Shown: positions 1 to 64,000 of the stretch, piece after piece | Layout of the letters: every line of letters begins with the position of its first letter | Position numbering within the stretch: position 1 is the stretch's first letter | NCBI GenBank assembly: GCA_007693595.1 | Contig: REDI01000026.1 | Span: 1 to 64,000, forward strand | Direction of reading: 5' to 3' | Source: Deltaproteobacteria bacterium | Lineage (GTDB): Bacteria; Myxococcota_A; UBA796; GCA-2862545 | DNA: 64,000 bases | Position numbers and translations under genes: made by a program | The notes under the pieces: generated by a model | Seen by the model: only the letters and a program-made list of their open reading frames with translations | Database searches by the model: none | What the model was told of the DNA's origin: nothing

Positions 1-53
1 TGCTCGCGGTCCTCGGCCTGCTCGGCCTGCTTGGGATGCGCCGGCGGCGGTAG
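1..53 (+). CDS. C-terminal end of an exported protein with a hydrophobic, Arg-terminated tail (partial)
   Basis: Only the last 16 codons are in the window (frame beginning at base 3, stop TAG at 51-53). They read as a Leu/Gly-rich hydrophobic stretch followed by Met and four arginines. This is the shape of the sorting tails (MYXO-CTERM or PEP-CTERM-like) on surface proteins of Myxococcota, as also seen in the metalloprotease and subtilase genes further along. The rest of the protein, including any diagnostic cysteine, lies outside the window, so no function can be given. Confidence 0.5.
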   Translation, partial: LAVLGLLGLLGMRRRR

Positions 54-145
54 GGGCGGCGTCGTTCAACCCTACGCTCGCCCCTTGCCCCGAGCGGTAG
101 ACTTGGGCTACCCCTCCGGCTCGCCTCCAGCGCTCCGGAGCCCCC

Positions 146-2260
146 ATGAGCCAGCCCGCCCCTGCCGATGAGCTCGCCCCGACCGGGCCCATCGCCTCGA
201 TCCTCGCCCTCGACAACCGCTTCTGGATCGTCAACGTCATGGAGATGCTCGAGCGCCTCGCCTACTACGGGGTGCGCGCGGTCGTGCCGATCTACATGGT
301 GCTCGCGACCCAAGAGGGCGGGATCGAGCTCAGCCATGCTCAGAAGGGCACGATCTTCGCGTGGTGGGCCTTCGTGCAGTCCATGCTGCCCATGTACACC
401 GGCGGGCTGGCGGATCGATACGGGCACAAGAACATCATCGGGCTCGCCATCGGGCTGAAGATCGTAGGCTACGTGCTCATGGCCTACCAGACCAGCTTCT
501 ACGGCTTCATGGTGGGCTGCCTGCTCCTCGCGGCGGGCACGGCGATCTTCAAGCCCGGTGTGCAAGGAACCCTCGCCGCCACCATGCCCCGCAAGCACGC
601 CTCGATGGGCTGGGGCATCTTCTACCAGCTCGTCAACGTCGGCGGCTTTCTAGGGCCGGTGCTCGCGGGCGTGCTGCGCTTGATGGACTGGAAGTACGTC
701 TTCTTGATCTGCGCGGCGATCGTCGCCCTCAACGTGCTCTGGCTGCCCTTCTACCGCTCCCCCACCGAGGAGCGAAAGCTCTCACGGGCCGAGGATGGCG
801 GCACCGAAGACGACGCGAAGACCCGCGAAACCTGGGGGGCGCTGGCCCGTTCGATAAGCCCTGCGAGCGCCTGGTTCTGGGCAGCGGCGTGGACCCTGAT
901 CAACCTCGGCCTGAGCGCCTCGTGGCTGCTCGGCTGGGTCACGATCTCGGCGGACGACTATGTGCTGCTCACCATCATGTTCGCCATCTACCAGCTCGCC
1001 TTCTACGTCTTCGCGCCGATGAAGGCGCGCTGGTTCGACGAAGGCGCCACCGATCCCTTCTCGGTGGTCGTGGTCTCGACGGTCGGCATGTTCAAGCCGC
1101 GGGTGCTCTTCTTCTGCTTGGTCTTTGCCGGCTTCTGGCTCATGTTCAACCAGGTCTTCGACCTGCTGCCCAACACCATCGACGACTGGGTCGACAGCAG
1201 CGGCGTCATCCAGGTCTTGGGGCAGGCCTTCGCCATCCCGGCCATCCCCATCGTCCTCGGGGCGATCTTTGCAGGGATCCTGGGATCCCTCTGCGCGATC
1301 GCGGTCTTGCTACCCATGCGTCCCGATCGCCGCCCACCGGATCAGGTCCCGGCCGGCTCCTACCTCGTGGTCGCCCTCGCCCTCGCGGGTGCCACGCTCC
1401 CCGGCTTGTGGATCGGCGAGTCCTCGCTGGGCTCCCCCCTCCCCCCCTTCGCCCTCAGCGCCCTGGCCAGCCTAGGGACCGGGGGACTCCTGGCGGCGGT
1501 CGCCTACCGATCGCGTCTTCCCGCCAAGATCCTCGCCGCCGTGGCCCTCGGGGTCGGGGCGCTGGGCTGGGGTGGCCTGAGCGTGCCGTACCTGCTCGAT
1601 AGCGCAGCGGGCCTCACCGCTTTCGCCGAGAGCGGAGGTCAGATCAACCCCGAGTGGATGATCAACCTCAACCCGGGGCTCATCGTCTTCACCATGGTGT
1701 TCTTCGCTTGGCTCTCGAGCTTCATGCGGCCGCTCACCTCGATCACCCTGGGCATGGTGGTGGCGACCGCCGGCTCCTTGCTCGCCGGTATGTCCTCGCT
1801 GGGGTGGCTCGTGCTCGCGGGCATCTTCGTCTTCAGCGTCGGCGAGATGCTCAGCTCCCCCAAAAAAATGGAATACCTCGCGAGCCTCTCGCCCAAGGGC
1901 CAGGAGGGCCTCTTCATGGGCTACGCCAACGTGCCCGTCGCCCTGGGCTGGATCGCGGGCTCGCTCTTCGCCGGCAACCGCTACGACCAGGTCGGCGACA
2001 AGGTCAACCTCGCGCGCAAGCACCTGGCCGAGCAGACCGAACTCACCCCCGAGGCCGTCGACGCCCTGGACAAGACCCAGGTGCTCCCCACCCTCGCCGC
2101 CGAGCTCGACGGGACGGTCCTCGAGGCTCAGCGCTTCCTCTTCCAGACCTACAACCCCTGGACGGTGTGGGTCGAGATCGGAGCCATCGGGGCGGTGAGC
2201 ATCGTTGGGATGATCGTCTACGATCAGGTCCTCCGCTACGTCGATCGGGAGCGTGCATGA
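146..2260 (+). CDS. MFS/POT-family-like transporter (704 aa)
   Basis: A polytopic membrane protein of the major facilitator superfamily. Near the N terminus (residues 33-44) it carries Glu-x-x-Glu-Arg followed by Tyr-Tyr-Gly-x-Arg, the signature of proton-coupled oligopeptide transporters. After this comes a typical loop 2-3 motif (GGLADRYGHKN). At 704 aa it is longer than a usual 450-550 aa POT protein and carries extra hydrophobic segments and a long loop in the middle. The ATG at 146 follows GGAG with a C-rich spacer. It is the first gene of a tight run: its stop overlaps the tmk start (ATGA). Substrate is unknown; peptides are a family-based guess. Confidence 0.75.
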   Translation: MSQPAPADELAPTGPIASILALDNRFWIVNVMEMLERLAYYGVRAVVPIYMVLATQEGGIELSHAQKGTIFAWWAFVQSMLPMYTGGLADRYGHKNIIGLAIGLKIVGYVLMAYQTSFYGFMVGCLLLAAGTAIFKPGVQGTLAATMPRKHASMGWGIFYQLVNVGGFLGPVLAGVLRLMDWKYVFLICAAIVALNVLWLPFYRSPTEERKLSRAEDGGTEDDAKTRETWGALARSISPASAWFWAAAWTLINLGLSASWLLGWVTISADDYVLLTIMFAIYQLAFYVFAPMKARWFDEGATDPFSVVVVSTVGMFKPRVLFFCLVFAGFWLMFNQVFDLLPNTIDDWVDSSGVIQVLGQAFAIPAIPIVLGAIFAGILGSLCAIAVLLPMRPDRRPPDQVPAGSYLVVALALAGATLPGLWIGESSLGSPLPPFALSALASLGTGGLLAAVAYRSRLPAKILAAVALGVGALGWGGLSVPYLLDSAAGLTAFAESGGQINPEWMINLNPGLIVFTMVFFAWLSSFMRPLTSITLGMVVATAGSLLAGMSSLGWLVLAGIFVFSVGEMLSSPKKMEYLASLSPKGQEGLFMGYANVPVALGWIAGSLFAGNRYDQVGDKVNLARKHLAEQTELTPEAVDALDKTQVLPTLAAELDGTVLEAQRFLFQTYNPWTVWVEIGAIGAVSIVGMIVYDQVLRYVDRERA

Positions 2261-2862
2261 GCTTCATCGTCCTCGAGGGCCTCGACGGGGCCGGCACCAC
2301 CACCCAGATGCACCGCCTCGGCGACCGGCTCACCCAGGCGGGTCACCGGGTGGTGCGAAGCCACGAGCCCACCGACGGGCCCATCGGGCGGCTCATCCGG
2401 CAGACGCTACGCATGGAGCCCGGCGCGATCCCGCCCTCCTGCCTTCCCTGGCTCTTCGCGGCCGACCGGGCCGACCACCTCGCACGAAAGGTCGAGCCAG
2501 CCCTCGCGTCGGGGGCGGTGGTGATCACCGATCGCTACCTGCACAGCTCCCTGGCCTACCAGTCCCTCGAACTCGGGCTCGAACAGGTCTTCGCGCTGAA
2601 CCAGGCGTTCCTGGTCCCCGATCTCACGATCTTCTTCGACGTGCCCGTCGAGGTCTGCCTGACCCGGATCGACGCCCGCGGCGGCGTGCGCGAGATCTTC
2701 GAGGAACGCAGCCGGCTCGAGCAGATCGCGACGTCCTACGAGGCGGTGCTTCGGCGGCTCGAGGCGAGGGGCGACCCCATCGAACGCATCGACGGCACAG
2801 GCACCATCGAGCAGGTCAGCGCCCGGATCGACGCTCTGGTCGATCCCCTCCTGACCCCCTGA
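2257..2862 (+). CDS. tmk: Thymidylate kinase (dTMP kinase)
   Basis: Phosphorylates dTMP to dTDP for DNA synthesis, in the cytoplasm. At 201 aa it has normal family length. It shows the N-terminal phosphate-binding loop (residues 7-16, GLDGAGTTTQ), the Glu-Pro region after strand 2, and the DRYLHSSLAYQ nucleotide-binding segment. The P-loop lacks the usual lysine: canonical GAGK(S/T)T reads GAGTTT here, which may be a lineage trait. The ATG overlaps the stop of the upstream transporter (ATGA), and its stop overlaps the lipB start (TGATG), so the genes are very likely translationally coupled. Confidence 0.9.
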   Translation: MSFIVLEGLDGAGTTTQMHRLGDRLTQAGHRVVRSHEPTDGPIGRLIRQTLRMEPGAIPPSCLPWLFAADRADHLARKVEPALASGAVVITDRYLHSSLAYQSLELGLEQVFALNQAFLVPDLTIFFDVPVEVCLTRIDARGGVREIFEERSRLEQIATSYEAVLRRLEARGDPIERIDGTGTIEQVSARIDALVDPLLTP

Positions 2863-3596
2863 TGGCCCGCTTCGTCCAGCTCCTCGGCCTGACCCCCTAC
2901 GAGGAGGCACACGCCTTGATGGAGCGCCTGGTCAGCGCGCGTGCTGCGGGGCAGGGGCCCGATGTCGTGCTCTTGCTGGAGCATCCCCCGGTGATCACCG
3001 TCGGTCGAAGCCGTGGCGCCGCCGAGAGCGTGCTCGACCCGGGGGGCTTGCCGGTGCGTTTCGTCGCGCGGGGGGGCGACGCCACCTTGCACGGTCCGGG
3101 CCAGCTCATCGCGTGGCCGATCCTGGGGCTCCAGGGGCCGCGGCGCGACCTGATCCGCCACCTGCGCTCCTTGGAGCGAGCGGTCCTCGACCTCCTGGCC
3201 GATCTTGGGGTGCCCGCTCAGCGAGATCCGCGCAACACCGGGGTCTGGCTGCCCATGCCTGAGGGGAAGCCCCGCAAGGTCTGCGCCATCGGCACCGGCG
3301 CCCGCCGCTGGGTCACGAGCCACGGGCTGGCCCTCAACCTCACCCTGGACCTCCAGGCCTATCGGCGGCTGCGTCCCTGCGGCCTCGATCCCGACACCGT
3401 CACCCGCCTGGCCGACCACCGGACGCCCTGCCCAAGCCCCCAGGCCCTCGCGCCGGACCTGGCGCCCTACCTCAGTCGTGCCTTGCAGATCCCCATCGAG
3501 GGACCCGTCGTTCCGGTGGCGCCGCGCGAGCGCGCAGACCTGCTCCGGGAGCTGGGCGTCGCGGGGGGGATGGCCCCCGAGGCAAGCGAGCGTTAG
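2862..3596 (+). CDS. lipB: Octanoyltransferase (lipoyl(octanoyl) transferase)
   Basis: Transfers the octanoyl group from acyl carrier protein to lipoyl domains, the first step of lipoate assembly. At 244 aa it has normal length. It contains the family signature RGGDATLHGPGQL (residues about 68-80), the lysine-containing segment RKVCAIG, and the later PCGL whose cysteine is the expected acyl-thioester nucleophile. The start codon overlaps the tmk stop by one base, and serS follows after 20 bases, so it sits inside an operon-like run. No lipA is seen in this window. Confidence 0.93.
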   Translation: MARFVQLLGLTPYEEAHALMERLVSARAAGQGPDVVLLLEHPPVITVGRSRGAAESVLDPGGLPVRFVARGGDATLHGPGQLIAWPILGLQGPRRDLIRHLRSLERAVLDLLADLGVPAQRDPRNTGVWLPMPEGKPRKVCAIGTGARRWVTSHGLALNLTLDLQAYRRLRPCGLDPDTVTRLADHRTPCPSPQALAPDLAPYLSRALQIPIEGPVVPVAPRERADLLRELGVAGGMAPEASER

Positions 3597-3616
3597 CCCG
3601 CGCCTCGGAGGAGCGT

Positions 3617-4939
3617 ATGATCGATCCACGCCTCGTGGCCGACGACCCCGATCGGGTCAAAGACCACCTCAGCCGTCGCCAGCAGCCCGACCTTCACCCC
3701 ATCGTCGACGAGATCGTCGACCTCAGCACGCGCCGCGCCGCCCTGCTCACCGAGCAGAGCGAGCTGCGCAACCAGCGCAACGTGCTGTCCAAGCAGATTG
3801 GCGAGCTCTACAAGCAGGGCCTCCGCGACGAGGCCGAGGGCCTCAAGGCCACGGTGCAGCAGGGGAACGAGCGCATCTCGTCGATCGAGGCCGAGCTCGC
3901 CCAGGTCGTCTCCACCCGCGACGACCTGCTCCTCCAGCTCCCCAACCTCCTCGACGACGACGTGCCCACAGGAGCCTCCGAGGCCGACAACCAGATCCTC
4001 CGCGTATGGGGTGAGCCCCCGCGCTTCGACTTCGCTCCCCAGAGCCACGTCGAGATCGGCGCGCGTTTGGGTATTCTCGACTTCGAAGCCTCGGCCAAGC
4101 TCACCGGCGCGCGCTTCGCCGTGCTCCGGGCCCAGGCCGCCCGACTCGAGCGTGCCCTGATCAACTTCTTCCTCGACGTCGCGACCCAGGAGCACGGCTA
4201 CACCGAGGTCATGACGCCCTACATCGTCCACCGACGGATCCTCGAAGGCACGGGCCAGCTCCCCAAGTTCGAGGGCGACCTCTTCAAGCTCCACGGCGAG
4301 CTCAACGGCAGCGACGCCTTTCTGATCCCCACCGCCGAGGTCCCCGTCACCAACCTCCACCGCGATGAGATCCTCGAAGAAGAGGCCCTCCCCTTACAGT
4401 ACGCCGCCTTTACCCCCTGCTTCCGCGCCGAGGCAGGCAGCGCGGGTCGCGACGTGCGCGGCATGATCCGCCAGCACCAGTTCCACAAGGTCGAGCTGGT
4501 CTGGATCACCACCCCCGAGCACAGCGCCCAAGCCCACCAGACCTTGCTCGGTCACGCCGAGACCCTGCTGCAGCGGCTCGCGCTGCCCTATCGGGTCAGC
4601 CTGCTGTGCAGCGGCGACATCTCTTTCGCCGCCCAGCGCTGCTACGACCTCGAGGTCTGGCTCCCGAGCCAGAACGCCTACCGCGAGATCAGCTCCGTCT
4701 CGTGCTTCGGCGAGTTTCAGGCCCAGCGTATGGCCCTGCGCTATCGCCCCGATCAAGAAGCGAACCGCAAGGCCAAGCCCCGCCCGGCCCATACCCTCAA
4801 CGGATCGGGTCTCGCCGTCGGCCGAACGCTCGTCGCCCTGCTCGAGAATGGGCAGCGCGCCGACGGCTCCGTCGAGCTCCCCGAGGTCCTGGGGCCCTAC
4901 ATGGGCGGAGAGCTGGTGCTCAGGCCGCCATCAGCCTGA
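3617..4939 (+). CDS. serS: Serine-tRNA ligase
   Basis: Charges tRNA-Ser with serine; cytoplasmic class II aminoacyl-tRNA synthetase of 440 aa. The first ~110 residues form the helical arm that grips the long variable arm of tRNA-Ser. Motif 2 is visible as CFRAEAGSAGRDVRG and motif 3 as NGSGLAVGRTLVALLEN near the C terminus. The ATG is preceded by GGAGG-type sequence (tcggaggagcgt). Notably, two tRNA-Ser genes lie immediately downstream. Confidence 0.97.
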   Translation: MIDPRLVADDPDRVKDHLSRRQQPDLHPIVDEIVDLSTRRAALLTEQSELRNQRNVLSKQIGELYKQGLRDEAEGLKATVQQGNERISSIEAELAQVVSTRDDLLLQLPNLLDDDVPTGASEADNQILRVWGEPPRFDFAPQSHVEIGARLGILDFEASAKLTGARFAVLRAQAARLERALINFFLDVATQEHGYTEVMTPYIVHRRILEGTGQLPKFEGDLFKLHGELNGSDAFLIPTAEVPVTNLHRDEILEEEALPLQYAAFTPCFRAEAGSAGRDVRGMIRQHQFHKVELVWITTPEHSAQAHQTLLGHAETLLQRLALPYRVSLLCSGDISFAAQRCYDLEVWLPSQNAYREISSVSCFGEFQAQRMALRYRPDQEANRKAKPRPAHTLNGSGLAVGRTLVALLENGQRADGSVELPEVLGPYMGGELVLRPPSA

Positions 4940-4997
4940 GCCCGCGCTCGCCTTGACGTCGACGCGCCGATGCCATAGACCTCGACCGCCGCGCTGA

Positions 4998-5083
4998 GGA
5001 GGTGTGGCCGAGTGGTCGAAGGCAGTGGTCTTGAAAACCACCGACCGAAAGGTCCGAGGGTTCGAATCCCTCCGCCTCCGCCA
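4998..5083 (+). tRNA. tRNA-Ser (anticodon TGA)
   Basis: The acceptor stem GGAGGTG pairs with CGCCTCC, followed by discriminator G and an encoded CCA. The anticodon loop CTTGAAA in a GTGGT/ACCAC stem gives anticodon TGA (codon UCA). A long variable arm (class II tRNA) and the TTCGAAT loop confirm serine identity. It lies 58 bases after serS. Confidence 0.96.
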
Positions 5084-5113
5084 GTTCTTTGCCATCGCAG
5101 CTCATCGCACCAC

Positions 5114-5206
5114 GGAGTCGTGACCGAGAGGCCGAAGGTGCTCGATTGCTAATCGAGTGTGGGTGTAAAAAGCCCACCGAGGGTTCGAATCCCTCCGACT
5201 CCGCCA
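5114..5206 (+). tRNA. tRNA-Ser (anticodon GCT)
   Basis: The acceptor GGAGTCG pairs with CGACTCC, with discriminator G and encoded CCA. The loop TTGCTAA within a CTCGA/TCGAG stem gives anticodon GCT (codons AGC/AGU). The variable arm is long (GTGGG...CCCAC), as expected for class II tRNA-Ser. Confidence 0.96.
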
Positions 5207-5216
5207 CTTTTCACCT

Positions 5217-5293
5217 GCACCCATAGCTCAATTGGATAGAGCGTCGGACTTCGGATCCGAAAGTTGGGGGTTCGAGTCCTCCTGGGTGCGCCA
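5217..5293 (+). tRNA. tRNA-Arg (anticodon TCG)
   Basis: The acceptor GCACCCA pairs with TGGGTGC, followed by G and encoded CCA. The loop CTTCGGA in the TCGGA/TCCGA stem gives anticodon TCG, reading CGA (and CGG by wobble). It is almost identical to the next tRNA, which differs at the anticodon wobble position and two other bases. Confidence 0.95.
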
Positions 5294-5346
5294 CTCGCCC
5301 GCATAGGTTACACACGGCTGCCGCGTCAGCGCGCCGACAACATCCT

Positions 5347-5423
5347 GCACCCATAGCTCAATTGGATAGAGCGTCGGACTACGGATCCGAAGGTTGGGGG
5401 TTCGACTCCTCCTGGGTGCGCCA
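5347..5423 (+). tRNA. tRNA-Arg (anticodon ACG)
   Basis: A near-copy of the preceding tRNA gene, with loop CTACGGA and therefore anticodon ACG, expected to be edited to ICG and to read CGU/CGC/CGA. CCA is encoded. Only three base differences separate it from the TCG isoacceptor: the wobble base, one base just after the anticodon stem, and one in the T loop. Confidence 0.95.
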
Positions 5424-5428
5424 TCTAG

Positions 5429-5471
5429 GGCCCCCTCCGGCCGTTCTGCCTCCGGAGGGGGCCTTCTCTTT
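5429..5471 (+). terminator. Rho-independent terminator of the tRNA cluster
   Basis: A perfect 12-bp stem, GGCCCCCTCCGG (5429-5440) with CCGGAGGGGGCC (5452-5463), and an 11-base loop, followed by TTCTCTTT. It lies six bases after the last tRNA and just before the next coding region. Confidence 0.85.
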
Positions 5472-5479
5472 GGAAGGTC

Positions 5480-7258
5480 GTGAACCGAGCACCGACCCGG
5501 TCCTACCCTGAGCTGAGCGTCGTCGGCGTCGCCCTAGGCGCGCTGCAGGGCGTGGTGATGACCGCGGCCTTCGTCTACATCGCGCTCAAGCTCGGCTTTG
5601 GGCTGGCGGGATCGACCGTCGCGGCGATCATCGGCTTCACCTTGCTTCGCGGGGTGCTTCGCCGACGCTCGATCATCGAGAACAACATCAACCAGACGGT
5701 GGCTTCAGGCATCAACACCGCGAGCGCGGGGGTGGTGTTCACCCTGCCCGCGCTCCTCTTGCTCTCCGTCGACGATCCCTCGCTTCAAGGCTACCCGATC
5801 GGCGCCCTGATCTTCGCCGCCATCGCGGGCAGCCTGATGGGGATCGTGCTGATCATCCCACTTCGAAAGCAGATGGTCGAGCTGGAGCGCCTGCGCTTCC
5901 CGAGCGGCATCGCGGTGGGCACCCTGCTGCGCAGCCCCGGCGAGGGCCTGACCCAGGGGGCGCTGCTGATGGTCGGGGCGGCGGTCGCGGCGGCCTTGAC
6001 CTTGGGGGTCAACCTCGCCTTCGTCCCCGAAGAGTTGGACCTGGGCGGCCTGTTCGCCCTGCCTCCCTGGCTGCCGATCGCCCTGTACGTCTCGGCGGCG
6101 AACCTGGGGGCGGGCCTGCTCTCGGGCAAGGGTGGGCTGCCCTTCGCCGCGGGCGGGGTGCTGGCGTGGTGGGTGATCAGCCCCATCGCCGTCGGGGCGG
6201 GGTGGGTCGAGCCCATCGCTCCGCTGCCGGCCACGGTGCAGTCAGGCTGGATGGCCGGCGAGATCTATGCCGAGATGCTGCGCCCCCTGGGGATCGGCCT
6301 GCTCATCGGCGGCGCCCTCGCCGGGGTCTTCTCGGCTCTGCCCGCCGTCACCGGCGCCATGAAGAGCCTCGCCGCCGCCGCCAAGGTGGCCCGTCAGCGA
6401 GGCGCCAGCCCCGAGGAGCTCCCCCCCAAGTGGGTCTACGCCGGCATGGGGGGAGCCTTCGTGTTGATGTGGCTCAGCGCGTGGTTCGCACCGGGGATCG
6501 GCTTCTTTCACGCCCTGCTCATCGCCGTGGTCGGGGCGGTCTGGCTCGGGCTAGCGGGCGTGATCGTCGCCACGGCCACCGGCCACACCGACATCTCGCC
6601 GCTCTCGGGCCTGTCCCTCATCGCCGTCACCCTGATGTACTTCCTCACCGGGGGCAACGTGACGGCGAGCATCCTGATCGGGGTCGCGGTCTGCGTCGCG
6701 ATCAACCAATGCGCCGACATGATGAGCGATCTCAAGACCGGCCACCTGGTCGGCGCTCGTCCTCGCGATCAACAGGTGGCGCAGCTCCTGCTCTGCTGGG
6801 TGGGGCCCTTGGTCGCCATCGGCGTACTCATGCTCTTGTGGACCCTGCCCCCCGATGGCTCGCCCGGCTTCGGCCCACAGTCCACCGCCTGCCTCGAGGG
6901 CACCGCCCAGTGCCTCTCGGCTCCCCAAGGCGACGCGCTCCAGTCGGTCCTCGCCGCCCTCTCTCGCGGCGACAGCGCACTCGACAAGTACATCTCGGGC
7001 GCGGCCCTGGGTGGGGCCCTGTCGATCTTCCCCATCGGCGGCGTGGCCGTACTCGTCGGGCTGGCCATGTACCTCCCCTTCTCGATCACCCTTGGCTACG
7101 GGGTAGGTTGCCTGATCTCGATGGGGCTGGGCAAGCGCTTCGGACCCCGCTTTGTCGGTCGAAAGCTCGTCCCCTTCGCCGCCGGCCTGATCGTGGGCGA
7201 AGCGCTGATCCAGCTCGCCTGGAGCCTGGGCCTGCTCGCCCTGGGAGGCGCCCAGTGA
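5480..7258 (+). CDS. OPT-family oligopeptide/metal-chelate transporter
   Basis: A 592-aa polytopic inner-membrane protein of the oligopeptide transporter (OPT/YSL) family, which takes up peptides or metal-chelate conjugates. The family segment around residues 74-95 (ENNINQTVASG, then a VVFTLPALLLL helix) is well preserved, and the last helices contain the GVG-type glycine-rich segment typical of the family. The start is GTG at 5480, preceded by GGAAGG, right after the tRNA terminator. The stop overlaps the next ATG, so the two genes are probably cotranscribed. Substrate unknown. Confidence 0.88.
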   Translation: MNRAPTRSYPELSVVGVALGALQGVVMTAAFVYIALKLGFGLAGSTVAAIIGFTLLRGVLRRRSIIENNINQTVASGINTASAGVVFTLPALLLLSVDDPSLQGYPIGALIFAAIAGSLMGIVLIIPLRKQMVELERLRFPSGIAVGTLLRSPGEGLTQGALLMVGAAVAAALTLGVNLAFVPEELDLGGLFALPPWLPIALYVSAANLGAGLLSGKGGLPFAAGGVLAWWVISPIAVGAGWVEPIAPLPATVQSGWMAGEIYAEMLRPLGIGLLIGGALAGVFSALPAVTGAMKSLAAAAKVARQRGASPEELPPKWVYAGMGGAFVLMWLSAWFAPGIGFFHALLIAVVGAVWLGLAGVIVATATGHTDISPLSGLSLIAVTLMYFLTGGNVTASILIGVAVCVAINQCADMMSDLKTGHLVGARPRDQQVAQLLLCWVGPLVAIGVLMLLWTLPPDGSPGFGPQSTACLEGTAQCLSAPQGDALQSVLAALSRGDSALDKYISGAALGGALSIFPIGGVAVLVGLAMYLPFSITLGYGVGCLISMGLGKRFGPRFVGRKLVPFAAGLIVGEALIQLAWSLGLLALGGAQ

Positions 7259-8097
7259 TGCGCGCCCTGGCCTGGTTCCTGCTCCTAGTCGGCGTGCTGC
7301 TCGGCGCAGCAGGCGCGGCCCTCAACGCCGAGGAACACCAGCAGTACCGCGCTGAGCTCGGGCTGGCGATCACCCTGGAGCGCGCCGAGCAGGCCCGGCT
7401 GCGCGCCGCCGATCGGCTGGCGGAGGCCCCGCCCGAAGAAGCAGCCAGCGCTCGCGACGCCCTCGCCGCCGCCGACGTCGCCATCGAGGCCCTGCGCGAG
7501 GCTGGGACCTTCGAAGGGGACCTCGCCCAAGCCGCAGCGAGCGCGCGGGCCGCTGTCAGCCGGGTCCCCACTCCTATCGAGCGCCTGATCGGCTGGCTCC
7601 GGGTCGGCGGGATCCCCTGGGGACTCGGCGTCGTCGCCATCGGTGCAGGGGCCTGGCTAGCGCGTCGCGAACAGGCCCGAACGACCTCGTCCGCCGCCAC
7701 GAGCGAGCGAGGCGCGGTCGACTTCCTCGCCGCCGTGGACTCCGCCATCGAGGTGCTGAACGAGACGGGCGAGGCCATCGCGGACCTCCCTCTCGACGCG
7801 CCGACCTTCACCGTCCGCACCCGGATCGACGCCCTGCAAGACGAGGTCCTCACCCCGCTCGTCGAGGGACGCGGGCAGCTCATCGCGCGGCACGGCCTGA
7901 CCACCTTCGCGGTCTACTTCGGCGCCTTCTCGGCGGGGGAGCGAAACCTGGCGCGCGTCTGGTCCGCCCTCACCGACGGCCACACCCCCACCGCTCGCGA
8001 CGCCCTCCAAGCGAGCCTCCAGAGCTTCGAGCACGCCCGAGCGGCCTACGTCCAGGCCGAGACCGCTAGCGCGACGGCCGCCCCGGCCCCAGACTAA
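7258..8097 (+). CDS. Membrane protein of unknown function, coupled to the OPT transporter
   Basis: A 279-aa protein I do not recognise. It has an N-terminal hydrophobic segment (residues about 4-23), an Ala/Glu/Arg-rich helical stretch (about 25-100) that would lie outside the membrane, and a second hydrophobic segment (about 113-135). A C-terminal helical domain of about 140 residues follows. The ATG overlaps the stop of the OPT transporter, which suggests coupled translation and possibly a joint role. Its 3' end overlaps the 3' end of the opposite-strand gene by 32 bases (8066-8097). Confidence 0.75.
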   Translation: MRALAWFLLLVGVLLGAAGAALNAEEHQQYRAELGLAITLERAEQARLRAADRLAEAPPEEAASARDALAAADVAIEALREAGTFEGDLAQAAASARAAVSRVPTPIERLIGWLRVGGIPWGLGVVAIGAGAWLARREQARTTSSAATSERGAVDFLAAVDSAIEVLNETGEAIADLPLDAPTFTVRTRIDALQDEVLTPLVEGRGQLIARHGLTTFAVYFGAFSAGERNLARVWSALTDGHTPTARDALQASLQSFEHARAAYVQAETASATAAPAPD

Positions 8098-9259
8098 AGG
8101 TATACCCAAGGCTCGTCGAGCCCACGAACTGGTGGTACAGCGCCGCGGTCACCCGGAGCTCCGGCCCATGAAGGATGCCGCCGCGGGTCTGAAAGGCCTG
8201 CCAACGGCCCACCGCCCCCAGCCCCAGCAACGTGCCCCCGCCGACGAGCTGAGCGCCGACAAAGCCGCGCTCTGGCGCCCACCCGACGGCCACGGTCCCG
8301 ATCAGCGCGTGGGGGTAGGTCGCGTCGCGCATGGTGTAGGTGAGCCATGGGGCCGTCTCGAGTCCGATCGACCAGCCCAGCCCGCCCCATAGCTCGAAGT
8401 CGCAGGCCACCCCGAGGCCTGGCGAGACGCGGGTGTGGTGCGAAGTGGTGACGTTCTGCCAGCTCTCTTCGACATCCGAGAGGGACCCCTGCACGCTCGC
8501 GACCACGGAGCACCGCCTGAGGATGAAGCGCCGGTGAAGGGTGCGTTCGGGCATCCCTAGCTCGGCCGCCAGATCGGGCCTCCGCCGCGGCTCCCGCGAG
8601 GCAGGAGGGACCGATACGCGCCCGACCTCGTCGGGCGGTGAAGCCGCGTCGTGCGCCCGAGCCTCGGGATCCTGGAGCGCCCCATCGGCGAGGGCGGATC
8701 CCCCCGAGGACGCCGGCGGGAGCGGGTCGGCCTGTCGTCGGGCGACGCGCTCCTCCTCCGTACAGAGCGGAAGCGCCGTGACGCCAGCGCGCCCCACCGC
8801 GAACAGATCGCCACAGGGATCGTGAGCAGGAGGGCCCGAGAGGGCCTCGCAGGGACGATCCGACACCCGATCCTCCATCGTCAGCCGGCTCTGCCGGATC
8901 TGGATCCGACGGACGCCATCGACCCCGCAGAGCCACACCGCCCCCACCTCAAGGCTGGCGTCTAGGGAGGACCTGTCGAGCCGGTCCAAGACGCGCCCAT
9001 TGGAGCCATCGAGCAGCCATACGTCGAAGGGACCCACCACCACCACCCGGCCCTCCGGGGCGGCGAAGACCTGGCGCACCGGCCCCTCGAGGTCCGCGCT
9101 CCAGCGAGAGGTGCCGACCCGCTCCTCCGAAGTCGACGGGTCCTCAGCCGGGGTGGTCTGAGGAGGCTCCTCCGACCCAGCGCTAGGCGGAGAGGGCTCC
9201 GCGAGGGCCGGGGTGGATCCCGCCATTCCCGCCACGATCCACAAGGCGGCTCCACGCAT
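8066..9259 (-). CDS. Secreted or outer-membrane protein of unknown function
   Basis: About 397 aa beginning with a signal peptide (MRGAALWIVAGMAG... ending in ALA). A Pro/Ser/Glu-rich segment follows, then a region resembling one or two blades of a beta-propeller (VRQVFAAPEGRVVVVG), and a C-terminal half with alternating aromatic/hydrophobic strands ending in a strand-like tail, as in outer-membrane barrels. The ATG at 9259 was chosen because it begins the signal peptide; a TTG at 9283 in the same frame is possible. Convergent with the preceding gene, with a 32-base overlap. Confidence 0.65.
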   Translation of the reverse strand: MRGAALWIVAGMAGSTPALAEPSPPSAGSEEPPQTTPAEDPSTSEERVGTSRWSADLEGPVRQVFAAPEGRVVVVGPFDVWLLDGSNGRVLDRLDRSSLDASLEVGAVWLCGVDGVRRIQIRQSRLTMEDRVSDRPCEALSGPPAHDPCGDLFAVGRAGVTALPLCTEEERVARRQADPLPPASSGGSALADGALQDPEARAHDAASPPDEVGRVSVPPASREPRRRPDLAAELGMPERTLHRRFILRRCSVVASVQGSLSDVEESWQNVTTSHHTRVSPGLGVACDFELWGGLGWSIGLETAPWLTYTMRDATYPHALIGTVAVGWAPERGFVGAQLVGGGTLLGLGAVGRWQAFQTRGGILHGPELRVTAALYHQFVGSTSLGYTFSLGPGRPSR

Positions 9260-9394
9260 CCTTGCTGAGGCTCGTCGTGGCAACCTTCCCTCGTGGCATC
9301 GGCCCGTCAGGCCCCGGTGAAGGCTGCGGCGCTGACTGGCTCTCAGCCCGCCCTCAGCCTATCCCTCCCCCTGCCCCATTGCGAGAGGTGCATC

Positions 9395-10339
9395 ATGACC
9401 AAGGTCCTCGTCACAGGCGCGCTCGGTCAGCTAGGCACCGAGATCTGCAAGAGTCTCCGCCTGCGATACGGCGACGAGGCCGTGCTTCAGACCGACGTGC
9501 GGCCCCCCTCGCCCGCGCACCAGGGCTACTACCGAACCCTCGACGTGCTGGAGCGCGGAGCGATCGAGCAGGTCGTCGCCAACTTCCAGCCGACGATCGT
9601 CATCCATCTGGCGGCCTTGCTCTCGGCCACGGGGGAGCGGTGGCCCGAGCTCGCCTGGAAGCTCAACGTCGGCAGCGCGCTCAACCTGCTCGAGATCGCC
9701 CGAGAGGCGGGCTTTACCTTCTTTCTTCCGAGCTCCATCGCCGCCTTCGGCCCTGGCACGCCGGTCGACGACACCCCGCAGATCACGGTGCAGCGTCCCA
9801 GCACCATGTACGGGATCACCAAGGTCACCGGCGAGCTGCTCTGTGAATACTACTTCACCCGCTACGGCGTCGACACACGCGGGCTGCGCTTCCCCGGGCT
9901 GATCTCGCACAGCGCGCCCCCAGGCGGGGGCACCACCGACTACGCCGTCGAGATCTTCGAGGCCGCGCTCCGGCACGGCCGCTTCGCCTGCCCCCTCGCC
10001 CCCGACACGCGCCTGGACATGATGTACATGCCCGACGCCTCCAAGGCGGTGATGGACCTCCTCGATGCTCCGGCCGACAAGCTGATCCACCGCAACGCCT
10101 ACAACGTCACCGCGATGAGCTTCACGCCGGCAGAGCTGGCCGAGGCCATCCGGGTCCACCTCCCGCGCTTCGAGCTGGTCCACGAGCCGGATCCAACCCG
10201 CCAGCGGATCGCCGATAGCTGGCCCAATCGCATGGATGACCGGGCCGCCCGCCAAGAGTGGGGCTGGGACCCACGCTACGACATCCAGGCGATGGTCGCC
10301 GACATGCTGGATCAGGTCGAACGCAAGCTGCAGTCCTAG
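9395..10339 (+). CDS. NAD-dependent L-threonine 3-dehydrogenase, short-chain (SDR/epimerase-type)
   Basis: A 314-aa extended short-chain dehydrogenase. The Rossmann glycine motif TGALGQLG (residues 7-14) and the catalytic YGITK (Tyr139/Lys143) are present, with upstream serines at 113-114. The segments FPGLISHSAPPGGGTTDYAVE and DTRLDMMYMPDA are diagnostic of the UDP-galactose-epimerase-like threonine dehydrogenases, which oxidise threonine to 2-amino-3-ketobutyrate. That product is normally cleaved by Kbl; no kbl is present in this window. The ATG at 9395 follows GAGAGG. Confidence 0.88.
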   Translation: MTKVLVTGALGQLGTEICKSLRLRYGDEAVLQTDVRPPSPAHQGYYRTLDVLERGAIEQVVANFQPTIVIHLAALLSATGERWPELAWKLNVGSALNLLEIAREAGFTFFLPSSIAAFGPGTPVDDTPQITVQRPSTMYGITKVTGELLCEYYFTRYGVDTRGLRFPGLISHSAPPGGGTTDYAVEIFEAALRHGRFACPLAPDTRLDMMYMPDASKAVMDLLDAPADKLIHRNAYNVTAMSFTPAELAEAIRVHLPRFELVHEPDPTRQRIADSWPNRMDDRAARQEWGWDPRYDIQAMVADMLDQVERKLQS

Positions 10340-10354
10340 AGCGCGAGCCGCCGC

Positions 10355-12055
10355 TTACTCGTCGAGCTCGCCCCAGAGCGAGAGGCTCAGGGCGTACATG
10401 CCGTCGATGGGCTTGGCGTCGAAGGACATGGGCTGGCTGTCGAGGATCTTAGGCTCGACCTCGCCGATGAAGCCCTCGCCCGAGAGGCCACCGATGAGCT
10501 CCGCGAGGTCGAAGGTGAGCTGGCCCCCCAGGATGCCGGCCACGCTGTCGATCAAGGACGAGAGCGAATCGACGACCTCTTCTTCGCGCCAGACGTGAGA
10601 GGGAGCGCCGTAGTACATGACCGCCCCATCGCCGATGCCCAGGTTCACGCGAAGGGTGCTGCCTTGGGCGACGATGTTGGCGTCGATGGCGATGTTGGAG
10701 ATGATCCACGGGTCGCAGACCCCTTGCTCGAGCGTGCCGATGGTCAGATCGATGTCGGGCAGGAAGAGGGAGCCGAGCGGATCGATGCCGTCGCGCAGGC
10801 GGACCAGCGTGGCCGGGCCCGGCGCCAGGTCGAAGCACCAGGTCGCGCCGTCGGGGGCGTACTCGCCGCCCGGCAGGTTTCCGACCACCGTGCCCAGCAC
10901 TCCGCCGATGGGGCCGAGATCCAGGTCCTCGCTGAGGGCCTCGCTGATGGCGCCGCCGACCATGCTGTGAAGCAAGCCCTCGTGCACGCCCACCGCGAGG
11001 TGAACGGGCTCCGAGACGCGGTCCGAGCCCAGCGGGTACGGCGTGTTGAGGCCACGGTGGGGCGCGGGCTGATCGATGCCGACGGTCGCGCCGAGGGTCA
11101 ACCCCTGTGGCTCCCCGGCGACCTGCCGGAGCGCGAGGCTGAGCTCGGTCCCCATGAGGTCGGTCTCGAAGTCGAAGGGCCCGCCGATCTCGACCTCGTC
11201 GATCAGGTCGAAGAGCACATCGCCCAGGTTCTCGCCCAACCAAGTCACGACCCAGCCCAGGCCATCGAGCGCGGCTTCAGCGACCTCGACGTGGATGTCT
11301 CCGATGGAGACCCTAGCATCGGTCAGGTCGACGGAGGTGTTGCTGGCCCGAAGGAAGACGACCCCGTCGTCGCGGATGGCGGGCTGGGCGAGCGCTGCGG
11401 CCCCCACGCGATCGTAACCAATCTCGAGATCGGCCTCGATGGTGCCTCCGAAGATGCTGGCCCGAGCCTCGTAGACGATCCGGAAGTCGCGGATGGCGAG
11501 CCCGACGTCGAGCCCCCCTTCGGCGCCCTGGATCTCGACCCGAGTCGGCTCGTGCTCGACGCCCTTGGCGGACAAGCTGAGGTCGGAGCCGGACCACGAA
11601 GGCAGCGCGTTGGCGATCTGCTCGGACCAGCCGGTCTCGTCGAAGGCGCGGCCCAGCTCGACTCCCAGGCGCTCCAGGCCGTCGTTGGTGACCCGCGCAG
11701 GGATCTCGGCGACGAAGGACTCCATGGGGTCTTGACCGGCGAAGACGGGGATCCTCTCGCGCAGCGCGGGGCCCGCCTGGCGCCCCAACTGAATATCGAC
11801 GACCTCGTAGTCGCCGTCGAAGTCGACCAGAACTGCGAAGCGGCCGGCTCCATCGACCTGGACCGGCTGCCCACCGATCTGAAGGTTGGCTCCCGGATCC
11901 GAGACCTGACCCGTGACCCGGATCGGCCCGTCGCCAAGGAACTGGCCGTAGGACGGGGACTCGATGATCAGCTCGAGCGGGGTGTCGGCGGCAGAGACGC
12001 GCTCCGTACCACAAGCGGCGAGCAAGACGGGAAGGGCGAGCAGAGAATAGCGCAT
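10355..12055 (-). CDS. Large lipoprotein with N-terminal Ig-like domain, unknown function
   Basis: 566 aa. The N terminus MRYSLLALPVLLAACG is a clear lipoprotein signal with lipobox LAAC. Residues about 25-105 look like a bacterial Ig-like/glucodextranase-B type sandwich (IRVTGQVSDPGANLQIGG, then an IPV-type end). The remaining 450 residues are beta-rich and Asp/Gly-rich, with no family I recognise. The start at 12055 is supported by a GAGG five bases upstream on this strand. The terminus WGELDE overlaps nothing; the gene converges on the threonine dehydrogenase gene 15 bases away. Confidence 0.7.
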   Translation of the reverse strand: MRYSLLALPVLLAACGTERVSAADTPLELIIESPSYGQFLGDGPIRVTGQVSDPGANLQIGGQPVQVDGAGRFAVLVDFDGDYEVVDIQLGRQAGPALRERIPVFAGQDPMESFVAEIPARVTNDGLERLGVELGRAFDETGWSEQIANALPSWSGSDLSLSAKGVEHEPTRVEIQGAEGGLDVGLAIRDFRIVYEARASIFGGTIEADLEIGYDRVGAAALAQPAIRDDGVVFLRASNTSVDLTDARVSIGDIHVEVAEAALDGLGWVVTWLGENLGDVLFDLIDEVEIGGPFDFETDLMGTELSLALRQVAGEPQGLTLGATVGIDQPAPHRGLNTPYPLGSDRVSEPVHLAVGVHEGLLHSMVGGAISEALSEDLDLGPIGGVLGTVVGNLPGGEYAPDGATWCFDLAPGPATLVRLRDGIDPLGSLFLPDIDLTIGTLEQGVCDPWIISNIAIDANIVAQGSTLRVNLGIGDGAVMYYGAPSHVWREEEVVDSLSSLIDSVAGILGGQLTFDLAELIGGLSGEGFIGEVEPKILDSQPMSFDAKPIDGMYALSLSLWGELDE

Positions 12056-12300
12056 GAAGACCTCGGGGGCGCGACCTGCGGGGCGCGCCAATCAACGGTG
12101 CAGACCAGAACAGAGCTGGAGAGAGGCTGCCGACACGGCAGGGTGTAACGCTCCAGGCGCGCGGAGTATAGCACGACCCTTCGAGCCCTCGCGACCCTTT
12201 CGTGGGGGGAAGCGGGGGCGTTATCCGCAAACCTCGCTCTCTCCTCGTCCGGCGTAGCCCCGATCGCCCCTCGAAGATACCGACCGACCGGAGGTCTGTC

Positions 12301-13206
12301 ATGCCCCGCTTCGTCAGGTGGCTCCCCCTGTGGCTCGCCCTGGGCTGCCCCGCCGACCCGCACGTCTCCGCCGAGCCCACGGCCAGCCCCGATCCGACCG
12401 CCGCGGACTACTGCGAGACGTCCGCCGACATGTTCTGTCGCTACTACATCCGGTGCGGGCGCATGGCGGTCCAGACCCACGAAGCGTGCCTCTCGACCTT
12501 CTCCGAGGCGTGCACCCAAAGCTATCAGCCCCACTATCAAGCCCTCGAAGCCCGCGGCGAGATCCGCCTGAGCGCCTCGGGCCTGCGCGAATGCGAGGCC
12601 CACCTCGATGAGGTCCCCTGCGACCAGCAGATCTTCGATCTCGACGGCGCCTGTGGTGCGGTCTGGGAAGGGCTGGCTCCCGCTGGGTCCACCTGCGCAC
12701 CGGGCATCGAGAGCTTCCTGTGCGACCGGAGCTCGACCTGCGTGCTCGGCTTGGACTTCTGCGGGACCTGCCAGCCCACCGTCCGCGACGGCGAGCCCTG
12801 CGAGGACGCCCGCTGCGGCCCGACCTCCACCTGCGTCGAGGGCACCTGCGCGCCCCGCCGTCTTCCGGGCGAGACCTGTGATGAGGAGCGGCGCTGTGTC
12901 GCGGGGGCCTGGTGCGCCGAGGGCCTGTGTGAGGGTCCCACCATCGCGGCCCTCGGTCAGAGCTGCGATCAACGGCAACGCTGTCCGTACAAGAGCGCAT
13001 GCATCGGCGGCGTCTGCGTCGAGGCCGCCCTGCTCGACGAGCCTTGCGGTCCCCAAGCGCCCTGCGCGAGCGGCTGGTGCGACGAAGGGACCTGCGCCCC
13101 CTTCAAGGCCGGGGGGGAGCCGTGCGGAGCGGGTCAGGAGTGCCACTCCCGCGCCTGCGACGGCACCTGCGTTCCCTTGCCGGGGGTCTGCTTCATCGAC
13201 GAGTGA
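12301..13206 (+). CDS. Cysteine-rich lipoprotein with repeated Cys modules
   Basis: 301 aa. A short signal with lipobox (LALGC) is followed by a helical region with paired cysteines (CETSADMFCRYYIRCG). From about residue 135 there are repeated short Cys-x-x-Gly units such as GTCQPTVRDGEPC and GTCAPRRLPGETC. Such Dickkopf-like or TB-like Cys repeats are common in surface lipoproteins of Myxococcota, where they form disulphide-stabilised rods. Function unknown. It starts at the ATG where GGAG and a short spacer precede it, and faces the lipoprotein gene at 12055 across a 245-base divergent gap. Confidence 0.72.
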   Translation: MPRFVRWLPLWLALGCPADPHVSAEPTASPDPTAADYCETSADMFCRYYIRCGRMAVQTHEACLSTFSEACTQSYQPHYQALEARGEIRLSASGLRECEAHLDEVPCDQQIFDLDGACGAVWEGLAPAGSTCAPGIESFLCDRSSTCVLGLDFCGTCQPTVRDGEPCEDARCGPTSTCVEGTCAPRRLPGETCDEERRCVAGAWCAEGLCEGPTIAALGQSCDQRQRCPYKSACIGGVCVEAALLDEPCGPQAPCASGWCDEGTCAPFKAGGEPCGAGQECHSRACDGTCVPLPGVCFIDE

Positions 13207-13214
13207 TCGAAGCG

Positions 13215-16200
13215 CTACTGGGGCTCCACCCTGAACTCGACGCGCCGATTGTCGGCTCGCCCTTCGGCGGTGTCGTTGGAGGACCGCGGGCGGGTCGGAC
13301 CGTAGCCGCGCGCTCGGAGGCGCTCGGGCGCGACCCCCCGCTCGATGAGGGCCTGGACCACCTCGGCCGCGCGACGGCGCGAGAGCTCCATATTGAAGGG
13401 CACCCCCCCGATAGGATCGGTGTGCCCCCCGACCTCGAGGCGCACGATCTCGGGGTGGGCGAGAAGGACGGCGGCGATCTCGTCGAGCATGGGGCCACTG
13501 TCGGCGCGCAAGGTGGAGCGCCCCGTGTCGAAGTAGATGCGATCCTTGAGCACCACGAGCCCTTCTTCGAGCCCCACCTGGGCCGGGCGCAGCCGAAGGG
13601 TGAGCGTCTGGGCCCCGTCGCCCGGTGCGAGCTGTACCTCGCCCGCCTGTGTCCCGAGCTGCTCGGTGCTGGCGAGCACGCGCCACCGCCCTGGTCGCAG
13701 CGTGGCTTGCACGAGCCCGTCTGGGCCCGTGCGCGCGACCGAAACGTCTTCGGGGCCATCGAATCGGACCTCGGCCCCGGTGAGCGGCGAGCCGTCGGGC
13801 CCCTCGACGCGGACTTGGAGTGGACGCGGCTCCCAGGCGAGCGTGAGGATGCGTTCGTTCGGGCCATCTTCAAGCTTGGTCGACTGGATCTCGGCCGGGA
13901 GGAAGGCCTCAGCCTCCGCGCGGATCGTGCGTGGACCCGGCTCGATGCCCGAGATCAGGGCGAGCCCGCCCTGCCCCGTGACCTGGGGTGGCCCGTCGTC
14001 GATGCGCAGAGTCGCCCCGGCGATGGGGGCCCCTTCGGGATCCTGGACCCGCACCAAGACCTGCGCCTTGGCGGCAGGGGCCGGCGCTAGATCGACCTCC
14101 ACCTCGGTCAGGCCAGGCTCCTCTCCGACGCGGACTTGGCGCTGCTCCATCCCGTAGCGAGGGGAGCTGACCAAGATCTGCCACTGCCCAGGATCGACTT
14201 GAAAGAGTCGCTGACCATCCGCGTCGACGGGGCTGCTCGGGATGAAGCGCGGCCCGCCGAGCCGAACGCTGGCATCTTCGACCGGCTTGCCCTGGGCTCG
14301 GGCCGTCACCCGCAGGGCACCCACCCCGTAGTCCAGCACCACCCGACGCGGCCGCTCCTGCTCGGTGACCTGGACGTCGAGGGCCATGGGCTGGAACGGT
14401 TCGGCAGCGATCTCGAGCAGCCGGCGCCCCGTCGAGATCCCCTGCATCGACAGGGTCCCCAGGCTCGCGGTGGCGCCAGACTCGATGCCGTCGAGCGAGA
14501 TCCTCGCGCCCTTGACCGGCTCACCCTCGGGATCCACCACCTCGACCATGAGGGCACCCGCCCCGGTCTCACCGCCCCCGAGGACGGCTTCGACCACATG
14601 CAGGCTCCGGCTCTCGGGCGGGATCGCCACCCCCTGCTGCTGCGCTCCGAGGGTGGGGCTGGCCACGAGCACCTGCCAGAGCCCCGGCCCGAGGGTGGTA
14701 AAGCCGAGCCCCTCGCCCCCCAGCGGCAGCGGTGCGGCGCGTTCGGGGCCGGCGAAGCGCGCGGTGGCGTCGGGAGCCATGCCCTGCGGCCCGCGAGCCA
14801 AGACCAAGGTCGTACCCGGCTGCCATCCGAGCACGACGGTCTTCTCTTGGAGGCCCTCGTACAAAAACAGCGACTCCTCAACATCGACGAAGCGCTCCCC
14901 GCCGACGCTCAGGGTCCGCGGCCCCTCGCGTAACTTGGTCAGGCTCAGCGCCCCGCCGGAGGAGGTCGTGCCGAGCAGCTTCCCGTCGAGCTGAACCTCG
15001 GCGCCATTCACCGGGGCGTTGTCGGGATCGACCACCCGGATCATCAGATCGACGAGACCATCTTCGGGGGGCTGCAGCACGACCTCGACCACCTGGAGGG
15101 CGGTGTCGCGATCGGGGAGATCGAGGGCGCGCTGCTGAAGCCCATACCGGGGCGACGCCACGAGGAGCTGCCACGGTCCGGGGCGAAGCACGAAGGTGCG
15201 GCGCCCCATCTCGCCCATCTGAAAGGGTCCGAGTCGATCCGCCCCGACGAAGCGGGCGGTAGCGTCGCCGACACGCTCGCCTTCGGGGCCGCGCACGACG
15301 ACCTGAACCGCACCTCGTTCCCTGGTCATCACGAGCTCGACCGGCAGCGGCGGTCGCTCGGGCTCGAGCTCGGGGCGGGTGAAGTCGCGGTAGGTCTCGG
15401 CCTGAGCGTCGATCACTCGGGGCTCGGCGTCGAGGCCCTCGATGCGAACCCGACCGCCGCTCGCCGAGGTGCCGATGGGCTCCCCCGACAAGCTGAGGTT
15501 CGCGCCGGCGACCGCCTCGCCCTCGACGTCGACCACCCTTAGGTCAAAGCCCCGATCTCCACGCTCCGGCAGCAGGATGTACGTCAGCTCCTCGGCGGAG
15601 GGGCCCCGCACGGGCAAGGCGAGATCTCGAGCTTGGGTGCCGAAGCCCTGGGCGATCGCCGAGACGGTGTAGTCCCCTGGTGGGAGCTCGAACGAGGCCA
15701 TGCCCTGCGCGGCGCGCACCGGGGGGCGATCGGTCTCGAACCGAAGCTCCGCGTCGATGGGACGGCCTTCGGTGTCGCGAGTCGTGACCGAGATCTGAAC
15801 CGGACGCCACGCGAGCTCCACCGAGAGGGGCTCTTGGTCGCGGGGAGGATCGAGCTCGGCGGTGACCAGCCCCTCGGCCGAGATCGCCAGAACTTCGCTG
15901 CGGCGCCAGCGCACGGCTGGAAGGCTGGCTTCGCCACGCTCATCGGTGCGGCCGAGCTCCTGCCCGGACTTCGAGAGCACCGCCCCCACGACCGGCTGGC
16001 CATCCGGGTCGGTCACGAGGAGGGGGGTCGGCCCGGGCTCGGACAGGGGGGCAACCTCGCGACCGAAGCTGACGCCACCGCCTGCCCACATGCGCAGCGC
16101 GGCCGTACCGGGAGCCTGCTGGGTCGCGCCGGCGATGGCCAGCCCTGCGAAGCCGCGCTGGCCCAGCGCGGCGCGGGTGCCGACCGAGAGCTCCGAGCCG

Positions 16201-17000
16201 GTGGCCCTTCGGGGAGCGCCGGGGGCCTCTTGAGGCACTTCGCCGGGGAGCAAGCGCGCATCGGCCCGCCAGCCCACGTGGATCCCGAGCGTGTCGCCCA
16301 GCACGGCCCCCACGGTTCCCCCGCCCTGGAGTCCCGGTCCTGGCCGGACGTTGTGCTGCACGGGAAAGCTGCGGAGGTCGCTACCGACCCAGCCGGTCGC
16401 GATGATCGGCCCCGCGACCGCCTCGCCGACGACCAGCGCACCCACCGAGGGGGAGGGATCGCCGAGGAAGCGGTCGGAGGCCCCGGTGGGCAGGGTGGCC
16501 CGGGGCACCACGCTCGCAGCCAGCTCGAAGGAGCCGACCTGCTGAGCCGCCAGACCGATCGGCACGTGCACCCCTACGTCGCCCAGGCCGAGCCCCGCCC
16601 GATCGTCCGCCCGTGCCGACAGCCACATCGGCAGGGTGACGGCGACCTCGACCCGATCGGAGAGGGCGTAGCGGCCTCCCAGGTGCACCCCCACGAGGTC
16701 CCTCAAGACCGGATCGGGCTCGAGCAGCTCTTGGGTGAGCGGATCGTAGCGCTGCTGAACCAGGGTGGGTGTAGCGGCCTCGAAGAGCCCGCCGAAGGCG
16801 AAGGCCCCCTGGCTCGATCGCCGGCCGCGCCAGGTGAGTAGAGGATCGTAGGGCGATCGGGTCGTAGGCGGTGTGGCCGGTCCGGTGGCTCCAAAACCCG
16901 CGAAGGCGGGCGCTGGCAGCCACGACAGCGCCAGCGAGAGCAGTAGCGAGGGGAGCGGGGGGGAGCGCACCACGTTCAAGCCTTCCCGTGAGAGACGCAT
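13215..17000 (-). CDS. Large OmpA-family protein with alternating carboxypeptidase-regulatory-like repeats
   Basis: 1261 aa, exported (signal peptide about residues 1-34, ending PAPAFA). Residues about 40-330 are strand-rich and look like an outer-membrane barrel. From about 330 to 1140 there are alternating beta-sandwich repeats: type A (VDPEGxPVxGAxxxLDG) and type B (DATARFxGP ... WQVLVASPRYGxQQR). The C-terminal ~110 residues are an OmpA peptidoglycan-binding domain (YFDTGRSTLRADS ... GGHTDPIGG ... RRRAAEVVQALIERGV ... DNRRVEF). It probably tethers the outer membrane to the cell wall. The start at 17000 is chosen because the signal peptide begins there; sequence further upstream in frame belongs to the opposite kinase gene. 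Divergent from that kinase by 69 bases. Confidence 0.85.
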   Translation of the reverse strand: MRLSREGLNVVRSPPLPSLLLSLALSWLPAPAFAGFGATGPATPPTTRSPYDPLLTWRGRRSSQGAFAFGGLFEAATPTLVQQRYDPLTQELLEPDPVLRDLVGVHLGGRYALSDRVEVAVTLPMWLSARADDRAGLGLGDVGVHVPIGLAAQQVGSFELAASVVPRATLPTGASDRFLGDPSPSVGALVVGEAVAGPIIATGWVGSDLRSFPVQHNVRPGPGLQGGGTVGAVLGDTLGIHVGWRADARLLPGEVPQEAPGAPRRATGSELSVGTRAALGQRGFAGLAIAGATQQAPGTAALRMWAGGGVSFGREVAPLSEPGPTPLLVTDPDGQPVVGAVLSKSGQELGRTDERGEASLPAVRWRRSEVLAISAEGLVTAELDPPRDQEPLSVELAWRPVQISVTTRDTEGRPIDAELRFETDRPPVRAAQGMASFELPPGDYTVSAIAQGFGTQARDLALPVRGPSAEELTYILLPERGDRGFDLRVVDVEGEAVAGANLSLSGEPIGTSASGGRVRIEGLDAEPRVIDAQAETYRDFTRPELEPERPPLPVELVMTRERGAVQVVVRGPEGERVGDATARFVGADRLGPFQMGEMGRRTFVLRPGPWQLLVASPRYGLQQRALDLPDRDTALQVVEVVLQPPEDGLVDLMIRVVDPDNAPVNGAEVQLDGKLLGTTSSGGALSLTKLREGPRTLSVGGERFVDVEESLFLYEGLQEKTVVLGWQPGTTLVLARGPQGMAPDATARFAGPERAAPLPLGGEGLGFTTLGPGLWQVLVASPTLGAQQQGVAIPPESRSLHVVEAVLGGGETGAGALMVEVVDPEGEPVKGARISLDGIESGATASLGTLSMQGISTGRRLLEIAAEPFQPMALDVQVTEQERPRRVVLDYGVGALRVTARAQGKPVEDASVRLGGPRFIPSSPVDADGQRLFQVDPGQWQILVSSPRYGMEQRQVRVGEEPGLTEVEVDLAPAPAAKAQVLVRVQDPEGAPIAGATLRIDDGPPQVTGQGGLALISGIEPGPRTIRAEAEAFLPAEIQSTKLEDGPNERILTLAWEPRPLQVRVEGPDGSPLTGAEVRFDGPEDVSVARTGPDGLVQATLRPGRWRVLASTEQLGTQAGEVQLAPGDGAQTLTLRLRPAQVGLEEGLVVLKDRIYFDTGRSTLRADSGPMLDEIAAVLLAHPEIVRLEVGGHTDPIGGVPFNMELSRRRAAEVVQALIERGVAPERLRARGYGPTRPRSSNDTAEGRADNRRVEFRVEPQ

Positions 17001-17069
17001 CGTACTATGGTGGCTTGCGAAGCAGGGCCACCACCGCGACCCTACCCCGCCTCCCCGAAGGAAGCTGCC

Positions 17070-19310
17070 GTGTTCCGACCAGGCGATCGCATTGACATTT
17101 GGGTGGTCGAGAAGCGGCTCGGCTCGGGTGGGATGGGCTCGGTCTACCGCTGCCACAACCATGCTGCCAAGCGGATCCTGGCGGCGGTGAAGGTCCTCGA
17201 CGCGCCGGTGGCCCGCCACCCCGAGGCCCGCGCGCGCTTCATCCGCGAGGCCGAGATCCTCTTCTCGCTGGACCACCCCAACATCGTCAAAGTGCGCAAC
17301 GTGCGCATCGAGAGCGACAACCCCTACATCGAGATGGAGTTCGTGCAGGGCGAGAGCCTCGAAGATCGCCTGGCGCGCATCGGTGGCCTCCCCCGAGATC
17401 AAGCCCAGCTCCTCATCAAGCAGCTCGCCAGCGCCCTGGAACACCTGCACGCCCGCGGGGTCCGTCACCGCGACATCAAGCCGGCGAACGTGCTTATCGA
17501 CCAAAAAGGCACAGCCAAGCTCGTCGACTTCGGGCTGGCCATGGAGGCGGGCACCACCCGGCTCACTCAGGGCAACATGAACTTCGGCACCGTCTCGTAT
17601 GCGCCGCCGGAGTGGGTCAAGCCCGATCGGCTCGACCCGGTGCAGTGGGATCTCTACGCCTTGGGCGTCGTCTACTGGGAGATGCTCACCGGCGACGTCG
17701 CCTTCCCCGTCAGCGGCGAGGGCGACGCCCGTCAGCAAGCCTTTCAGGTCATCCTGCAGAAGCAGAACCACCCCCCCCTCGATCCCGGCCCGGATCACCC
17801 CGAAGAGGTCCGCGCCCTCATCGCCGACCTCACCCAGCCCGATCCGGCGCTACGACCCCAGAGCGCCGCCGAGCTGGTGGCGCGGCTCGGATCCCTGCAC
17901 GTCGCCACCGCCGCGGCCCACGACCCGCCCCCGCCCGAGGCGCTCCACTCCGCCGAGACCCTCAAGCGCAAGAGCACCCCCGAGCCACCGTCGCGGCTCG
18001 GCAACGCCGACACCTTCCAGTTCAACGAGTCCCCCGCCGCCGAGGTCGCGCAGGTCGAGATCGACGAGTTCACCGGACCCGTCCCTCGCCGGATCGGGAT
18101 CGGAGCGGTCCTCCTCGCGACCTTCCTCGTCGTCTCCTTCGCGCTCGCCTCGATCGGAGGGGTCGCAGCCTACCTGCTCTGGCAGCCCGACGCGCGCCCG
18201 GTACACCTCACGGCAGACCTGCCTGACGGCCTGCCCTTCGACGCCCTCCTCGACGACCGGGCACCCACCGACTTCGGACCCGACTTCGCACGCTTTCGAC
18301 GGGTCACCCCCGGAGAGCACGAGCTGAGGTGGGTGGTCGGGGTCGACTGCGAGGCCCTCGCCTGTGCCCGAGGGCGCTGCCCCGAGTGGTGCCTGAGCGG
18401 CAAGGCCACCCTCGAGGTCCCCCCCGGCGAGGGGCCCCTCGAGCTCGAGGCCCCCGTCACAGCCCCCTCCAGCCGGCCGGTACGGATCGGGACCTCCGAT
18501 CTGCCCGACGAGCTCCCCGTGGTGATCGCGATCGACGGCGTCGACGGGCAGATGCAGGGGCGGGTCTGGAAGGGCGAGGCCCTCCGTCCCGGGCGCTACG
18601 ACGCGACGGTCCGCGTCGGAACCTGTCCCGACGGCCCACCGTGCGAAGAAGACTGCCCACCGGGCTGCACCTTCGTCGCGCGCGAGGTCGTGGTGCCCCT
18701 AGGCGAGACCCGGCACGAGAGCCGACTCCAGGTGACTGCCCCCGAGCGCGTCTCGGCCCCGCGTCCCCCACCCCCTCGTCCCGAGACGGCCCCCCCGCGG
18801 CCCGAGCCGACGCCCCCGGCTCCCGAGCCGACCCCCGAGCCGACGCCCCCGGCTCCCGAGCCGACGCCCCCTGCACCCGACCCCGTTCAGCCCGAACCCA
18901 CGCCAGCCCCCGCACCCGTCGCCGGTGCTGGGCGTCTGGTCACGAGCGCCCAGTTCGCCGCCTGGCTCAAGGCCAACCCCGACTGGGCGCCCGAGCGCGC
19001 CCGCGAACGCGGCCTGGCCGACGACGCCTACCTCTTCGGCTGGGACGGGATGAACCCGCCCGCGGGGCAAGCGGGGCGGCCGGTCCAGTACGTCCCCCAC
19101 CTGGCCGCGCGCGCCTACTGCCAGAGCCGAGGCGGGCTACCTCAGGTCGACGCCTCTCCGACCACCTGGGACGAGGCCGAGGTCGGGCTCGGCTACGAGT
19201 GGCGGATGCAAGGACAAGCCCCAGCGGTCCTCGAGAGCACCGGCACGCCCTCCACCATGGTCCGACGCGGCCAGGCCTTGCTCGGCACCGGCTTTCGCTG
19301 TGCCCGCTGA
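17070..19310 (+). CDS. Membrane-anchored Ser/Thr protein kinase with Pro-rich linker and FGE/SUMF-like C-terminal fragment
   Basis: 746 aa. A Hanks-type kinase domain spans about residues 8-275, with Gly loop GSGGMGSVY, Lys41, HRDIKPAN (133-140), DFG (153-155) and an APPE motif, so it should be active. A membrane helix lies at about 341-371, putting the C-terminal half outside. That half holds beta-rich Cys-containing segments and a Pro-Glu repeat (PEPTPPAPEP type, 18790-18900). The last ~110 residues resemble the end of a formylglycine-generating-enzyme-like domain (HLAARAYCQSRGG ... GTGFRCAR). The start is GTG at 17070, supported by GAAGGAAG five bases upstream. Divergent from the OmpA-repeat gene. 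Confidence 0.88.
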   Translation: MFRPGDRIDIWVVEKRLGSGGMGSVYRCHNHAAKRILAAVKVLDAPVARHPEARARFIREAEILFSLDHPNIVKVRNVRIESDNPYIEMEFVQGESLEDRLARIGGLPRDQAQLLIKQLASALEHLHARGVRHRDIKPANVLIDQKGTAKLVDFGLAMEAGTTRLTQGNMNFGTVSYAPPEWVKPDRLDPVQWDLYALGVVYWEMLTGDVAFPVSGEGDARQQAFQVILQKQNHPPLDPGPDHPEEVRALIADLTQPDPALRPQSAAELVARLGSLHVATAAAHDPPPPEALHSAETLKRKSTPEPPSRLGNADTFQFNESPAAEVAQVEIDEFTGPVPRRIGIGAVLLATFLVVSFALASIGGVAAYLLWQPDARPVHLTADLPDGLPFDALLDDRAPTDFGPDFARFRRVTPGEHELRWVVGVDCEALACARGRCPEWCLSGKATLEVPPGEGPLELEAPVTAPSSRPVRIGTSDLPDELPVVIAIDGVDGQMQGRVWKGEALRPGRYDATVRVGTCPDGPPCEEDCPPGCTFVAREVVVPLGETRHESRLQVTAPERVSAPRPPPPRPETAPPRPEPTPPAPEPTPEPTPPAPEPTPPAPDPVQPEPTPAPAPVAGAGRLVTSAQFAAWLKANPDWAPERARERGLADDAYLFGWDGMNPPAGQAGRPVQYVPHLAARAYCQSRGGLPQVDASPTTWDEAEVGLGYEWRMQGQAPAVLESTGTPSTMVRRGQALLGTGFRCAR

Positions 19311-19329
19311 TCCCACTCCCGGAGCCCCC

Positions 19330-19782
19330 ATGAAGACCGCCCGTGACCTGATGCGCCCCCCCGTGACCGTCGGCCCGCACACCACCCTGCGCGTCCTCGC
19401 CGAGACCCTGCTGGAGCACCACGTCGAGGGAGCCTGCGTCCTCGAAGCGGGCAAGCTCGTGGGCGTCGTCACCACCATGGACCTCGTGTTCCGCGAGAAG
19501 AAGGTCCACCTCCCCACCCTCCTGCACATCCTCGACGCAGTGATCCCCCTGGGGTCCATGGATAAGGCCGAAAAAGAGATGGCCCGTGTGACCTCGACCA
19601 TGGTGGGCGAGCTGATGACCCGCAAGGTGATCACGGTGAGCCCGAGCACCGCGATCGACGAGGTCGCGACCCTGATGGTCGAGAAAAACCTCACGATCTT
19701 GCCGGTGGTCGACGGGGGCAAGCTGGTCGGCGTGGTGACCAAGCCCGGGCTGCTCGCGGGCTCCTCGCTGCTGTCGTCCTAG
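19330..19782 (+). CDS. CBS-domain pair protein
   Basis: A 150-aa protein made of two CBS motifs (residues about 1-60 and 92-150; VGELMTRKVITVSP begins the second), a fold that binds adenine nucleotides and usually regulates a partner. There is no attached enzymatic domain, so it is a stand-alone sensor; the partner is unknown. The ATG at 19330 follows GGAGCCCCC, 20 bases after the kinase stop, so it may be cotranscribed with the kinase. Confidence 0.85.
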   Translation: MKTARDLMRPPVTVGPHTTLRVLAETLLEHHVEGACVLEAGKLVGVVTTMDLVFREKKVHLPTLLHILDAVIPLGSMDKAEKEMARVTSTMVGELMTRKVITVSPSTAIDEVATLMVEKNLTILPVVDGGKLVGVVTKPGLLAGSSLLSS

Positions 19783-19893
19783 GCCGAAGCTCCCCCTCGG
19801 CCTCGGCGGCGCTCGAGCCCAAGACGTGGGTTGCCGGCGATGTAGCGCGGACCGATCGACTCTGGTAGGCTCTCGCACAACCCTGGAGCCTCC

Positions 19894-20508
19894 ATGTTTC
19901 GTACCTCGACCGCCGCCATTCTGCTGATCTTCTCGCTGACGGCCTGCGACGCCCTGCAGGAGCTCGCCGACGACCTGCCCAGCAGCGCCCCCTCCGGCCC
20001 CTCCGGCGACGCCTCCCCCACCGCCCCCACCAGCGGCGGCGCCCCCCAAGCCGCCCCCTCGACCCCCATCGAAGCCTCCGACGACGGCAGCGTGACCGTC
20101 AAGAACCCCCTGGGGGTCGAGATCAGCGGCAAGCTCTTCGTCGACCCGGCGGCGGGTTCGGCGGAGCACACCCTGATCGCCGCTCTCGACAGCCAGGCGA
20201 AGAACAAGGGCTTCAACGCCTTCGTCAAGCACTTCCACCCCACCGCCACCCAAGAGACGGAGCAGCTCGACCGGCTCAAGGCCTACACCTTCGAGCAGAG
20301 CCAGGGGGCCCGAGCTGCGGCCTGCCTTCATCAAGACGGCAAGGGCGTGATCGTCGTCGCGCGCAACCCCGCCACCGCCACCATCGACGCCAGCGGAGCC
20401 CAGGGCGAGCGCCTCTCGCTGTGGTGTGGCGAGGGCCGCATGCCCGTGCCCTTCACCCTCTACCCCGACGGCGACGTCTGGAAGTTCACCCAGTTCGGGC
20501 TCAACTGA
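19894..20508 (+). CDS. Small lipoprotein of unknown function
   Basis: 204 aa. A signal peptide with lipobox (FSLTAC) is followed by a Pro/Ser/Ala-rich flexible stretch (about residues 30-65) and a compact domain containing two cysteines (AAACLHQDG, LSLWCGEG) that could pair. No family recognised. The ATG is preceded by TGGAGCCTCC. It converges on the RlpA-like gene 13 bases downstream. Confidence 0.7.
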   Translation: MFRTSTAAILLIFSLTACDALQELADDLPSSAPSGPSGDASPTAPTSGGAPQAAPSTPIEASDDGSVTVKNPLGVEISGKLFVDPAAGSAEHTLIAALDSQAKNKGFNAFVKHFHPTATQETEQLDRLKAYTFEQSQGARAAACLHQDGKGVIVVARNPATATIDASGAQGERLSLWCGEGRMPVPFTLYPDGDVWKFTQFGLN

Positions 20509-20521
20509 GCGGGAGGAGCGC

Positions 20522-20890
20522 TCACCGGCAGCGGGCCCCCGCCCCCCGACAGCCCACCACCCGGAGCTCGACCGGCGCCACGCCGTCTTGGAGCAGGTGA
20601 AGGCGGCGCGCCGCCCTCCGCGAGAGATCGATGATCCGGCCCTTGGCGTAAGGGCCGCGATCATTGATGCGCACCCTCACCGTGCGTCCGTTGTCGAGCC
20701 GTCGTACCTTGACTACGGTGCCGAAGGCCAGGGTCGGGTGAGCGGCGGTGCGCTTGGCGGGTCGGAAGGGCTCCCCCGAGGCGGTCGGCCGGCCTCGAAA
20801 CTCCTTGCCATACCAGCTCGCCTCGCCGCTCTGAAGGACGCTGCGTGGCGCACAGCCGACGAGGACCACCACCGCAACGAGCCACCTCAC
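20522..20890 (-). CDS. RlpA-like septal-ring lytic transglycosylase family lipoprotein
   Basis: A 122-aa short member of the RlpA/double-psi beta-barrel family. It has a lipoprotein signal (VVLVGC), then GEASWYGKEFRGRPTASGE and the core VRVRINDRGPYAKGRIIDLS, both diagnostic. RlpA proteins act on denuded glycan strands at division sites. It lacks the C-terminal SPOR domain of longer homologues, so septal targeting is uncertain. The start codon is GTG at 20890 with only a weak upstream ribosome-binding site. Confidence 0.88.
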   Translation of the reverse strand: MRWLVAVVVLVGCAPRSVLQSGEASWYGKEFRGRPTASGEPFRPAKRTAAHPTLAFGTVVKVRRLDNGRTVRVRINDRGPYAKGRIIDLSRRAARRLHLLQDGVAPVELRVVGCRGAGARCR

Positions 20891-21076
20891 GGGACACCGG
20901 CAGGGAGCGCCAGCGGCTCGCGCTCGATCCCGACGTCTTCACGCACGACCGCAGGGTGACCTATGGGCTCGAACATCGCGCCTCCTCCACCCCCTTAGCG
21001 CGGTCCGACAAGCCCCGAGAGCCCCCGACACGCGCGCCGGTTAGACCTCGCCTGGTCCCCTCTCCATGGAGCGCCC

Positions 21077-23029
21077 ATGCGCCACGCCTCCCCCCTGCTC
21101 ACCGCGCTGTTGCTCGCTTCCTGCGGCCCTGGCCTCGACGACAACTTCGGCGTCGAGGAAGACCGTGGCGATCCCGCCTGCGAGAACCTGCAGACCACCT
21201 ACTGCATGCTGCCCTTCCCCTCCGATCGCTACGTCGAGCACCGAGACGACGGCACCACCCGGCTCGCCTTCGACGCCGAGGCCCTCCCGGTCAACCGCGT
21301 GGGCGAGACCTTCGATCTCACCGCCTTTCAAGGCCTCGACGGCTTCGGCGTGTCCAGTCCGGCCATCTTTCACCTGCCCGACGCGGCCTGGCCCTCCACC
21401 GAGCACGTCTTCGATCCCGAGCCCTCGATGGGTCCCAACGCCCTCACCGTGATGATCAACGCTGACACCGGCGAGCGCATCCCGCACTGGCTCGAGCCCG
21501 ACTACCTCGTGCCCGACGAGCCCTACCTCTTCGTCCTGCGGCCTGCGGTGCCCCTCCCCCGCTCCAGCCGGATCGTGGTCGGGATCCGCGGCCTGCTCGA
21601 CGTCGACGGCGAGGTGGTCGAGGCCCCCCGATCCTTCCAGGCGCTCCGCGACATGAGCGCGAGCCGTCACCGCGGCCTCCACGATCGCCGCGACCACTTC
21701 GACGATCACATCTTCCCGGTGCTCGAGCAAGCGGGCCTCCCTCGCGACGATCTCCAGCTCGCCTGGGACTTCACCACCAGCTCCACCGAGTCCGCCACCC
21801 GCGACCTGCTCACCATGCGCGACCTCATGCTGGAACAGGTCGGCGAGACCGGGCCCCCCGTGACCTGGGAGTCCGTCGAGCGGGTCGACGGCGATCCCGA
21901 CATCGCGATCATCGCCGATGGCGTCGCCGAGGTCCCGAGCTTCATCCTCGAGCCGAACGACCTGGGACTGCGGATCCTCCGTCGCGACGCGCAGGGGCTC
22001 CCCCTCGCCGACGGCGTCGAACAAGTCCCCTTCCGCCTTCAGATCCCTCACAGCGTCGTCGCCGCGAACGAGCCCTCGGCGGTCATGCAGTACGGCCACG
22101 GCTTTCTCGGGAGGCGGGCCGAGGGCAACAACCGCTGGATCCGCACCTTGGCGAACGAGCATCAGTTCAGCCTGATCGCCGCGAACATGCAGGGCATGGA
22201 CGAGACCGTCATCAATACCTGGATCAGCGCGCTAGCCGATAACGCAGGCAATATGCCCTACTTGGCCGACCAGGCGCTCCAGGGCATCGTCAACCACCTC
22301 GCCCTCCAGCGCTTCGTGGTGGGCGGGCTGCCCCTCGACCCGCACGAGGATCTCCAGCGCCTCGACGAGGGCAACGCCTTCGACCCTGAGCGGATCTGGT
22401 ACTACGGCAACTCCCAGGGGGGGAGCCTGGGCACGGTGATCATGGGCGTCAGCGTCGACATCGAGCGAGGCGTGCTCGGCGTGCCGGGCTGCTGCTACCC
22501 CTTCCTCATGCACCGAAGCTACGTCTTCGACGGATACGCCGAGATCTTCGCCACCATGTACCCCGAGCACGGCGAGCGCTCCCTGGTGGTCGGGCTGGTC
22601 GGGACCGGCTGGGATCGCTTCGATCCGATCACCTTCGCTCCTCACATCTCACACGCGCCCTTGCCCAACACCCCACCCCATCAAGTGCTCCTGCACATCG
22701 CCATGGAAGATGGGCAGGTGCTCAACGAGGTGAGCCACGTGCTCGCCCGAGCGGTCGGCGCCCCGCTGCTCACGCCCAAGGTGCGCGAGATCTGGGGCCT
22801 CGAAGAGGTCGCGACCCCCTACGATGGCCTCTCGGCCACCACCGAGTACGACTTCGGCATCGAGCCTCACGACGACCCACTCGTCCCACGTCCCTCCGAG
22901 CCCGACTCCCACGGATGGCTCCGGCGCCAACCCGAGGGTCGAGACCAGATGATGCACTTCCTGCGCACCGGGGAGTTCATCCACACCTGCGGCGAGGGCC
23001 CGTGCGTCTTCGAGGGACGCCCCGACTAA
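21077..23029 (+). CDS. Alpha/beta-hydrolase-fold lipoprotein
   Basis: 650 aa. A lipoprotein signal (LLLASC) places it at the cell surface or periplasm. The N-terminal ~300 residues are strand-rich (LPFPSDRYVE, FVLRPAVPLPRSSRI); the C-terminal half is an alpha/beta-hydrolase core with YGHGFLG (oxyanion region) and the nucleophile elbow GNSQGG (Ser446). Similar large lipoproteins occur in Myxococcota, but their substrate is not established. The ATG is preceded by ATGGAGCGCCC. It is divergent from the RlpA-like gene and ends 28 bases before the MscS gene on the other strand. Confidence 0.75.
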   Translation: MRHASPLLTALLLASCGPGLDDNFGVEEDRGDPACENLQTTYCMLPFPSDRYVEHRDDGTTRLAFDAEALPVNRVGETFDLTAFQGLDGFGVSSPAIFHLPDAAWPSTEHVFDPEPSMGPNALTVMINADTGERIPHWLEPDYLVPDEPYLFVLRPAVPLPRSSRIVVGIRGLLDVDGEVVEAPRSFQALRDMSASRHRGLHDRRDHFDDHIFPVLEQAGLPRDDLQLAWDFTTSSTESATRDLLTMRDLMLEQVGETGPPVTWESVERVDGDPDIAIIADGVAEVPSFILEPNDLGLRILRRDAQGLPLADGVEQVPFRLQIPHSVVAANEPSAVMQYGHGFLGRRAEGNNRWIRTLANEHQFSLIAANMQGMDETVINTWISALADNAGNMPYLADQALQGIVNHLALQRFVVGGLPLDPHEDLQRLDEGNAFDPERIWYYGNSQGGSLGTVIMGVSVDIERGVLGVPGCCYPFLMHRSYVFDGYAEIFATMYPEHGERSLVVGLVGTGWDRFDPITFAPHISHAPLPNTPPHQVLLHIAMEDGQVLNEVSHVLARAVGAPLLTPKVREIWGLEEVATPYDGLSATTEYDFGIEPHDDPLVPRPSEPDSHGWLRRQPEGRDQMMHFLRTGEFIHTCGEGPCVFEGRPD

Positions 23030-23056
23030 AAGGCCGAAGGGTGCGGCCGAGGCGGC

Positions 23057-23944
23057 TCAGTGAGGCAGCTCCGCTGGGGGCTCCGGTGGGGGCTCCGGTG
23101 GGGCTGACGCCGCCTGAGGCGCGGGCCCGACCAAGCGAACCGCCCGACTCCCGCCGACGAGGGTCAGGCCGGCCTTGTTGATCGCCGCGAGGAGCTCGAC
23201 CACCCACTTGCCGCGGGTCTCGCCAAAGGCCTCGGCCGAGGCCCACGCCGAGAGCTGGAGCTCGACCATGCCGTCGGCAAAGCCACTGAAGAGCACGCTG
23301 GGGGCCGGCTGGGTGAGGATGTAGGGGGTCGCATCGGCGGTGCGGTCGAGGGTCTGCTTGACCCTTTCGAGGGGTGCATCGGGAGGAAAGCGCAGGATCA
23401 GATCGATGCGACGGATCTTGAACCGCGAGATGTTGGTGATGGTCGACTTCATGGCCGTTTCGTTGGGCACCCGCACGAAGAGGTTGTCGAAGGTGCGCAG
23501 CTTGACCGAGAGCAGCTCGACCGCGAGCACCTGACCCGCCGTCCCCCCGATGATGACAAAGTCGCCTTCTTCGAAAGGGCGCTCGCCGAGCAGAAAGAGC
23601 CCCGAGATGACGTTGCTCGCCGAGGTCTGGGAGGCGAAGCCGATAGCCACCCCCGCGATCCCCGCAGCCCCCGCGACCCAGCCGAGCATGCCCGAGAGCG
23701 GAAGCCCCGCCGCGTTGAGGGTCCAGGCCACCGTCAGCACGAAGAAGGCGTAGCCCGCGAGCTTCCCGAGCAGGTTCGCGCGGCCCGGCCCGAGGGGCTG
23801 GCTCCACGTGCCCACCCAGCGACGGAACAGCCGTGCGCCCACGATCCCGATCAGCAGTCCGATCAGCCCGATGGCCACGGCCCAACCGACCGCAGGGAGG
23901 GCGTCGAGCGCCCAGGTCTGCACCACATCCCAGTCCAGGTTCAC
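23057..23944 (-). CDS. MscS-family mechanosensitive ion channel
   Basis: A 295-aa small-conductance mechanosensitive channel protein. Three hydrophobic segments lie in the first 120 residues; the pore helix reads AAGIAGVAIGFASQTSASNVISG and is followed by the conserved F-x-x-GD segment (ERPFEEGDFVIIGG). The cytoplasmic vestibule domain follows, and the C terminus is Pro/Glu-rich. The start is GTG, overlapping the stop of the upstream gene by four bases (GTGA), so the two are almost certainly cotranslated. Expected role: release of solutes on osmotic downshock. Confidence 0.9.
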   Translation of the reverse strand: MNLDWDVVQTWALDALPAVGWAVAIGLIGLLIGIVGARLFRRWVGTWSQPLGPGRANLLGKLAGYAFFVLTVAWTLNAAGLPLSGMLGWVAGAAGIAGVAIGFASQTSASNVISGLFLLGERPFEEGDFVIIGGTAGQVLAVELLSVKLRTFDNLFVRVPNETAMKSTITNISRFKIRRIDLILRFPPDAPLERVKQTLDRTADATPYILTQPAPSVLFSGFADGMVELQLSAWASAEAFGETRGKWVVELLAAINKAGLTLVGGSRAVRLVGPAPQAASAPPEPPPEPPAELPH

Positions 23945-24732
23945 GGGCTACCTCCAGGGCTCCACATCGCGTTGAAGACACGGCCGAGCAGCGGGGCGCT
24001 CAAGGGCTGTCGCGGCTCGCCGATCCGGCGGCGCCCATCGGAGGCGTCGCGACGTTCGATCTCGGTCGACTCCTTCCCCGAGTCGCCTTTCTCGCGGAGG
24101 ACCCGCACCGGCGAGGTCCAGAGCTCACCGCGATCATCGGTGTAGATCGCGAGCGAGGGCGCGGGCAGACGAAGGCGCTCCAGCACGAGGGGCTCCACGT
24201 TCTCGTTGCGGATGGCGATCTCGCAGGTGGCTCGATGGGCTCCGCGGTGCACATCCTGCACCGCCATGCGCAGCCGGGTGCGGATCGAGTAGCACAGCTC
24301 TCCTTCGGCGGGCGTTCCGAACCAGGTCTCGGAGAGGCGCAGGGCGGGGACTTCGTGCAAGACGAGCTCCCCATCGTGCACCCCAACCCACAGCGGCAGG
24401 CCGACGTAGACCGTGGTGCTCTGCCCCGACGGCACCACGAGAGGGGTCTCGGGGCGGGCGATGATCGGCCGGGGGGGAGGACGGGGAACCAGCTCGACCG
24501 AGCGGGCCTCGCCCGCGACCGCGAGACGCCGGAGGGGCGCGCCGTCGGTCTCGGGCACCTCGGCGGTCGGGGTCACCGCCAGGGTCGGCACCTGAGGTTC
24601 GTCTTCGAGGCCTTCCGGGCCGCCGATCAACCACTGCCCGGACCGACGCTCGGCCCAGAGCACCCGGTTGCCGAAGTCCCAGCGGGCGCGGTGGTCGACC
24701 TCGACCTGAACGGGTTGTCGCCACAATGTCAT
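23941..24732 (-). CDS. Conserved protein of unknown function coupled to MscS (possibly DUF432-like)
   Basis: A 263-aa soluble-looking protein with no signal peptide or clear membrane segment, rich in short beta strands (LVVPSGQSTTVYVGLPLWVG; RMAVQDVHRGAHRATCEIAI). Its stop overlaps the mscS-like start, so it probably acts with the channel. Proteins of the DUF432 type are, to my recollection, found beside MscS channels, and this may be one; I cannot confirm that without a profile search. The start at 24732 is supported by GGAGG five bases upstream. Confidence 0.7.
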   Translation of the reverse strand: MTLWRQPVQVEVDHRARWDFGNRVLWAERRSGQWLIGGPEGLEDEPQVPTLAVTPTAEVPETDGAPLRRLAVAGEARSVELVPRPPPRPIIARPETPLVVPSGQSTTVYVGLPLWVGVHDGELVLHEVPALRLSETWFGTPAEGELCYSIRTRLRMAVQDVHRGAHRATCEIAIRNENVEPLVLERLRLPAPSLAIYTDDRGELWTSPVRVLREKGDSGKESTEIERRDASDGRRRIGEPRQPLSAPLLGRVFNAMWSPGGSP

Positions 24733-24907
24733 CGACGCCTCCGAAGCGCGAGTCCTCGATGCGAGGGGGTGTCTGAGACCGCTCTCGCGGCGACCGCAAA
24801 GACGTCCCGCACGATCAACGCATACCACGTTGTCGGGAGCCACACGCGCCCGTCAGGTCCCCTCTGGATGGTGAGGCGTCTAAGGTTAGGTAGCTCTCGG
24901 AGGTCCT

Positions 24908-25522
24908 ATGTTCACAGGCATCGTGCAGGGCGCGGCGACCGTCGCCCAGCTCACCGATCACCGAGCGCTGCGCCACCTCGTGCTCGACCTGCCCGAGGGG
25001 CTGGGGGATGGGCTCGTGATCGGCGCCAGCGTCGCCGTCGGCGGCGTGTGCCTCACAGTGACCGAGGTCGACGCTGACCGCGTGCACTTCGACGTGATCG
25101 ACGAGACGCTGCGCCGCACGACCTTGGGCACGCTGCGCGAGGGGTCGCGGGTCAACGTCGAGCGCGCCGCTCGCTTCGGCGACGAGATCGGCGGGCATGT
25201 CCTCTCGGGGCACATCTGGGGCACGGCGCAGATCACCGACATCCACAGCACCCAGAACAACCGTCGGCTGACCCTGCGCGCCCCCGAGAGCGCCGCGCCC
25301 TTCCTGATGCCCAAGGGCTACGTCGGCCTCGAAGGCTGTAGTCTGACCTTGGGCCGGGTCGACACGGCGTCGTGCACCTTCGACGTCCACCTCATCCCCG
25401 AGACCCTGCGGATCACCACCCTGGGCGCCGCGGTCCCCGGCACTCACCTCAACCTCGAGCTCGACGCCATGACCCAAGCGGTCGTCACCACCGTCGAGCG
25501 GGTGCTGGCGGCGCGCAGCTAG
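24908..25522 (+). CDS. ribE: Riboflavin synthase, alpha chain
   Basis: Catalyses dismutation of two 6,7-dimethyl-8-ribityllumazine molecules to riboflavin. The 204-aa protein has two lumazine-binding barrels. The first starts MFTGIVQG and has VCLTVTEV; the second has the matching SLTLGRV. Typical linker segments (NVERAARFGDEIGGHVLSGH, HLIPETLR) and the C-terminal trimerisation helix (VVTTVERVL) are present. The ATG follows GGAGGTCCT. It stands alone: no ribB/A, ribH or ribD lies next to it, and I see no FMN riboswitch in the short upstream gap. Confidence 0.95.
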   Translation: MFTGIVQGAATVAQLTDHRALRHLVLDLPEGLGDGLVIGASVAVGGVCLTVTEVDADRVHFDVIDETLRRTTLGTLREGSRVNVERAARFGDEIGGHVLSGHIWGTAQITDIHSTQNNRRLTLRAPESAAPFLMPKGYVGLEGCSLTLGRVDTASCTFDVHLIPETLRITTLGAAVPGTHLNLELDAMTQAVVTTVERVLAARS

Positions 25523-25615
25523 GATCCCGCTCCTGGCTGCCTCGCTGCAACGAGGCGTGGTGGATCGTCGCGGCGCGCCTCCTTAGAGGATCCCCTCTCC
25601 CTCCCCGAGGCTCCC

Positions 25616-27121
25616 ATGCACGACGCCCTGCGCACCCTCCAGGCCCTCCGAGAGCGATCCGGCCCCCGACAGACCCCCGGCCTGTCCGACCACGCCCTTC
25701 TTCCCTTCCTCCAAGGCGACCCCCGCCTCACCCGCGCCATCGCCCGGGCTGAGAGAGCCGCGGGCGCCCTCCAAGGGGACCTGGCCGCGCTGATCGCGCT
25801 CGACGAGTCGCTCGCCATCGGCAAGGCTCACGAAGGCTACGTCAACTTCTATTCCTCCGACGCCACCAATCCCTACCTCGCGCTGGCGGCGGACGGCCCG
25901 TGGATCGTCACGACCCACGGCGCCGTCATCCACGACAGCGGTGGCTACGGCATGCTCGGCTTCGGGCACGCCCCCCAGCCCGTCCTCGAGGCCCTCGCCG
26001 CCCCCTGGGTCCAGGCCAACATCATGACGGCCAGCCCCAGCCAGGCTCGCTTCGACGCCCGTCTCCGCCAAGAGCTCGGCCACACCCGCGCCGAAGGCTG
26101 CCCCTTCGACCGCTTCGTGTGTATGAACTCCGGCTCCGAAGCCGTCACCGTCGGGATGCGCATCTGCGACGTGAACGCGCGCCGCCAGACCGACCCCGGC
26201 GGCCCCCACCAGGGCAAGCCCACCGTCTTCGTCGTCATGGAGCGCGCCTTTCACGGCCGTACCGACCGACCCGCCCAGCTCAGCCACTCGACCCGGCCGG
26301 TCTACGAGCGGCACCTGGCCTCCTACCGCCAGCTCGACAACCTCTGGACGGTCCCCTACAACGACATTGAAGCTCTGAAAGCGATCTTCGACCGCGCGAA
26401 CCGCGAAGGGGTCTTCATCGAGGCCGTGTTGATCGAGCCCGTCCAAGGCGAAGGGGCCCCCGGTCGCGCCATGACCCGCGCCTTCTACGACACAGCCCGC
26501 GCCCTCACCTTCGAGCACGGAACGCTGCTGCTCATCGACAGCATTCAGGCAGGCCTGCGCGCCTGGGGCGTGCTCTCGCTCGTCGACTATCCCGGCTTCG
26601 AAGACGCGCCTCCTCCCGACATCGAGACGTGGTCCAAGGCGCTCAACGCCGGGCAATACCCCCTCTCGGTCCTGGGGCTGACCTCTCGAGCCGCCGACCT
26701 CTACGTCACCGGCATCTACGGCAACACCATGACGGGCAACCCGCGAGGCCTCGAGGTCGCCTGCGCCGTGCTCAACATGATCACCCCCGAGATCCGCCAA
26801 AACATTCGCGAGCAAGGCTGCGCCTTCGTCGGCGATCTGCAGGCCCTCGCCCAGGACTTCCCGCACCTGATCACCCAGATCACCGGCACCGGCCTACTCT
26901 TTGCTGCCGAGCTCAACCCCGAGCACGTCAAGGCCATCGGTCCAGGGAGCGCCGAGGAGCGCTGCCGACGCTACGGCATGGGCGTGATCCACGGCGGGCG
27001 CAACGCCCTTCGCTTCACCCCGCACTTCGGCATCACCGACGAAGAGCGCGCCTTGGTCATGAGCGTTCTGCGGCAGGTCTTGACCGAGCTCGACGAGGAG
27101 CTCCAGCACGCCGCCAAGTGA
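25616..27121 (+). CDS. Class-III PLP-dependent aminotransferase
   Basis: 501 aa, ornithine/acetylornithine/GABA aminotransferase superfamily. Visible elements: MNSGSEAVTVGMR for phosphate binding, AFHGRT, the cofactor-ring aspartate in LLLIDSIQAG, and the Schiff-base lysine in ETWSKALNAG, followed by NTMTGNPRGLEVA. It is longer than the usual ~400-450 aa because of an N-terminal extension of about 60 residues. The substrate cannot be assigned from sequence alone; lysine-, ornithine- or diamine-type donors are possible. It ends one base before the stop of the opposite-strand acyltransferase gene. Confidence 0.85.
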   Translation: MHDALRTLQALRERSGPRQTPGLSDHALLPFLQGDPRLTRAIARAERAAGALQGDLAALIALDESLAIGKAHEGYVNFYSSDATNPYLALAADGPWIVTTHGAVIHDSGGYGMLGFGHAPQPVLEALAAPWVQANIMTASPSQARFDARLRQELGHTRAEGCPFDRFVCMNSGSEAVTVGMRICDVNARRQTDPGGPHQGKPTVFVVMERAFHGRTDRPAQLSHSTRPVYERHLASYRQLDNLWTVPYNDIEALKAIFDRANREGVFIEAVLIEPVQGEGAPGRAMTRAFYDTARALTFEHGTLLLIDSIQAGLRAWGVLSLVDYPGFEDAPPPDIETWSKALNAGQYPLSVLGLTSRAADLYVTGIYGNTMTGNPRGLEVACAVLNMITPEIRQNIREQGCAFVGDLQALAQDFPHLITQITGTGLLFAAELNPEHVKAIGPGSAEERCRRYGMGVIHGGRNALRFTPHFGITDEERALVMSVLRQVLTELDEELQHAAK

Positions 27122-28531
27122 TCAGCCCCGAGCGCCGAGCACCTGCACGTAGCGGGCGCGGAGCGCGTCGGCGGCATCGCAAGCGTCGTCGTAGGTCCAG
27201 GCGCTCGTGTCGACCGGAGGCAGCACCGTGACCCGCACCGTGGAGGGGTGGACCACCCGACCCTTCTTGGGGAGGGCAGCGAAGCTGTTGTGGAACACGA
27301 TCGGTACGAGCGGCACCCCCGCCTGGCGCGCGATGTGAAAGGCGCCTTTCTTGAAGGGGCCCGGCATGGGGGTACGGCTCCGGGTCCCCTCGGGAGCGAT
27401 GACGACGCACTTGCCCTCGCCGAGGGCGTCGACCACCGGCTGGAGGGCCTCGATGGCACGCTCCTTGTTGAAGCGCTCGACATAGACTACCCCTGCATAG
27501 TCGAAGATCGGGCGGAAGATGGACTGTTGCAGCTCCGCCTTACCGATGCCGACGAAGTCGCGCTTGAGCAGCTTGCAGATCAGCAGCGGTTCGATGGCGC
27601 TCTGGTGGTTGAAGACGAACACGCAGGGGCGATGATCCCAGAGGTGCTCCTCGCCGTCGACCTGCACCTGGATGCCTGCGATCCGGGTGCCGATCTCGCC
27701 GAAGAGGGTCTCGGCGCGGTTCCGGGAGGCCTCGACCTCTCCGCGCGCGAGGAGCGGGAGCCCGGCGAGCACGGAGGCGACCATGGAGCTGACCCCGACG
27801 CCGGTGCGCACGACGTCGCGGGCGCGGGTGCCGCGGCTCTGAAGGCGATGGACCGGCCAGCCTCGGTGTGCGGCCTCGCGGGTGAGGGCGGCGTCGGGGT
27901 TGAGGGGGCGAGGATGCGCCACCTCATCGAGGAGGGGGAGGTCTTCGATGCCGTCGGAGTAGAACCAGCTCGCTTCCACCGATCCGCCGTGCACCTCGGT
28001 CCACTCGCGCGCGGCCCGCAGCTTCCCGACCCCGTAGACCACCGGGCGCACGATCTCGCCGGTCAACACGCCGTCGGCGACCTCGAGCTCGCAGCAGAGC
28101 AGGCCATCGGCCCCCAGCGCTCGGACCACGGGCCCCGCCTGGTAGCGGGTGGCCGACGAGACCACCACGACCTTTCGCCCGGCCCTCTGATGCGCCTGGA
28201 CCAGCTCGTAGGACTCAGGGTAGATGCGGCTCGCGATCCGCTTTCGAAAGAGCATCTCACCCAGCTCTTCGAGCTCGCGCTCGGGCATGCCCTCGTAGAG
28301 GCGCGACGCCTCGAGCAAGAAACGTGAGAAGCCGATCTTACCCGCCTGGAACTCTCGGATGGAGCGCACCAAGCGGGCCCCGTCGCTGAGGCTGAGGTGC
28401 CCCCCCTTGAGACGCTCGCCCAGAAAGGTGCGGGCGGTGAAGCCGTGAACCAGCGTTCGATCCAGATCGAAGAAGGCGACGGCCTGAGGGTCGGGGCTCG
28501 CCTGTCGAGCTTCGCGAACCAAGGGATGCAT
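27122..28531 (-). CDS. Fused HAD-IB phosphatase and PlsC-type acyltransferase
   Basis: 469 aa. Residues about 15-225 are a SerB-like HAD hydrolase with FFDLDRTLV (DxDxT), VVSSAT and SDGIEDLPLL. From about 250 onward is a 1-acyl-glycerol-3-phosphate acyltransferase with VVYVERFN and APEGTRSRT. Such bifunctional proteins are known in phospholipid metabolism; the phosphatase substrate is uncertain. In the catalytic acyltransferase motif the sequence is NHQSAIEP, so the normal H-x4-D is H-x4-E. The start at 28531 is supported by GGAGG five bases upstream. Confidence 0.87.
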   Translation of the reverse strand: MHPLVREARQASPDPQAVAFFDLDRTLVHGFTARTFLGERLKGGHLSLSDGARLVRSIREFQAGKIGFSRFLLEASRLYEGMPERELEELGEMLFRKRIASRIYPESYELVQAHQRAGRKVVVVSSATRYQAGPVVRALGADGLLCCELEVADGVLTGEIVRPVVYGVGKLRAAREWTEVHGGSVEASWFYSDGIEDLPLLDEVAHPRPLNPDAALTREAAHRGWPVHRLQSRGTRARDVVRTGVGVSSMVASVLAGLPLLARGEVEASRNRAETLFGEIGTRIAGIQVQVDGEEHLWDHRPCVFVFNHQSAIEPLLICKLLKRDFVGIGKAELQQSIFRPIFDYAGVVYVERFNKERAIEALQPVVDALGEGKCVVIAPEGTRSRTPMPGPFKKGAFHIARQAGVPLVPIVFHNSFAALPKKGRVVHPSTVRVTVLPPVDTSAWTYDDACDAADALRARYVQVLGARG

Positions 28532-28630
28532 AAGGACCTCCAGGACCAAGGGCCGCGCAGCATCGGATCCGCGCGCCAAGGGCGGCTGAACTAACCGAGT
28601 GCTCCGGCGCACGCCGGTCGAGGCGCTCGA

Positions 28631-30409
28631 TCAGCGGCGACCTCGGGGGGTCTTCTTGCGGCCCTTGCCCCCGATACCCTTCGGCTTGCCAAAGCGACCC
28701 TTCCGCGGGAGCGGCTCGCGCCGAGGGCGAGCCCCGTCCCGCTCCCCTCGCCGCGGCTTGCGCTGCCGATCTTCTTGGGTGCCGCGGGCCATCGAGAGCT
28801 CTACCGCCTGGCCCCGGATCTCGAGGGTGGAGTGGTTGCGCAAGAGGTGTTCCGCCGCGTCTCGGGGCAGCCCCACAAAGCTGTTCCGCCCGAAGAGCGT
28901 GATCCGCCCGATGGCCTTGCCAGGGATCCCAGCCTCGTTGGCGATCGCCCCAACCACGTCGGAGGGCCGGAGCCCGTCCCGCCTGCCGATGGGAATGAAG
29001 ACCTCGACCTCGTTGCACGGATCGCCGGCCTCGGCGCGGACTTCTTCTTGGGCAGTGCCCGACCACCCGACGACCTCCGGCTCGGGCTCGTCCGTCAGCC
29101 CTACCCCACGGAGATCCGCCAGCCGCGCGACCGCAGCCGCGGCCACTTGATCCATCGACCACGACCGGGCCTCGGAGAGCTCCGAGAGCCACTGCGCCAC
29201 CTGATCCAGATCACGCTCCAAGGTCTGACCGAGCTCATCGGCCAGCCGCTCCCGCTGAGCCCGCACAATGGCGCGGTCGGAGGGCACGTCGAACTGGGTG
29301 ATGTCGACGCCTAGGGTCCGCTCCATCGAGCGGATCTGCCGCCGCTCGCGCGGGGTGGCGAAGCTCACCGCCATCCCCGCCCGCCCCGCGCGCCCCACCC
29401 GGCCGATCCGGTGGACGTAGACCTCGGTGCTGTCGGGGAGGTCCACGTTGATGACCATGCCCAAGTGATCGACGTCGAGCCCGCGCGCTGCCACATCGGT
29501 CGCGACCAGAACATCGAGGCTCTCGGCGCGCAGGCGATTCAGCACCCGCTCGCGGGCGGACTGGCTCAGATCGCCGTGTAAGGCATCGGCGCCGAAGCCC
29601 TCGCGGGCCAGGGCGTCGGCGAGCTCCGCGCAGGCCGCCCGCGTCCGAGCGAAGACGAGCGTTCCCCCCGGAGGTGACACCCGCAGCACGCGCATGAGCG
29701 CATCGAGCTTGTGGCGCTTGGGGACCAGCACCCACCGCTGCTGGATGTGGTCGACGCTCAGCGCATCCTGCTCGACCTGAACCTCGACGGGATCGGTGAG
29801 GTGCGCCCGCGCCACCCTCCGGATCGGGGGCGGCATGGTGGCCGAGAAGAGGGCGACCTGCCGCCCTGCGGGCGTGGCGCCGAGCAGCCGCTCCACGTCG
29901 TCGAGGAAGCCCATCCGCAGCATCTCGTCGGCCTCGTCGAGCACGACGACCTCGATGCCCGAGAGATCGAGGCTGCCGCGATCGAGGTGATCGAGCAGTC
30001 TGCCCGGCGTGCCCACGATCACCGTCGCACCACGGCGAAGGGCGCGGAGCTGAGGCTCGTAGGGCGCGCCACCATAGACGCAGACCAGCTCCAGTCGGAG
30101 CGCGGCGGCGTAGCTCTGAAGAGCGTCAGTGACCTGGAGCGCGAGCTCTCGGGTCGGGGCGAGCACGAGGGCCCTCACAGGGCCTCCATCGCGTACCCGG
30201 TGCAGCAGCGGCAGGCCGAAGGCGGCGGTCTTGCCCGAGCCGGTGCGCGCGCCTCCGACCATGTCCCGACCCGAGAGCATCACGGGGATGGCCTCGACCT
30301 GGATCGGGGTGGGTTCTTCAAAGCCGAGGGAGGCGATGGCTTGAAGGAGACGATCATCGAGATCGAGATCAGCGAAGGAGACCGCGTCTGCGGCAGGAGG
30401 GGCGGACAT
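28631..30409 (-). CDS. DEAD-box RNA helicase with C-terminal DbpA-type RNA-binding domain (CsdA/DeaD-like)
   Basis: 592 aa. Helicase motifs appear in order: Q motif (GFEEPTPIQ), ARTGSGKT, PTRELA, LDEADEML, SAT, and HRIGRVGRAG. After a helical stretch, residues about 455-535 match the DbpA/CsdA RNA-binding domain (EVFIPIGRRDGLRPSDVVGAI ... FGRNSFVGLP). The tail is strongly basic (KPRRGERD, KGIGGKGRKKTPRGRR) and suits RNA binding. It likely acts in ribosome assembly or cold-stress RNA unwinding. The ATG at 30409 lacks a strong ribosome-binding site; another in-frame ATG lies at 30454. Confidence 0.92.
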   Translation of the reverse strand: MSAPPAADAVSFADLDLDDRLLQAIASLGFEEPTPIQVEAIPVMLSGRDMVGGARTGSGKTAAFGLPLLHRVRDGGPVRALVLAPTRELALQVTDALQSYAAALRLELVCVYGGAPYEPQLRALRRGATVIVGTPGRLLDHLDRGSLDLSGIEVVVLDEADEMLRMGFLDDVERLLGATPAGRQVALFSATMPPPIRRVARAHLTDPVEVQVEQDALSVDHIQQRWVLVPKRHKLDALMRVLRVSPPGGTLVFARTRAACAELADALAREGFGADALHGDLSQSARERVLNRLRAESLDVLVATDVAARGLDVDHLGMVINVDLPDSTEVYVHRIGRVGRAGRAGMAVSFATPRERRQIRSMERTLGVDITQFDVPSDRAIVRAQRERLADELGQTLERDLDQVAQWLSELSEARSWSMDQVAAAAVARLADLRGVGLTDEPEPEVVGWSGTAQEEVRAEAGDPCNEVEVFIPIGRRDGLRPSDVVGAIANEAGIPGKAIGRITLFGRNSFVGLPRDAAEHLLRNHSTLEIRGQAVELSMARGTQEDRQRKPRRGERDGARPRREPLPRKGRFGKPKGIGGKGRKKTPRGRR

Positions 30410-30527
30410 GAGAGGGCACCGGGAACGAGAGGGCGCGGTCGGAGCGCCGCTCATCGGCGCGCAGGACTCGCGATCGCGCGGCTGGTAACCCAGGGCCCCG
30501 CCTCCGTCCCCCACCAGGCGCTCGCAG

Positions 30528-33158
30528 CTACTCCTGCGGGCTTTGCTCCGAGGCTTCCGCCTCGGCACCCGGGACGACGACCAGCGGCACGCCCTCGGGG
30601 GCTTCGTTCGCGGGCGGGGGGCCGCTCGCCAGCGGCTCGATCCGACCCTCGGCGCCAAGCTCGACGAGTCGGCCTTGGATGCCGCTCACAGCGAAGCGCG
30701 ATCCCGGCAGACGCGCCACCCCGGTGGTGTGCTCCCCGAGCTCGACCACCTGCTGGGCCTTGCCCGCATAGACGTCCCACCACACGGCGCGCTCGCCGGC
30801 CGTCGCGACGAGCACCCGCCCCGTGCGATCGGTCGCGAGCGCCGTAATGGGCGCCTCGTGACCCTCGAGGGTCCACACCGCGCTCCACTTGGCGGGCTCC
30901 CAGCCGATGACGACCTCGTCGGCACCGCCGGTGATCAGCTCCCCCTTGGGGCTACGGCCCATCGCCGTGATGGGCGCGCCCTGGCGAAGCACGGCGAGGC
31001 CCTGTCCCGTCCGCTGATGCCAGACGTGGACCTCGCCCTCGACCAGCGCCGAGGCCCAGGTGCCGTTCGGATCGCACTCCAGCGCCTCGATGATGCCGCT
31101 GGGCGCCCCGCGCGCACGCCGCGGGGCCTGCCCCTGCTCGACGAACCACAGGCCATCGAAGGTGCCGACGTAGACCCGAGCTCCGACGCCGCACATGTCG
31201 ACCACCGGCCCGCCGAGGGTGCCGAGCAGTTCAGCCTCTTCCGTCTGGGCGCGCCGGAAGACGCGGCCGTCGGAGTAGCCGGCCAAGACGCCGTGCTCAT
31301 CGGACCACCTCGCGACCCGCGGGCGACCGTGCTCCACCATGAGCACTCGGGTCGATCCCGAGGTCGACCGCAGCGCCAGACCCCCGACGAGCAAAGCCAG
31401 ATCCCCCGCCCCGGTAGCGAGCAGCCCGTGAATGGGCCCGTAGGAGGTTTCGATGTCTGGGACAGTAGGGGTCGGAAAGGGGGTGAAGACATCGAGCTGG
31501 GCGTAGGCCGAGAAGGGCGCCAAGGGCGCGTCCTGGATCCGCGCTGTGACGTCCCACCGCTCGACCCGACCGTCGTGCAGGCCGAGCCAGGCGTGGCTGT
31601 CGTCGGTCGCAAGCGCCCGGATCTCGCCGGTCGCGCCGGCGGTCATCGCGAGGCCACCCTTGAGATCCGAGAGCACGAAGCGCTCTTCGTCGTTGGACCA
31701 CAGCGCCCAGCGGCCGTTGGGCGAGAGGGAGGGCCCCCGGCGCATCGCCGCGAGCCCCCGCGCCGTCTCGAGCTTGGGAGGCCGACCGTAGACCGGCAAG
31801 GCGCCCCTCCAGCCCATCGCCACCAAGCCTCCTGTCGAGACGCCCCCCGCAGCGATCTGATCCTGAGGCGACACGATCCGTCGGCGCCGCTGACCGGAGC
31901 CCAGGTCCAACACCCACAGCTCGTCGCCGCTGGCCACGGTGAGCACCTCGTCGAAGACCGCTAGGGCTCCCGCGGGCGCCACCGTGCTCCACACGAGCTC
32001 CCCTTCGATGGTCCACCGCTCGATGACGTCGTCGGACCGGAGCACCACCCCATCGTGCACGCCGAGCAGGTCGTCGATCTCGACCTCCCAGGCGCGGACC
32101 ATGCCGTCGCGGACCCACACGAGCTGGTCGGGCAGGGCGAACCAGCTCCCTCCCTGCCCGTCGAGGGTGGCGGCGATGACCTGCTCGCTCACGACCTGCC
32201 CGCTGCCGTCCGATCGCCAGCGGATCGCCAGGCCATCGGCGTCGACCGTGAGCGCCCCTCCGTCGCGCGCCGGGCGGATCGAGACCACCTCGGCGCGGTG
32301 ACCCACCCCGCCGAGCTGCCGGCTGCCTTGCCACACGAGCATGCGCCCGATGTCGAGCCCCGCCACGGCGAGCCGCTCCCCGTCGAAGCTCACCCCGACC
32401 CGCCAGGCGTCGGCTTCGACCTCGATGGCTTCGATCTCGCCCGTCGCCGCCGAGATCCGAACCACGCCCTCGCCATCGGCGACCATCACGCCGCCGTCGA
32501 AGGCGGCGATGTCGTAGACGAGCAGCTCGGCTGCCGCCTTGGGCTCCCCTTGGTCGTCGAGGAAGATCACCCCATCGTCATCGACCACGGCGAAGCCGTC
32601 TCCGAGGGGCAGCGCACGCAGCCCACCGTAGCCCGAGAGCCCCAGCTCCTTGACGCCGAGGACCTCGCCGTCGACGCTGAGCCAGAGCAGATCCCCCGCC
32701 TCATCGAAGAGGCCCAGCCTGCCGTCGAGGGTGGCGATCGCCTCGACCAACGCAAAGCCTTCGGGGAGCGGAAAGCCCGCTTCTTCGCCCGCGTAGGTGA
32801 GGATGCCGTCGGCGCGCGGGGTGACGAGCACGTCGGGGCTGAGAAGCAGCGCCTCACCTCCCGACAGCGACATGATCAGCGTAGCTTCGGCGGTGAGCAG
32901 GGCGACCTCGTCGGCCCCGACCACCACGTCGAAGACCTGATAGCCGGGCAGATCGAGATCCCACTCGGGCACCCCCTCGGAGTCGAAGCAGATCATGCCC
33001 CCGACATCGACGCTGCAGACGCCTCCGTCGGACCGCACCAAGAGCGCGATGGACGGTGCGGGCAAGACGAAGGTCTCTTCGCCGAAGATCTGAACCTCAC
33101 TCGAACCTGCGCTGACCGGCCCCAGCAGGGCCATCGCGATGAAGGCCGCACGTCGCAT
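30528..33158 (-). CDS. Exported beta-propeller (WD40/quinoprotein-like) protein
   Basis: 876 aa with an N-terminal signal peptide (MRRAAFIAMALLGPVSAG). Almost the entire chain consists of short strand repeats; the clearest WD40-type blades are near the C terminus (WTLEGHEAPITALATD..., AVWWDVYAGKAQQVVELGEH). This suggests two stacked propellers used for binding rather than catalysis; no enzymatic motif is visible. The ATG follows GGAGGAACG on this strand. It ends about 120 bases upstream of the helicase gene, same strand; cotranscription is possible. Confidence 0.72.
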   Translation of the reverse strand: MRRAAFIAMALLGPVSAGSSEVQIFGEETFVLPAPSIALLVRSDGGVCSVDVGGMICFDSEGVPEWDLDLPGYQVFDVVVGADEVALLTAEATLIMSLSGGEALLLSPDVLVTPRADGILTYAGEEAGFPLPEGFALVEAIATLDGRLGLFDEAGDLLWLSVDGEVLGVKELGLSGYGGLRALPLGDGFAVVDDDGVIFLDDQGEPKAAAELLVYDIAAFDGGVMVADGEGVVRISAATGEIEAIEVEADAWRVGVSFDGERLAVAGLDIGRMLVWQGSRQLGGVGHRAEVVSIRPARDGGALTVDADGLAIRWRSDGSGQVVSEQVIAATLDGQGGSWFALPDQLVWVRDGMVRAWEVEIDDLLGVHDGVVLRSDDVIERWTIEGELVWSTVAPAGALAVFDEVLTVASGDELWVLDLGSGQRRRRIVSPQDQIAAGGVSTGGLVAMGWRGALPVYGRPPKLETARGLAAMRRGPSLSPNGRWALWSNDEERFVLSDLKGGLAMTAGATGEIRALATDDSHAWLGLHDGRVERWDVTARIQDAPLAPFSAYAQLDVFTPFPTPTVPDIETSYGPIHGLLATGAGDLALLVGGLALRSTSGSTRVLMVEHGRPRVARWSDEHGVLAGYSDGRVFRRAQTEEAELLGTLGGPVVDMCGVGARVYVGTFDGLWFVEQGQAPRRARGAPSGIIEALECDPNGTWASALVEGEVHVWHQRTGQGLAVLRQGAPITAMGRSPKGELITGGADEVVIGWEPAKWSAVWTLEGHEAPITALATDRTGRVLVATAGERAVWWDVYAGKAQQVVELGEHTTGVARLPGSRFAVSGIQGRLVELGAEGRIEPLASGPPPANEAPEGVPLVVVPGAEAEASEQSPQE

Positions 33159-33245
33159 CGTTCCTCCACCCCCCTCCTACCCCATGAAGCCCAGCTTGCC
33201 GATCCGCGCCCTTTCCCATCCCCGCCCTGTGCCTACCTTCACCCC

Positions 33246-33809
33246 ATGACCGGATCCGAACCGACCCCCGAGCCCACGGCCCCTCCTCGGCGATGGCGTC
33301 GCTACGGCCGTTCGGCGCTGCAGCTCTTGGGCGTGGTCGCCCTCGTGGCCATCACGAGCCAAGTGCTGGGGTGGATCCGCGCTCCGGCACTCCCCGACGA
33401 GGCGCCAGACTTCGCCCTGCCCGACCTCGAAGGCCAGACCGTGCAGCTCTCGGACCTTCGAGGCCAGCCGGTGCTGCTCAACTTCTGGGCGACCTGGTGC
33501 GGCCCCTGTCGGATCGAGGCCCCCGCCTTCTCGCGGTTCGCCGACCGGAACCCCGACTTCGTGGTGTTGGGGATCGCGGCGGATGGTCCCGTGGGCAGGC
33601 TGCGCAAGGCGCGGGCGGACCTCGGCATCACCTACACCGTCCTACAGGGTGAGCCCTCGACCTTTCAGACCTACGGCGTGACCACCTTTCCGACCTCGGT
33701 CCTCGTCGACACCGAGGGCCGGGTGGTGCGCGCCCACACCGGCCTGATGCTCGATCCTCAGCTCGCCTTGTTCACCATGGGAGCAGGCGAGGGGTCGGAT
33801 CCGCGCTGA
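33246..33809 (+). CDS. TlpA/ResA-type membrane-anchored thioredoxin
   Basis: 187 aa. A single N-terminal membrane helix (about residues 26-43) is followed by a periplasmic thioredoxin fold with WATWCGPC, a classic CxxC redox site, and the cis-proline segment TTFPTSVLVD. The DEAPDFALPDLEGQ start is typical of the TlpA/AhpC-TSA branch. Likely reduces disulphides in exported or cytochrome-maturation clients, by family knowledge; no cytochrome biogenesis genes are adjacent. Ends seven bases before the stop of the opposite band-7 gene. Confidence 0.9.
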   Translation: MTGSEPTPEPTAPPRRWRRYGRSALQLLGVVALVAITSQVLGWIRAPALPDEAPDFALPDLEGQTVQLSDLRGQPVLLNFWATWCGPCRIEAPAFSRFADRNPDFVVLGIAADGPVGRLRKARADLGITYTVLQGEPSTFQTYGVTTFPTSVLVDTEGRVVRAHTGLMLDPQLALFTMGAGEGSDPR

Positions 33810-33816
33810 CGAGCGC

Positions 33817-34854
33817 TCAGCCCTCGCGCAGGGCCTCGGCCGCGCCGGCGACCATGCCAAAGACGCCATCGAGCTTGTTGGGCAGGAAGATCTTGGTCGC
33901 CTTGCCCTCGGCCAGTTTAGAACTCACCGCACCCGCCTGCTGGAGCTCCAAGAAGCGCAGCATGCGCTCGGTGGTCGCGGGGTTGGCGAGCGCCCCTTGA
34001 AGCATGGCAAAGCCGCGCGCCTCGGCCTCGCGCAGCTTGAGCTGACCCACGGCCTCGGCTTCGGCCGCCAGGATCGCCGCCTGCTTCTCGGCTTGCGCCC
34101 GAAGGATCGACGCCTCCTTCTCGGCCTCGGCTTGGAGGATCGTCGCCTCGCGCCGACCCTTGGCCGAGAGGACGGCCGCCTCTTGATCGCCCTCGGCACG
34201 GAGGATCTGAGCACGCTTATGGCCTTCGGCCTGCGTGATCTCGGTGCGGCGGCGAGTCTCGGCCGCCCGCTGCTCCGCAAGGATCTGCCCGAACTCTCCC
34301 AGATCGATGTCCTTGATCTCGACGCGATCTACCTTGATCCCCCACGGATCGGTGGCTTCGTCGAGCTGGATCCGCAGGGCCGAGTTGATGCGATCGCGGC
34401 TCACGAGCAGCTCGTCGAGCTCGTACTTCCCGCACTCGTCCCGAAGGGCGGACTGGACCAGCTTCTGCAACGACCCGACGAAGTCTCGGACCTCGTAGAC
34501 CGCCTGCCGAGGATCCATCACCCGGTAGTAGACAACCGCGTCGATGTAGACCGTCGCGTTGTCGCGGGTGATGATCGACTCCTTGGGGTAGTCGTCGACC
34601 TGCATACGCATGGGGATGACTTCGACGTTGTTGCGCGGCGCCAGGTAGACCTTGCCGGTGTTGTCGTGGCGGACCTCGCTGATCCGAAACTTGCCGATGG
34701 TCTCGCCGTATCCCCACAGCGCGAGCAGGATGGCGACGCCGGGCTGTGCGACCCGGGCGAAGCGACCGCGGCGCTCGATGATGCGGACCTCACCCTGCCG
34801 AACCACCGCGAACTGCAAGATGCCGAGACTAAACAACTCAAGCAGGCTTCCCAT
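33817..34854 (-). CDS. SPFH/band-7 (stomatin/prohibitin-like) membrane-associated protein
   Basis: 345 aa. A short N-terminal hydrophobic segment, then a band-7 domain (residues about 18-200; VDDYPKESIITRDNATVYIDA and IKVDRVEIKDIDL are typical). A long Ala/Glu-rich coiled coil (about 195-290; AEKEASILRAQAEKQAAI) follows, with a small C-terminal region. Such proteins form cage-like oligomers on membranes and organise microdomains. The start is ATG at 34854: AGGAG lies five bases before it, while the GTG six bases earlier would sit on that site. No NfeD partner is next to it. Confidence 0.9.
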   Translation of the reverse strand: MGSLLELFSLGILQFAVVRQGEVRIIERRGRFARVAQPGVAILLALWGYGETIGKFRISEVRHDNTGKVYLAPRNNVEVIPMRMQVDDYPKESIITRDNATVYIDAVVYYRVMDPRQAVYEVRDFVGSLQKLVQSALRDECGKYELDELLVSRDRINSALRIQLDEATDPWGIKVDRVEIKDIDLGEFGQILAEQRAAETRRRTEITQAEGHKRAQILRAEGDQEAAVLSAKGRREATILQAEAEKEASILRAQAEKQAAILAAEAEAVGQLKLREAEARGFAMLQGALANPATTERMLRFLELQQAGAVSSKLAEGKATKIFLPNKLDGVFGMVAGAAEALREG

Positions 34855-34891
34855 GACCACTCCTTTGGGATGAAGGGGGGCCGATGATGGT

Positions 34892-36295
34892 CTAAGTGCC
34901 GCTCGAGCGCAAGGGGCGCCTGCGCAACCAGCCCAGCGCGATCAGGAGCCAGGCCAGCGACGGCGACGAGGCCACGGTGGCGCACCCCGTACAGCCCGAC
35001 TCGACGTCGGCCCCACCATCTGGTCCAGGCACGGCGCACTCGGGCTCGATCGCGCACCAACGGGGTTGGCCAAGGCAGATCTCGGTGCGCACGCTCTGCT
35101 CGGCAGGCCCCAAGAGCCCGACCCGGACCCAGTAGCCCCCCTCGGAGAGGGACTCGTCACCGAAGGTCCAGGCGCCCTCTTCGAGATGGGGGTCGAGCGC
35201 CGTGTGGATCGCGCCATCGGCCGCCCCCTGCTGGACGGGGAAGGCTTGGACCTCGAGACCAGCCTCGCAGATCGCGGTGGCGACCCGCAGCGGTCCCCCA
35301 CGATGGTCGACGCGGTAGTACGTCGTCGCCAGCGGAAAGAAGCGCCGGGTTTCGGCGATCAGGCCCCCCTCCGCGAAGGCAGGCACCCCCTCGCGCAGGG
35401 CGTCGGCGTAGGGATAGCTCTGGATCTCCCCCGCGCGCGCCGCCGTCGCCAGGTTCCAAACCCCAAAGTCGCGCCAGACCTCGGGCCAGGCCTCGCCGTG
35501 ATCGGCCAGGAGCTCCCCGACTACGTCGATCTCGTCGCGACCTGGCGACTCGCCGAGCCGCTCCATCAGATCGACCAGCGCTCCGTCGCCGTAGCGCAGT
35601 CCCACGAAGTCGAACCAGAGGCCCGTCGCATAGGCGAAGCGGGGGACCGGGCCCACGGGGGGCGTGTCGAGAGATCGGCCGGAGTCGTCTAGATAAGCCT
35701 GGGCATATCGTAGAAAGTCAACATTGTCTTCATCGAAGAGGCGCTGGGCCCAGACCGCCGTCCCTTCGGAGGCCCAGACGGAGAGCTCACGGGTATAGGC
35801 GGCCTGCACCGCGTGAAAGAGCTCGTGGCTCGCCAGGGTGTCGACCGCATCGGTCAGGCTCGGGTAGCCGTAGCCAAAAAAGTCGTTCTCGATGAGTAAG
35901 TGGCCCGCGCAGACGCCCTCGACGCAGCCGTCGACCCGGAACGCCCCGTCGGCCCCCCCGCCGAAGTCCACCAGGTAGACGTCGAAGGCCTCGCTCCCAC
36001 CGAGGGGGCCCAGCCCGACATCCGCCTCGAAGAGAGGCCCGCGAAAGCCCGTGAGCACGAAGAGCTCCCACGCATGCTCCACCGTCTCGCCCACCTGCTC
36101 GACATAGTCGGGGACCCCCGTGCCTCGATCATCGGCGAGGAGCGTCACGCTCGGCCCCTCGACGGCGTAGTGGACCCGGACCTTCCCCCCTGGGGCGTCG
36201 TAGTGGACCACGACATCATCGGGCTGGTAGCCGAACTGCCCACCCTCGGTCGGGCGCGCGTGGGCCAGCCCGAGCAGCGCGACCAGGAAGGTCAT
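34892..36295 (-). CDS. Secreted HExxH metalloprotease with MYXO-CTERM-like tail
   Basis: 467 aa. A signal peptide (MTFLVALLGLAHA) and then a domain with SHELFHAVQ: His157-Glu158-x-x-His161 is a zinc site, and Glu177 in WASEGTAVW is the likely third ligand, a gluzincin arrangement. The tail is GCTGCATVASSPSLAW, a hydrophobic stretch, then WLRRR: a Cys-containing MYXO-CTERM-like surface-sorting signal. It resembles the MXAN_6640-type putative metalloproteases of myxobacteria. The ATG at 36295 overlaps the stop of the HmuY-like gene (ATGA), so the two form one unit. Confidence 0.82.
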   Translation of the reverse strand: MTFLVALLGLAHARPTEGGQFGYQPDDVVVHYDAPGGKVRVHYAVEGPSVTLLADDRGTGVPDYVEQVGETVEHAWELFVLTGFRGPLFEADVGLGPLGGSEAFDVYLVDFGGGADGAFRVDGCVEGVCAGHLLIENDFFGYGYPSLTDAVDTLASHELFHAVQAAYTRELSVWASEGTAVWAQRLFDEDNVDFLRYAQAYLDDSGRSLDTPPVGPVPRFAYATGLWFDFVGLRYGDGALVDLMERLGESPGRDEIDVVGELLADHGEAWPEVWRDFGVWNLATAARAGEIQSYPYADALREGVPAFAEGGLIAETRRFFPLATTYYRVDHRGGPLRVATAICEAGLEVQAFPVQQGAADGAIHTALDPHLEEGAWTFGDESLSEGGYWVRVGLLGPAEQSVRTEICLGQPRWCAIEPECAVPGPDGGADVESGCTGCATVASSPSLAWLLIALGWLRRRPLRSSGT

Positions 36296-37035
36296 GGCAA
36301 GAAGCTCCACCGCCAGCCGAGCAGCGCCCCATCGCGACCTGGGTTGTTATGGACGTTGCAGGTCTCTTGCCCCTGCGCGTAGTAGCGGTCGACCACGAGC
36401 CGGACCGTGCGCCCGTCCTCGAGCTGGATCAAGAAGGGCACCCCGGACGTCGCGACGCAGCCGGGGTAGCTCCACCACGCGCTGAGGGCGACCTGAGGGC
36501 TGTCGGGAAGACCAGAGCTGTCGTTGATGATGGTGCAGTCCTCGAGCATGAAGTCATCTTGGAAGAACCGGACCCCATCGGGGACCTGGGTCAGATCTTC
36601 AAAGTCTCGCTCAAGCACGGGTGCGGCTCCGACGCAGGACGGCCCCGAGGTGCCCCCGTTGAGCCGCAGTATGAAGCGCTTGGCGGCGAGGTGCCAGGTC
36701 ATGTCTTCGAGGGCCGTCTCGTCGTCGATCTCGACCTTCTCGAGGCCCTGCTCTGTGAAGCGCACGTACAGCCAAGGGTTATTGTCAGACTGACCAAAAC
36801 CTCCGGCGCGCGCATCGACGGTGCTCTCAAAGTAGTCGCCGTGGTCCACCGAAGTCACGACGCCTTCGCTGACGCGGTCCCCGTGCATACCGAGCCGCAG
36901 GATCAGCTCGTCGAGGCAGGTGAGGTCGGCGGGCTCTTCGCACCGCAGCTCCCCGGCTCCTGTGAGAGCATCGCTCGATCCGTCGGCGTTAGCGCAGGCG
37001 GAGACGATGAGAAGGAGGGGGATCAGGTTGCGCAT
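36292..37035 (-). CDS. HmuY-like lipoprotein (putative haem-binding)
   Basis: 247 aa. A lipoprotein signal with lipobox (LLIVSAC) and a domain containing MTWHLAAKRFILRLNGGTSGP. That segment is the hallmark of the HmuY family (WD-[IL]-A-F/K-R ... R-NGG-SG), whose founding member captures haem for TonB-dependent uptake in Porphyromonas. Four further cysteines could form disulphides. Haem binding is inferred from family membership; I did not identify ligand residues. It is upstream of, and overlaps by four bases, the metalloprotease gene, and is divergent from a subtilase, which could supply haem by degrading host or prey proteins. Confidence 0.75.
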   Translation of the reverse strand: MRNLIPLLLIVSACANADGSSDALTGAGELRCEEPADLTCLDELILRLGMHGDRVSEGVVTSVDHGDYFESTVDARAGGFGQSDNNPWLYVRFTEQGLEKVEIDDETALEDMTWHLAAKRFILRLNGGTSGPSCVGAAPVLERDFEDLTQVPDGVRFFQDDFMLEDCTIINDSSGLPDSPQVALSAWWSYPGCVATSGVPFLIQLEDGRTVRLVVDRYYAQGQETCNVHNNPGRDGALLGWRWSFLP

Positions 37036-37085
37036 CGAAGGCCTCTCGGTGATGTTGCTGCTACCCCTAACGCCCCTGGAATCCG

Positions 37086-38648
37086 ATGGCCGATCCTCGT
37101 TCCCGACTGCTGTGGCTGCTCGCGAGCGCCCTGGTCTCGCTCGCCCACCCCACGACCAGCGTCGCCGCCCCCCTCGATCTGAGCCTCGATCAGCTCCCGA
37201 CGGTCGAGCCCTCCGGGCCCCACCAGGCGACGTGGATCCGCTTTCCCCAAGGCCTCCGCCTCCAGGCGCTCCCCGCGGTCATCCTCACCCAGGAGCCTGG
37301 GCCCCCACCCCATCCGCTCGCCCAACCTCTCGGGCCCTCGGGTCGTTCCTGGCGGGTTCCGACCCGCAGCGTCGACGAGGCGATCACCCTCGGCGCGGAG
37401 CTCCGGCAGCGCCCCGGTGTGCGAAGCGCCTTGCCCGACCTGATCCTCCCTCACGTCCAGACGCGCTTCGACGATCCCAGATTCCCGAGCCAGTGGTACC
37501 TCGACGTGCTTGAGATGGACCCGCTCTACGAGCTCAGCCTTGGCGATCCCCAGGTCCGCGTCGCCGTCATCGACTCGGGGATCGATCTGGACCACCCTGA
37601 CCTTCAGGGGAGCTGGGTCCAGCCCTACGACGCCTTGAGCGACAGCGAGGATCCCAGGCCCAGTCCGGGCGACTTCTGCCAGGGGAGCAGCACCGAGCTG
37701 TGCGACCACCATGGGACCGCCGTCTCGGGCATCATCGCCGCTCGAGCGAACAACGGCATCGACATCGTCGGGCTCTGCCCCGAGTGTACCCTGGTCCCCA
37801 TCCGCCTCCTCGGCCCAGGCGAGCCGACCCTCGGCGCCGATGTCGCCGCCTTCGAACACGCCATCGCCACCGACGCCGCCGTGATCAACAACTCCTGGGC
37901 ATTCGGCATGGCCATGCCGGTGCCCGCCCCCCTCGCCGACATCATCCACGTCGCCTCGACCGAGTCCCGAGGCGGGCTGGGAGCGCTCGTAGTTTTCGCC
38001 GCGGGCAACAGCGACCGCGAGCTCCTCGACGACGAGCTGCAGGCCCTCCCCGACGTGCTCTGCGTGACCGCGACCGACCGCTATGGGCTGCCCACGTCCT
38101 ACACCAACCGCGGCGCCGCCGTAGACGTCGCCGCCCCCTCCGCCACCGTCACCCTCCAGGCGGGGAGCGGGATCACCACCAACTTCGGCGGGACGAGCGC
38201 CGCCGCCCCGGTCGTGGCGGGGCTCGCAGGCTGGGCCGTCTCGGTCGACCCCACCCTCTCCGCCCAAGAGCTGCACCAGATCTTCCGCGACGCGGCGACC
38301 CCCTCGCCCCTCGTCACTCACGACGAGCGAGGCCACCACCTCACCTTTGGCTACGGCGAGATCTCAGGCCCCAGCCTCCTCGCTCAGCTCGATCTCGACG
38401 AGGCGCACGAAGCGCGGGCCTGCGGCTGCGCCACCGCTCCCGCCTCCCCTGCGATACCCTCCCTTCTCCTAGCGCTGGTCTGGCTCGTCCGCCGGCGCAC
38501 ATCCGCCAACCCCACCGACCCGGAGCCCACACATGGCCCTCGACGACGACTTTCAAGACGCGGTGAGCCGCTCCCGCTCGCTGCCCAACCAGAGCAACGA
38601 GAACCTTCTAAAGATCTACGCTCTCTACAAGCAAGCCACCTCGGGTGA
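37086..38648 (+). CDS. Subtilisin-like (S8) serine protease with sorting tail and an unexpected C-terminal extension
   Basis: 520 aa, exported (signal peptide about residues 1-27). The catalytic triad is visible: Asp163 in VIDSGIDLDHPDL, His209 in DHHGTAVSG, Ser371 in GGTSAAAPVVAG. Residues 446-471 (ACGCATAPASP, hydrophobic helix, VRRR) form a MYXO-CTERM-like signal, which normally ends the protein. Here the frame continues 49 residues, rich in Arg/Pro/Ser, and runs 116 bases into the next gene. Either the stop was lost or the end is mis-read; no other frame stops near the Arg cluster. It is divergent from the HmuY-like gene. Confidence 0.88.
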   Translation: MADPRSRLLWLLASALVSLAHPTTSVAAPLDLSLDQLPTVEPSGPHQATWIRFPQGLRLQALPAVILTQEPGPPPHPLAQPLGPSGRSWRVPTRSVDEAITLGAELRQRPGVRSALPDLILPHVQTRFDDPRFPSQWYLDVLEMDPLYELSLGDPQVRVAVIDSGIDLDHPDLQGSWVQPYDALSDSEDPRPSPGDFCQGSSTELCDHHGTAVSGIIAARANNGIDIVGLCPECTLVPIRLLGPGEPTLGADVAAFEHAIATDAAVINNSWAFGMAMPVPAPLADIIHVASTESRGGLGALVVFAAGNSDRELLDDELQALPDVLCVTATDRYGLPTSYTNRGAAVDVAAPSATVTLQAGSGITTNFGGTSAAAPVVAGLAGWAVSVDPTLSAQELHQIFRDAATPSPLVTHDERGHHLTFGYGEISGPSLLAQLDLDEAHEARACGCATAPASPAIPSLLLALVWLVRRRTSANPTDPEPTHGPRRRLSRRGEPLPLAAQPEQREPSKDLRSLQASHLG

Positions 38649-38784
38649 CGTCTCGGGCAAGCGGCCGGGTATGCTCGACCTCAAGGGACGAGCCAAGTAC
38701 GACGCTTGGGCCGCCCAGAAGGGCAAGAGCAACGAAGAGGCCAAGCAAGCCTACGTCGACCTGATCAACAAGCTCGGATCCTGA
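38533..38784 (+). CDS. Acyl-CoA-binding protein (ACBP)
   Basis: 83 aa, a four-helix acyl-CoA-binding protein that carries long-chain acyl-CoA in the cytoplasm. The conserved core is intact: LLKIYALYKQATSGDV, RPGMLDLKGRAKYDAW and KGKSNEEAKQAYVDLI. The start follows CCGGAGCCCACAC. The gene overlaps the 3' end of the subtilase reading frame by 116 bases in another frame. Bacterial ACBPs are uncommon overall but occur in Myxococcota and relatives. Confidence 0.93.
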   Translation: MALDDDFQDAVSRSRSLPNQSNENLLKIYALYKQATSGDVSGKRPGMLDLKGRAKYDAWAAQKGKSNEEAKQAYVDLINKLGS

Positions 38785-38795
38785 GCTCACCCTGT

Positions 38796-38834
38796 AGCCC
38801 TCGTGTCCACACCGGGCCCGAGGGCTTCGTTCTT
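38796..38834 (+). terminator. Likely rho-independent terminator after the ACBP gene
   Basis: AGCCCTCG (38796-38803) pairs perfectly with CGAGGGCT (38819-38826) across a 15-base loop, followed by TCGTTCTT. It lies 11 bases after the ACBP stop and before a convergent kinase gene, so it may serve both directions. Confidence 0.5.
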
Positions 38835-38851
38835 GCGATGCGCACCGACCG

Positions 38852-41665
38852 CTAGATGTCGGATCCGAGCATCTCGTACTCGTGGCCCTCGACCACGAGG
38901 TACCAACCCAGGTTCTCCATGCGGTTGTAGAAGATGATCCTGGGCTCGCCATCGCGTTGCTTTGTCACGACGCCCGCTTTGGCGAAGGAGCGGACCGCCT
39001 GCACCACCTCGGGAGCACCGAACTCCGAGAGCTGGCGCGCGCGGCTCCGCCCCCCACCCGGCCGACGCCCCTTGTCGTCGGTGCTTACGATGCGCTGACC
39101 CTTCTCGTTGAGGATGGTGATCTCGCGCACGCCCCGAACCCCCGCCGGCAGCTCGAGCAGGTTGTCGATGATGTAGTCGTAGGTGAGCGAAGCCCCCGCC
39201 ACACCGAGCAGGTCGCCTTCGACGTCGAAGATCGGCTGCGAGACGGTGAGCACGAAGCCTTGGCCGTGGAAGTCAGGGATGGGGGGGTTCCACCGGGGCC
39301 CCGGCTGACGCTGGAAGGTGTTCTTGACGTCTTGGTACCAGGGCTGCTCGCGCGGGTCGAAGTTCTCGATGCCTACCTTGCCCGGGAAGTGAACATACGC
39401 CCCGGACTCGAGGCCGATGAAGGCCCAGGTGAGCGGCGTACCTTGCTCGCCGATCCGGCGCTGGTAGCGGGCCGGGGTGAAGCGCGCCGCCTCTTCGGAC
39501 TCGGACCGGAGCAGCACGCTGCGCAGGTTGCTGCCCATGTCGGCGAGCCGGGCGATCTGCCGCTCGGCCGCCTCGGAGTCGGCCTTGGCCGGCATGACGA
39601 AGACCGGGTGAAGCAGGTTGATCTCGTGCCCGTACCGGCCCGATTGCTTCATGCCGGGGACGCTCCGCTCCGTCTTGCCGTTGAAGTCTGGCGCCAGGTA
39701 GATCGTGCGTTCCGAGGTGCTGCCGAGGGTGAGCTTCTCGGAGGCGGTCGCGGCCATGGTGCCGAGGAGGCCTTCATACTTGATGAACTGCCCATCGATG
39801 CGCGACGCCTGCGCGAAGACGTTGGAGCTGAGGCCGTTGACCCGCGTCTGGCGCTCGGACTGCTGGAAGGTCCAGATCGCCGCCCCAGCGCCTACCCCGA
39901 TCACCCCGATGACGGCGGTGAAGAGCACGATGAGCACCATAAAGGCGGTCAAGGCCGTGTGTCGGCGGATCCACCGGCCCGCCGCCTGGGTGATGGAGTC
40001 AGGCTTGGCCTTGATCGCCTCGTCGCGCGTGAAACGGCGGATGTCTTCGGCCATGGCTTGGATGTGCTCGTAGCGCTTGGACCGATCCTTGTGGGTGGCG
40101 CGCTCAACAATGGCGCGAAGCTCCCGGGGGATGTGGTCCCCGTACTTGTGCTTGAGCGGATCCTTGCTCGCGTCTTGCTGACGCATGACGATCTTCATGG
40201 CTGACTTGCCGGTGACCGCCTGGTTGAGGCTGATGAGCTCGTAGAGGATCAGCCCCATAGAATACTGATCGCTCTTGTGATCGAGGGTCGCGTTGTCGCC
40301 ATTGGCCTGCTCGGGCGACATATACTGCGGCGTTCCGATGATCAGCTCGGGATCTTCTTCGGGGGAGTGGAGCAGCTCGACCTTCTGCTCGGTGACGATG
40401 TCGCTCTCGTTGACGACCTTGGCGATGCCCCAGTCCATGACATAGACCTCGCCATAGTGCCCGATCATGATGTTCTCGGGCTTGAGGTCTCGGTGTACGA
40501 TGCCACGGCGGTGGGCGTAGTACATCGCGTCGCAGCAGCGCAAGAAGAGCTCCAGGCGCTTCTCGAGGGAGTACTCATCGGGGATCTTGCGGCGGTTTTT
40601 CTCGTAGGCTTCCTTGATCTCGTCGATGTAGTCTTCGACGGTCTTGCCGTTGATGAGCTTCATCGTGTAGGCGAGCATGCCGTCGGCGGACTGCTCGAGC
40701 TGGTAGACCGGCACGATGTTGGGGTGATCGAGCTGCGCCGTGATCTGCGCTTCGCCGTAGAACTTGGCCGCGAGCTGCGCATTCGCCGCGATCTCTTCGG
40801 ACATCTCCTTGTAGGCGACCAATCGGAGCAGATCGTTGTCGCGCGCCTTCAGGACGCGGCCCATGGCGCCCTCGCCCACCTTCCCTACGAAGTTGTAGTC
40901 GCGGCGGAGCAGATCCGTGTTGTCGGAGGGCTGGCTGGCCCCCTCGGCGCGCAGCGCGAACATGGTGCGCTTGAGCCGATCGCGCGCTGAGGTCTGTCGG
41001 CCGGACGATCGACGCCCCCCAGTGCTTCGTGCCCCCGAGGAGCGCGCGCCAGAGCGGGCCCCGGATCGCCTGCGCCCGCCCGTGCGGGATCCCGTCCGGG
41101 TCTTTCGCCGCTTCGGACGGCCCTCGTCGTCTTGCGCGGCGCGGTCGCGCTCGGCGCGGGCCTCTTTGGCCGGGTCCCCTTCGCCGCCTTCGTCGCTCTC
41201 GTCGCTCTCGTCGCTCTCGTCGCTCTCGTCGCTCTCGTCGTCGTCAGCACCTTGCTCCTCTTGCTCGGGCTCGGCGCCGTCGCGCTCAGGATCCGCAGGC
41301 GCGTCTCGTTGTGTGTCGGAGGTCGTGTCTTCGGGCGCCGAGGGCGCATCGGAGCTCGGGGGTGGCTCGCTCGCGTCGCCGGGCGGCGGCTCGGAGGACC
41401 CCGTGGCGCCTCGGGTCCCTTGCCTGCGTTCGGCGGGTGCGGGCGTGTTCTTACGCGCCAACTTCTCGACGGCGGAGGTGTCGAGGGTGCCTTCGCGGAG
41501 CATCTCGTCGACGAGGCCCTGAGGCACCAGCTCTTGGTCCTTGAGGTAGCTCAAAAATCGAACCAGATCGCCCGTGCCGCTCTGTCGCACGAAGTCAGCA
41601 TAGACACGCGATAGATCCTGGTCAATACTAGGCTGTAGCGCCGCCTTGAGATCATTGAAGCGCAT
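38852..41665 (-). CDS. Transmembrane Ser/Thr protein kinase with extracytoplasmic Cache-like sensor
   Basis: 937 aa. A helical N-terminal region (about 1-75) is followed by a long disordered linker with an acidic Asp-Glu-Ser repeat (142-165) and then a basic Arg/Ser/Gly stretch (185-230). The kinase domain spans about 255-545: GEGAMGRV, HRDLKPEN (391-398), DWG in place of DFG (411-413), GTPQYMSPEQ. A membrane helix lies at about 570-599. The rest is a periplasmic Cache-type sensor with the typical FDPREQPWYQDVKN and VSQPIFDVEGDLLGVAG. It probably phosphorylates targets in response to an external ligand. The start at 41665 was chosen over 41701 because GAAGGG lies ten bases upstream. Confidence 0.9.
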   Translation of the reverse strand: MRFNDLKAALQPSIDQDLSRVYADFVRQSGTGDLVRFLSYLKDQELVPQGLVDEMLREGTLDTSAVEKLARKNTPAPAERRQGTRGATGSSEPPPGDASEPPPSSDAPSAPEDTTSDTQRDAPADPERDGAEPEQEEQGADDDESDESDESDESDESDEGGEGDPAKEARAERDRAAQDDEGRPKRRKTRTGSRTGGRRRSGARSGARSSGARSTGGRRSSGRQTSARDRLKRTMFALRAEGASQPSDNTDLLRRDYNFVGKVGEGAMGRVLKARDNDLLRLVAYKEMSEEIAANAQLAAKFYGEAQITAQLDHPNIVPVYQLEQSADGMLAYTMKLINGKTVEDYIDEIKEAYEKNRRKIPDEYSLEKRLELFLRCCDAMYYAHRRGIVHRDLKPENIMIGHYGEVYVMDWGIAKVVNESDIVTEQKVELLHSPEEDPELIIGTPQYMSPEQANGDNATLDHKSDQYSMGLILYELISLNQAVTGKSAMKIVMRQQDASKDPLKHKYGDHIPRELRAIVERATHKDRSKRYEHIQAMAEDIRRFTRDEAIKAKPDSITQAAGRWIRRHTALTAFMVLIVLFTAVIGVIGVGAGAAIWTFQQSERQTRVNGLSSNVFAQASRIDGQFIKYEGLLGTMAATASEKLTLGSTSERTIYLAPDFNGKTERSVPGMKQSGRYGHEINLLHPVFVMPAKADSEAAERQIARLADMGSNLRSVLLRSESEEAARFTPARYQRRIGEQGTPLTWAFIGLESGAYVHFPGKVGIENFDPREQPWYQDVKNTFQRQPGPRWNPPIPDFHGQGFVLTVSQPIFDVEGDLLGVAGASLTYDYIIDNLLELPAGVRGVREITILNEKGQRIVSTDDKGRRPGGGRSRARQLSEFGAPEVVQAVRSFAKAGVVTKQRDGEPRIIFYNRMENLGWYLVVEGHEYEMLGSDI
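41191..41242. repeat. 9-bp tandem repeat inside the Cache-kinase gene
   Basis: The unit GTCGCTCTC is repeated five times in a row (41192-41236) and then degenerates to GTC triplets. On the coding (minus) strand it encodes a Glu-Ser-Asp triplet run in the disordered linker. A multiple of three keeps the frame, so the number of units can vary without breaking the kinase. Confidence 0.85.
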
Positions 41666-41748
41666 GCGATGGTCACCCTTCTCAGCTAGGCGCACGACCA
41701 TACCACGAGCGGGCGCCTCGGGCTGGTTCGCTCACGACCCGAAACGAC

Positions 41749-42324
41749 TCAGTCGCCCCGACGCGTCTGGGCACAGGCTCCCTGACCCGTCACCCCGACC
41801 CGCACCGCGTAGCTCGCCAGGACCTCGGTTCGCGATGTGGGGCGACGACCATTCACTTCGGTACTAAAGGTCATGGACTGCGACACCACATGGTCGGCGA
41901 TGTCTTCGCCGGTCAGCTCGAACTCGACGACCGCCTCTCCCTCGGGAAACTCGCTCGCCGTCGCCAGCAGCACCCTCGGCAGATCGGGCGCCTCGACGTA
42001 GATCGACATGGAGTCGAGGAAGGAGAGATCCGCGTCGTCGGGGTCGATCGCTTCGAGATCGAAACGGACCAGACGTGCGCTCGCGATGTCGCCCGGCTCG
42101 ACCCCTTGGTTCTGAAGCTCCTGGCTCTCGGTGAGGTCCATCGAGACAAACTCCCCGAAACCGAAATCGCCGACGAGCTGTTCGAGCGCCGTGCGTGCAG
42201 GAACGGTGGTGGTCGCGTCGCCGCTGACGCGCACGTTGAAAAGCTGCCCCTGGCAGGCGATCGCCAGCAGCGCGGCGACCAGCCCCGTCCTGAGCCCCAC
42301 GGTTTTCATGACTCCGTAGTTCAT
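41749..42324 (-). CDS. Small lipoprotein of unknown function
   Basis: 191 aa. The N terminus ends in a lipobox (LLAIAC). The mature part is beta-rich and acidic, without recognisable motif; it may be an all-beta domain (FVSMDLTESQELQ, VEFELTGEDIADHVV). The start at 42324 is supported by GAGGAGG six bases upstream; the internal ATG at 42309 has a poorly spaced GGAG. It lies 83 bases upstream of the Cache kinase on the same strand and may be cotranscribed, so a role as an accessory to that sensor is conceivable but unproven. Confidence 0.65.
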   Translation of the reverse strand: MNYGVMKTVGLRTGLVAALLAIACQGQLFNVRVSGDATTTVPARTALEQLVGDFGFGEFVSMDLTESQELQNQGVEPGDIASARLVRFDLEAIDPDDADLSFLDSMSIYVEAPDLPRVLLATASEFPEGEAVVEFELTGEDIADHVVSQSMTFSTEVNGRRPTSRTEVLASYAVRVGVTGQGACAQTRRGD

Positions 42325-42467
42325 GTCCATCCTCCTCATCTACACCCGTCGAGCCGGGTGGCACCCCCTATGACACGTCGCGTCCTCGTGCATCTCCACC
42401 AAGGGGATGCGAGCGCCTTTCTGCGCTCTCGTGCTACGCTCACTCCCCCGCTGCTCACGGAGTCCGA

Positions 42468-43295
42468 GTGCCTCTGGCGCCCCCTGCCCTCAAACACTGG
42501 CGCGTCGGAGACGTCATCGGACGGGGCTCCTGCTGCACGGTCTGGCTCGCCGAGCGCCCTGGGTCCGCGCCGGTCGCCGCCAAGGTCATCGACCTCCCTC
42601 AAGACGTGCGACCCCACACCCCAGCCGCCGCCCGGCTCGAGGCCCGGCTTAGGCGGCTGCAACCGATACGGCATCCCGCGCTCAACATCCTCTACGAATG
42701 GGCTTTCTCGACCTGCGGCACCGAGCTGTGGTTGATCTTGTCGCTCCTTCATGGGGCGAGCCTCGACCGATCAGGTCGTCCAGCCCACTTCGTCCAAGCG
42801 ACCGCATCGCTGGCCGCGGGGCTGGCCGTATGCCACGAACAGGGGGTGCTCCACGGCGACATCAAGCCGGCCAACCTCTTCGTCGAGCCCGACGGTCAGC
42901 CCGTCTTAGCCGACTTTTCTTTGCCCCTTCCGCCCGGCGACGGGTGCGATTTCGAACCCGACGACGCGCCGGGGAGTCCAGGGTGGCTGGCCCCCGAGTG
43001 CTTCTTGGGCGCTCCGGCCTCCGCCGCGGCCGACGTCTACGCGCTGGGCCAGGTCCTCATCGAAACCGCCATGGGCCGACCCGCCTTTCCCCCGGTAGGC
43101 AAGGGTCTGGCCGCCCTCCTCCACCTGTCCGACGCCAAGAACCGAACCCCCTTTCTGGACCCCGGCGAGACGATCTCGGACGCTCTTCGCGCCCTCCTAC
43201 GTCGCGCGACAGCGAGAGATCCCGACGCACGCCCTACCGCTGCGGAGCTGGCGGACAAGGCCAGCGCGCTGGCTTCGACGCACAACGCCCCTTGA
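42468..43295 (+). CDS. Minimal Ser/Thr protein kinase
   Basis: 275 aa, almost only a kinase domain (residues about 10-270). Visible: Gly loop IGRGSCCTV, Lys in APVAAKVID, catalytic loop LHGDIKPANLF, and WLAPE. The HRD motif reads HGD, and DFG reads DFS (LADFSLPLP). The catalytic Asp and the metal-binding Asp remain, so it may be active, though the activation loop is short. No membrane segment or sensor. The start is GTG at 42468. It is divergent from the lipoprotein at 41749 and convergent with the Cys-rich lipoprotein. Confidence 0.8.
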   Translation: MPLAPPALKHWRVGDVIGRGSCCTVWLAERPGSAPVAAKVIDLPQDVRPHTPAAARLEARLRRLQPIRHPALNILYEWAFSTCGTELWLILSLLHGASLDRSGRPAHFVQATASLAAGLAVCHEQGVLHGDIKPANLFVEPDGQPVLADFSLPLPPGDGCDFEPDDAPGSPGWLAPECFLGAPASAAADVYALGQVLIETAMGRPAFPPVGKGLAALLHLSDAKNRTPFLDPGETISDALRALLRRATARDPDARPTAAELADKASALASTHNAP

Positions 43296-43311
43296 GCCAC
43301 GCGGCCCGCGC

Positions 43312-43836
43312 TCAGTCGCAGTGAACCGCCAGGCAATCGGCCTGCACTTCGCGCGCCAAGTTGGCACAGCGCGCTTCGGATCCGCCGTCGGCTAAGCAGG
43401 TGCGATACGTGACGGCGCCGCGCTCCGCACAGGCGTCGACGCAGTTGTCCGCGACCTCATCGCGTTCATCCCGTTCGTCGCGACCTTCGCGCTCCCGCTC
43501 GTCGAGCTCGCGTTCGCCCCGCGCAGAGTCATCGCAGTGGGTCGCCAGACACTCGGCGTGGAGGCTTCGGGCGTAGCGAGCACAAGCCTCGGCGTCTCGC
43601 CCGGTGTCCAGGCAGTCGTCGTAGGCATGCCGCGCACGACGACCGCACGCCTCTTCGCAGGTAGCGTCCTCGTGTCTCGCTTCGTCTCGGGTGTCGGCCT
43701 CGCGATCTCGTTCGTCCCAAGCGCGCTCACCATCCCCGCGCGCCGCTTCAGGGCCCCCTGTGAGGTCGAGCTGACCCGGCTCACCACAGGCAGCCAAGAG
43801 CGCGGTCAGAGCGACGAGCGTGAAGTACCTGTACAT
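43312..43836 (-). CDS. Lipoprotein with two identical-spacing six-cysteine modules
   Basis: 174 aa. The lipoprotein signal ends TALLAAC (Cys17). Two modules follow with exactly the same cysteine spacing, C-x3-C-x10-C-x9-C-x10-C-x4-C: Cys 60-101 and Cys 132-173, 72 residues apart. Each ends in HCD. They are joined by a highly charged Asp/Glu/Arg linker. I do not know this module; it is presumably disulphide-stabilised at the cell surface. The start at 43836 is supported by GGAGG six bases upstream. It lies downstream of another Cys-containing lipoprotein on the same strand. Confidence 0.75.
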   Translation of the reverse strand: MYRYFTLVALTALLAACGEPGQLDLTGGPEAARGDGERAWDERDREADTRDEARHEDATCEEACGRRARHAYDDCLDTGRDAEACARYARSLHAECLATHCDDSARGERELDEREREGRDERDERDEVADNCVDACAERGAVTYRTCLADGGSEARCANLAREVQADCLAVHCD

Positions 43837-43926
43837 GGGAAACCTCCAGGATCCTGGGCCATTCTGCCCTCCTACGATAGATGACCGCTCCACGGGTGTC
43901 TACCCCTAGCAAGCTCGAAGCGGGCC

Positions 43927-44295
43927 CTACCCATCGCCCTGAAGCAAGAGTTGACCGCGACATGCATCGGGGAGCTCCTGGATATAGGCACGAGGATCGT
44001 CGAACAAGGGACAGTCCGCCTGTCCGCTGACCCAAGGAAGGCAATACTCCTCGAGCTCATGGGGGTCGCGCACGCGATGAACGCGCTCACAGCTCTGACC
44101 GACCCCAGCAGCCGCTCGAAAGGCTCGCAGGTTCGACTCGAAGTCCCCGCGCTGACAACGAAGCGCAGCACCCTCGGCAAAGGACCGCGCATAGGCCTGA
44201 CACAGCCGTGCGGCCTCTCGCTCGCCGGCCGAGCGCTCGAAACACCCCGACGCGAGCACCAGACAAGTCGTGACCGTGATCAGGCTCCGTGTCAT
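43927..44295 (-). CDS. Small Cys-containing lipoprotein of unknown function
   Basis: 122 aa. A signal with lipobox (LVLASGC) and a short mature domain with six cysteines, no family recognised. It shares with the downstream lipoprotein a helical Cys pattern around RLCQAYARSFAEG, so the two may be distant relatives. The start at 44295 follows GGAGG with a four-base spacer. The gap to the next gene on this strand is 90 bases, so the pair may form an operon. Confidence 0.62.
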   Translation of the reverse strand: MTRSLITVTTCLVLASGCFERSAGEREAARLCQAYARSFAEGAALRCQRGDFESNLRAFRAAAGVGQSCERVHRVRDPHELEEYCLPWVSGQADCPLFDDPRAYIQELPDACRGQLLLQGDG

Positions 44296-44661
44296 GCAAC
44301 CTCCACCCTGAGTGTCGCCTCTACGGCGCCCGCGACGCAACCCTCCAGGGCTCGCCTTTCAGAATTTTGATTACTGCCTACCTTCTCCGCCGCGGAACCT
44401 ACGCCTCCCTTCCATCCGAAAAAGTTCCCGCGAATCGTCCGCGTCGGTCCATGCCAAACGCCAGAGTAAGTCACGAGACAGGATCTTTTTTCTGTGATTC
44501 CTTGACGCCGCACGAAGACTAAGGCATTCTTCACATGCGGTCGCTGTTCGGCGGCCGTGTTTTTGAACCAACCCGACCCTGCAGACGCGGCACCCTAAAA
44601 TAAGTTTGCACGGTCAGTCATCGACACGAGCCGCCGTTTCGATGCGCAACTGGAGTACATC
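44296..44661. other. AT-richer intergenic region upstream of the tail-tube gene
   Basis: This is the only gap above 300 bases in the window. It is visibly richer in A/T than its surroundings, with runs such as TTTTTTC (about 44486) and TTTTTG (about 44560). It separates the divergent lipoprotein and tube genes and holds two promoter-like hexamer pairs (listed separately). I see no open frame with a convincing ribosome-binding site and no tRNA or obvious riboswitch. Confidence 0.5.
44502..44601 (+). promoter_or_regulatory. Candidate promoters for the tail-tube gene
   Basis: TTGACG (44502-44507) is followed 17 bases later by CATTCT (44525-44530), a fair -35 with a weak -10. Further down TAAAAT (44596-44601) matches five of six -10 positions, with CCGACC 17 bases upstream as a poor -35. 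Both point to the gene at 44662. In a GC-rich genome such AT motifs stand out, but this is pattern matching only. Confidence 0.35.
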
Positions 44662-45117
44662 ATGGCTAACCCCGGCGTTACCGAAGAGCTGTATGGCAAC
44701 TATAACTTCCTGCTTGAGATTACTGGGATTACCCAGGATTCCAAGATTATCGTTGGCGGTTTCAAGTCCGTAAGCGGTATGGACTCCGAGACCGAGATCG
44801 TCGAGTTCAAGCAAGGCAACGACACCATCGTCCGCAAGAAGCCTGGTCGCACCACCTACGCGAACATCACCCTTGAGCGTGGCTACACCGCGACCGACGA
44901 CCTCTGGGAGTGGCGCAAGAACATCGAGGACGGCAAGATCGACCGCCGTTCCGGTTCCGTCATCATCCTTGACCAAGACGGCGCCACCGAGGTTGCTCGC
45001 TACAACTTCTACGAAGCGTGGCCCTGCAAGTGGTTCGTCCCCGACATGGCTGCCGATTCCTCGGCCATGGCCATCGAGAAGGTCGAGCTGGCGGTCGAGC
45101 GCATCGAGCGCGCCTGA
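44662..45117 (+). CDS. Phage-tail-tube-like protein (T4 gp19 / contractile injection system tube family)
   Basis: 151 aa, normal length for the conserved tail-region family that forms the inner tube of contractile phage tails, R-type structures and extracellular injection systems. Typical features: an N-terminal strand NYNFLLEI, VGGFKSVSGMDSETEIVEF, the KKPGRTTYANITLERG segment, WEWRKNIEDGKI, and an end of the type YNFYEAWPCKW. No sheath, baseplate, spike or AAA ATPase genes lie in the window, so it is an orphan here. Early codons use more A/T-ending triplets (GTT, TAT, ATT) than neighbouring genes. A strong terminator follows. Confidence 0.88.
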   Translation: MANPGVTEELYGNYNFLLEITGITQDSKIIVGGFKSVSGMDSETEIVEFKQGNDTIVRKKPGRTTYANITLERGYTATDDLWEWRKNIEDGKIDRRSGSVIILDQDGATEVARYNFYEAWPCKWFVPDMAADSSAMAIEKVELAVERIERA

Positions 45118-45139
45118 TCTTCGTCTCTGACGACACCCG

Positions 45140-45174
45140 CCCGGGTCGGTTCGCCGGCCCGGGTGACGTGTTTT
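45140..45174 (+). terminator. Rho-independent terminator with UUCG tetraloop after the tail-tube gene
   Basis: CCCGGGTCGG (45140-45149) and CCGGCCCGGG (45154-45163) form a 10-bp stem with one U-G pair, closed by the very stable TTCG tetraloop. TTTT follows at 45171-45174. It lies 23 bases after the tube stop and suggests a monocistronic transcript. Confidence 0.8.
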
Positions 45175-45232
45175 AAGGCTGCCTGATCGAGCGCTTTACT
45201 GGACCTGAACGCCGCTCCCAGGCCCGCGTCGT

Positions 45233-46003
45233 CTACCAGCGACCCCACAGGTCGAAGGCTGGCAGAGGCCTGAACACAGGGGAGCCACGCTCGTTCAGGG
45301 GGATGGCCGCGAGCAGACCCACCCCGACGTTCGCCCGCAGCTTTCCGATCCCAAAGGTCAGCGCGCCGGTGGAGCGTCCGACCAGGCGAGCGGGCCCTCC
45401 GTGCGCATCGGCGCCGAGGTCTTGCCCGATCACAAAGCCGATCCGGGAGGTCAGGTGGACTTGGAGCACGCCCCCTGCCCCGCCCCCCGAGAGACCCGCG
45501 CGCCCAAGGAGCTCCACCGCGCTGGCGTCGCCTTCGTGGACCCGGCCAACCGCGAAGGAGGCCCAGGGTCGCGCCGTGAAGAAGACCCCTGGCCTGAGAT
45601 CGAAGGTGATGGGCAAGCCCGCGTCGAGCACCAGCAGCGGGGGTCGGCTCGGCCACTCTGGGACGGCGAGCCGCGCCAGGGCTAGCGGGGTCAGCAGCCC
45701 CGCTCCGGCGTCCAGGCTGATCTCTTGGCCGGCGATGGGGGGAAGCCGCGTGCGTACGCGCCCGTTGTAGAAGCCGAGTAAGACGCTGGAGGCCTCGGTC
45801 GCTACGGTCGTCTGGTCGGTGACCCCATGGGCCACCACCCGTAGCCCGGCGACCCACTCCCCCTTCTCGAGCGGAGGAGCGCTCCACTTGTACGCCGGCT
45901 GATCTTCGAGAAGGCCCGGCATCGGTTCCGCGGATCGAGCCACGCCTGTCGTGAGCCCGAGCAGGATGCAGCCCGCCGCCCCACGGCACCATCGGCCAGC
46001 CAT
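45233..46003 (-). CDS. Outer-membrane-like beta-barrel protein, unknown function
   Basis: 256 aa. An N-terminal signal (about residues 1-25, ending ARSA) and a mature chain of alternating hydrophobic and small residues in strand-length blocks (GVFFTARPWASFAVG, GLSGGGAGGVLQVHLTSRIGFVIG), ending FDLWGRW with a terminal aromatic as in barrel proteins. No family recognised. The start at 46003 is supported by GGAGG four bases upstream. It is divergent from another barrel-like gene. Confidence 0.62.
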   Translation of the reverse strand: MAGRWCRGAAGCILLGLTTGVARSAEPMPGLLEDQPAYKWSAPPLEKGEWVAGLRVVAHGVTDQTTVATEASSVLLGFYNGRVRTRLPPIAGQEISLDAGAGLLTPLALARLAVPEWPSRPPLLVLDAGLPITFDLRPGVFFTARPWASFAVGRVHEGDASAVELLGRAGLSGGGAGGVLQVHLTSRIGFVIGQDLGADAHGGPARLVGRSTGALTFGIGKLRANVGVGLLAAIPLNERGSPVFRPLPAFDLWGRW

Positions 46004-46188
46004 CACTCCTCCCTTCGAGGAACGACCCATGACGGGCTTCGACCCCTCGCGCAGAGAGCAGTATGGCAAGGCACAGGCTCTCTGCCAAGAGCGGTCGAGA
46101 GGTCATGATCTGTCTGCGTTCCGCACCGGCCTCGACGAAGAAGGCCGTCGGGGGCGTCTACCGGGCGAGCTCACCCAAGGGAGTCCCC

Positions 46189-46839
46189 ATGGTCCGTTCA
46201 ACTATCCTGGCGATCGGCTTGACGCTCTCTGGGGTCGCGAGCGCGGAGCGCCCGCTAGCGATCCCCGGAGACGCCCCCCCGGTCCAAGGGCCGGAGCAGC
46301 CCCACACGAACCCAGGATATGGGCATGACTCCTACGACACGCGGTCTTGCTCCCTCGGGCAGAGCTGTACCCCCCACTCCGAGCCACCGAGGCGAGCGGC
46401 GGGTGGCTACGTGGGGCTCAGCCTGGGTGCTACCGGCTTGTACGGCGGGCCATCGACCAGCTTCGATCTGGAGGCCGGCTTTCACATTCAGCGCACCTTC
46501 CTGCTCAGCGCGACGGCTGGTCGAACGACGGACTGGGTCGGACGGACCGGCCTGACCTGGGTCGGGGTGCGGCCTGGGATCGTGTTCACGCCCGACCAAC
46601 CCTTGCTCGTGCAAGCCGATGTGCTGCTGGGGATCGGGGCTCAGACCTACGCCCGTGATCCTCGCTCAGGTCCCCTCATCAACGTCATCGAGCCCAGGTT
46701 GAGCCTCGGGGTTCCACTCCATCACTGGGGACAACTGCAGGTCTACGCGGGCATGCGTACCGTGCCTGGCTGGCAGCCCGAGTCCCGGGCGCTGTCGGCT
46801 CCCACCGCCGGGTTGGCGATGCGCTTAGGCTACTTCTAA
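46189..46839 (+). CDS. Outer-membrane-like protein, unknown function
   Basis: 216 aa. Signal peptide MVRSTILAIGLTLSGVASA, then a short segment with two cysteines (RSCSLGQSC), then a barrel-like region (GGYVGLSLGATGLYGG ... FLLSATAGRTTDWVG ... LQVYAGMRTVPGW) ending in RLGYF, a terminal aromatic typical of outer-membrane proteins. An ATG at 46189 is used because the signal peptide begins there and AGGGAG lies just upstream. No family recognised. Confidence 0.65.
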   Translation: MVRSTILAIGLTLSGVASAERPLAIPGDAPPVQGPEQPHTNPGYGHDSYDTRSCSLGQSCTPHSEPPRRAAGGYVGLSLGATGLYGGPSTSFDLEAGFHIQRTFLLSATAGRTTDWVGRTGLTWVGVRPGIVFTPDQPLLVQADVLLGIGAQTYARDPRSGPLINVIEPRLSLGVPLHHWGQLQVYAGMRTVPGWQPESRALSAPTAGLAMRLGYF

Positions 46840-46924
46840 ACCAACGAAATACCAAGAGACCCCCGCGCGAGCGCGAGAACACGGTAGGATAGACGGCCCT
46901 CTCTCTCTTCGCCGTGGAGCCCAC

Positions 46925-48616
46925 GTGGACTTCTCCGAACTCAAGCCCACCGAACGGATCTTCGAAGGACCCGCCGCGAAGGTGATCGAGCTTCAGCACC
47001 GGGGGCACGTCTGGAGCGCCTTGGTACACCGAGCGCCCTACCGCGACCCCGAGCTCGTCGACGAGGTCTTGGATCGAGGCCGAGGCTTCTTGACGAACCC
47101 CATGATCTCCGGCCTGGTCGAGATCGATGACTGGTCCCCCGGGGATCACCAGCTGCTCTACCCCACCGGGCGCGTCTGGAGCCTGGCCGACCTCCTCGCC
47201 CACCATCGCGCCGCGCTTGGCCCGCGCGCCGGACTCGAGCTCGCGTACCGCGCCGCCCTCATCCTCCAAGAGGCCAGCGCCGCAGGCGAGGAGAGCGGCG
47301 TTCCTCTCCACGGCGATCCGACCCCTTGGCGCTGGCTCATCGATGCCGAGGGGGACCTCCAGCTCATCGGCTGGGGGGTGCCTGCGCTCGAGCTCTACGC
47401 GCTGGATCGGGACCCCGACCTCAAGCTCAGCGCCACCTGCTACCAATACCTCGCGCCCGAGCGTCTCGAGGGCGGCGACGAGGATCTCTCTACCGATCTC
47501 TTCACCTTGGCCCTCATCGCCGCCGAGGCCTTGCTGGGCGAGCCGGTCTACAGCGGCACCGCCCACGCGGTACGTATCCAGGCGGAGCGGGCAGAAGGAG
47601 GCCGGAGGCTCTACGCCCTGCGTGACCGCATCCCACCCGAGGTCGCCACCTTCCTGCGGCGCGCCCTCGCTCCCTATCGCGACGGCCGGCACCCCGACGT
47701 CGAAGACTTCATCCGAGAAGCTCACGATCTCCTCTACAGTCCGCTCTGCGAGGGGCCGAGCCTGACGGAGCTCGTTCAACCCCTCGTGCGCTCGACCCCG
47801 GCGCTACCCCAACCGCCCCTCGAGCCCGACCACCACGCCGATCGTTGGCGCCCCGTGGCCCGTCGAGGCCAAGGTTCAGGGCAGCGCCCTATCGACGACG
47901 TCGAGGCCCCCGAAGCGTCCTCGACCCTGCCGCTCGCCGCGCGATCCGCCTCTCGGCCCAAGTCTGCCGTCGAGGAGCTCCGGCGGGGACTACGGGAGTC
48001 TCAGGTGGTCCGAGACGCGAGCCTCCGGGACCGCTTGGCCCACACCCAGGGGCCACGCGCCGCCATGCGGGATCGCACCACCCTCTTTCCCACCCTCCCC
48101 ATCGAAGGCCGAGCCCTTCGCTACCTCATCGAGATGCCCGAAGGCGGCACGGTCTGGGCCCGTCTGGGACCTGACGAGACCCTCGCCATGAGCGCGGCCC
48201 GAGTCGCCGACCAGTCGCGCCACACCCCCGTCGGCCCCGATGGGGCTATCGAAGGCTGGTTCCGGCTGACCCAGGGCGGCGAAGCCTGGTTCGGCTGCAC
48301 CCTCACCCGGGTGATCTCGGCCCCCGATCCGGTCCAGCTCGAGTTCATCCCCAACCGACTCTTCCGCGCGAGGATCTCCGTGCACGAAGACGAACCCCCC
48401 GTGGAGCTGGATGTCGGCACGGCGATCCACGCGGCCTTCCTCGTGAGCCACCTCCGGCATCGCTACGAGCTTCGAGCTCGAGACTGGGATCTCTACGCCG
48501 ACGATGAGCGCCCTCTCGACCCGTGGCAGGTCTTAGACGACTTCGAGCCCAAGGATGGCTTCCTGCTCAAGCTGCGCCGTCAACGGCGCGGCGGCCGACG
48601 ACGGCGCGTGCGCTGA
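46925..48616 (+). CDS. Predicted pseudokinase with two C-terminal ubiquitin-like (beta-grasp) domains
   Basis: 563 aa. Residues about 1-285 follow a protein-kinase outline (LHGDPTPWRWLID at 128-140, QYLAPERLEG at 174-183), but the Gly loop is absent, the VAIK lysine is not seen, the catalytic-loop Asn is missing and DFG reads GWG (149-151), so it is probably catalytically dead. After a Pro/Arg-rich linker come two beta-grasp-like segments, about 398-465 and 481-552. The second has the layout of ubiquitin (RARISV... helix ...WDLYADDERPLDPW...DGFLLKLRR) and is followed by RRGG (554-557) and a short basic tail. Start GTG, with GGAG five bases before it. Confidence 0.72.
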   Translation: MDFSELKPTERIFEGPAAKVIELQHRGHVWSALVHRAPYRDPELVDEVLDRGRGFLTNPMISGLVEIDDWSPGDHQLLYPTGRVWSLADLLAHHRAALGPRAGLELAYRAALILQEASAAGEESGVPLHGDPTPWRWLIDAEGDLQLIGWGVPALELYALDRDPDLKLSATCYQYLAPERLEGGDEDLSTDLFTLALIAAEALLGEPVYSGTAHAVRIQAERAEGGRRLYALRDRIPPEVATFLRRALAPYRDGRHPDVEDFIREAHDLLYSPLCEGPSLTELVQPLVRSTPALPQPPLEPDHHADRWRPVARRGQGSGQRPIDDVEAPEASSTLPLAARSASRPKSAVEELRRGLRESQVVRDASLRDRLAHTQGPRAAMRDRTTLFPTLPIEGRALRYLIEMPEGGTVWARLGPDETLAMSAARVADQSRHTPVGPDGAIEGWFRLTQGGEAWFGCTLTRVISAPDPVQLEFIPNRLFRARISVHEDEPPVELDVGTAIHAAFLVSHLRHRYELRARDWDLYADDERPLDPWQVLDDFEPKDGFLLKLRRQRRGGRRRRVR

Positions 48617-48646
48617 GCAGGTCCACGAGGCCTGGCGGGCAACACG

Positions 48647-49114
48647 TCAGCCCAAACCCCAGCGCCCCAACCACGCCTCGATCGCCTCGTCGAGCAACCC
48701 ATAGACCTGGTCGAAGCCATCCGGGCCCCCGTAGTAGGGATCGGGTACGTCGCCGCCCGTCGTCGGCTCGAGCATGAGGTGCACCCGCCCGTGGGCCTCT
48801 GACGGGTAGAGCCTGTGCAGGTTTCGTAGATTAGACCTATCCATCGCCATGATGACATCGAATTGTTCAACATCGTCGGGGCGCGCCTGCCTCGCGGGGC
48901 CGGGCACGGGAGCACCGTGCCGGCGCAGGACCTCCTGTGTTCGCGGATCGGGGGCTTCCCCCACGTGCCACGCGCCGGTCCCGGCGCTGTCGACATGGAA
49001 GGCGGGCGAGGCCGAGCGCCCCGCGAGACGGTGACGGAAGATGCCCTCGGCCATCGGGCTACGGCAGATATTTCCAAGGCATACGAACAGGACTGAGCGT
49101 GGCGCATCGGGCAT
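48647..49114 (-). CDS. Low-molecular-weight protein tyrosine phosphatase
   Basis: 155 aa. The active-site loop VCLGNICRSP holds Cys12 and Arg18 (C-x5-R), and the general acid is Asp125 in DPYYGG. It dephosphorylates tyrosine (or arginine) phosphate in proteins; bacterial members often regulate capsule kinases, but no BY-kinase is adjacent. Its setting among Hanks-type kinases is suggestive only. Complete, with GGAG seven bases before the ATG. Confidence 0.95.
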   Translation of the reverse strand: MPDAPRSVLFVCLGNICRSPMAEGIFRHRLAGRSASPAFHVDSAGTGAWHVGEAPDPRTQEVLRRHGAPVPGPARQARPDDVEQFDVIMAMDRSNLRNLHRLYPSEAHGRVHLMLEPTTGGDVPDPYYGGPDGFDQVYGLLDEAIEAWLGRWGLG

Positions 49115-49233
49115 CGGCGATCTCCAAAGAGTTGCGAAGAGAGAAGGACCCTGTCATTCTACCTACCTCCGCGGTGGCTCTCTGGCAGCCACCCCCTTCC
49201 CCCACGGCGAGCCCCCGCCCCCCTGGATCTCCC

Positions 49234-50865
49234 ATGACGACCCGTCGCGACCTCTTGATGCTGCTCGCCTGTGGAACCGGCGCGCTCCTCCTGCCCCTGC
49301 CCGCCCGCGCCAAAGGCGACGGCAGTTACGACGTGAGCTACCTCTGGTCGCCGGACCTGGACGCGGTGCTCGACTATCGCGATCAGGTCGCTGAGCTGCT
49401 CGGACCCGACGTCGCCAGTGAGCTCGCCATCGTACAAGGGAAGTCTGGAAACTGGGGCCTGATCTACGACCGAAAGGGTACGGACCCCAGGGTCGCGCGC
49501 AAGGTCGCCGCCGCACACGATCGACTACTCCGCGCGAGCTTTGGCGGCTCAGAGGTCCTCGCCACCGCGATCGCCGACACCGGCTACACGCGCTCCTACA
49601 ACATCAGCTACGCGGAGTCGGCGAGCCTCGCCAAAGCCCGCGAGCGCTTTGACCGAGTGGCCCGTCTGCTCGGCCCAGACATCCTCAGGAAGCTCGTGGT
49701 TGAGCCCACCCCCAACGGGCGCTACGCCGTGGTCTACAAGCGCCACGGCGACGCCGACTCCACCGCCAAGGTCGCCGAGAAGCACACGACCCTCCTCAAG
49801 TCGGCCGGCATGCGCGGGCAGGTGATCCCAGAGCGCCACACCACCGCGGTGTGGGGGGCCGGCTCGACCGATGGGGTCCTGGTCGCGGGCAACGTGAGCA
49901 AGTCGTCTGGAGCTCCGATCGTCGCCGCGGCGACGGTGGCCCCTGCGGTGGCGAGCGCCCAAGCCACCCAGGCGGTCCTCAAGAAGAGCGCAGCCGCCTC
50001 GGCGCCCTCCCCGACCGACGCGGTGGCAGACCGGGCCAAGGTCCCTCCTCCCTCCTCCTCCACCACGTTACCCGCAGCCGTCAACACCCCGATCCGCGAC
50101 GCGATCAACGAGCACGTCCAGACCCTTCGACGCGCAGGCAAGCTCGCCCCCGACGAGACCACCTCGTGGTACGTGCACGCCCTACACGACGACCGAACCT
50201 GGGTCGCGATCAACGCGGAGCGCAGCCTTCAGTGCGCGAGCATGGTCAAGCCCTTCGTCGCCCTGGCCTTCCTGCATCGGGTGGGTGAGGGAAGGATCAT
50301 CTACGGCTCGGTGAGCAAAGCCAAACTCGAAGCCATGCTACAGCGTTCGAGCAACTCTGCGACCAACTGGGCGATGTCCAAGGTCGGCGGCCCCGTCGCC
50401 ACCCAGCGGCTCCTCAAGAAGCACTACCCGGACCTCGTGCGCGAGACCCATATCGTCGAGGCGATCCCCCCCTACGGCCGCACCTACAAAAACCGCTCCT
50501 CGGCGCGCGACTATGTGCGCTTCTGTCGCGCGCTCTGGAAGCAGGAGCTCGGCTGCCACAAGGAGCTCAAGCGCATCATGAGCCTACCCAGCCGCGACCG
50601 GCTCGTCACCGGAGCCCCTTCCTTCCCAGCGGGTACGCAGGTGCTCAACAAGACGGGCTCGACCTCGCACCTCTGCGGCGACTTCGGGATCATCGTTGTG
50701 CGCAACAAACAGGGCGAGCAAGTGCCTTATGCCTTCGTCGGCATCATCGAGAAGCGCTCCCGAGCCCAGAGCTACGGCGCCTGGATCGCAGCCCGGAGCC
50801 GAGTCATCCGCTCGGTGAGTGATCTGACCTACACAGAGCTCCGTTCGATCTACGATCTCGTCTAG
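49234..50865 (+). CDS. Exported serine hydrolase with beta-lactamase/D-Ala-D-Ala-peptidase fold and duplicated N-terminal modules
   Basis: 543 aa. A twin-arginine-like signal (TTRRDLLML, cleavage after PARA). Two related modules follow, about residues 31-105 and 121-195 (YDVSYLWSP...VAELLGPDV versus YNISYAESA...VARLLGPDI), possibly SPOR-like wall-binding folds. After an Ala/Ser/Pro linker, the catalytic part has SMVK (336-339, Ser-x-x-Lys), SSN (372-374) and KTG (473-475), the three penicillin-interactive motifs. It could be a class-A-like beta-lactamase or a wall peptidase; the two extra modules favour wall work. Confidence 0.8.
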   Translation: MTTRRDLLMLLACGTGALLLPLPARAKGDGSYDVSYLWSPDLDAVLDYRDQVAELLGPDVASELAIVQGKSGNWGLIYDRKGTDPRVARKVAAAHDRLLRASFGGSEVLATAIADTGYTRSYNISYAESASLAKARERFDRVARLLGPDILRKLVVEPTPNGRYAVVYKRHGDADSTAKVAEKHTTLLKSAGMRGQVIPERHTTAVWGAGSTDGVLVAGNVSKSSGAPIVAAATVAPAVASAQATQAVLKKSAAASAPSPTDAVADRAKVPPPSSSTTLPAAVNTPIRDAINEHVQTLRRAGKLAPDETTSWYVHALHDDRTWVAINAERSLQCASMVKPFVALAFLHRVGEGRIIYGSVSKAKLEAMLQRSSNSATNWAMSKVGGPVATQRLLKKHYPDLVRETHIVEAIPPYGRTYKNRSSARDYVRFCRALWKQELGCHKELKRIMSLPSRDRLVTGAPSFPAGTQVLNKTGSTSHLCGDFGIIVVRNKQGEQVPYAFVGIIEKRSRAQSYGAWIAARSRVIRSVSDLTYTELRSIYDLV

Positions 50866-50891
50866 CCGAGTGGAGCGCGACCTCCCGGCGC

Positions 50892-51980
50892 TCAGTTCAC
50901 CGCTTCCTTTTGCTCGGCCTGAGCCTCGCGGATGGCTTCCCACTCGCGCTCGTAGACGCGCAGGGTGTCGCGCACCTTGCGCAGGTTGGACCCAACCGGC
51001 TCGCGGTCGTCGTCGCGGGCCATGTCTTCCATCTCGAGGGCGACGGGCCAGAGAGACTCCCAGAGCTGAGCCATGCGATCGAGGTCCCGGGTCTTGCGAG
51101 GTTGGCCTCGGAACTCCTTGCGGAAGGCTTCGAAGATCTCGTTCGCGTCTTCGGCGAGGACCTTGATACGGTCGTTGCGGGTGACCCGCGCCCGGACCGT
51201 GCGCAGCGCGCTGAGCTCCTCGTCGTAGGTCTTGAGGTGGGCTTCGACCACGCTGATGTTCTTTCGGTGCGTCTCGTTGTCGAGGCCCGCATCGAGCAGG
51301 GTCACCATCTCGCGGTGGACCTCGGCGAGGGCTTCGCGGATGTGCTCAAGCACGCGCCGGCGGCGGCCGATGCGGTTCTTGCCAGCGAAGTGGAGGCGGT
51401 AGCGCTCGAACTGGTCATTCGCGAGCATGGCGAGCATGACGCCGCGCTCTTGAGGGGTCCCCACGCGACGGGCGCTGCGGATCTGCTGGAGCTCGGTGCG
51501 GTAGACATCGAGGTTGCCGACGGCCCGCTCGCGGCTGCGGGCGAGGTCTTCGTCGGCGTGACGGAGGAGCAGGGTGTCGATCTCGCCGACGCGGCGCTCG
51601 ATCTCTTCGACGATCTCGGCGAGCATGCCGAGGTCTCGGGTGGGGCGGGGGTGACCGGCGAAGTGACGGCGATAGCGCTGGTAGTTGTCGCGGAGCCACT
51701 GCATGAGATCGCTGGCCTGAAGCACATGCTCACCGCCTTCCTTGGACTGGACGATGTTGGCGCGCTCCGCGGCCCAGGCCTCGGCGAGCTTCTCGGCCCC
51801 TTCGGCCATGGAAGCCAGGGCTAGCTCGCTGGCTTCCGCTTGCACCTTCTGGGCCCGCTCGATGATCTCGTCGAGCTTGCTCAGGTCGCGGGAAGCGCGC
51901 GGGTGCCCCGCGAACTGCTGGCCATAGACAGCCTGGATCGATGCCATTTCTTGTTCGAGTTCGCGCTGTGGACGTGCCAT
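50892..51980 (-). CDS. Helical protein with four FxGxPRxTRDL repeats
   Basis: 362 aa, cytoplasmic (no signal). Four repeats of about 85-90 residues each begin with an aromatic-rich helix end and a turn: FAGHPR (23), FAGHPR (107), FAGKNR (198) and FRGQPR (290), followed by (A/P/K)(S/T)RDLxxL in three of them. The rest of each repeat is charged helix, rich in Glu, Arg and Leu, likely coiled coil. I do not recognise the family. The start at 51980 is supported by GGAGG five bases upstream. It is divergent from the glutaredoxin-like gene. Confidence 0.75.
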   Translation of the reverse strand: MARPQRELEQEMASIQAVYGQQFAGHPRASRDLSKLDEIIERAQKVQAEASELALASMAEGAEKLAEAWAAERANIVQSKEGGEHVLQASDLMQWLRDNYQRYRRHFAGHPRPTRDLGMLAEIVEEIERRVGEIDTLLLRHADEDLARSRERAVGNLDVYRTELQQIRSARRVGTPQERGVMLAMLANDQFERYRLHFAGKNRIGRRRRVLEHIREALAEVHREMVTLLDAGLDNETHRKNISVVEAHLKTYDEELSALRTVRARVTRNDRIKVLAEDANEIFEAFRKEFRGQPRKTRDLDRMAQLWESLWPVALEMEDMARDDDREPVGSNLRKVRDTLRVYEREWEAIREAQAEQKEAVN

Positions 51981-52080
51981 TTGTGCCTCCTTCAAGGGTA
52001 AGGAGAGGCGCATAACGCCCTCTGACCCTTCGTCACCTTTACGGGTGGCATTTCTCTGGTCCTTTAGATACACCACGCTC

Positions 52081-52344
52081 ATGACCGACGTTCAACTGTC
52101 TCTGTACCGGATCCCTGGCTGCCCCTTTTGCATCCGGGTCGAACGACATATTCGAGCGCTCGGGCTCTCGGTTGAGCTGCGCGACATCTCCCGCGACCCG
52201 GATCACCGCAGGACCTTGCTCGATGCCCGTGGCCGGAAGACCACCCCGGTCCTTCGGATCGACCGCGACGGCCAGTCGACCTTCCTCCCCGAGTCCGCCG
52301 ACATCATCGCCTGGCTCAGCGAGCATGAACAAGAGCTACGCTAG
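52081..52344 (+). CDS. Glutaredoxin-like thiol protein
   Basis: 87 aa, thioredoxin fold. The redox site is GCPFC near the N terminus, followed by the helix IRVERHIRALG. The cis-Pro segment TTPVLRID and the terminal helix ESADIIAWLSEHE are typical of glutaredoxin/GST-N-like proteins. Likely uses glutathione or a similar thiol to reduce disulphides. It lies 60 bases before a prohibitin-like lipoprotein gene, same strand. Confidence 0.85.
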   Translation: MTDVQLSLYRIPGCPFCIRVERHIRALGLSVELRDISRDPDHRRTLLDARGRKTTPVLRIDRDGQSTFLPESADIIAWLSEHEQELR

Positions 52345-52403
52345 CCTGCACCCTCTCTGCCGACCAGCGCCGCTGGCGGTCCCTCTCACGTTGTGGAGTC
52401 CGA

Positions 52404-53189
52404 ATGAAGTCCCGTCTGAGCACCCTGCTGGTCCTCGCCCTCGCCCTGGTCGGAACTGCCTGCACCACCGTGCGCCCCGGCGAGGTCGCCGTCCGCCGCA
52501 CCTTCGGCAAACTCTCGGAGAATGTTCGAGATCCAGGCCTTATCGTACACAGCCCCATCGGCGTCACCTTCATTCGAGTCCCGACCCGAGTCAGCAACCT
52601 CGAGGTCGCGCTGAATCTCCCCTCGCGCGAGGGTCTGAACGTGCGGGCCGAGGTCAGCATTCTCTACCGGGTCCAGCCCGAGATGGTCCCGACCCTTATC
52701 AACACCGTCGGGGAACGCTACGAGTACGAGATGGTCCTGCCAGTCTTCCGCTCGGCCGCGGCCGACGTCTCGGCGCGCTACGCCGCCAAAGACATGCACA
52801 GCGGCGAGCGCCTCGCCATTGAAGAGGCCGTCGAGGCCCGCATGAACGAGGTGCTCTCCCACCGGGGCCTCATCGTCGAAGCCGTGCTGCTCAAGAGCAT
52901 CGCCCTGCCCCCCGGCCTCTACAGCGCCGTCGAAGAGAAGCTCTCTGCCGAGCAGCAGTCCGAGCGCATGCAGTGGGTGCTCTCGCGCGAGCGTCAAGAA
53001 GCGGAGCGCCGCCGCATCGAGGCCACGGGCATCCGCGACGCCCAGCGCATCCTCGAAGAGGGCCTCTCCCCGCAGGTGCTCAAGTGGCGCAGCCTCGAGG
53101 CCTTCCAGGAGCTCTCGAAGAGCAGCAACGCCAAGGTCATCGTGACCGACGGGAAGCTGCCAATGCTCATCGGCACCGACGAGGACTGA
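52404..53189 (+). CDS. SPFH/prohibitin-family lipoprotein
   Basis: 261 aa. A lipoprotein signal with lipobox (LVGTAC), then the prohibitin core: GEVAVRRTFGKLSENVRDPGL, REGLNVRAEVSILYRV and a helical C-terminal half with coiled-coil character (SERMQWVLSRERQEAERRR). Prohibitin-like proteins scaffold membrane complexes; a lipid-anchored version is less common than the N-terminal helix type. It converges on the formate-tetrahydrofolate ligase gene. The start follows TGGAGTCCGA. Confidence 0.85.
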   Translation: MKSRLSTLLVLALALVGTACTTVRPGEVAVRRTFGKLSENVRDPGLIVHSPIGVTFIRVPTRVSNLEVALNLPSREGLNVRAEVSILYRVQPEMVPTLINTVGERYEYEMVLPVFRSAAADVSARYAAKDMHSGERLAIEEAVEARMNEVLSHRGLIVEAVLLKSIALPPGLYSAVEEKLSAEQQSERMQWVLSRERQEAERRRIEATGIRDAQRILEEGLSPQVLKWRSLEAFQELSKSSNAKVIVTDGKLPMLIGTDED

Positions 53190-53198
53190 CCCCCGGTC

Positions 53199-53221
53199 GG
53201 GCGCGATCCCTTCACGCGCCC
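53199..53221. terminator. GC-rich hairpin between convergent genes
   Basis: GGGCGCG (53199-53205) pairs with CGCGCCC (53215-53221) around a nine-base loop, in the 38-base gap between the prohibitin-like and formate-tetrahydrofolate ligase genes. There is no U-run, so it may only slow polymerase or mark the 3' end of both transcripts. Confidence 0.3.
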
Positions 53222-53227
53222 CGCGCC

Positions 53228-54862
53228 TCAGCCCACCCCGACGATCCGACCATCGACCAGATCGACATCGGCCGCAGAGGGGCGGCGGGGCAGGCCAGGC
53301 ATTCGCAAGATGTCGCCGGTCAGAACCACCACGAAGCCCGCCCCAGCGCTGAGGGCGAGCTGGCGCACCGTGAGCGTAAAGCCGGTGGGCCGGCCCCGGA
53401 GCTTGGGATCGTCCGAGACGCTGGCCGCGGTCTTCGCCATGCAGATCGGGAGGTCCGACCGTCCGATTCGGTCGATGATGCGAAGATCGCGCTGAGCCTC
53501 GGTGGTGAGCTCGATGTCGTCGGCTCCGTAGATCTTTTGAGCCACCGCGCGGATCTTGCTCTCGAGGGGGTCGCTCAGGTCGTAGGTGAAGCGAAGAGGC
53601 TCGGGCGGCGACGAGGCGACCTTCATCACCTCCCGGGCCAGCTCGATCGCCCCCTCAGCACCCCGCGCGAAGTGATCTGCGAGGGCGACGGGGACCCCGC
53701 GGGCCGAGCACGCGGCTCGGATCACGTCGAGCTCCTCGTCGGAATCGTCGGCGAAGCGGTTGATAGCGACCACCGCGCGCGCCCCGAAGCCTTCGACGCT
53801 GTCGAGGTGGCGCTCGAGGTTGCTCAGCCCGGCGCGCACCCGCTCGGCAGAAGGCTCGGCGAGGTCAGCTTTGTCGGCGCCGCCGTGCCACTTGAGCGCG
53901 CGGACGGTCGCCACCACCACCACACAGTCAGGCGTGAGCCCGGCCAGGCGGGCCTTGATGTCGAGGAACTTCTCGCCCCCGAGATCGAAGGCGAAGCCCG
54001 CCTCGGTGATGGTCCAGTCCGCGTGGTGCATGGCCATGCGGGTCGCGAGGATGCTGTTGCAGCCGTGGGCGATGTTCGCGAAGGGGCCCCCGTGCACCAC
54101 GGCGGGGGTCCCGTCTGCGGTCTGGACCAGGTTCGGCTCGATCGCATCCTTGAGGAGCGCGACCATGGCGCCGGTGACCTCGAAGGACGCGGCGTAGACG
54201 GGCTCACGCCGACGGGTGAAGCCAACCAGGATCCGGTCGAGGCGAGCGCGCAGATCATCGAGATCCGTTGCGAGCCCCATAATCGCCATAATCTCGCTGG
54301 CGGCAGTGATATCGAACTGGCCCTCGCGGGGCATGCCCATGGTGGGTCCTCCCGTGCCGATCACGACGCGACGCAGCGCTCGATCGTTCATATCGACCAC
54401 CCGAGGCCAGGTGATTCGCCGAGGATCCAGACCCGTGGGATTCCCGAAGTGCAGGCTGTTGTCGATGGCGGCGGCGAGGAGGTTGTGGGCCGCGGAGATG
54501 GCGTGGAAGTCCCCAGTAAAGTGGAGGTTTATCTCTTCTTTGGGCTCGACCGTGCACTGGCCGCCGCCCGTGCCCCCCCCCTTGATGCCGAAGCAGGGTC
54601 CGAGCGAGGGCTCGCGCAGCGCGAGGCAGACCGACTCGCCCAGGTGCCGGAGGGCCTGTCCCAGCCCGATCGAGGTGGTGGTCTTGCCCTCGCCAGCCGG
54701 GGTGGGGGTGATCGCGCTCACCAACACCAGCCGCGCGCGACCCTCGCGAGGCCGCGGGCGATCGAGCAAGGCGAGGGGCAGCTTGAGCTTGTCGCGGCCA
54801 TAGGGCACGAGATCTTGCGTAGGCAGCGATAGATCTGCGGCGACGTCGAGGATCGGGCGCAT
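53228..54862 (-). CDS. fhs: Formate-tetrahydrofolate ligase
   Basis: Makes 10-formyl-tetrahydrofolate from formate, ATP and tetrahydrofolate. The 544-aa protein is near the family's usual ~555. It shows the ATP-binding loop TPAGEGKTTTSIGLG (residues about 53-67), REPSLGPCFGIKGG, NLHFTGDFHAI and the C-terminal FVVVLTGDILRMPGLPRRP. It feeds the one-carbon pool used for purines and glycine/serine exchange. The ATG has GGAG six bases upstream. Confidence 0.96.
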   Translation of the reverse strand: MRPILDVAADLSLPTQDLVPYGRDKLKLPLALLDRPRPREGRARLVLVSAITPTPAGEGKTTTSIGLGQALRHLGESVCLALREPSLGPCFGIKGGGTGGGQCTVEPKEEINLHFTGDFHAISAAHNLLAAAIDNSLHFGNPTGLDPRRITWPRVVDMNDRALRRVVIGTGGPTMGMPREGQFDITAASEIMAIMGLATDLDDLRARLDRILVGFTRRREPVYAASFEVTGAMVALLKDAIEPNLVQTADGTPAVVHGGPFANIAHGCNSILATRMAMHHADWTITEAGFAFDLGGEKFLDIKARLAGLTPDCVVVVATVRALKWHGGADKADLAEPSAERVRAGLSNLERHLDSVEGFGARAVVAINRFADDSDEELDVIRAACSARGVPVALADHFARGAEGAIELAREVMKVASSPPEPLRFTYDLSDPLESKIRAVAQKIYGADDIELTTEAQRDLRIIDRIGRSDLPICMAKTAASVSDDPKLRGRPTGFTLTVRQLALSAGAGFVVVLTGDILRMPGLPRRPSAADVDLVDGRIVGVG

Positions 54863-55000
54863 CGAGGACTCCAGGTGAGCGTTCCCCTTCCCTTCACCCC
54901 GATCGTCACAAGATTCAACCTCTCCCGTGGCGCGGTGGACGACATACCGTTTGGTCCTTACGTTTACCTACTAGTCGATGAACCTCGCCCAGGAGTCCCA

Positions 55001-56161
55001 ATGTCGCGCAGCGCGACCGCCCTCGCCCTCTTCTTCTCCCTCGGTGCCACGACTCCGGCCTTCGCTGAACAAGAGCCGGTCGAAGGTCTGGCCTGGAACT
55101 GGAACGATGTGGAGCGCCGCTACCACATCCAAGGCAGCATCTTCGTCCCCGACTGGGTCTGGGTGCGTGCGCTGAACAACCTCGAGGTCCGAGCAAACGA
55201 GCTCCACATTGAGCTCGTCGCGACCTGTGAGGCGACCGAGCCCCACAAGAAGCGCTGGAACGTCGACTGCAACATCGACGCCGTCGGCTTGCAGGTCGCT
55301 GCCCTCCCCCGCGACGCGCGTCGCAAGAACGAGACCGACAGCAGTCGGCTCGATCGCATCCTCGAAGAGTGGAAGGAGCGCCTGACCGACTCGACCGTCC
55401 GCATGCAGTGGCGCGACAACGGCCGTATTCGCAGCATCAACCTGCCCGACCTCAACCGCATGAACCGCCGCGATGGCGAGAACATCGAAATCTTTCGACA
55501 GATCATGGTCCGAACCTTCTCGCCGCTCGAGATCGAGCTCCCCAAGAAGGCCACGGACAAGGGGGACCGAACCTGGACAGAGAAGCAGCCCTTGATCGCT
55601 GGTTTCTTGACCGATGCGGGCTCGGTGGGCAACGTGCCGACCATCCACCAGATCGATGCGCAGCGAGGCAGTCAGGTCCGCATCGCCAGCTCCGGCAAGG
55701 GCACGGTGGGTAACGCCGGTCGTACCCGAAACGTCGGTGGGCAGAGCGAGATCGCCGACCACTTCAACGTCGAGTTCAACACCGAGACCTTCTTCGACAC
55801 CGAGGCCGGCCATATCGTGCGCCGTCAGGTGATCTTCGGCGGCAACCCCACCGCGAGCTCCGCCATCGCCGACGGCACGGCAGGCCTGCCGTACCTTCAG
55901 AGCTACAAGGTCCAGCTCATCGCGGCCGACGTCGAGCCCCCGATCGTCATGCCCACCAAAGAGGTCGAGCCCTCACTCGGAGGCCCCTCCGCGGTGCAAC
56001 AGCCCCGCCCCATGGGTGCGGCTGGTGAGCCGGGTGGCGCAACCGTCCCGTCTCCGGTCCCGGCCGCCGGGACCTCCATCCCTGATCCCGACGCCCCGAG
56101 CCCCGAGCCTCCTGTCATCGACATCTCGGAGCCACCCATCGTCGAGCCCGACGTTCGCTGA
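55001..56161 (+). CDS. Secreted protein of unknown function, paralogue of the gene at 58338
   Basis: 386 aa. Signal peptide (ends TPAFA), then the shared core beginning EPVEGLAWNWNDVERRYHI and continuing FVPDWVWVRALNNLEVR. Other shared marks are two cysteines in CEATEPHKKRWNVDC, RLDRILEEWKERLTDSTV and WRDNGRI. After about residue 320 it has a Pro/Glu-rich tail (PEPPVIDISEPPI) absent from the paralogue. No known family. The start at 55001 is fixed by AGGAG five bases upstream. It sits directly before nadE (30-base gap). Confidence 0.78.
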   Translation: MSRSATALALFFSLGATTPAFAEQEPVEGLAWNWNDVERRYHIQGSIFVPDWVWVRALNNLEVRANELHIELVATCEATEPHKKRWNVDCNIDAVGLQVAALPRDARRKNETDSSRLDRILEEWKERLTDSTVRMQWRDNGRIRSINLPDLNRMNRRDGENIEIFRQIMVRTFSPLEIELPKKATDKGDRTWTEKQPLIAGFLTDAGSVGNVPTIHQIDAQRGSQVRIASSGKGTVGNAGRTRNVGGQSEIADHFNVEFNTETFFDTEAGHIVRRQVIFGGNPTASSAIADGTAGLPYLQSYKVQLIAADVEPPIVMPTKEVEPSLGGPSAVQQPRPMGAAGEPGGATVPSPVPAAGTSIPDPDAPSPEPPVIDISEPPIVEPDVR

Positions 56162-56191
56162 CCCCTACTCCGCCCAGCGCGCGAGGCCTAC

Positions 56192-58285
56192 ATGCCCACG
56201 GTCGTCCCCCGCACCGCCCACGTGGCGGCGGCCTCCCTCAACCAGACGGTCGGTGACTGGGCGGGCAACCGTCAGCGCATCATCGCCGCCATGACCGAAA
56301 CCCGAGCGCGAGGGGCGAAGCTGCTCGTCCTCCCTGAGCTCTGCATCTCGGGCTATAGTCTCGGTGATCGACTCGTCCGGCACGGCACGCTGAGCCGATC
56401 GTGGGCCAGCGTGACCGCGCTCCGGCCGTATACCGAGGGCATGGTCGTGCTTGTCGGGCTGCCGATCCGCCACCGAGACACGCTCTACAACGCCTGCGCG
56501 GTGCTAGCCGACGGCCAGGTCGCCGGGCTGGTGGCCAAGGAGTACCTGGCCACAGGCGACGTCGAGTACGAGAACCGCTGGTACGCCCCATGGCCCGGCG
56601 ACCGCTTCGAAGAGTGGCTCCCCCCCGACGGCAGCGAGGGCCTGCCCCTCGGTCGCCAGGTCTTCGACGCCCCCGGCCTGGGCCGCTTCGCCATCGAGAT
56701 CTGCGAAGATGGCTGGAAGGGCATCCGCCCGGGATCGATGGCCGCCTTGGCCGGAGCGCACCTCGTGCTCAACCCCTCCGCCTCGTGGTTCGTGATCGGC
56801 AAGCATGCCCGAAGGCGTCGTCTGGTCTCCGAGATCAGCGCCGAGGACCGCGTCGCCTATCTCTACGCCTCATCCCACGGCTGCGACGCCACCCGACTGG
56901 TCTTCGACGGCAGCCTCTTCATCGCCAGCGACGGCGAGATCCTGCGCGAAGGGCGGCGCTTCGCCTTCGACGCCGATCACGTCGTCGTCGACGCCCACCT
57001 CGACCTCGACGCCCTCCGTCTGACCCGCATGGAAGAGGGCTCATGGCGCCAGCAGGTCGATCAGGCCCTCGACGGCAAGCTGGGGCCTCTGCCCACGCCC
57101 AACCAACTCCGGGGCCACTTCGAGACCACCGATCCCGTTCCCGCCCCGACCCCCTACTGGCTCCGCGGCACCCAGCCCTCTACCAGCTCCGATCCGAGCT
57201 TGGAGTGGCTCGCGGAGCGCGGCCTCCTCGCTCGCTCCCCCCAGGCTCAGGACCTCCCGCACCTCGAGCTGGAGCTGGCGCTCGCGATGGGGCTGCGGGA
57301 ATACACTCGAAAGTGTGGTATCGAGCGCATCGCCCTGGCCTTGTCGGGCGGGCGCGACTCGGCGATGTGCGCGCTCCTGGTCCACCGAATGCACCGCTAC
57401 GACCAACCTGATCTCTCCGAACAGGACCTCGCCACCCACATCCGGGAACGCTTCGTCACCGCCTACCTCGCCACCGAGAACTCGGGCGAAGCGACCCAGC
57501 GAGCGGCGGCTCGCTTGGCCCAAGAGCTGGGCGCCGAGCACCTCGATGGGCTGATCCAGCCCGCCCTCGACGCCCACCTCAGCGTCTTCTCTGCCATGAG
57601 CGGGCATGGCCTCTCGTGGAGCGAGCCGGACCACGATATCGCGCTGCAGAACGTGCAAGCCCGGATCCGAGGGTCGTTGATCTGGATGATCGCCAACGTG
57701 CGCCGCGCCCTGCTGCTCGCGACCTCCAACAAGTCCGAGGCGGGGGTAGGCTACACCACCATGGACGGCGACACGTCGGGGGGGATCGCCCCCATCGCTG
57801 ACGTCCCGAAGTCTCTGGTCGAGCTCTGGCTGCGTTGGGCTCGCGACTTCCACGGCTACCCGAGCCTCGACGCGGTCCTGGGCACCCCCGCCACGGCCGA
57901 GCTCAGGCCCGCCGATCGGGGTCAGACCGACGAAGACGACCTGATGCCCTACGACATCCTGGATCGGTTGCTCTACCACTTCGTGCAGCTCGGGCAGGAT
58001 CCGCTCGACATCTTTCGCGCCCTCTGGTCGGAGCTCGCGCCGCGCTATGGTCACGATCCGAGGCTCTTCGCCGCCCACATCGAGAAGTTCGTGCGCCTGC
58101 TGTGCTTCGCGCAGTGGAAGCGAGAGCGCTTCGCTATCAGCTTTCGCGTCACGGCCTTCGACCTCGACCCCAAGACCGGCTTCCGCTTTCCGCCGGTTCA
58201 GGCCCCCTTTACCGAGGAGCTCCAGGCCATGCACCAAGAGGTCGAGAACCTGGTGAACCACGCAAAAGCGGGACCGATGGCATAG
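56192..58285 (+). CDS. nadE: Glutamine-hydrolysing NAD+ synthetase
   Basis: 697 aa, full length for the two-domain type. The N-terminal nitrilase-type glutaminase domain has Glu in LPELCISGYSL, the ICEDGW cysteine nucleophile and a lysine in VAKEYLATGD. The C-terminal synthetase domain has the PP-loop LSGGRDSAMCAL and the ATSNKSE segment with the GYTTMDGD that follows. It converts deamido-NAD to NAD using glutamine ammonia moved through a tunnel. It lies between two paralogous secreted-protein genes with short gaps on both sides, so all three may share a transcript. Confidence 0.96.
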   Translation: MPTVVPRTAHVAAASLNQTVGDWAGNRQRIIAAMTETRARGAKLLVLPELCISGYSLGDRLVRHGTLSRSWASVTALRPYTEGMVVLVGLPIRHRDTLYNACAVLADGQVAGLVAKEYLATGDVEYENRWYAPWPGDRFEEWLPPDGSEGLPLGRQVFDAPGLGRFAIEICEDGWKGIRPGSMAALAGAHLVLNPSASWFVIGKHARRRRLVSEISAEDRVAYLYASSHGCDATRLVFDGSLFIASDGEILREGRRFAFDADHVVVDAHLDLDALRLTRMEEGSWRQQVDQALDGKLGPLPTPNQLRGHFETTDPVPAPTPYWLRGTQPSTSSDPSLEWLAERGLLARSPQAQDLPHLELELALAMGLREYTRKCGIERIALALSGGRDSAMCALLVHRMHRYDQPDLSEQDLATHIRERFVTAYLATENSGEATQRAAARLAQELGAEHLDGLIQPALDAHLSVFSAMSGHGLSWSEPDHDIALQNVQARIRGSLIWMIANVRRALLLATSNKSEAGVGYTTMDGDTSGGIAPIADVPKSLVELWLRWARDFHGYPSLDAVLGTPATAELRPADRGQTDEDDLMPYDILDRLLYHFVQLGQDPLDIFRALWSELAPRYGHDPRLFAAHIEKFVRLLCFAQWKRERFAISFRVTAFDLDPKTGFRFPPVQAPFTEELQAMHQEVENLVNHAKAGPMA

Positions 58286-58337
58286 ACGAACCCGCTCGCG
58301 CATCTTAGTAGGGCCCACCCCGATGCCCTGGTGAGAC

Positions 58338-59315
58338 ATGACCCTCCGTTCCTTCTTCGCTGCCGCTAGCCTCGCGCTGACCCTCTGCCTTCCCGCCACG
58401 GCGCAGGCCTCCGAGCCTGTCGAAGGACTCGCGTGGCAGTGGAACGGCATGGAGCGCACCTACCACATCGAGTCGAGCGTCTTTCTGCCGGAGTTCATTT
58501 GGATCCGCGCCCTCAACAACCTCGAGGTCCGCTGCACCGAGACCCACCTCGACTTCATCGCCACCTGTGCGCCCCTCAATGAGCACAAGAAGAAGTGGCT
58601 CGTCCGGTGCAAGATCGACGACATCGCCCTGCAGGCCGTCGCCATGTCCCGCGACGCCGCCCAAGCCCAAGGTCCCGACAGCAACCTCGACAAGATCCTT
58701 CGCGAGTGGAAAGAGCGCCTCACCGGCACCACGATGGAGATCCGCTGGCGCGACGACGGCCGACTCGGCTCCTTCAAGTTCACCGAGCTCGACCGTCGAA
58801 ATCGCCGCGACCTCGAGAACACCGAGATCATGCGGCAGCTCTTCATGCGGGCCTTCTCGGTCGCCCAGGTTCGGCTCCCCCGTAAGGGCACCGACGACGG
58901 CCAAGGCGCCTTCGAAGAGAAGAACCCCATGTTCTCGGGCTACCCCGCCGGCGTGGGTGGCGTCGGCGCGGTCCGCGTGCAGCACCGCATCGAGCCCCAC
59001 GAAGACAGCCTCGTCTACCTCCGCACCAAGGGTGCCGGCTCCATCGGCCACCCGAGCGCCACCAGCGCCGAGATCACCCAGGAGGTCAAGAACACCTTCA
59101 ATATGGATGTCTCGGCCGATGGCATCTTCGATCTGGAGCGTGGGCACCTCGTCAGCCGCGAAGCGGAGGTCGAGGGCCTCGCGACCTCTTCCTCCGCCGT
59201 CTCGGAGGGCATCGAGGCCCCCCCGTACATCCAGCGCTACACGCTCAAGCTCCTCACCGAAGGCGATGAGCGTCCCGAGCTTCGCGAGACCAAGGCGATC
59301 GACACGCGACGCTAG
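58338..59315 (+). CDS. Secreted protein of unknown function, paralogue of the gene at 55001
   Basis: 325 aa. Signal peptide (ends ATAQA), then SEPVEGLAWQWNGMERTYHI and FLPEFIWIRALNNLEVR, closely matching the other copy, and CAPLNEHKKKWLVRC with the same cysteine pair. DKILREWKERLTGTTMEIRW and ENTEIMRQLFMRAFS correspond position by position. It lacks the Pro/Glu tail. No known family or catalytic motif. Its sheet-rich second half (VLRTKG type) suggests a beta structure. It follows nadE by 52 bases. Confidence 0.77.
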   Translation: MTLRSFFAAASLALTLCLPATAQASEPVEGLAWQWNGMERTYHIESSVFLPEFIWIRALNNLEVRCTETHLDFIATCAPLNEHKKKWLVRCKIDDIALQAVAMSRDAAQAQGPDSNLDKILREWKERLTGTTMEIRWRDDGRLGSFKFTELDRRNRRDLENTEIMRQLFMRAFSVAQVRLPRKGTDDGQGAFEEKNPMFSGYPAGVGGVGAVRVQHRIEPHEDSLVYLRTKGAGSIGHPSATSAEITQEVKNTFNMDVSADGIFDLERGHLVSREAEVEGLATSSSAVSEGIEAPPYIQRYTLKLLTEGDERPELRETKAIDTRR

Positions 59316-59546
59316 GAGCCTTTTCGAGCGCTCCCTCGACAAGCTTGGCGCGAGCCGACCCGTCGAAGCCCGAAGGTGTCGGCCGGGCACGCAGCCCGCA
59401 GTCCCCCCAACCGAGCCACGACCCGACCGACACTCCTTCCTTAGCCCAGCCTCGAACTTGCGAAACGGTCACTGAGAGGATCTGTTCGGGCGTTCAGGTC
59501 CCCTCGATGGCTCCCCGTGCGCTAAGCTGGCGGGGGAGGGCGATCC

Positions 59547-60500
59547 ATGACAAGCGCCAAGAGCAGTCCTACCGAAGAGGCCATCCACGTCCTCTTGATG
59601 CTGCAGCAACACGGCCAGCTCGCTACGGCCGAGGTCGCTCAAGCCCTCCAGGTGGACCGGCGCCATGCCCGACGGCTGCTCAAGCGACTGAGCGCCTTCG
59701 CCCCGATCCAGCCCAAGGGCAGCGGGCGGGACCGTTTGTGGGTGCTCGATCCCGTGAAGGGGCATATCAACCTCACGATCTACGACCAGATCGCCCTCGA
59801 GGTCGGGCGCGATGCCACCAGCTTTCTCGACGGCACGCCCCTGGCCGAGACCTTCCACCGCGCCTCGACGAACGAGGGCGTGCCGCGCCGGATCGCCGAG
59901 AACTACCAGCGAAAGATCCGCGTGAAGTCCGAACCCGCCTGGCTCACCGACGACCGTAACGACGCGCTGCACGACCTGCTCGACGGTCTGCTGCGAGAGC
60001 GCACCCTCAATCTGAGCTACCAAGCGCGCAACGGCGTCCGAACCTACCCCTGCTTCCGTCCGCTGACCTTGGTCGCCTACCGGCGCGTGCTCTACCTCAT
60101 GGGCTTCCCCGAGCCCGACCACGACACCCAAGTCCACCGACTTCGAGTCGATCGCATCGAGTCCATCGAGGTTGGCGAGCCCTTCGACTATCCGAGCGCA
60201 TGGGACCCCGATCAGGATCTGGACCGATGGTTCGGCATCGAGGCGAGCGGCCAGATCGAGACGGTGGTGCTCGAGTTCAGCCAGCGTGCAGCCGACCTGA
60301 TCCGAGAGCGTACCTGGCACGCAAGCCAACGTCTCGAACCCCTCGAAGACGGGCGGATCCGGCTCGTCATGCAGACCGGCGGCAAGGAGCTGATCCGCTT
60401 CGCCCTCGAGTGGGGGGAGCACTGCAAGGTGGTCAGCCCCCCCTGGCTACGCGACACGGTGCGTAAGGCCCTGAAGGAAGCGCTCGATCAGTACCGCTGA
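59547..60500 (+). CDS. WYL-domain transcriptional regulator
   Basis: 317 aa. An N-terminal winged-helix-type DNA-binding region (residues about 8-70; LATAEVAQALQVDRRHARRLLKRL) and a central WYL domain (about 155-220; RTYPCFRPLTLVAYRRVLYLMG, with VHRLRVDRIESI), which often senses ligands or nucleic acids, plus a C-terminal WCX-like segment (WHASQRLEPLEDGRI). It lies 40 bases before the cation ATPase gene on the same strand and may control it. Confidence 0.88.
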   Translation: MTSAKSSPTEEAIHVLLMLQQHGQLATAEVAQALQVDRRHARRLLKRLSAFAPIQPKGSGRDRLWVLDPVKGHINLTIYDQIALEVGRDATSFLDGTPLAETFHRASTNEGVPRRIAENYQRKIRVKSEPAWLTDDRNDALHDLLDGLLRERTLNLSYQARNGVRTYPCFRPLTLVAYRRVLYLMGFPEPDHDTQVHRLRVDRIESIEVGEPFDYPSAWDPDQDLDRWFGIEASGQIETVVLEFSQRAADLIRERTWHASQRLEPLEDGRIRLVMQTGGKELIRFALEWGEHCKVVSPPWLRDTVRKALKEALDQYR

Positions 60501-60540
60501 ACCGGGTACGTCTCTCGCCCCCCCTCCCCGGAGCCAAACC

Positions 60541-63198
<2,658 letters not shown>

Positions 63199-63201
<3 letters not shown>

Positions 63202-63230
63202 AAAAGGCCTCGCCCGACGGGGGCGAGGCC
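63199..63230 (-). terminator. Rho-independent terminator of the cupredoxin gene
   Basis: On the minus strand, GGCCTCGCCC (complement of 63221-63230) pairs perfectly with GGGCGAGGCC (complement of 63206-63215) around a five-base loop, followed by a run of six T (complement of the A run at 63200-63205). The run overlaps the stop codon of the opposite ATPase gene. There is no matching T-run for the plus strand. Confidence 0.85.
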
Positions 63231-63247
63231 GGGACGGAGGGCACGGA

Positions 63248-63793
63248 CTACTCGGCCACGGCCTTGACCACACCCTTCATCATCATGTAGTGGCCTGGGA
63301 AGGTACAAATGAAGTCATACTCCCCTTCGGGCAGCTCGACGACGACCGTGGTGGTCTCGCCGGGCTTCGCGAGCTTGGTCGCGGCGATGACGTCGGCGTG
63401 GGCGGGGACGTAGTGCTTCGCTTCGCCGGCAGCCATCGCTGCTTGGCCGACCTTCTCGCCCGAGCCCTTCTTGACGATGACGATGTTGTGGACCATCGCG
63501 GCGACCGTCGCGGTGTTCTTCATTTTGATGCGGGTCTTTTCACCAGCCTTGACCGTGATCTCTTCGGTGGCGAACTTCATCTGGTCGCCTTCGGGCTCCA
63601 CGACGATCTCGGGGTAATCCCCCCCATCGTCGGCCCCGACCTCGATCGGGTCGACCTTGGGCTCTTCTTTCTTGGCCTCTTCTTTCTTGGCCTCGGGCTC
63701 CTGCGCGGCCGTCGGCGCCGGGGCTGGCGTGGGCTCGGCGGGACAAGCGGTGAACATGAGGGCGACTAGAGGCAGGGAAAGCAGCGTGCGCAT
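63248..63793 (-). CDS. Azurin-like cupredoxin lipoprotein
   Basis: 181 aa. A lipoprotein signal (LMFTAC), a Pro/Ala/Lys-Glu linker (about 20-50) and an azurin-type copper domain. Ligands match: His102 in MVHNIV, Cys163, His168 and Met172 in DFICTFPGHYMMMKG. It is probably a membrane-anchored electron carrier outside the cytoplasm. The start at 63793 has AGGAG five bases upstream. It converges with the P-type ATPase gene; a strong terminator lies at its end. Confidence 0.92.
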   Translation of the reverse strand: MRTLLSLPLVALMFTACPAEPTPAPAPTAAQEPEAKKEEAKKEEPKVDPIEVGADDGGDYPEIVVEPEGDQMKFATEEITVKAGEKTRIKMKNTATVAAMVHNIVIVKKGSGEKVGQAAMAAGEAKHYVPAHADVIAATKLAKPGETTTVVVELPEGEYDFICTFPGHYMMMKGVVKAVAE

Positions 63794-63913
63794 GAAGGCT
63801 CCTGAGGGAATGGACGTTCGTTGCAGGTCTGGGCAGCCCAGGTTCGGGCCCCGTTCGCGTTCCGCTCTAGCGCGAAGCTCCTGCTTCGGCATCCCCATCC
63901 GCTCCATCTCGCC

Positions 63914-64000
63914 TCAGACCTTCTTGAACACCACCGTGAGGTTGTTCGCCGGCATCTCGATCACCTGCTCCAGCTCGAGGGTGCGCTGGCCTGCGAGATC
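63914..64000 (-). CDS. C-terminal end of an unidentified protein (partial)
   Basis: Only the last 28 codons are in the window, with stop TGA at 63914-63916. They encode QVIEMPANNLTVVFKKV at the end. Endings of this sort (NNLTVVF-[KR]) occur in some class I SAM-dependent methyltransferases, so that is one possibility, but the fragment is too short to assign. Confidence 0.45.
   Translation of the reverse strand, partial: DLAGQRTLELEQVIEMPANNLTVVFKKV

What the first reader, a model, noticed from the sequence alone, without database searches (positions are those of the whole stretch)
46925..48616. Pseudokinase fused to ubiquitin-like domains ending in Arg-Arg-Gly-Gly plus a cleavable-looking tail
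The kinase half has lost the Gly loop, the VAIK Lys, the catalytic-loop Asn and the DFG Asp (GWG), while the C terminus looks like two beta-grasp domains. The last one ends LLKLRR-Q-RRGG followed by six basic residues (RRRRVR), strikingly like a ubiquitin precursor with a short tail after Gly-Gly. A dead kinase scaffold carrying such a domain would be an unusual signalling or conjugation-type module; it lies close to two real kinases and a tyrosine phosphatase. No E1, E2 or JAB-type protease gene is in this window, so conjugation is speculative.
Basis: partly seen in the sequence, partly recalled or inferred. Interest (0 to 1): 0.68.

Follow-up and report, generated by a model that had tools for sequence, protein, structure and literature searches.

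The report
Dead kinase with paired ubiquitin-like domains
The gene encodes a catalytically dead protein kinase joined to two ubiquitin-like domains. It is an extra copy of a protein family that sits in phage-tail-like injection machine loci of related bacteria, and its ubiquitin-style Gly-Gly ending occurs in no relative, so protein tagging is unlikely.

Summary
The ORF and both halves are real. Window 46925-48616 (+) encodes 563 aa: a pseudokinase (1-290), a disordered linker, and two tandem beta-grasp domains (398-476, 479-552). AlphaFold2 models both halves confidently. Foldseek matches the N half to PknB/Stk1 kinases and the C half to linear di-ubiquitin and ISG15.

None of 27 homologues with a complete C terminus has Gly-Gly, and 16 end within two residues of the last beta strand. 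GG in the last 12 residues occurs in 11.5% of genes here. No E1, JAB or E2 gene was found near it.

The stronger finding is the family. The C-terminal module was found in 49 of 58 related (Myxococcota-type) genomes, nearly always once. Where context was readable, the gene lies in a contractile injection system (CIS) locus: sheath, LysM tube, hub, gp25, Baseplate_J, Tail_P2_I, a YukD-Ubl/multi-TM/RING-like membrane protein, this pseudokinase, a lytic transglycosylase and a membrane Ser/Thr kinase. The window's genome carries that locus (C7/C54). The window gene is a diverged second copy outside it.

Likely role (inferred): a soluble, non-covalent adaptor, functionally like the YukC pseudokinase and YukD Ubl of type VIIb secretion.

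The parts
46914..46919 (+). ribosome-binding-like stretch GTGGAG, 5 nt before the GTG start
   Evidence: Read from the sequence; not tested further.
46925..48616 (+). whole gene: pseudokinase - linker - tandem ubiquitin-like domains, 563 aa
46925..47794 (+). pseudokinase domain, residues 1-290 (H129-G130-D131, R136 in place of Asn, G149-W150-G151 in place of DFG, no VAIK Lys; APE and helix-F Asp kept)
   Evidence: AF2, Foldseek to Stk1/PknB, hhalign to real kinases 98.3%, motif table
47795..48115 (+). linker, residues 291-397, largely disordered, with one predicted helix 348-371
   Evidence: pLDDT under 50 at 300-346 and 366-394; variable length and composition in homologues
48116..48352 (+). 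ubiquitin-like (beta-grasp) domain 1, residues 398-476
   Evidence: AF2; Foldseek to linear di-ubiquitin/ISG15
48359..48580 (+). ubiquitin-like (beta-grasp) domain 2, residues 479-552; YukD-like
   Evidence: AF2; Foldseek; weak YukD match; family profile best matches ubiquitin designs
48581..48613 (+). basic tail QRRGGRRRRVR (GG = 48590-48595); not conserved, probably incidental
   Evidence: disordered from 557; absent or different in all 27 homologues with a complete C terminus; base rate of GG

Best explanation
The gene is a dispersed, diverged paralogue of a protein family dedicated to a contractile injection system (CIS). The pseudokinase half no longer phosphorylates; it is a binding platform, probably for a partner of the kinase/phosphorylation circuit. 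The tandem ubiquitin-like half is a non-covalent docking module, like YukD/EsaB or the Ubl domain of EccD, not a conjugated tag. In the canonical CIS locus it would link the injection machine to a membrane YukD-Ubl/RING-like protein and a membrane Ser/Thr kinase, controlling assembly, anchoring or firing. The window copy would use the same adaptor chemistry for the same machine or a new client. Shown: architecture, loss of catalytic motifs, tandem-Ubl fold (predicted), CIS linkage of the canonical copies, the extra-copy status of this gene, absence of a conserved Gly-Gly. Inferred: adaptor function, partners, regulation of the CIS. The window copy's own client is unknown.
For: Family-wide loss of catalytic residues, with the structural APE and helix-F motifs kept. 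Tandem Ubl fold with weak YukD affinity in 5 of 20 members. Conserved gene order around canonical copies: SLT protein in 17 and the next gene in 16 of 18 loci examined; Baseplate_J, Tail_P2_I, YukD+RING, hub, gp25, LysM-tube and CIS13-family matches. The window's own genome has this locus at C54 and, at the facing contig end, sheath and tube on C7. The C-terminal module is in 49/58 relatives, nearly always one copy, two only in G000 and G014; it co-occurs with the YukD-RING protein (Fisher p 0.001). The locus kinase is catalytically intact and usually has a TM helix; the window protein has none. Precedent: T7SSb has the pseudokinase YukC/EssB, which cannot bind ATP, and the Ubl YukD/EsaB (PMC9600267, PMC10765036).
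Against: No experimental data. The window copy is not next to CIS genes, and its nearest relative (G001:C928) is not syntenic with the window, so its link to the machine is by homology only. Co-occurrence with the CIS tube gene itself is uninformative, because nearly all relatives have one (p 0.58). Similarity between this Ubl module and the RING protein's YukD domain is not significant. An Asp is retained in the catalytic loop of this copy.
Confidence: 0.5

Rival explanations
1. A conjugation-type modifier: the C-terminal Ubl is cut after Gly-Gly and attached to targets by an E1/E2-like relay, with the CIS RING protein as ligase.
For: GG is placed 4-5 residues past the last strand as in ubiquitin, with a short tail. 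ISG15/linear di-ubiquitin is the closest fold. A RING-like YukD membrane protein exists in the CIS locus. Two ThiF and one marginal JAB gene exist in the genome.
Against: GG in 0 of 27 complete homologues; base rate 11.5%. ThiF and JAB lie on other contigs. No E2 found, though that search had no working control. B. subtilis YukD itself is not conjugated (stated in PMC1779556).
Confidence: 0.03
2. A regulator unrelated to the CIS: the module was co-opted as an adaptor for another pathway, for example the neighbouring kinases or the tyrosine phosphatase.
For: The window gene lies among housekeeping genes, two kinases and an LMW phosphatase. The pseudokinase domain also occurs in proteins without the tandem Ubl in this genome (2063 aa at C89, others at C10 and C88), so it is a portable domain.
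Against: The tandem-Ubl module of this copy is retained and matches the family profile strongly (E 5e-53), unlike the other paralogues examined (L033, L035, L036), where it was not found. No synteny supports a link with the neighbouring genes.
Confidence: 0.3
3. A CIS cargo/effector: the pseudokinase domain is a loading signal shared by several proteins with variable C-terminal parts.
For: Several paralogues in one genome share the N-terminal domain with different C-terminal parts, some very long.
Against: The canonical copy is a conserved, usually single-copy member of the structural locus with a conserved C terminus, which is not effector-like. No toxin-like domain was found.
Confidence: 0.08
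4. A decaying duplicate without function.
For: Extra copy, diverged from the CIS copy; only a congener (G001) has a close relative.
Against: The frame is intact over 563 codons, the folded domains are predicted with high confidence, and the paired copy in G001 keeps an open frame to its contig end with 50% identity.
Confidence: 0.07

Closest known systems
YukC/EssB pseudokinase with YukD/EsaB ubiquitin-like protein (type VIIb secretion, Bacillota)
   Same: Secretion-machine pseudokinase with the Gly loop, VAIK, catalytic and Mg-binding motifs partly missing, in one machine with a YukD-type Ubl that is not conjugated (PMC9600267, PMC10765036, PMC1779556).
   Different: Here both parts are in one protein without a predicted TM segment, the Ubl is tandem, and the family's machine is a contractile (phage-tail-like) system. 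The kinase fold matches PknB/Stk1 first; YukC/EssB is not among the top 50 Foldseek hits.
ISG15 / linear di-ubiquitin
   Same: Two ubiquitin-like domains in tandem; top Foldseek matches, TM-score up to about 0.6 against ISG15.
   Different: About 11-15% identity; no conserved Gly-Gly; fused behind a pseudokinase; bacterial.
EccD of type VIIa secretion
   Same: YukD-like Ubl fused in a secretion-machine component (PMC10765036, PMC1779556).
   Different: EccD is a polytopic membrane protein; the protein here has no TM segment. The CIS-locus YukD-multiTM-RING protein is the closer parallel to EccD.
T6SS threonine phosphorylation pathway (PpkA/PppA/Fha), from general knowledge
   Same: A Ser/Thr kinase circuit attached to a contractile injection machine.
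   Different: No dead kinase or Ubl domains there as far as I know; no FHA match was seen in the genes scanned here.
eCIS loci catalogued in 2021 (PMC8213781)
   Same: Phage-tail-like injection operons with tube, sheath and baseplate.
   Different: That paper's text mentions neither YukD nor Myxococcota/Deltaproteobacteria, and kinases only as possible regulators or in references.

Membership tests
Protein kinase superfamily (Hanks type), as a pseudokinase | bilobal protein kinase fold | tested here: met
   AF2 and Foldseek to PknB/Stk1, E about 1e-12; hhalign 98.3%
Protein kinase superfamily (Hanks type), as an active kinase | VAIK Lys, HRD Asp with Asn, DFG Asp | tested here: not met
   Lys, Asn and DFG Asp absent; HRD Asp kept in this copy
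Ubiquitin-like beta-grasp | beta-grasp fold, here in tandem | tested here: met
   (predicted structure)
YukD/EsaB Ubl family (PF08817) | profile match above the curated cut-off | tested here: not met
   window copy 14.7 bits against cut-off 27; 5 of 20 family members match weakly, best E 0.0014
Conjugated ubiquitin-like modifiers | conserved C-terminal Gly or Gly-Gly | tested here: not met
   0 of 27 complete homologues have Gly-Gly
Conjugated ubiquitin-like modifiers | linked E1 and JAB genes | tested here: not met
   ThiF on C4 and C34, marginal JAB on C32, none on C88 or C54
Conjugated ubiquitin-like modifiers | an E2 in the genome | tested here: inconclusive
   no UQ_con match, but no control genome rang either; prokaryotic E2 families were not searched
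YukC/EssB (T7SSb pseudokinase) | TM helix and extracellular domain after the pseudokinase | tested here: not met
   no TM segment by hydropathy
Contractile injection system accessory protein | encoded within the CIS locus | tested here: not met
   window copy not in a CIS locus; met for canonical copies including G000:C54

The most novel reading that the evidence does not exclude
The CIS locus encodes a ubiquitin-style circuit (tandem Ubl, membrane YukD-RING protein, kinase and pseudokinase), and in this lineage the extra copy has gained a processable Gly-Gly and become a covalent modifier.
Probability: 0.03. Interest if true: 0.9.

Novelty: new variant of a known kind. Interest (0 to 1): 0.5.

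Why it matters
A pseudokinase and a YukD-type Ubl are both known core parts of type VIIb secretion. Finding the same two ingredients fused in one protein, conserved across an order of Myxococcota-type bacteria inside contractile injection loci with a YukD-RING-like membrane protein and a membrane kinase, suggests that this pair is a recurrent solution for controlling unrelated secretion machines. It gives a testable candidate for how such injection systems are anchored or triggered.

Tried and rejected
Ubiquitin-precursor/conjugation reading: rejected as the main reading on non-conservation and base rate. E1/JAB linkage: not found near the gene. Terminator hairpin as the reason for the Arg/Gly codons: the folding of 48575-48665 is not unusual (z -1.36) and no terminator was found. 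Defence-system reading: PADLOC hits (PD-T4-6, MkoA, mad6) fall on the kinase domain and look like generic Ser/Thr kinase similarity. Phage origin: no tblastn match in phage genomes. Profile comparison of the tandem Ubl with the YukD domain of the RING protein: not significant. Synteny of the window gene with its nearest relatives: only the gene itself matches, apart from kinase-to-kinase similarity. First all-against-all BLAST timed out.

Full report
WHAT IS THERE. AlphaFold2 with a 23-sequence alignment models residues 1-290 as a protein kinase fold and residues 398-476 and 479-552 as two beta-grasp domains, with a mostly disordered linker and a disordered tail from 557. The C-terminal part alone reaches pLDDT 88 and pTM 0.81. 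Foldseek against solved structures puts the N half with Stk1/PknB (E about 1e-12) and the C half with linear di-ubiquitin and ISG15 (E about 1e-8 to 1e-7).

THE KINASE IS DEAD. A profile comparison with genuine kinases from the related loci (hhalign 98.3%) places HGDPTPWR opposite HRDIKPSN and GWG opposite DFG, with no Lys in the VAIK position. Relatives show the same kind of loss (HGxxxPWR, mostly GYG or GFG) while keeping the PPER (APE) motif and the helix-F Asp. One nuance: this copy keeps the catalytic Asp (HGD), which most relatives have lost, and the first Gly of the Gly loop. Lack of activity is read from sequence; it was not measured.

THE GLY-GLY IS NOT CONSERVED. A profile cut at the last beta strand was used to read the tail of every homologue found. 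None of 27 homologues with a complete C terminus has GG, and 16 end within two residues of the profile's end; the others carry short, variable and often basic tails such as PKPKAKT or QRTRSR. In 505 genes called from these genomes by a simple codon-position rule, 11.5% have GG in the last 12 residues. The nearest relative, G001:C928, is cut at its contig end before the C-terminal part, so one informative sequence is missing. ThiF matches lie on contigs C4 and C34 and one marginal JAB on C32; none on C88 or C54. The E2 search gave nothing, but no control genome rang either.

THE FAMILY LIVES IN CONTRACTILE INJECTION LOCI. The tandem-Ubl module is found in 49 of 58 related genomes, nearly always once; two copies appear only in G000 and G014. 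Around the canonical copies the gene order is conserved: Baseplate_J, Tail_P2_I, a CIS13-family match, a YukD-Ubl/RING-like protein, a divergent gene, the pseudokinase-Ubl gene, a protein with an SLT transglycosylase domain, a gene of unknown function, a Ser/Thr kinase and a TPR protein. The hub (GPD), gp25 and a second Baseplate_J in the window's genome, and a LysM-bearing tube protein in G011, complete the picture. In the window's genome the locus runs along C54 to its contig end, with sheath and tube genes near the end of C7 (length 88438). That the two contig ends join is inferred from the gene order in G011.

THE PARTNERS. The YukD protein has a YukD domain (E 2e-8), three to six hydrophobic segments by a simple hydropathy scan, and a C-terminal RING-like cluster in which all eight Cys/His are invariant in 11 sequences. 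The locus kinase keeps VAxK, HRDIKPSN and DFG in all ten sequences aligned and has a strong TM segment in eight of them. Presence of the tandem-Ubl module goes with presence of the YukD-RING protein (48 of 49 against 5 of 9; Fisher p 0.001). The genomes are related and some incomplete, so this is suggestive only.

THE WINDOW COPY. It is a second, diverged copy. In the tree of pseudokinase domains it groups with G001:C928 (support 99) and apart from the CIS-locus copies, to which the C54 copy of the same genome belongs. Its surroundings are two kinases, an LMW tyrosine phosphatase, a beta-lactamase-like protein, formate-tetrahydrofolate ligase and NAD synthase. Other pseudokinase paralogues in the genome have different C-terminal parts, so the pseudokinase domain is portable. 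In this genome only the window copy and the C54 copy were found to keep the whole architecture.

MECHANISM. The best-supported reading is a soluble, non-covalent adaptor. The pseudokinase would bind a partner in the phosphorylation circuit, and the tandem Ubl would dock on the machine or on the membrane YukD-RING protein. Precedent is type VIIb secretion, where the pseudokinase YukC/EssB does not bind ATP and contacts other components, with a weak but reproducible two-hybrid signal with the Ubl YukD (PMC9600267; review PMC10765036). YukD is reported not to be conjugated (PMC1779556). These functional steps are inference: no partner was tested.

NOVELTY. No paper in the held library combines 'contractile injection system' with 'pseudokinase', but subscription journals are largely missing from it. 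From memory, bacterial RING and YukD associations were surveyed around 2011 by Burroughs, Iyer and Aravind; that paper was not available here and may describe part of the locus. I rate the finding a new variant of a known kind.

Noticed in passing
L034:10601-11551 (-) (G000:C54), aligned in A4: Membrane protein with a YukD Ubl, multiple hydrophobic segments and a C-terminal RING-like C4HC3 cluster, found in 53 of 58 relatives and encoded in the CIS locus; a ubiquitin-like plus RING-like combination in a contractile injection system.
   Followed up: partly
L034:2134-15001, L089 (G000:C54) and L111-L113 (G000:C7): The genome's own contractile injection locus, apparently split over two contig ends; the divergent gene (L034:8436-10565 +) and the 275-aa gene (L034:4042-4866 -) have no family match.
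   Followed up: partly
G000:C89 (L036:2840-9028 -), G000:C10 (L035), G000:C88:103737-104618 (L033): Further pseudokinase paralogues in the same genome, one in a 2063-aa ORF with no other Pfam domain; the C88 one lies just after another kinase-like ORF.
   Followed up: partly
L067, L072 (CAMCWU010000054.1, CAMCWU010000002.1): Records titled Klebsiella pneumoniae whose proteins group with these Myxococcota-type MAGs; the organism label is probably wrong.
   Followed up: no
window 46063-46839 (+): 258-aa ORF 85 bases upstream on the same strand, with a signal-peptide-like stretch near its N terminus and no Pfam match; could share a transcript with the finding.
   Followed up: no
window 38852-41701 (-): Ser/Thr kinase with a near-cut-off dCache sensor match at its C-terminal side.
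   Followed up: no
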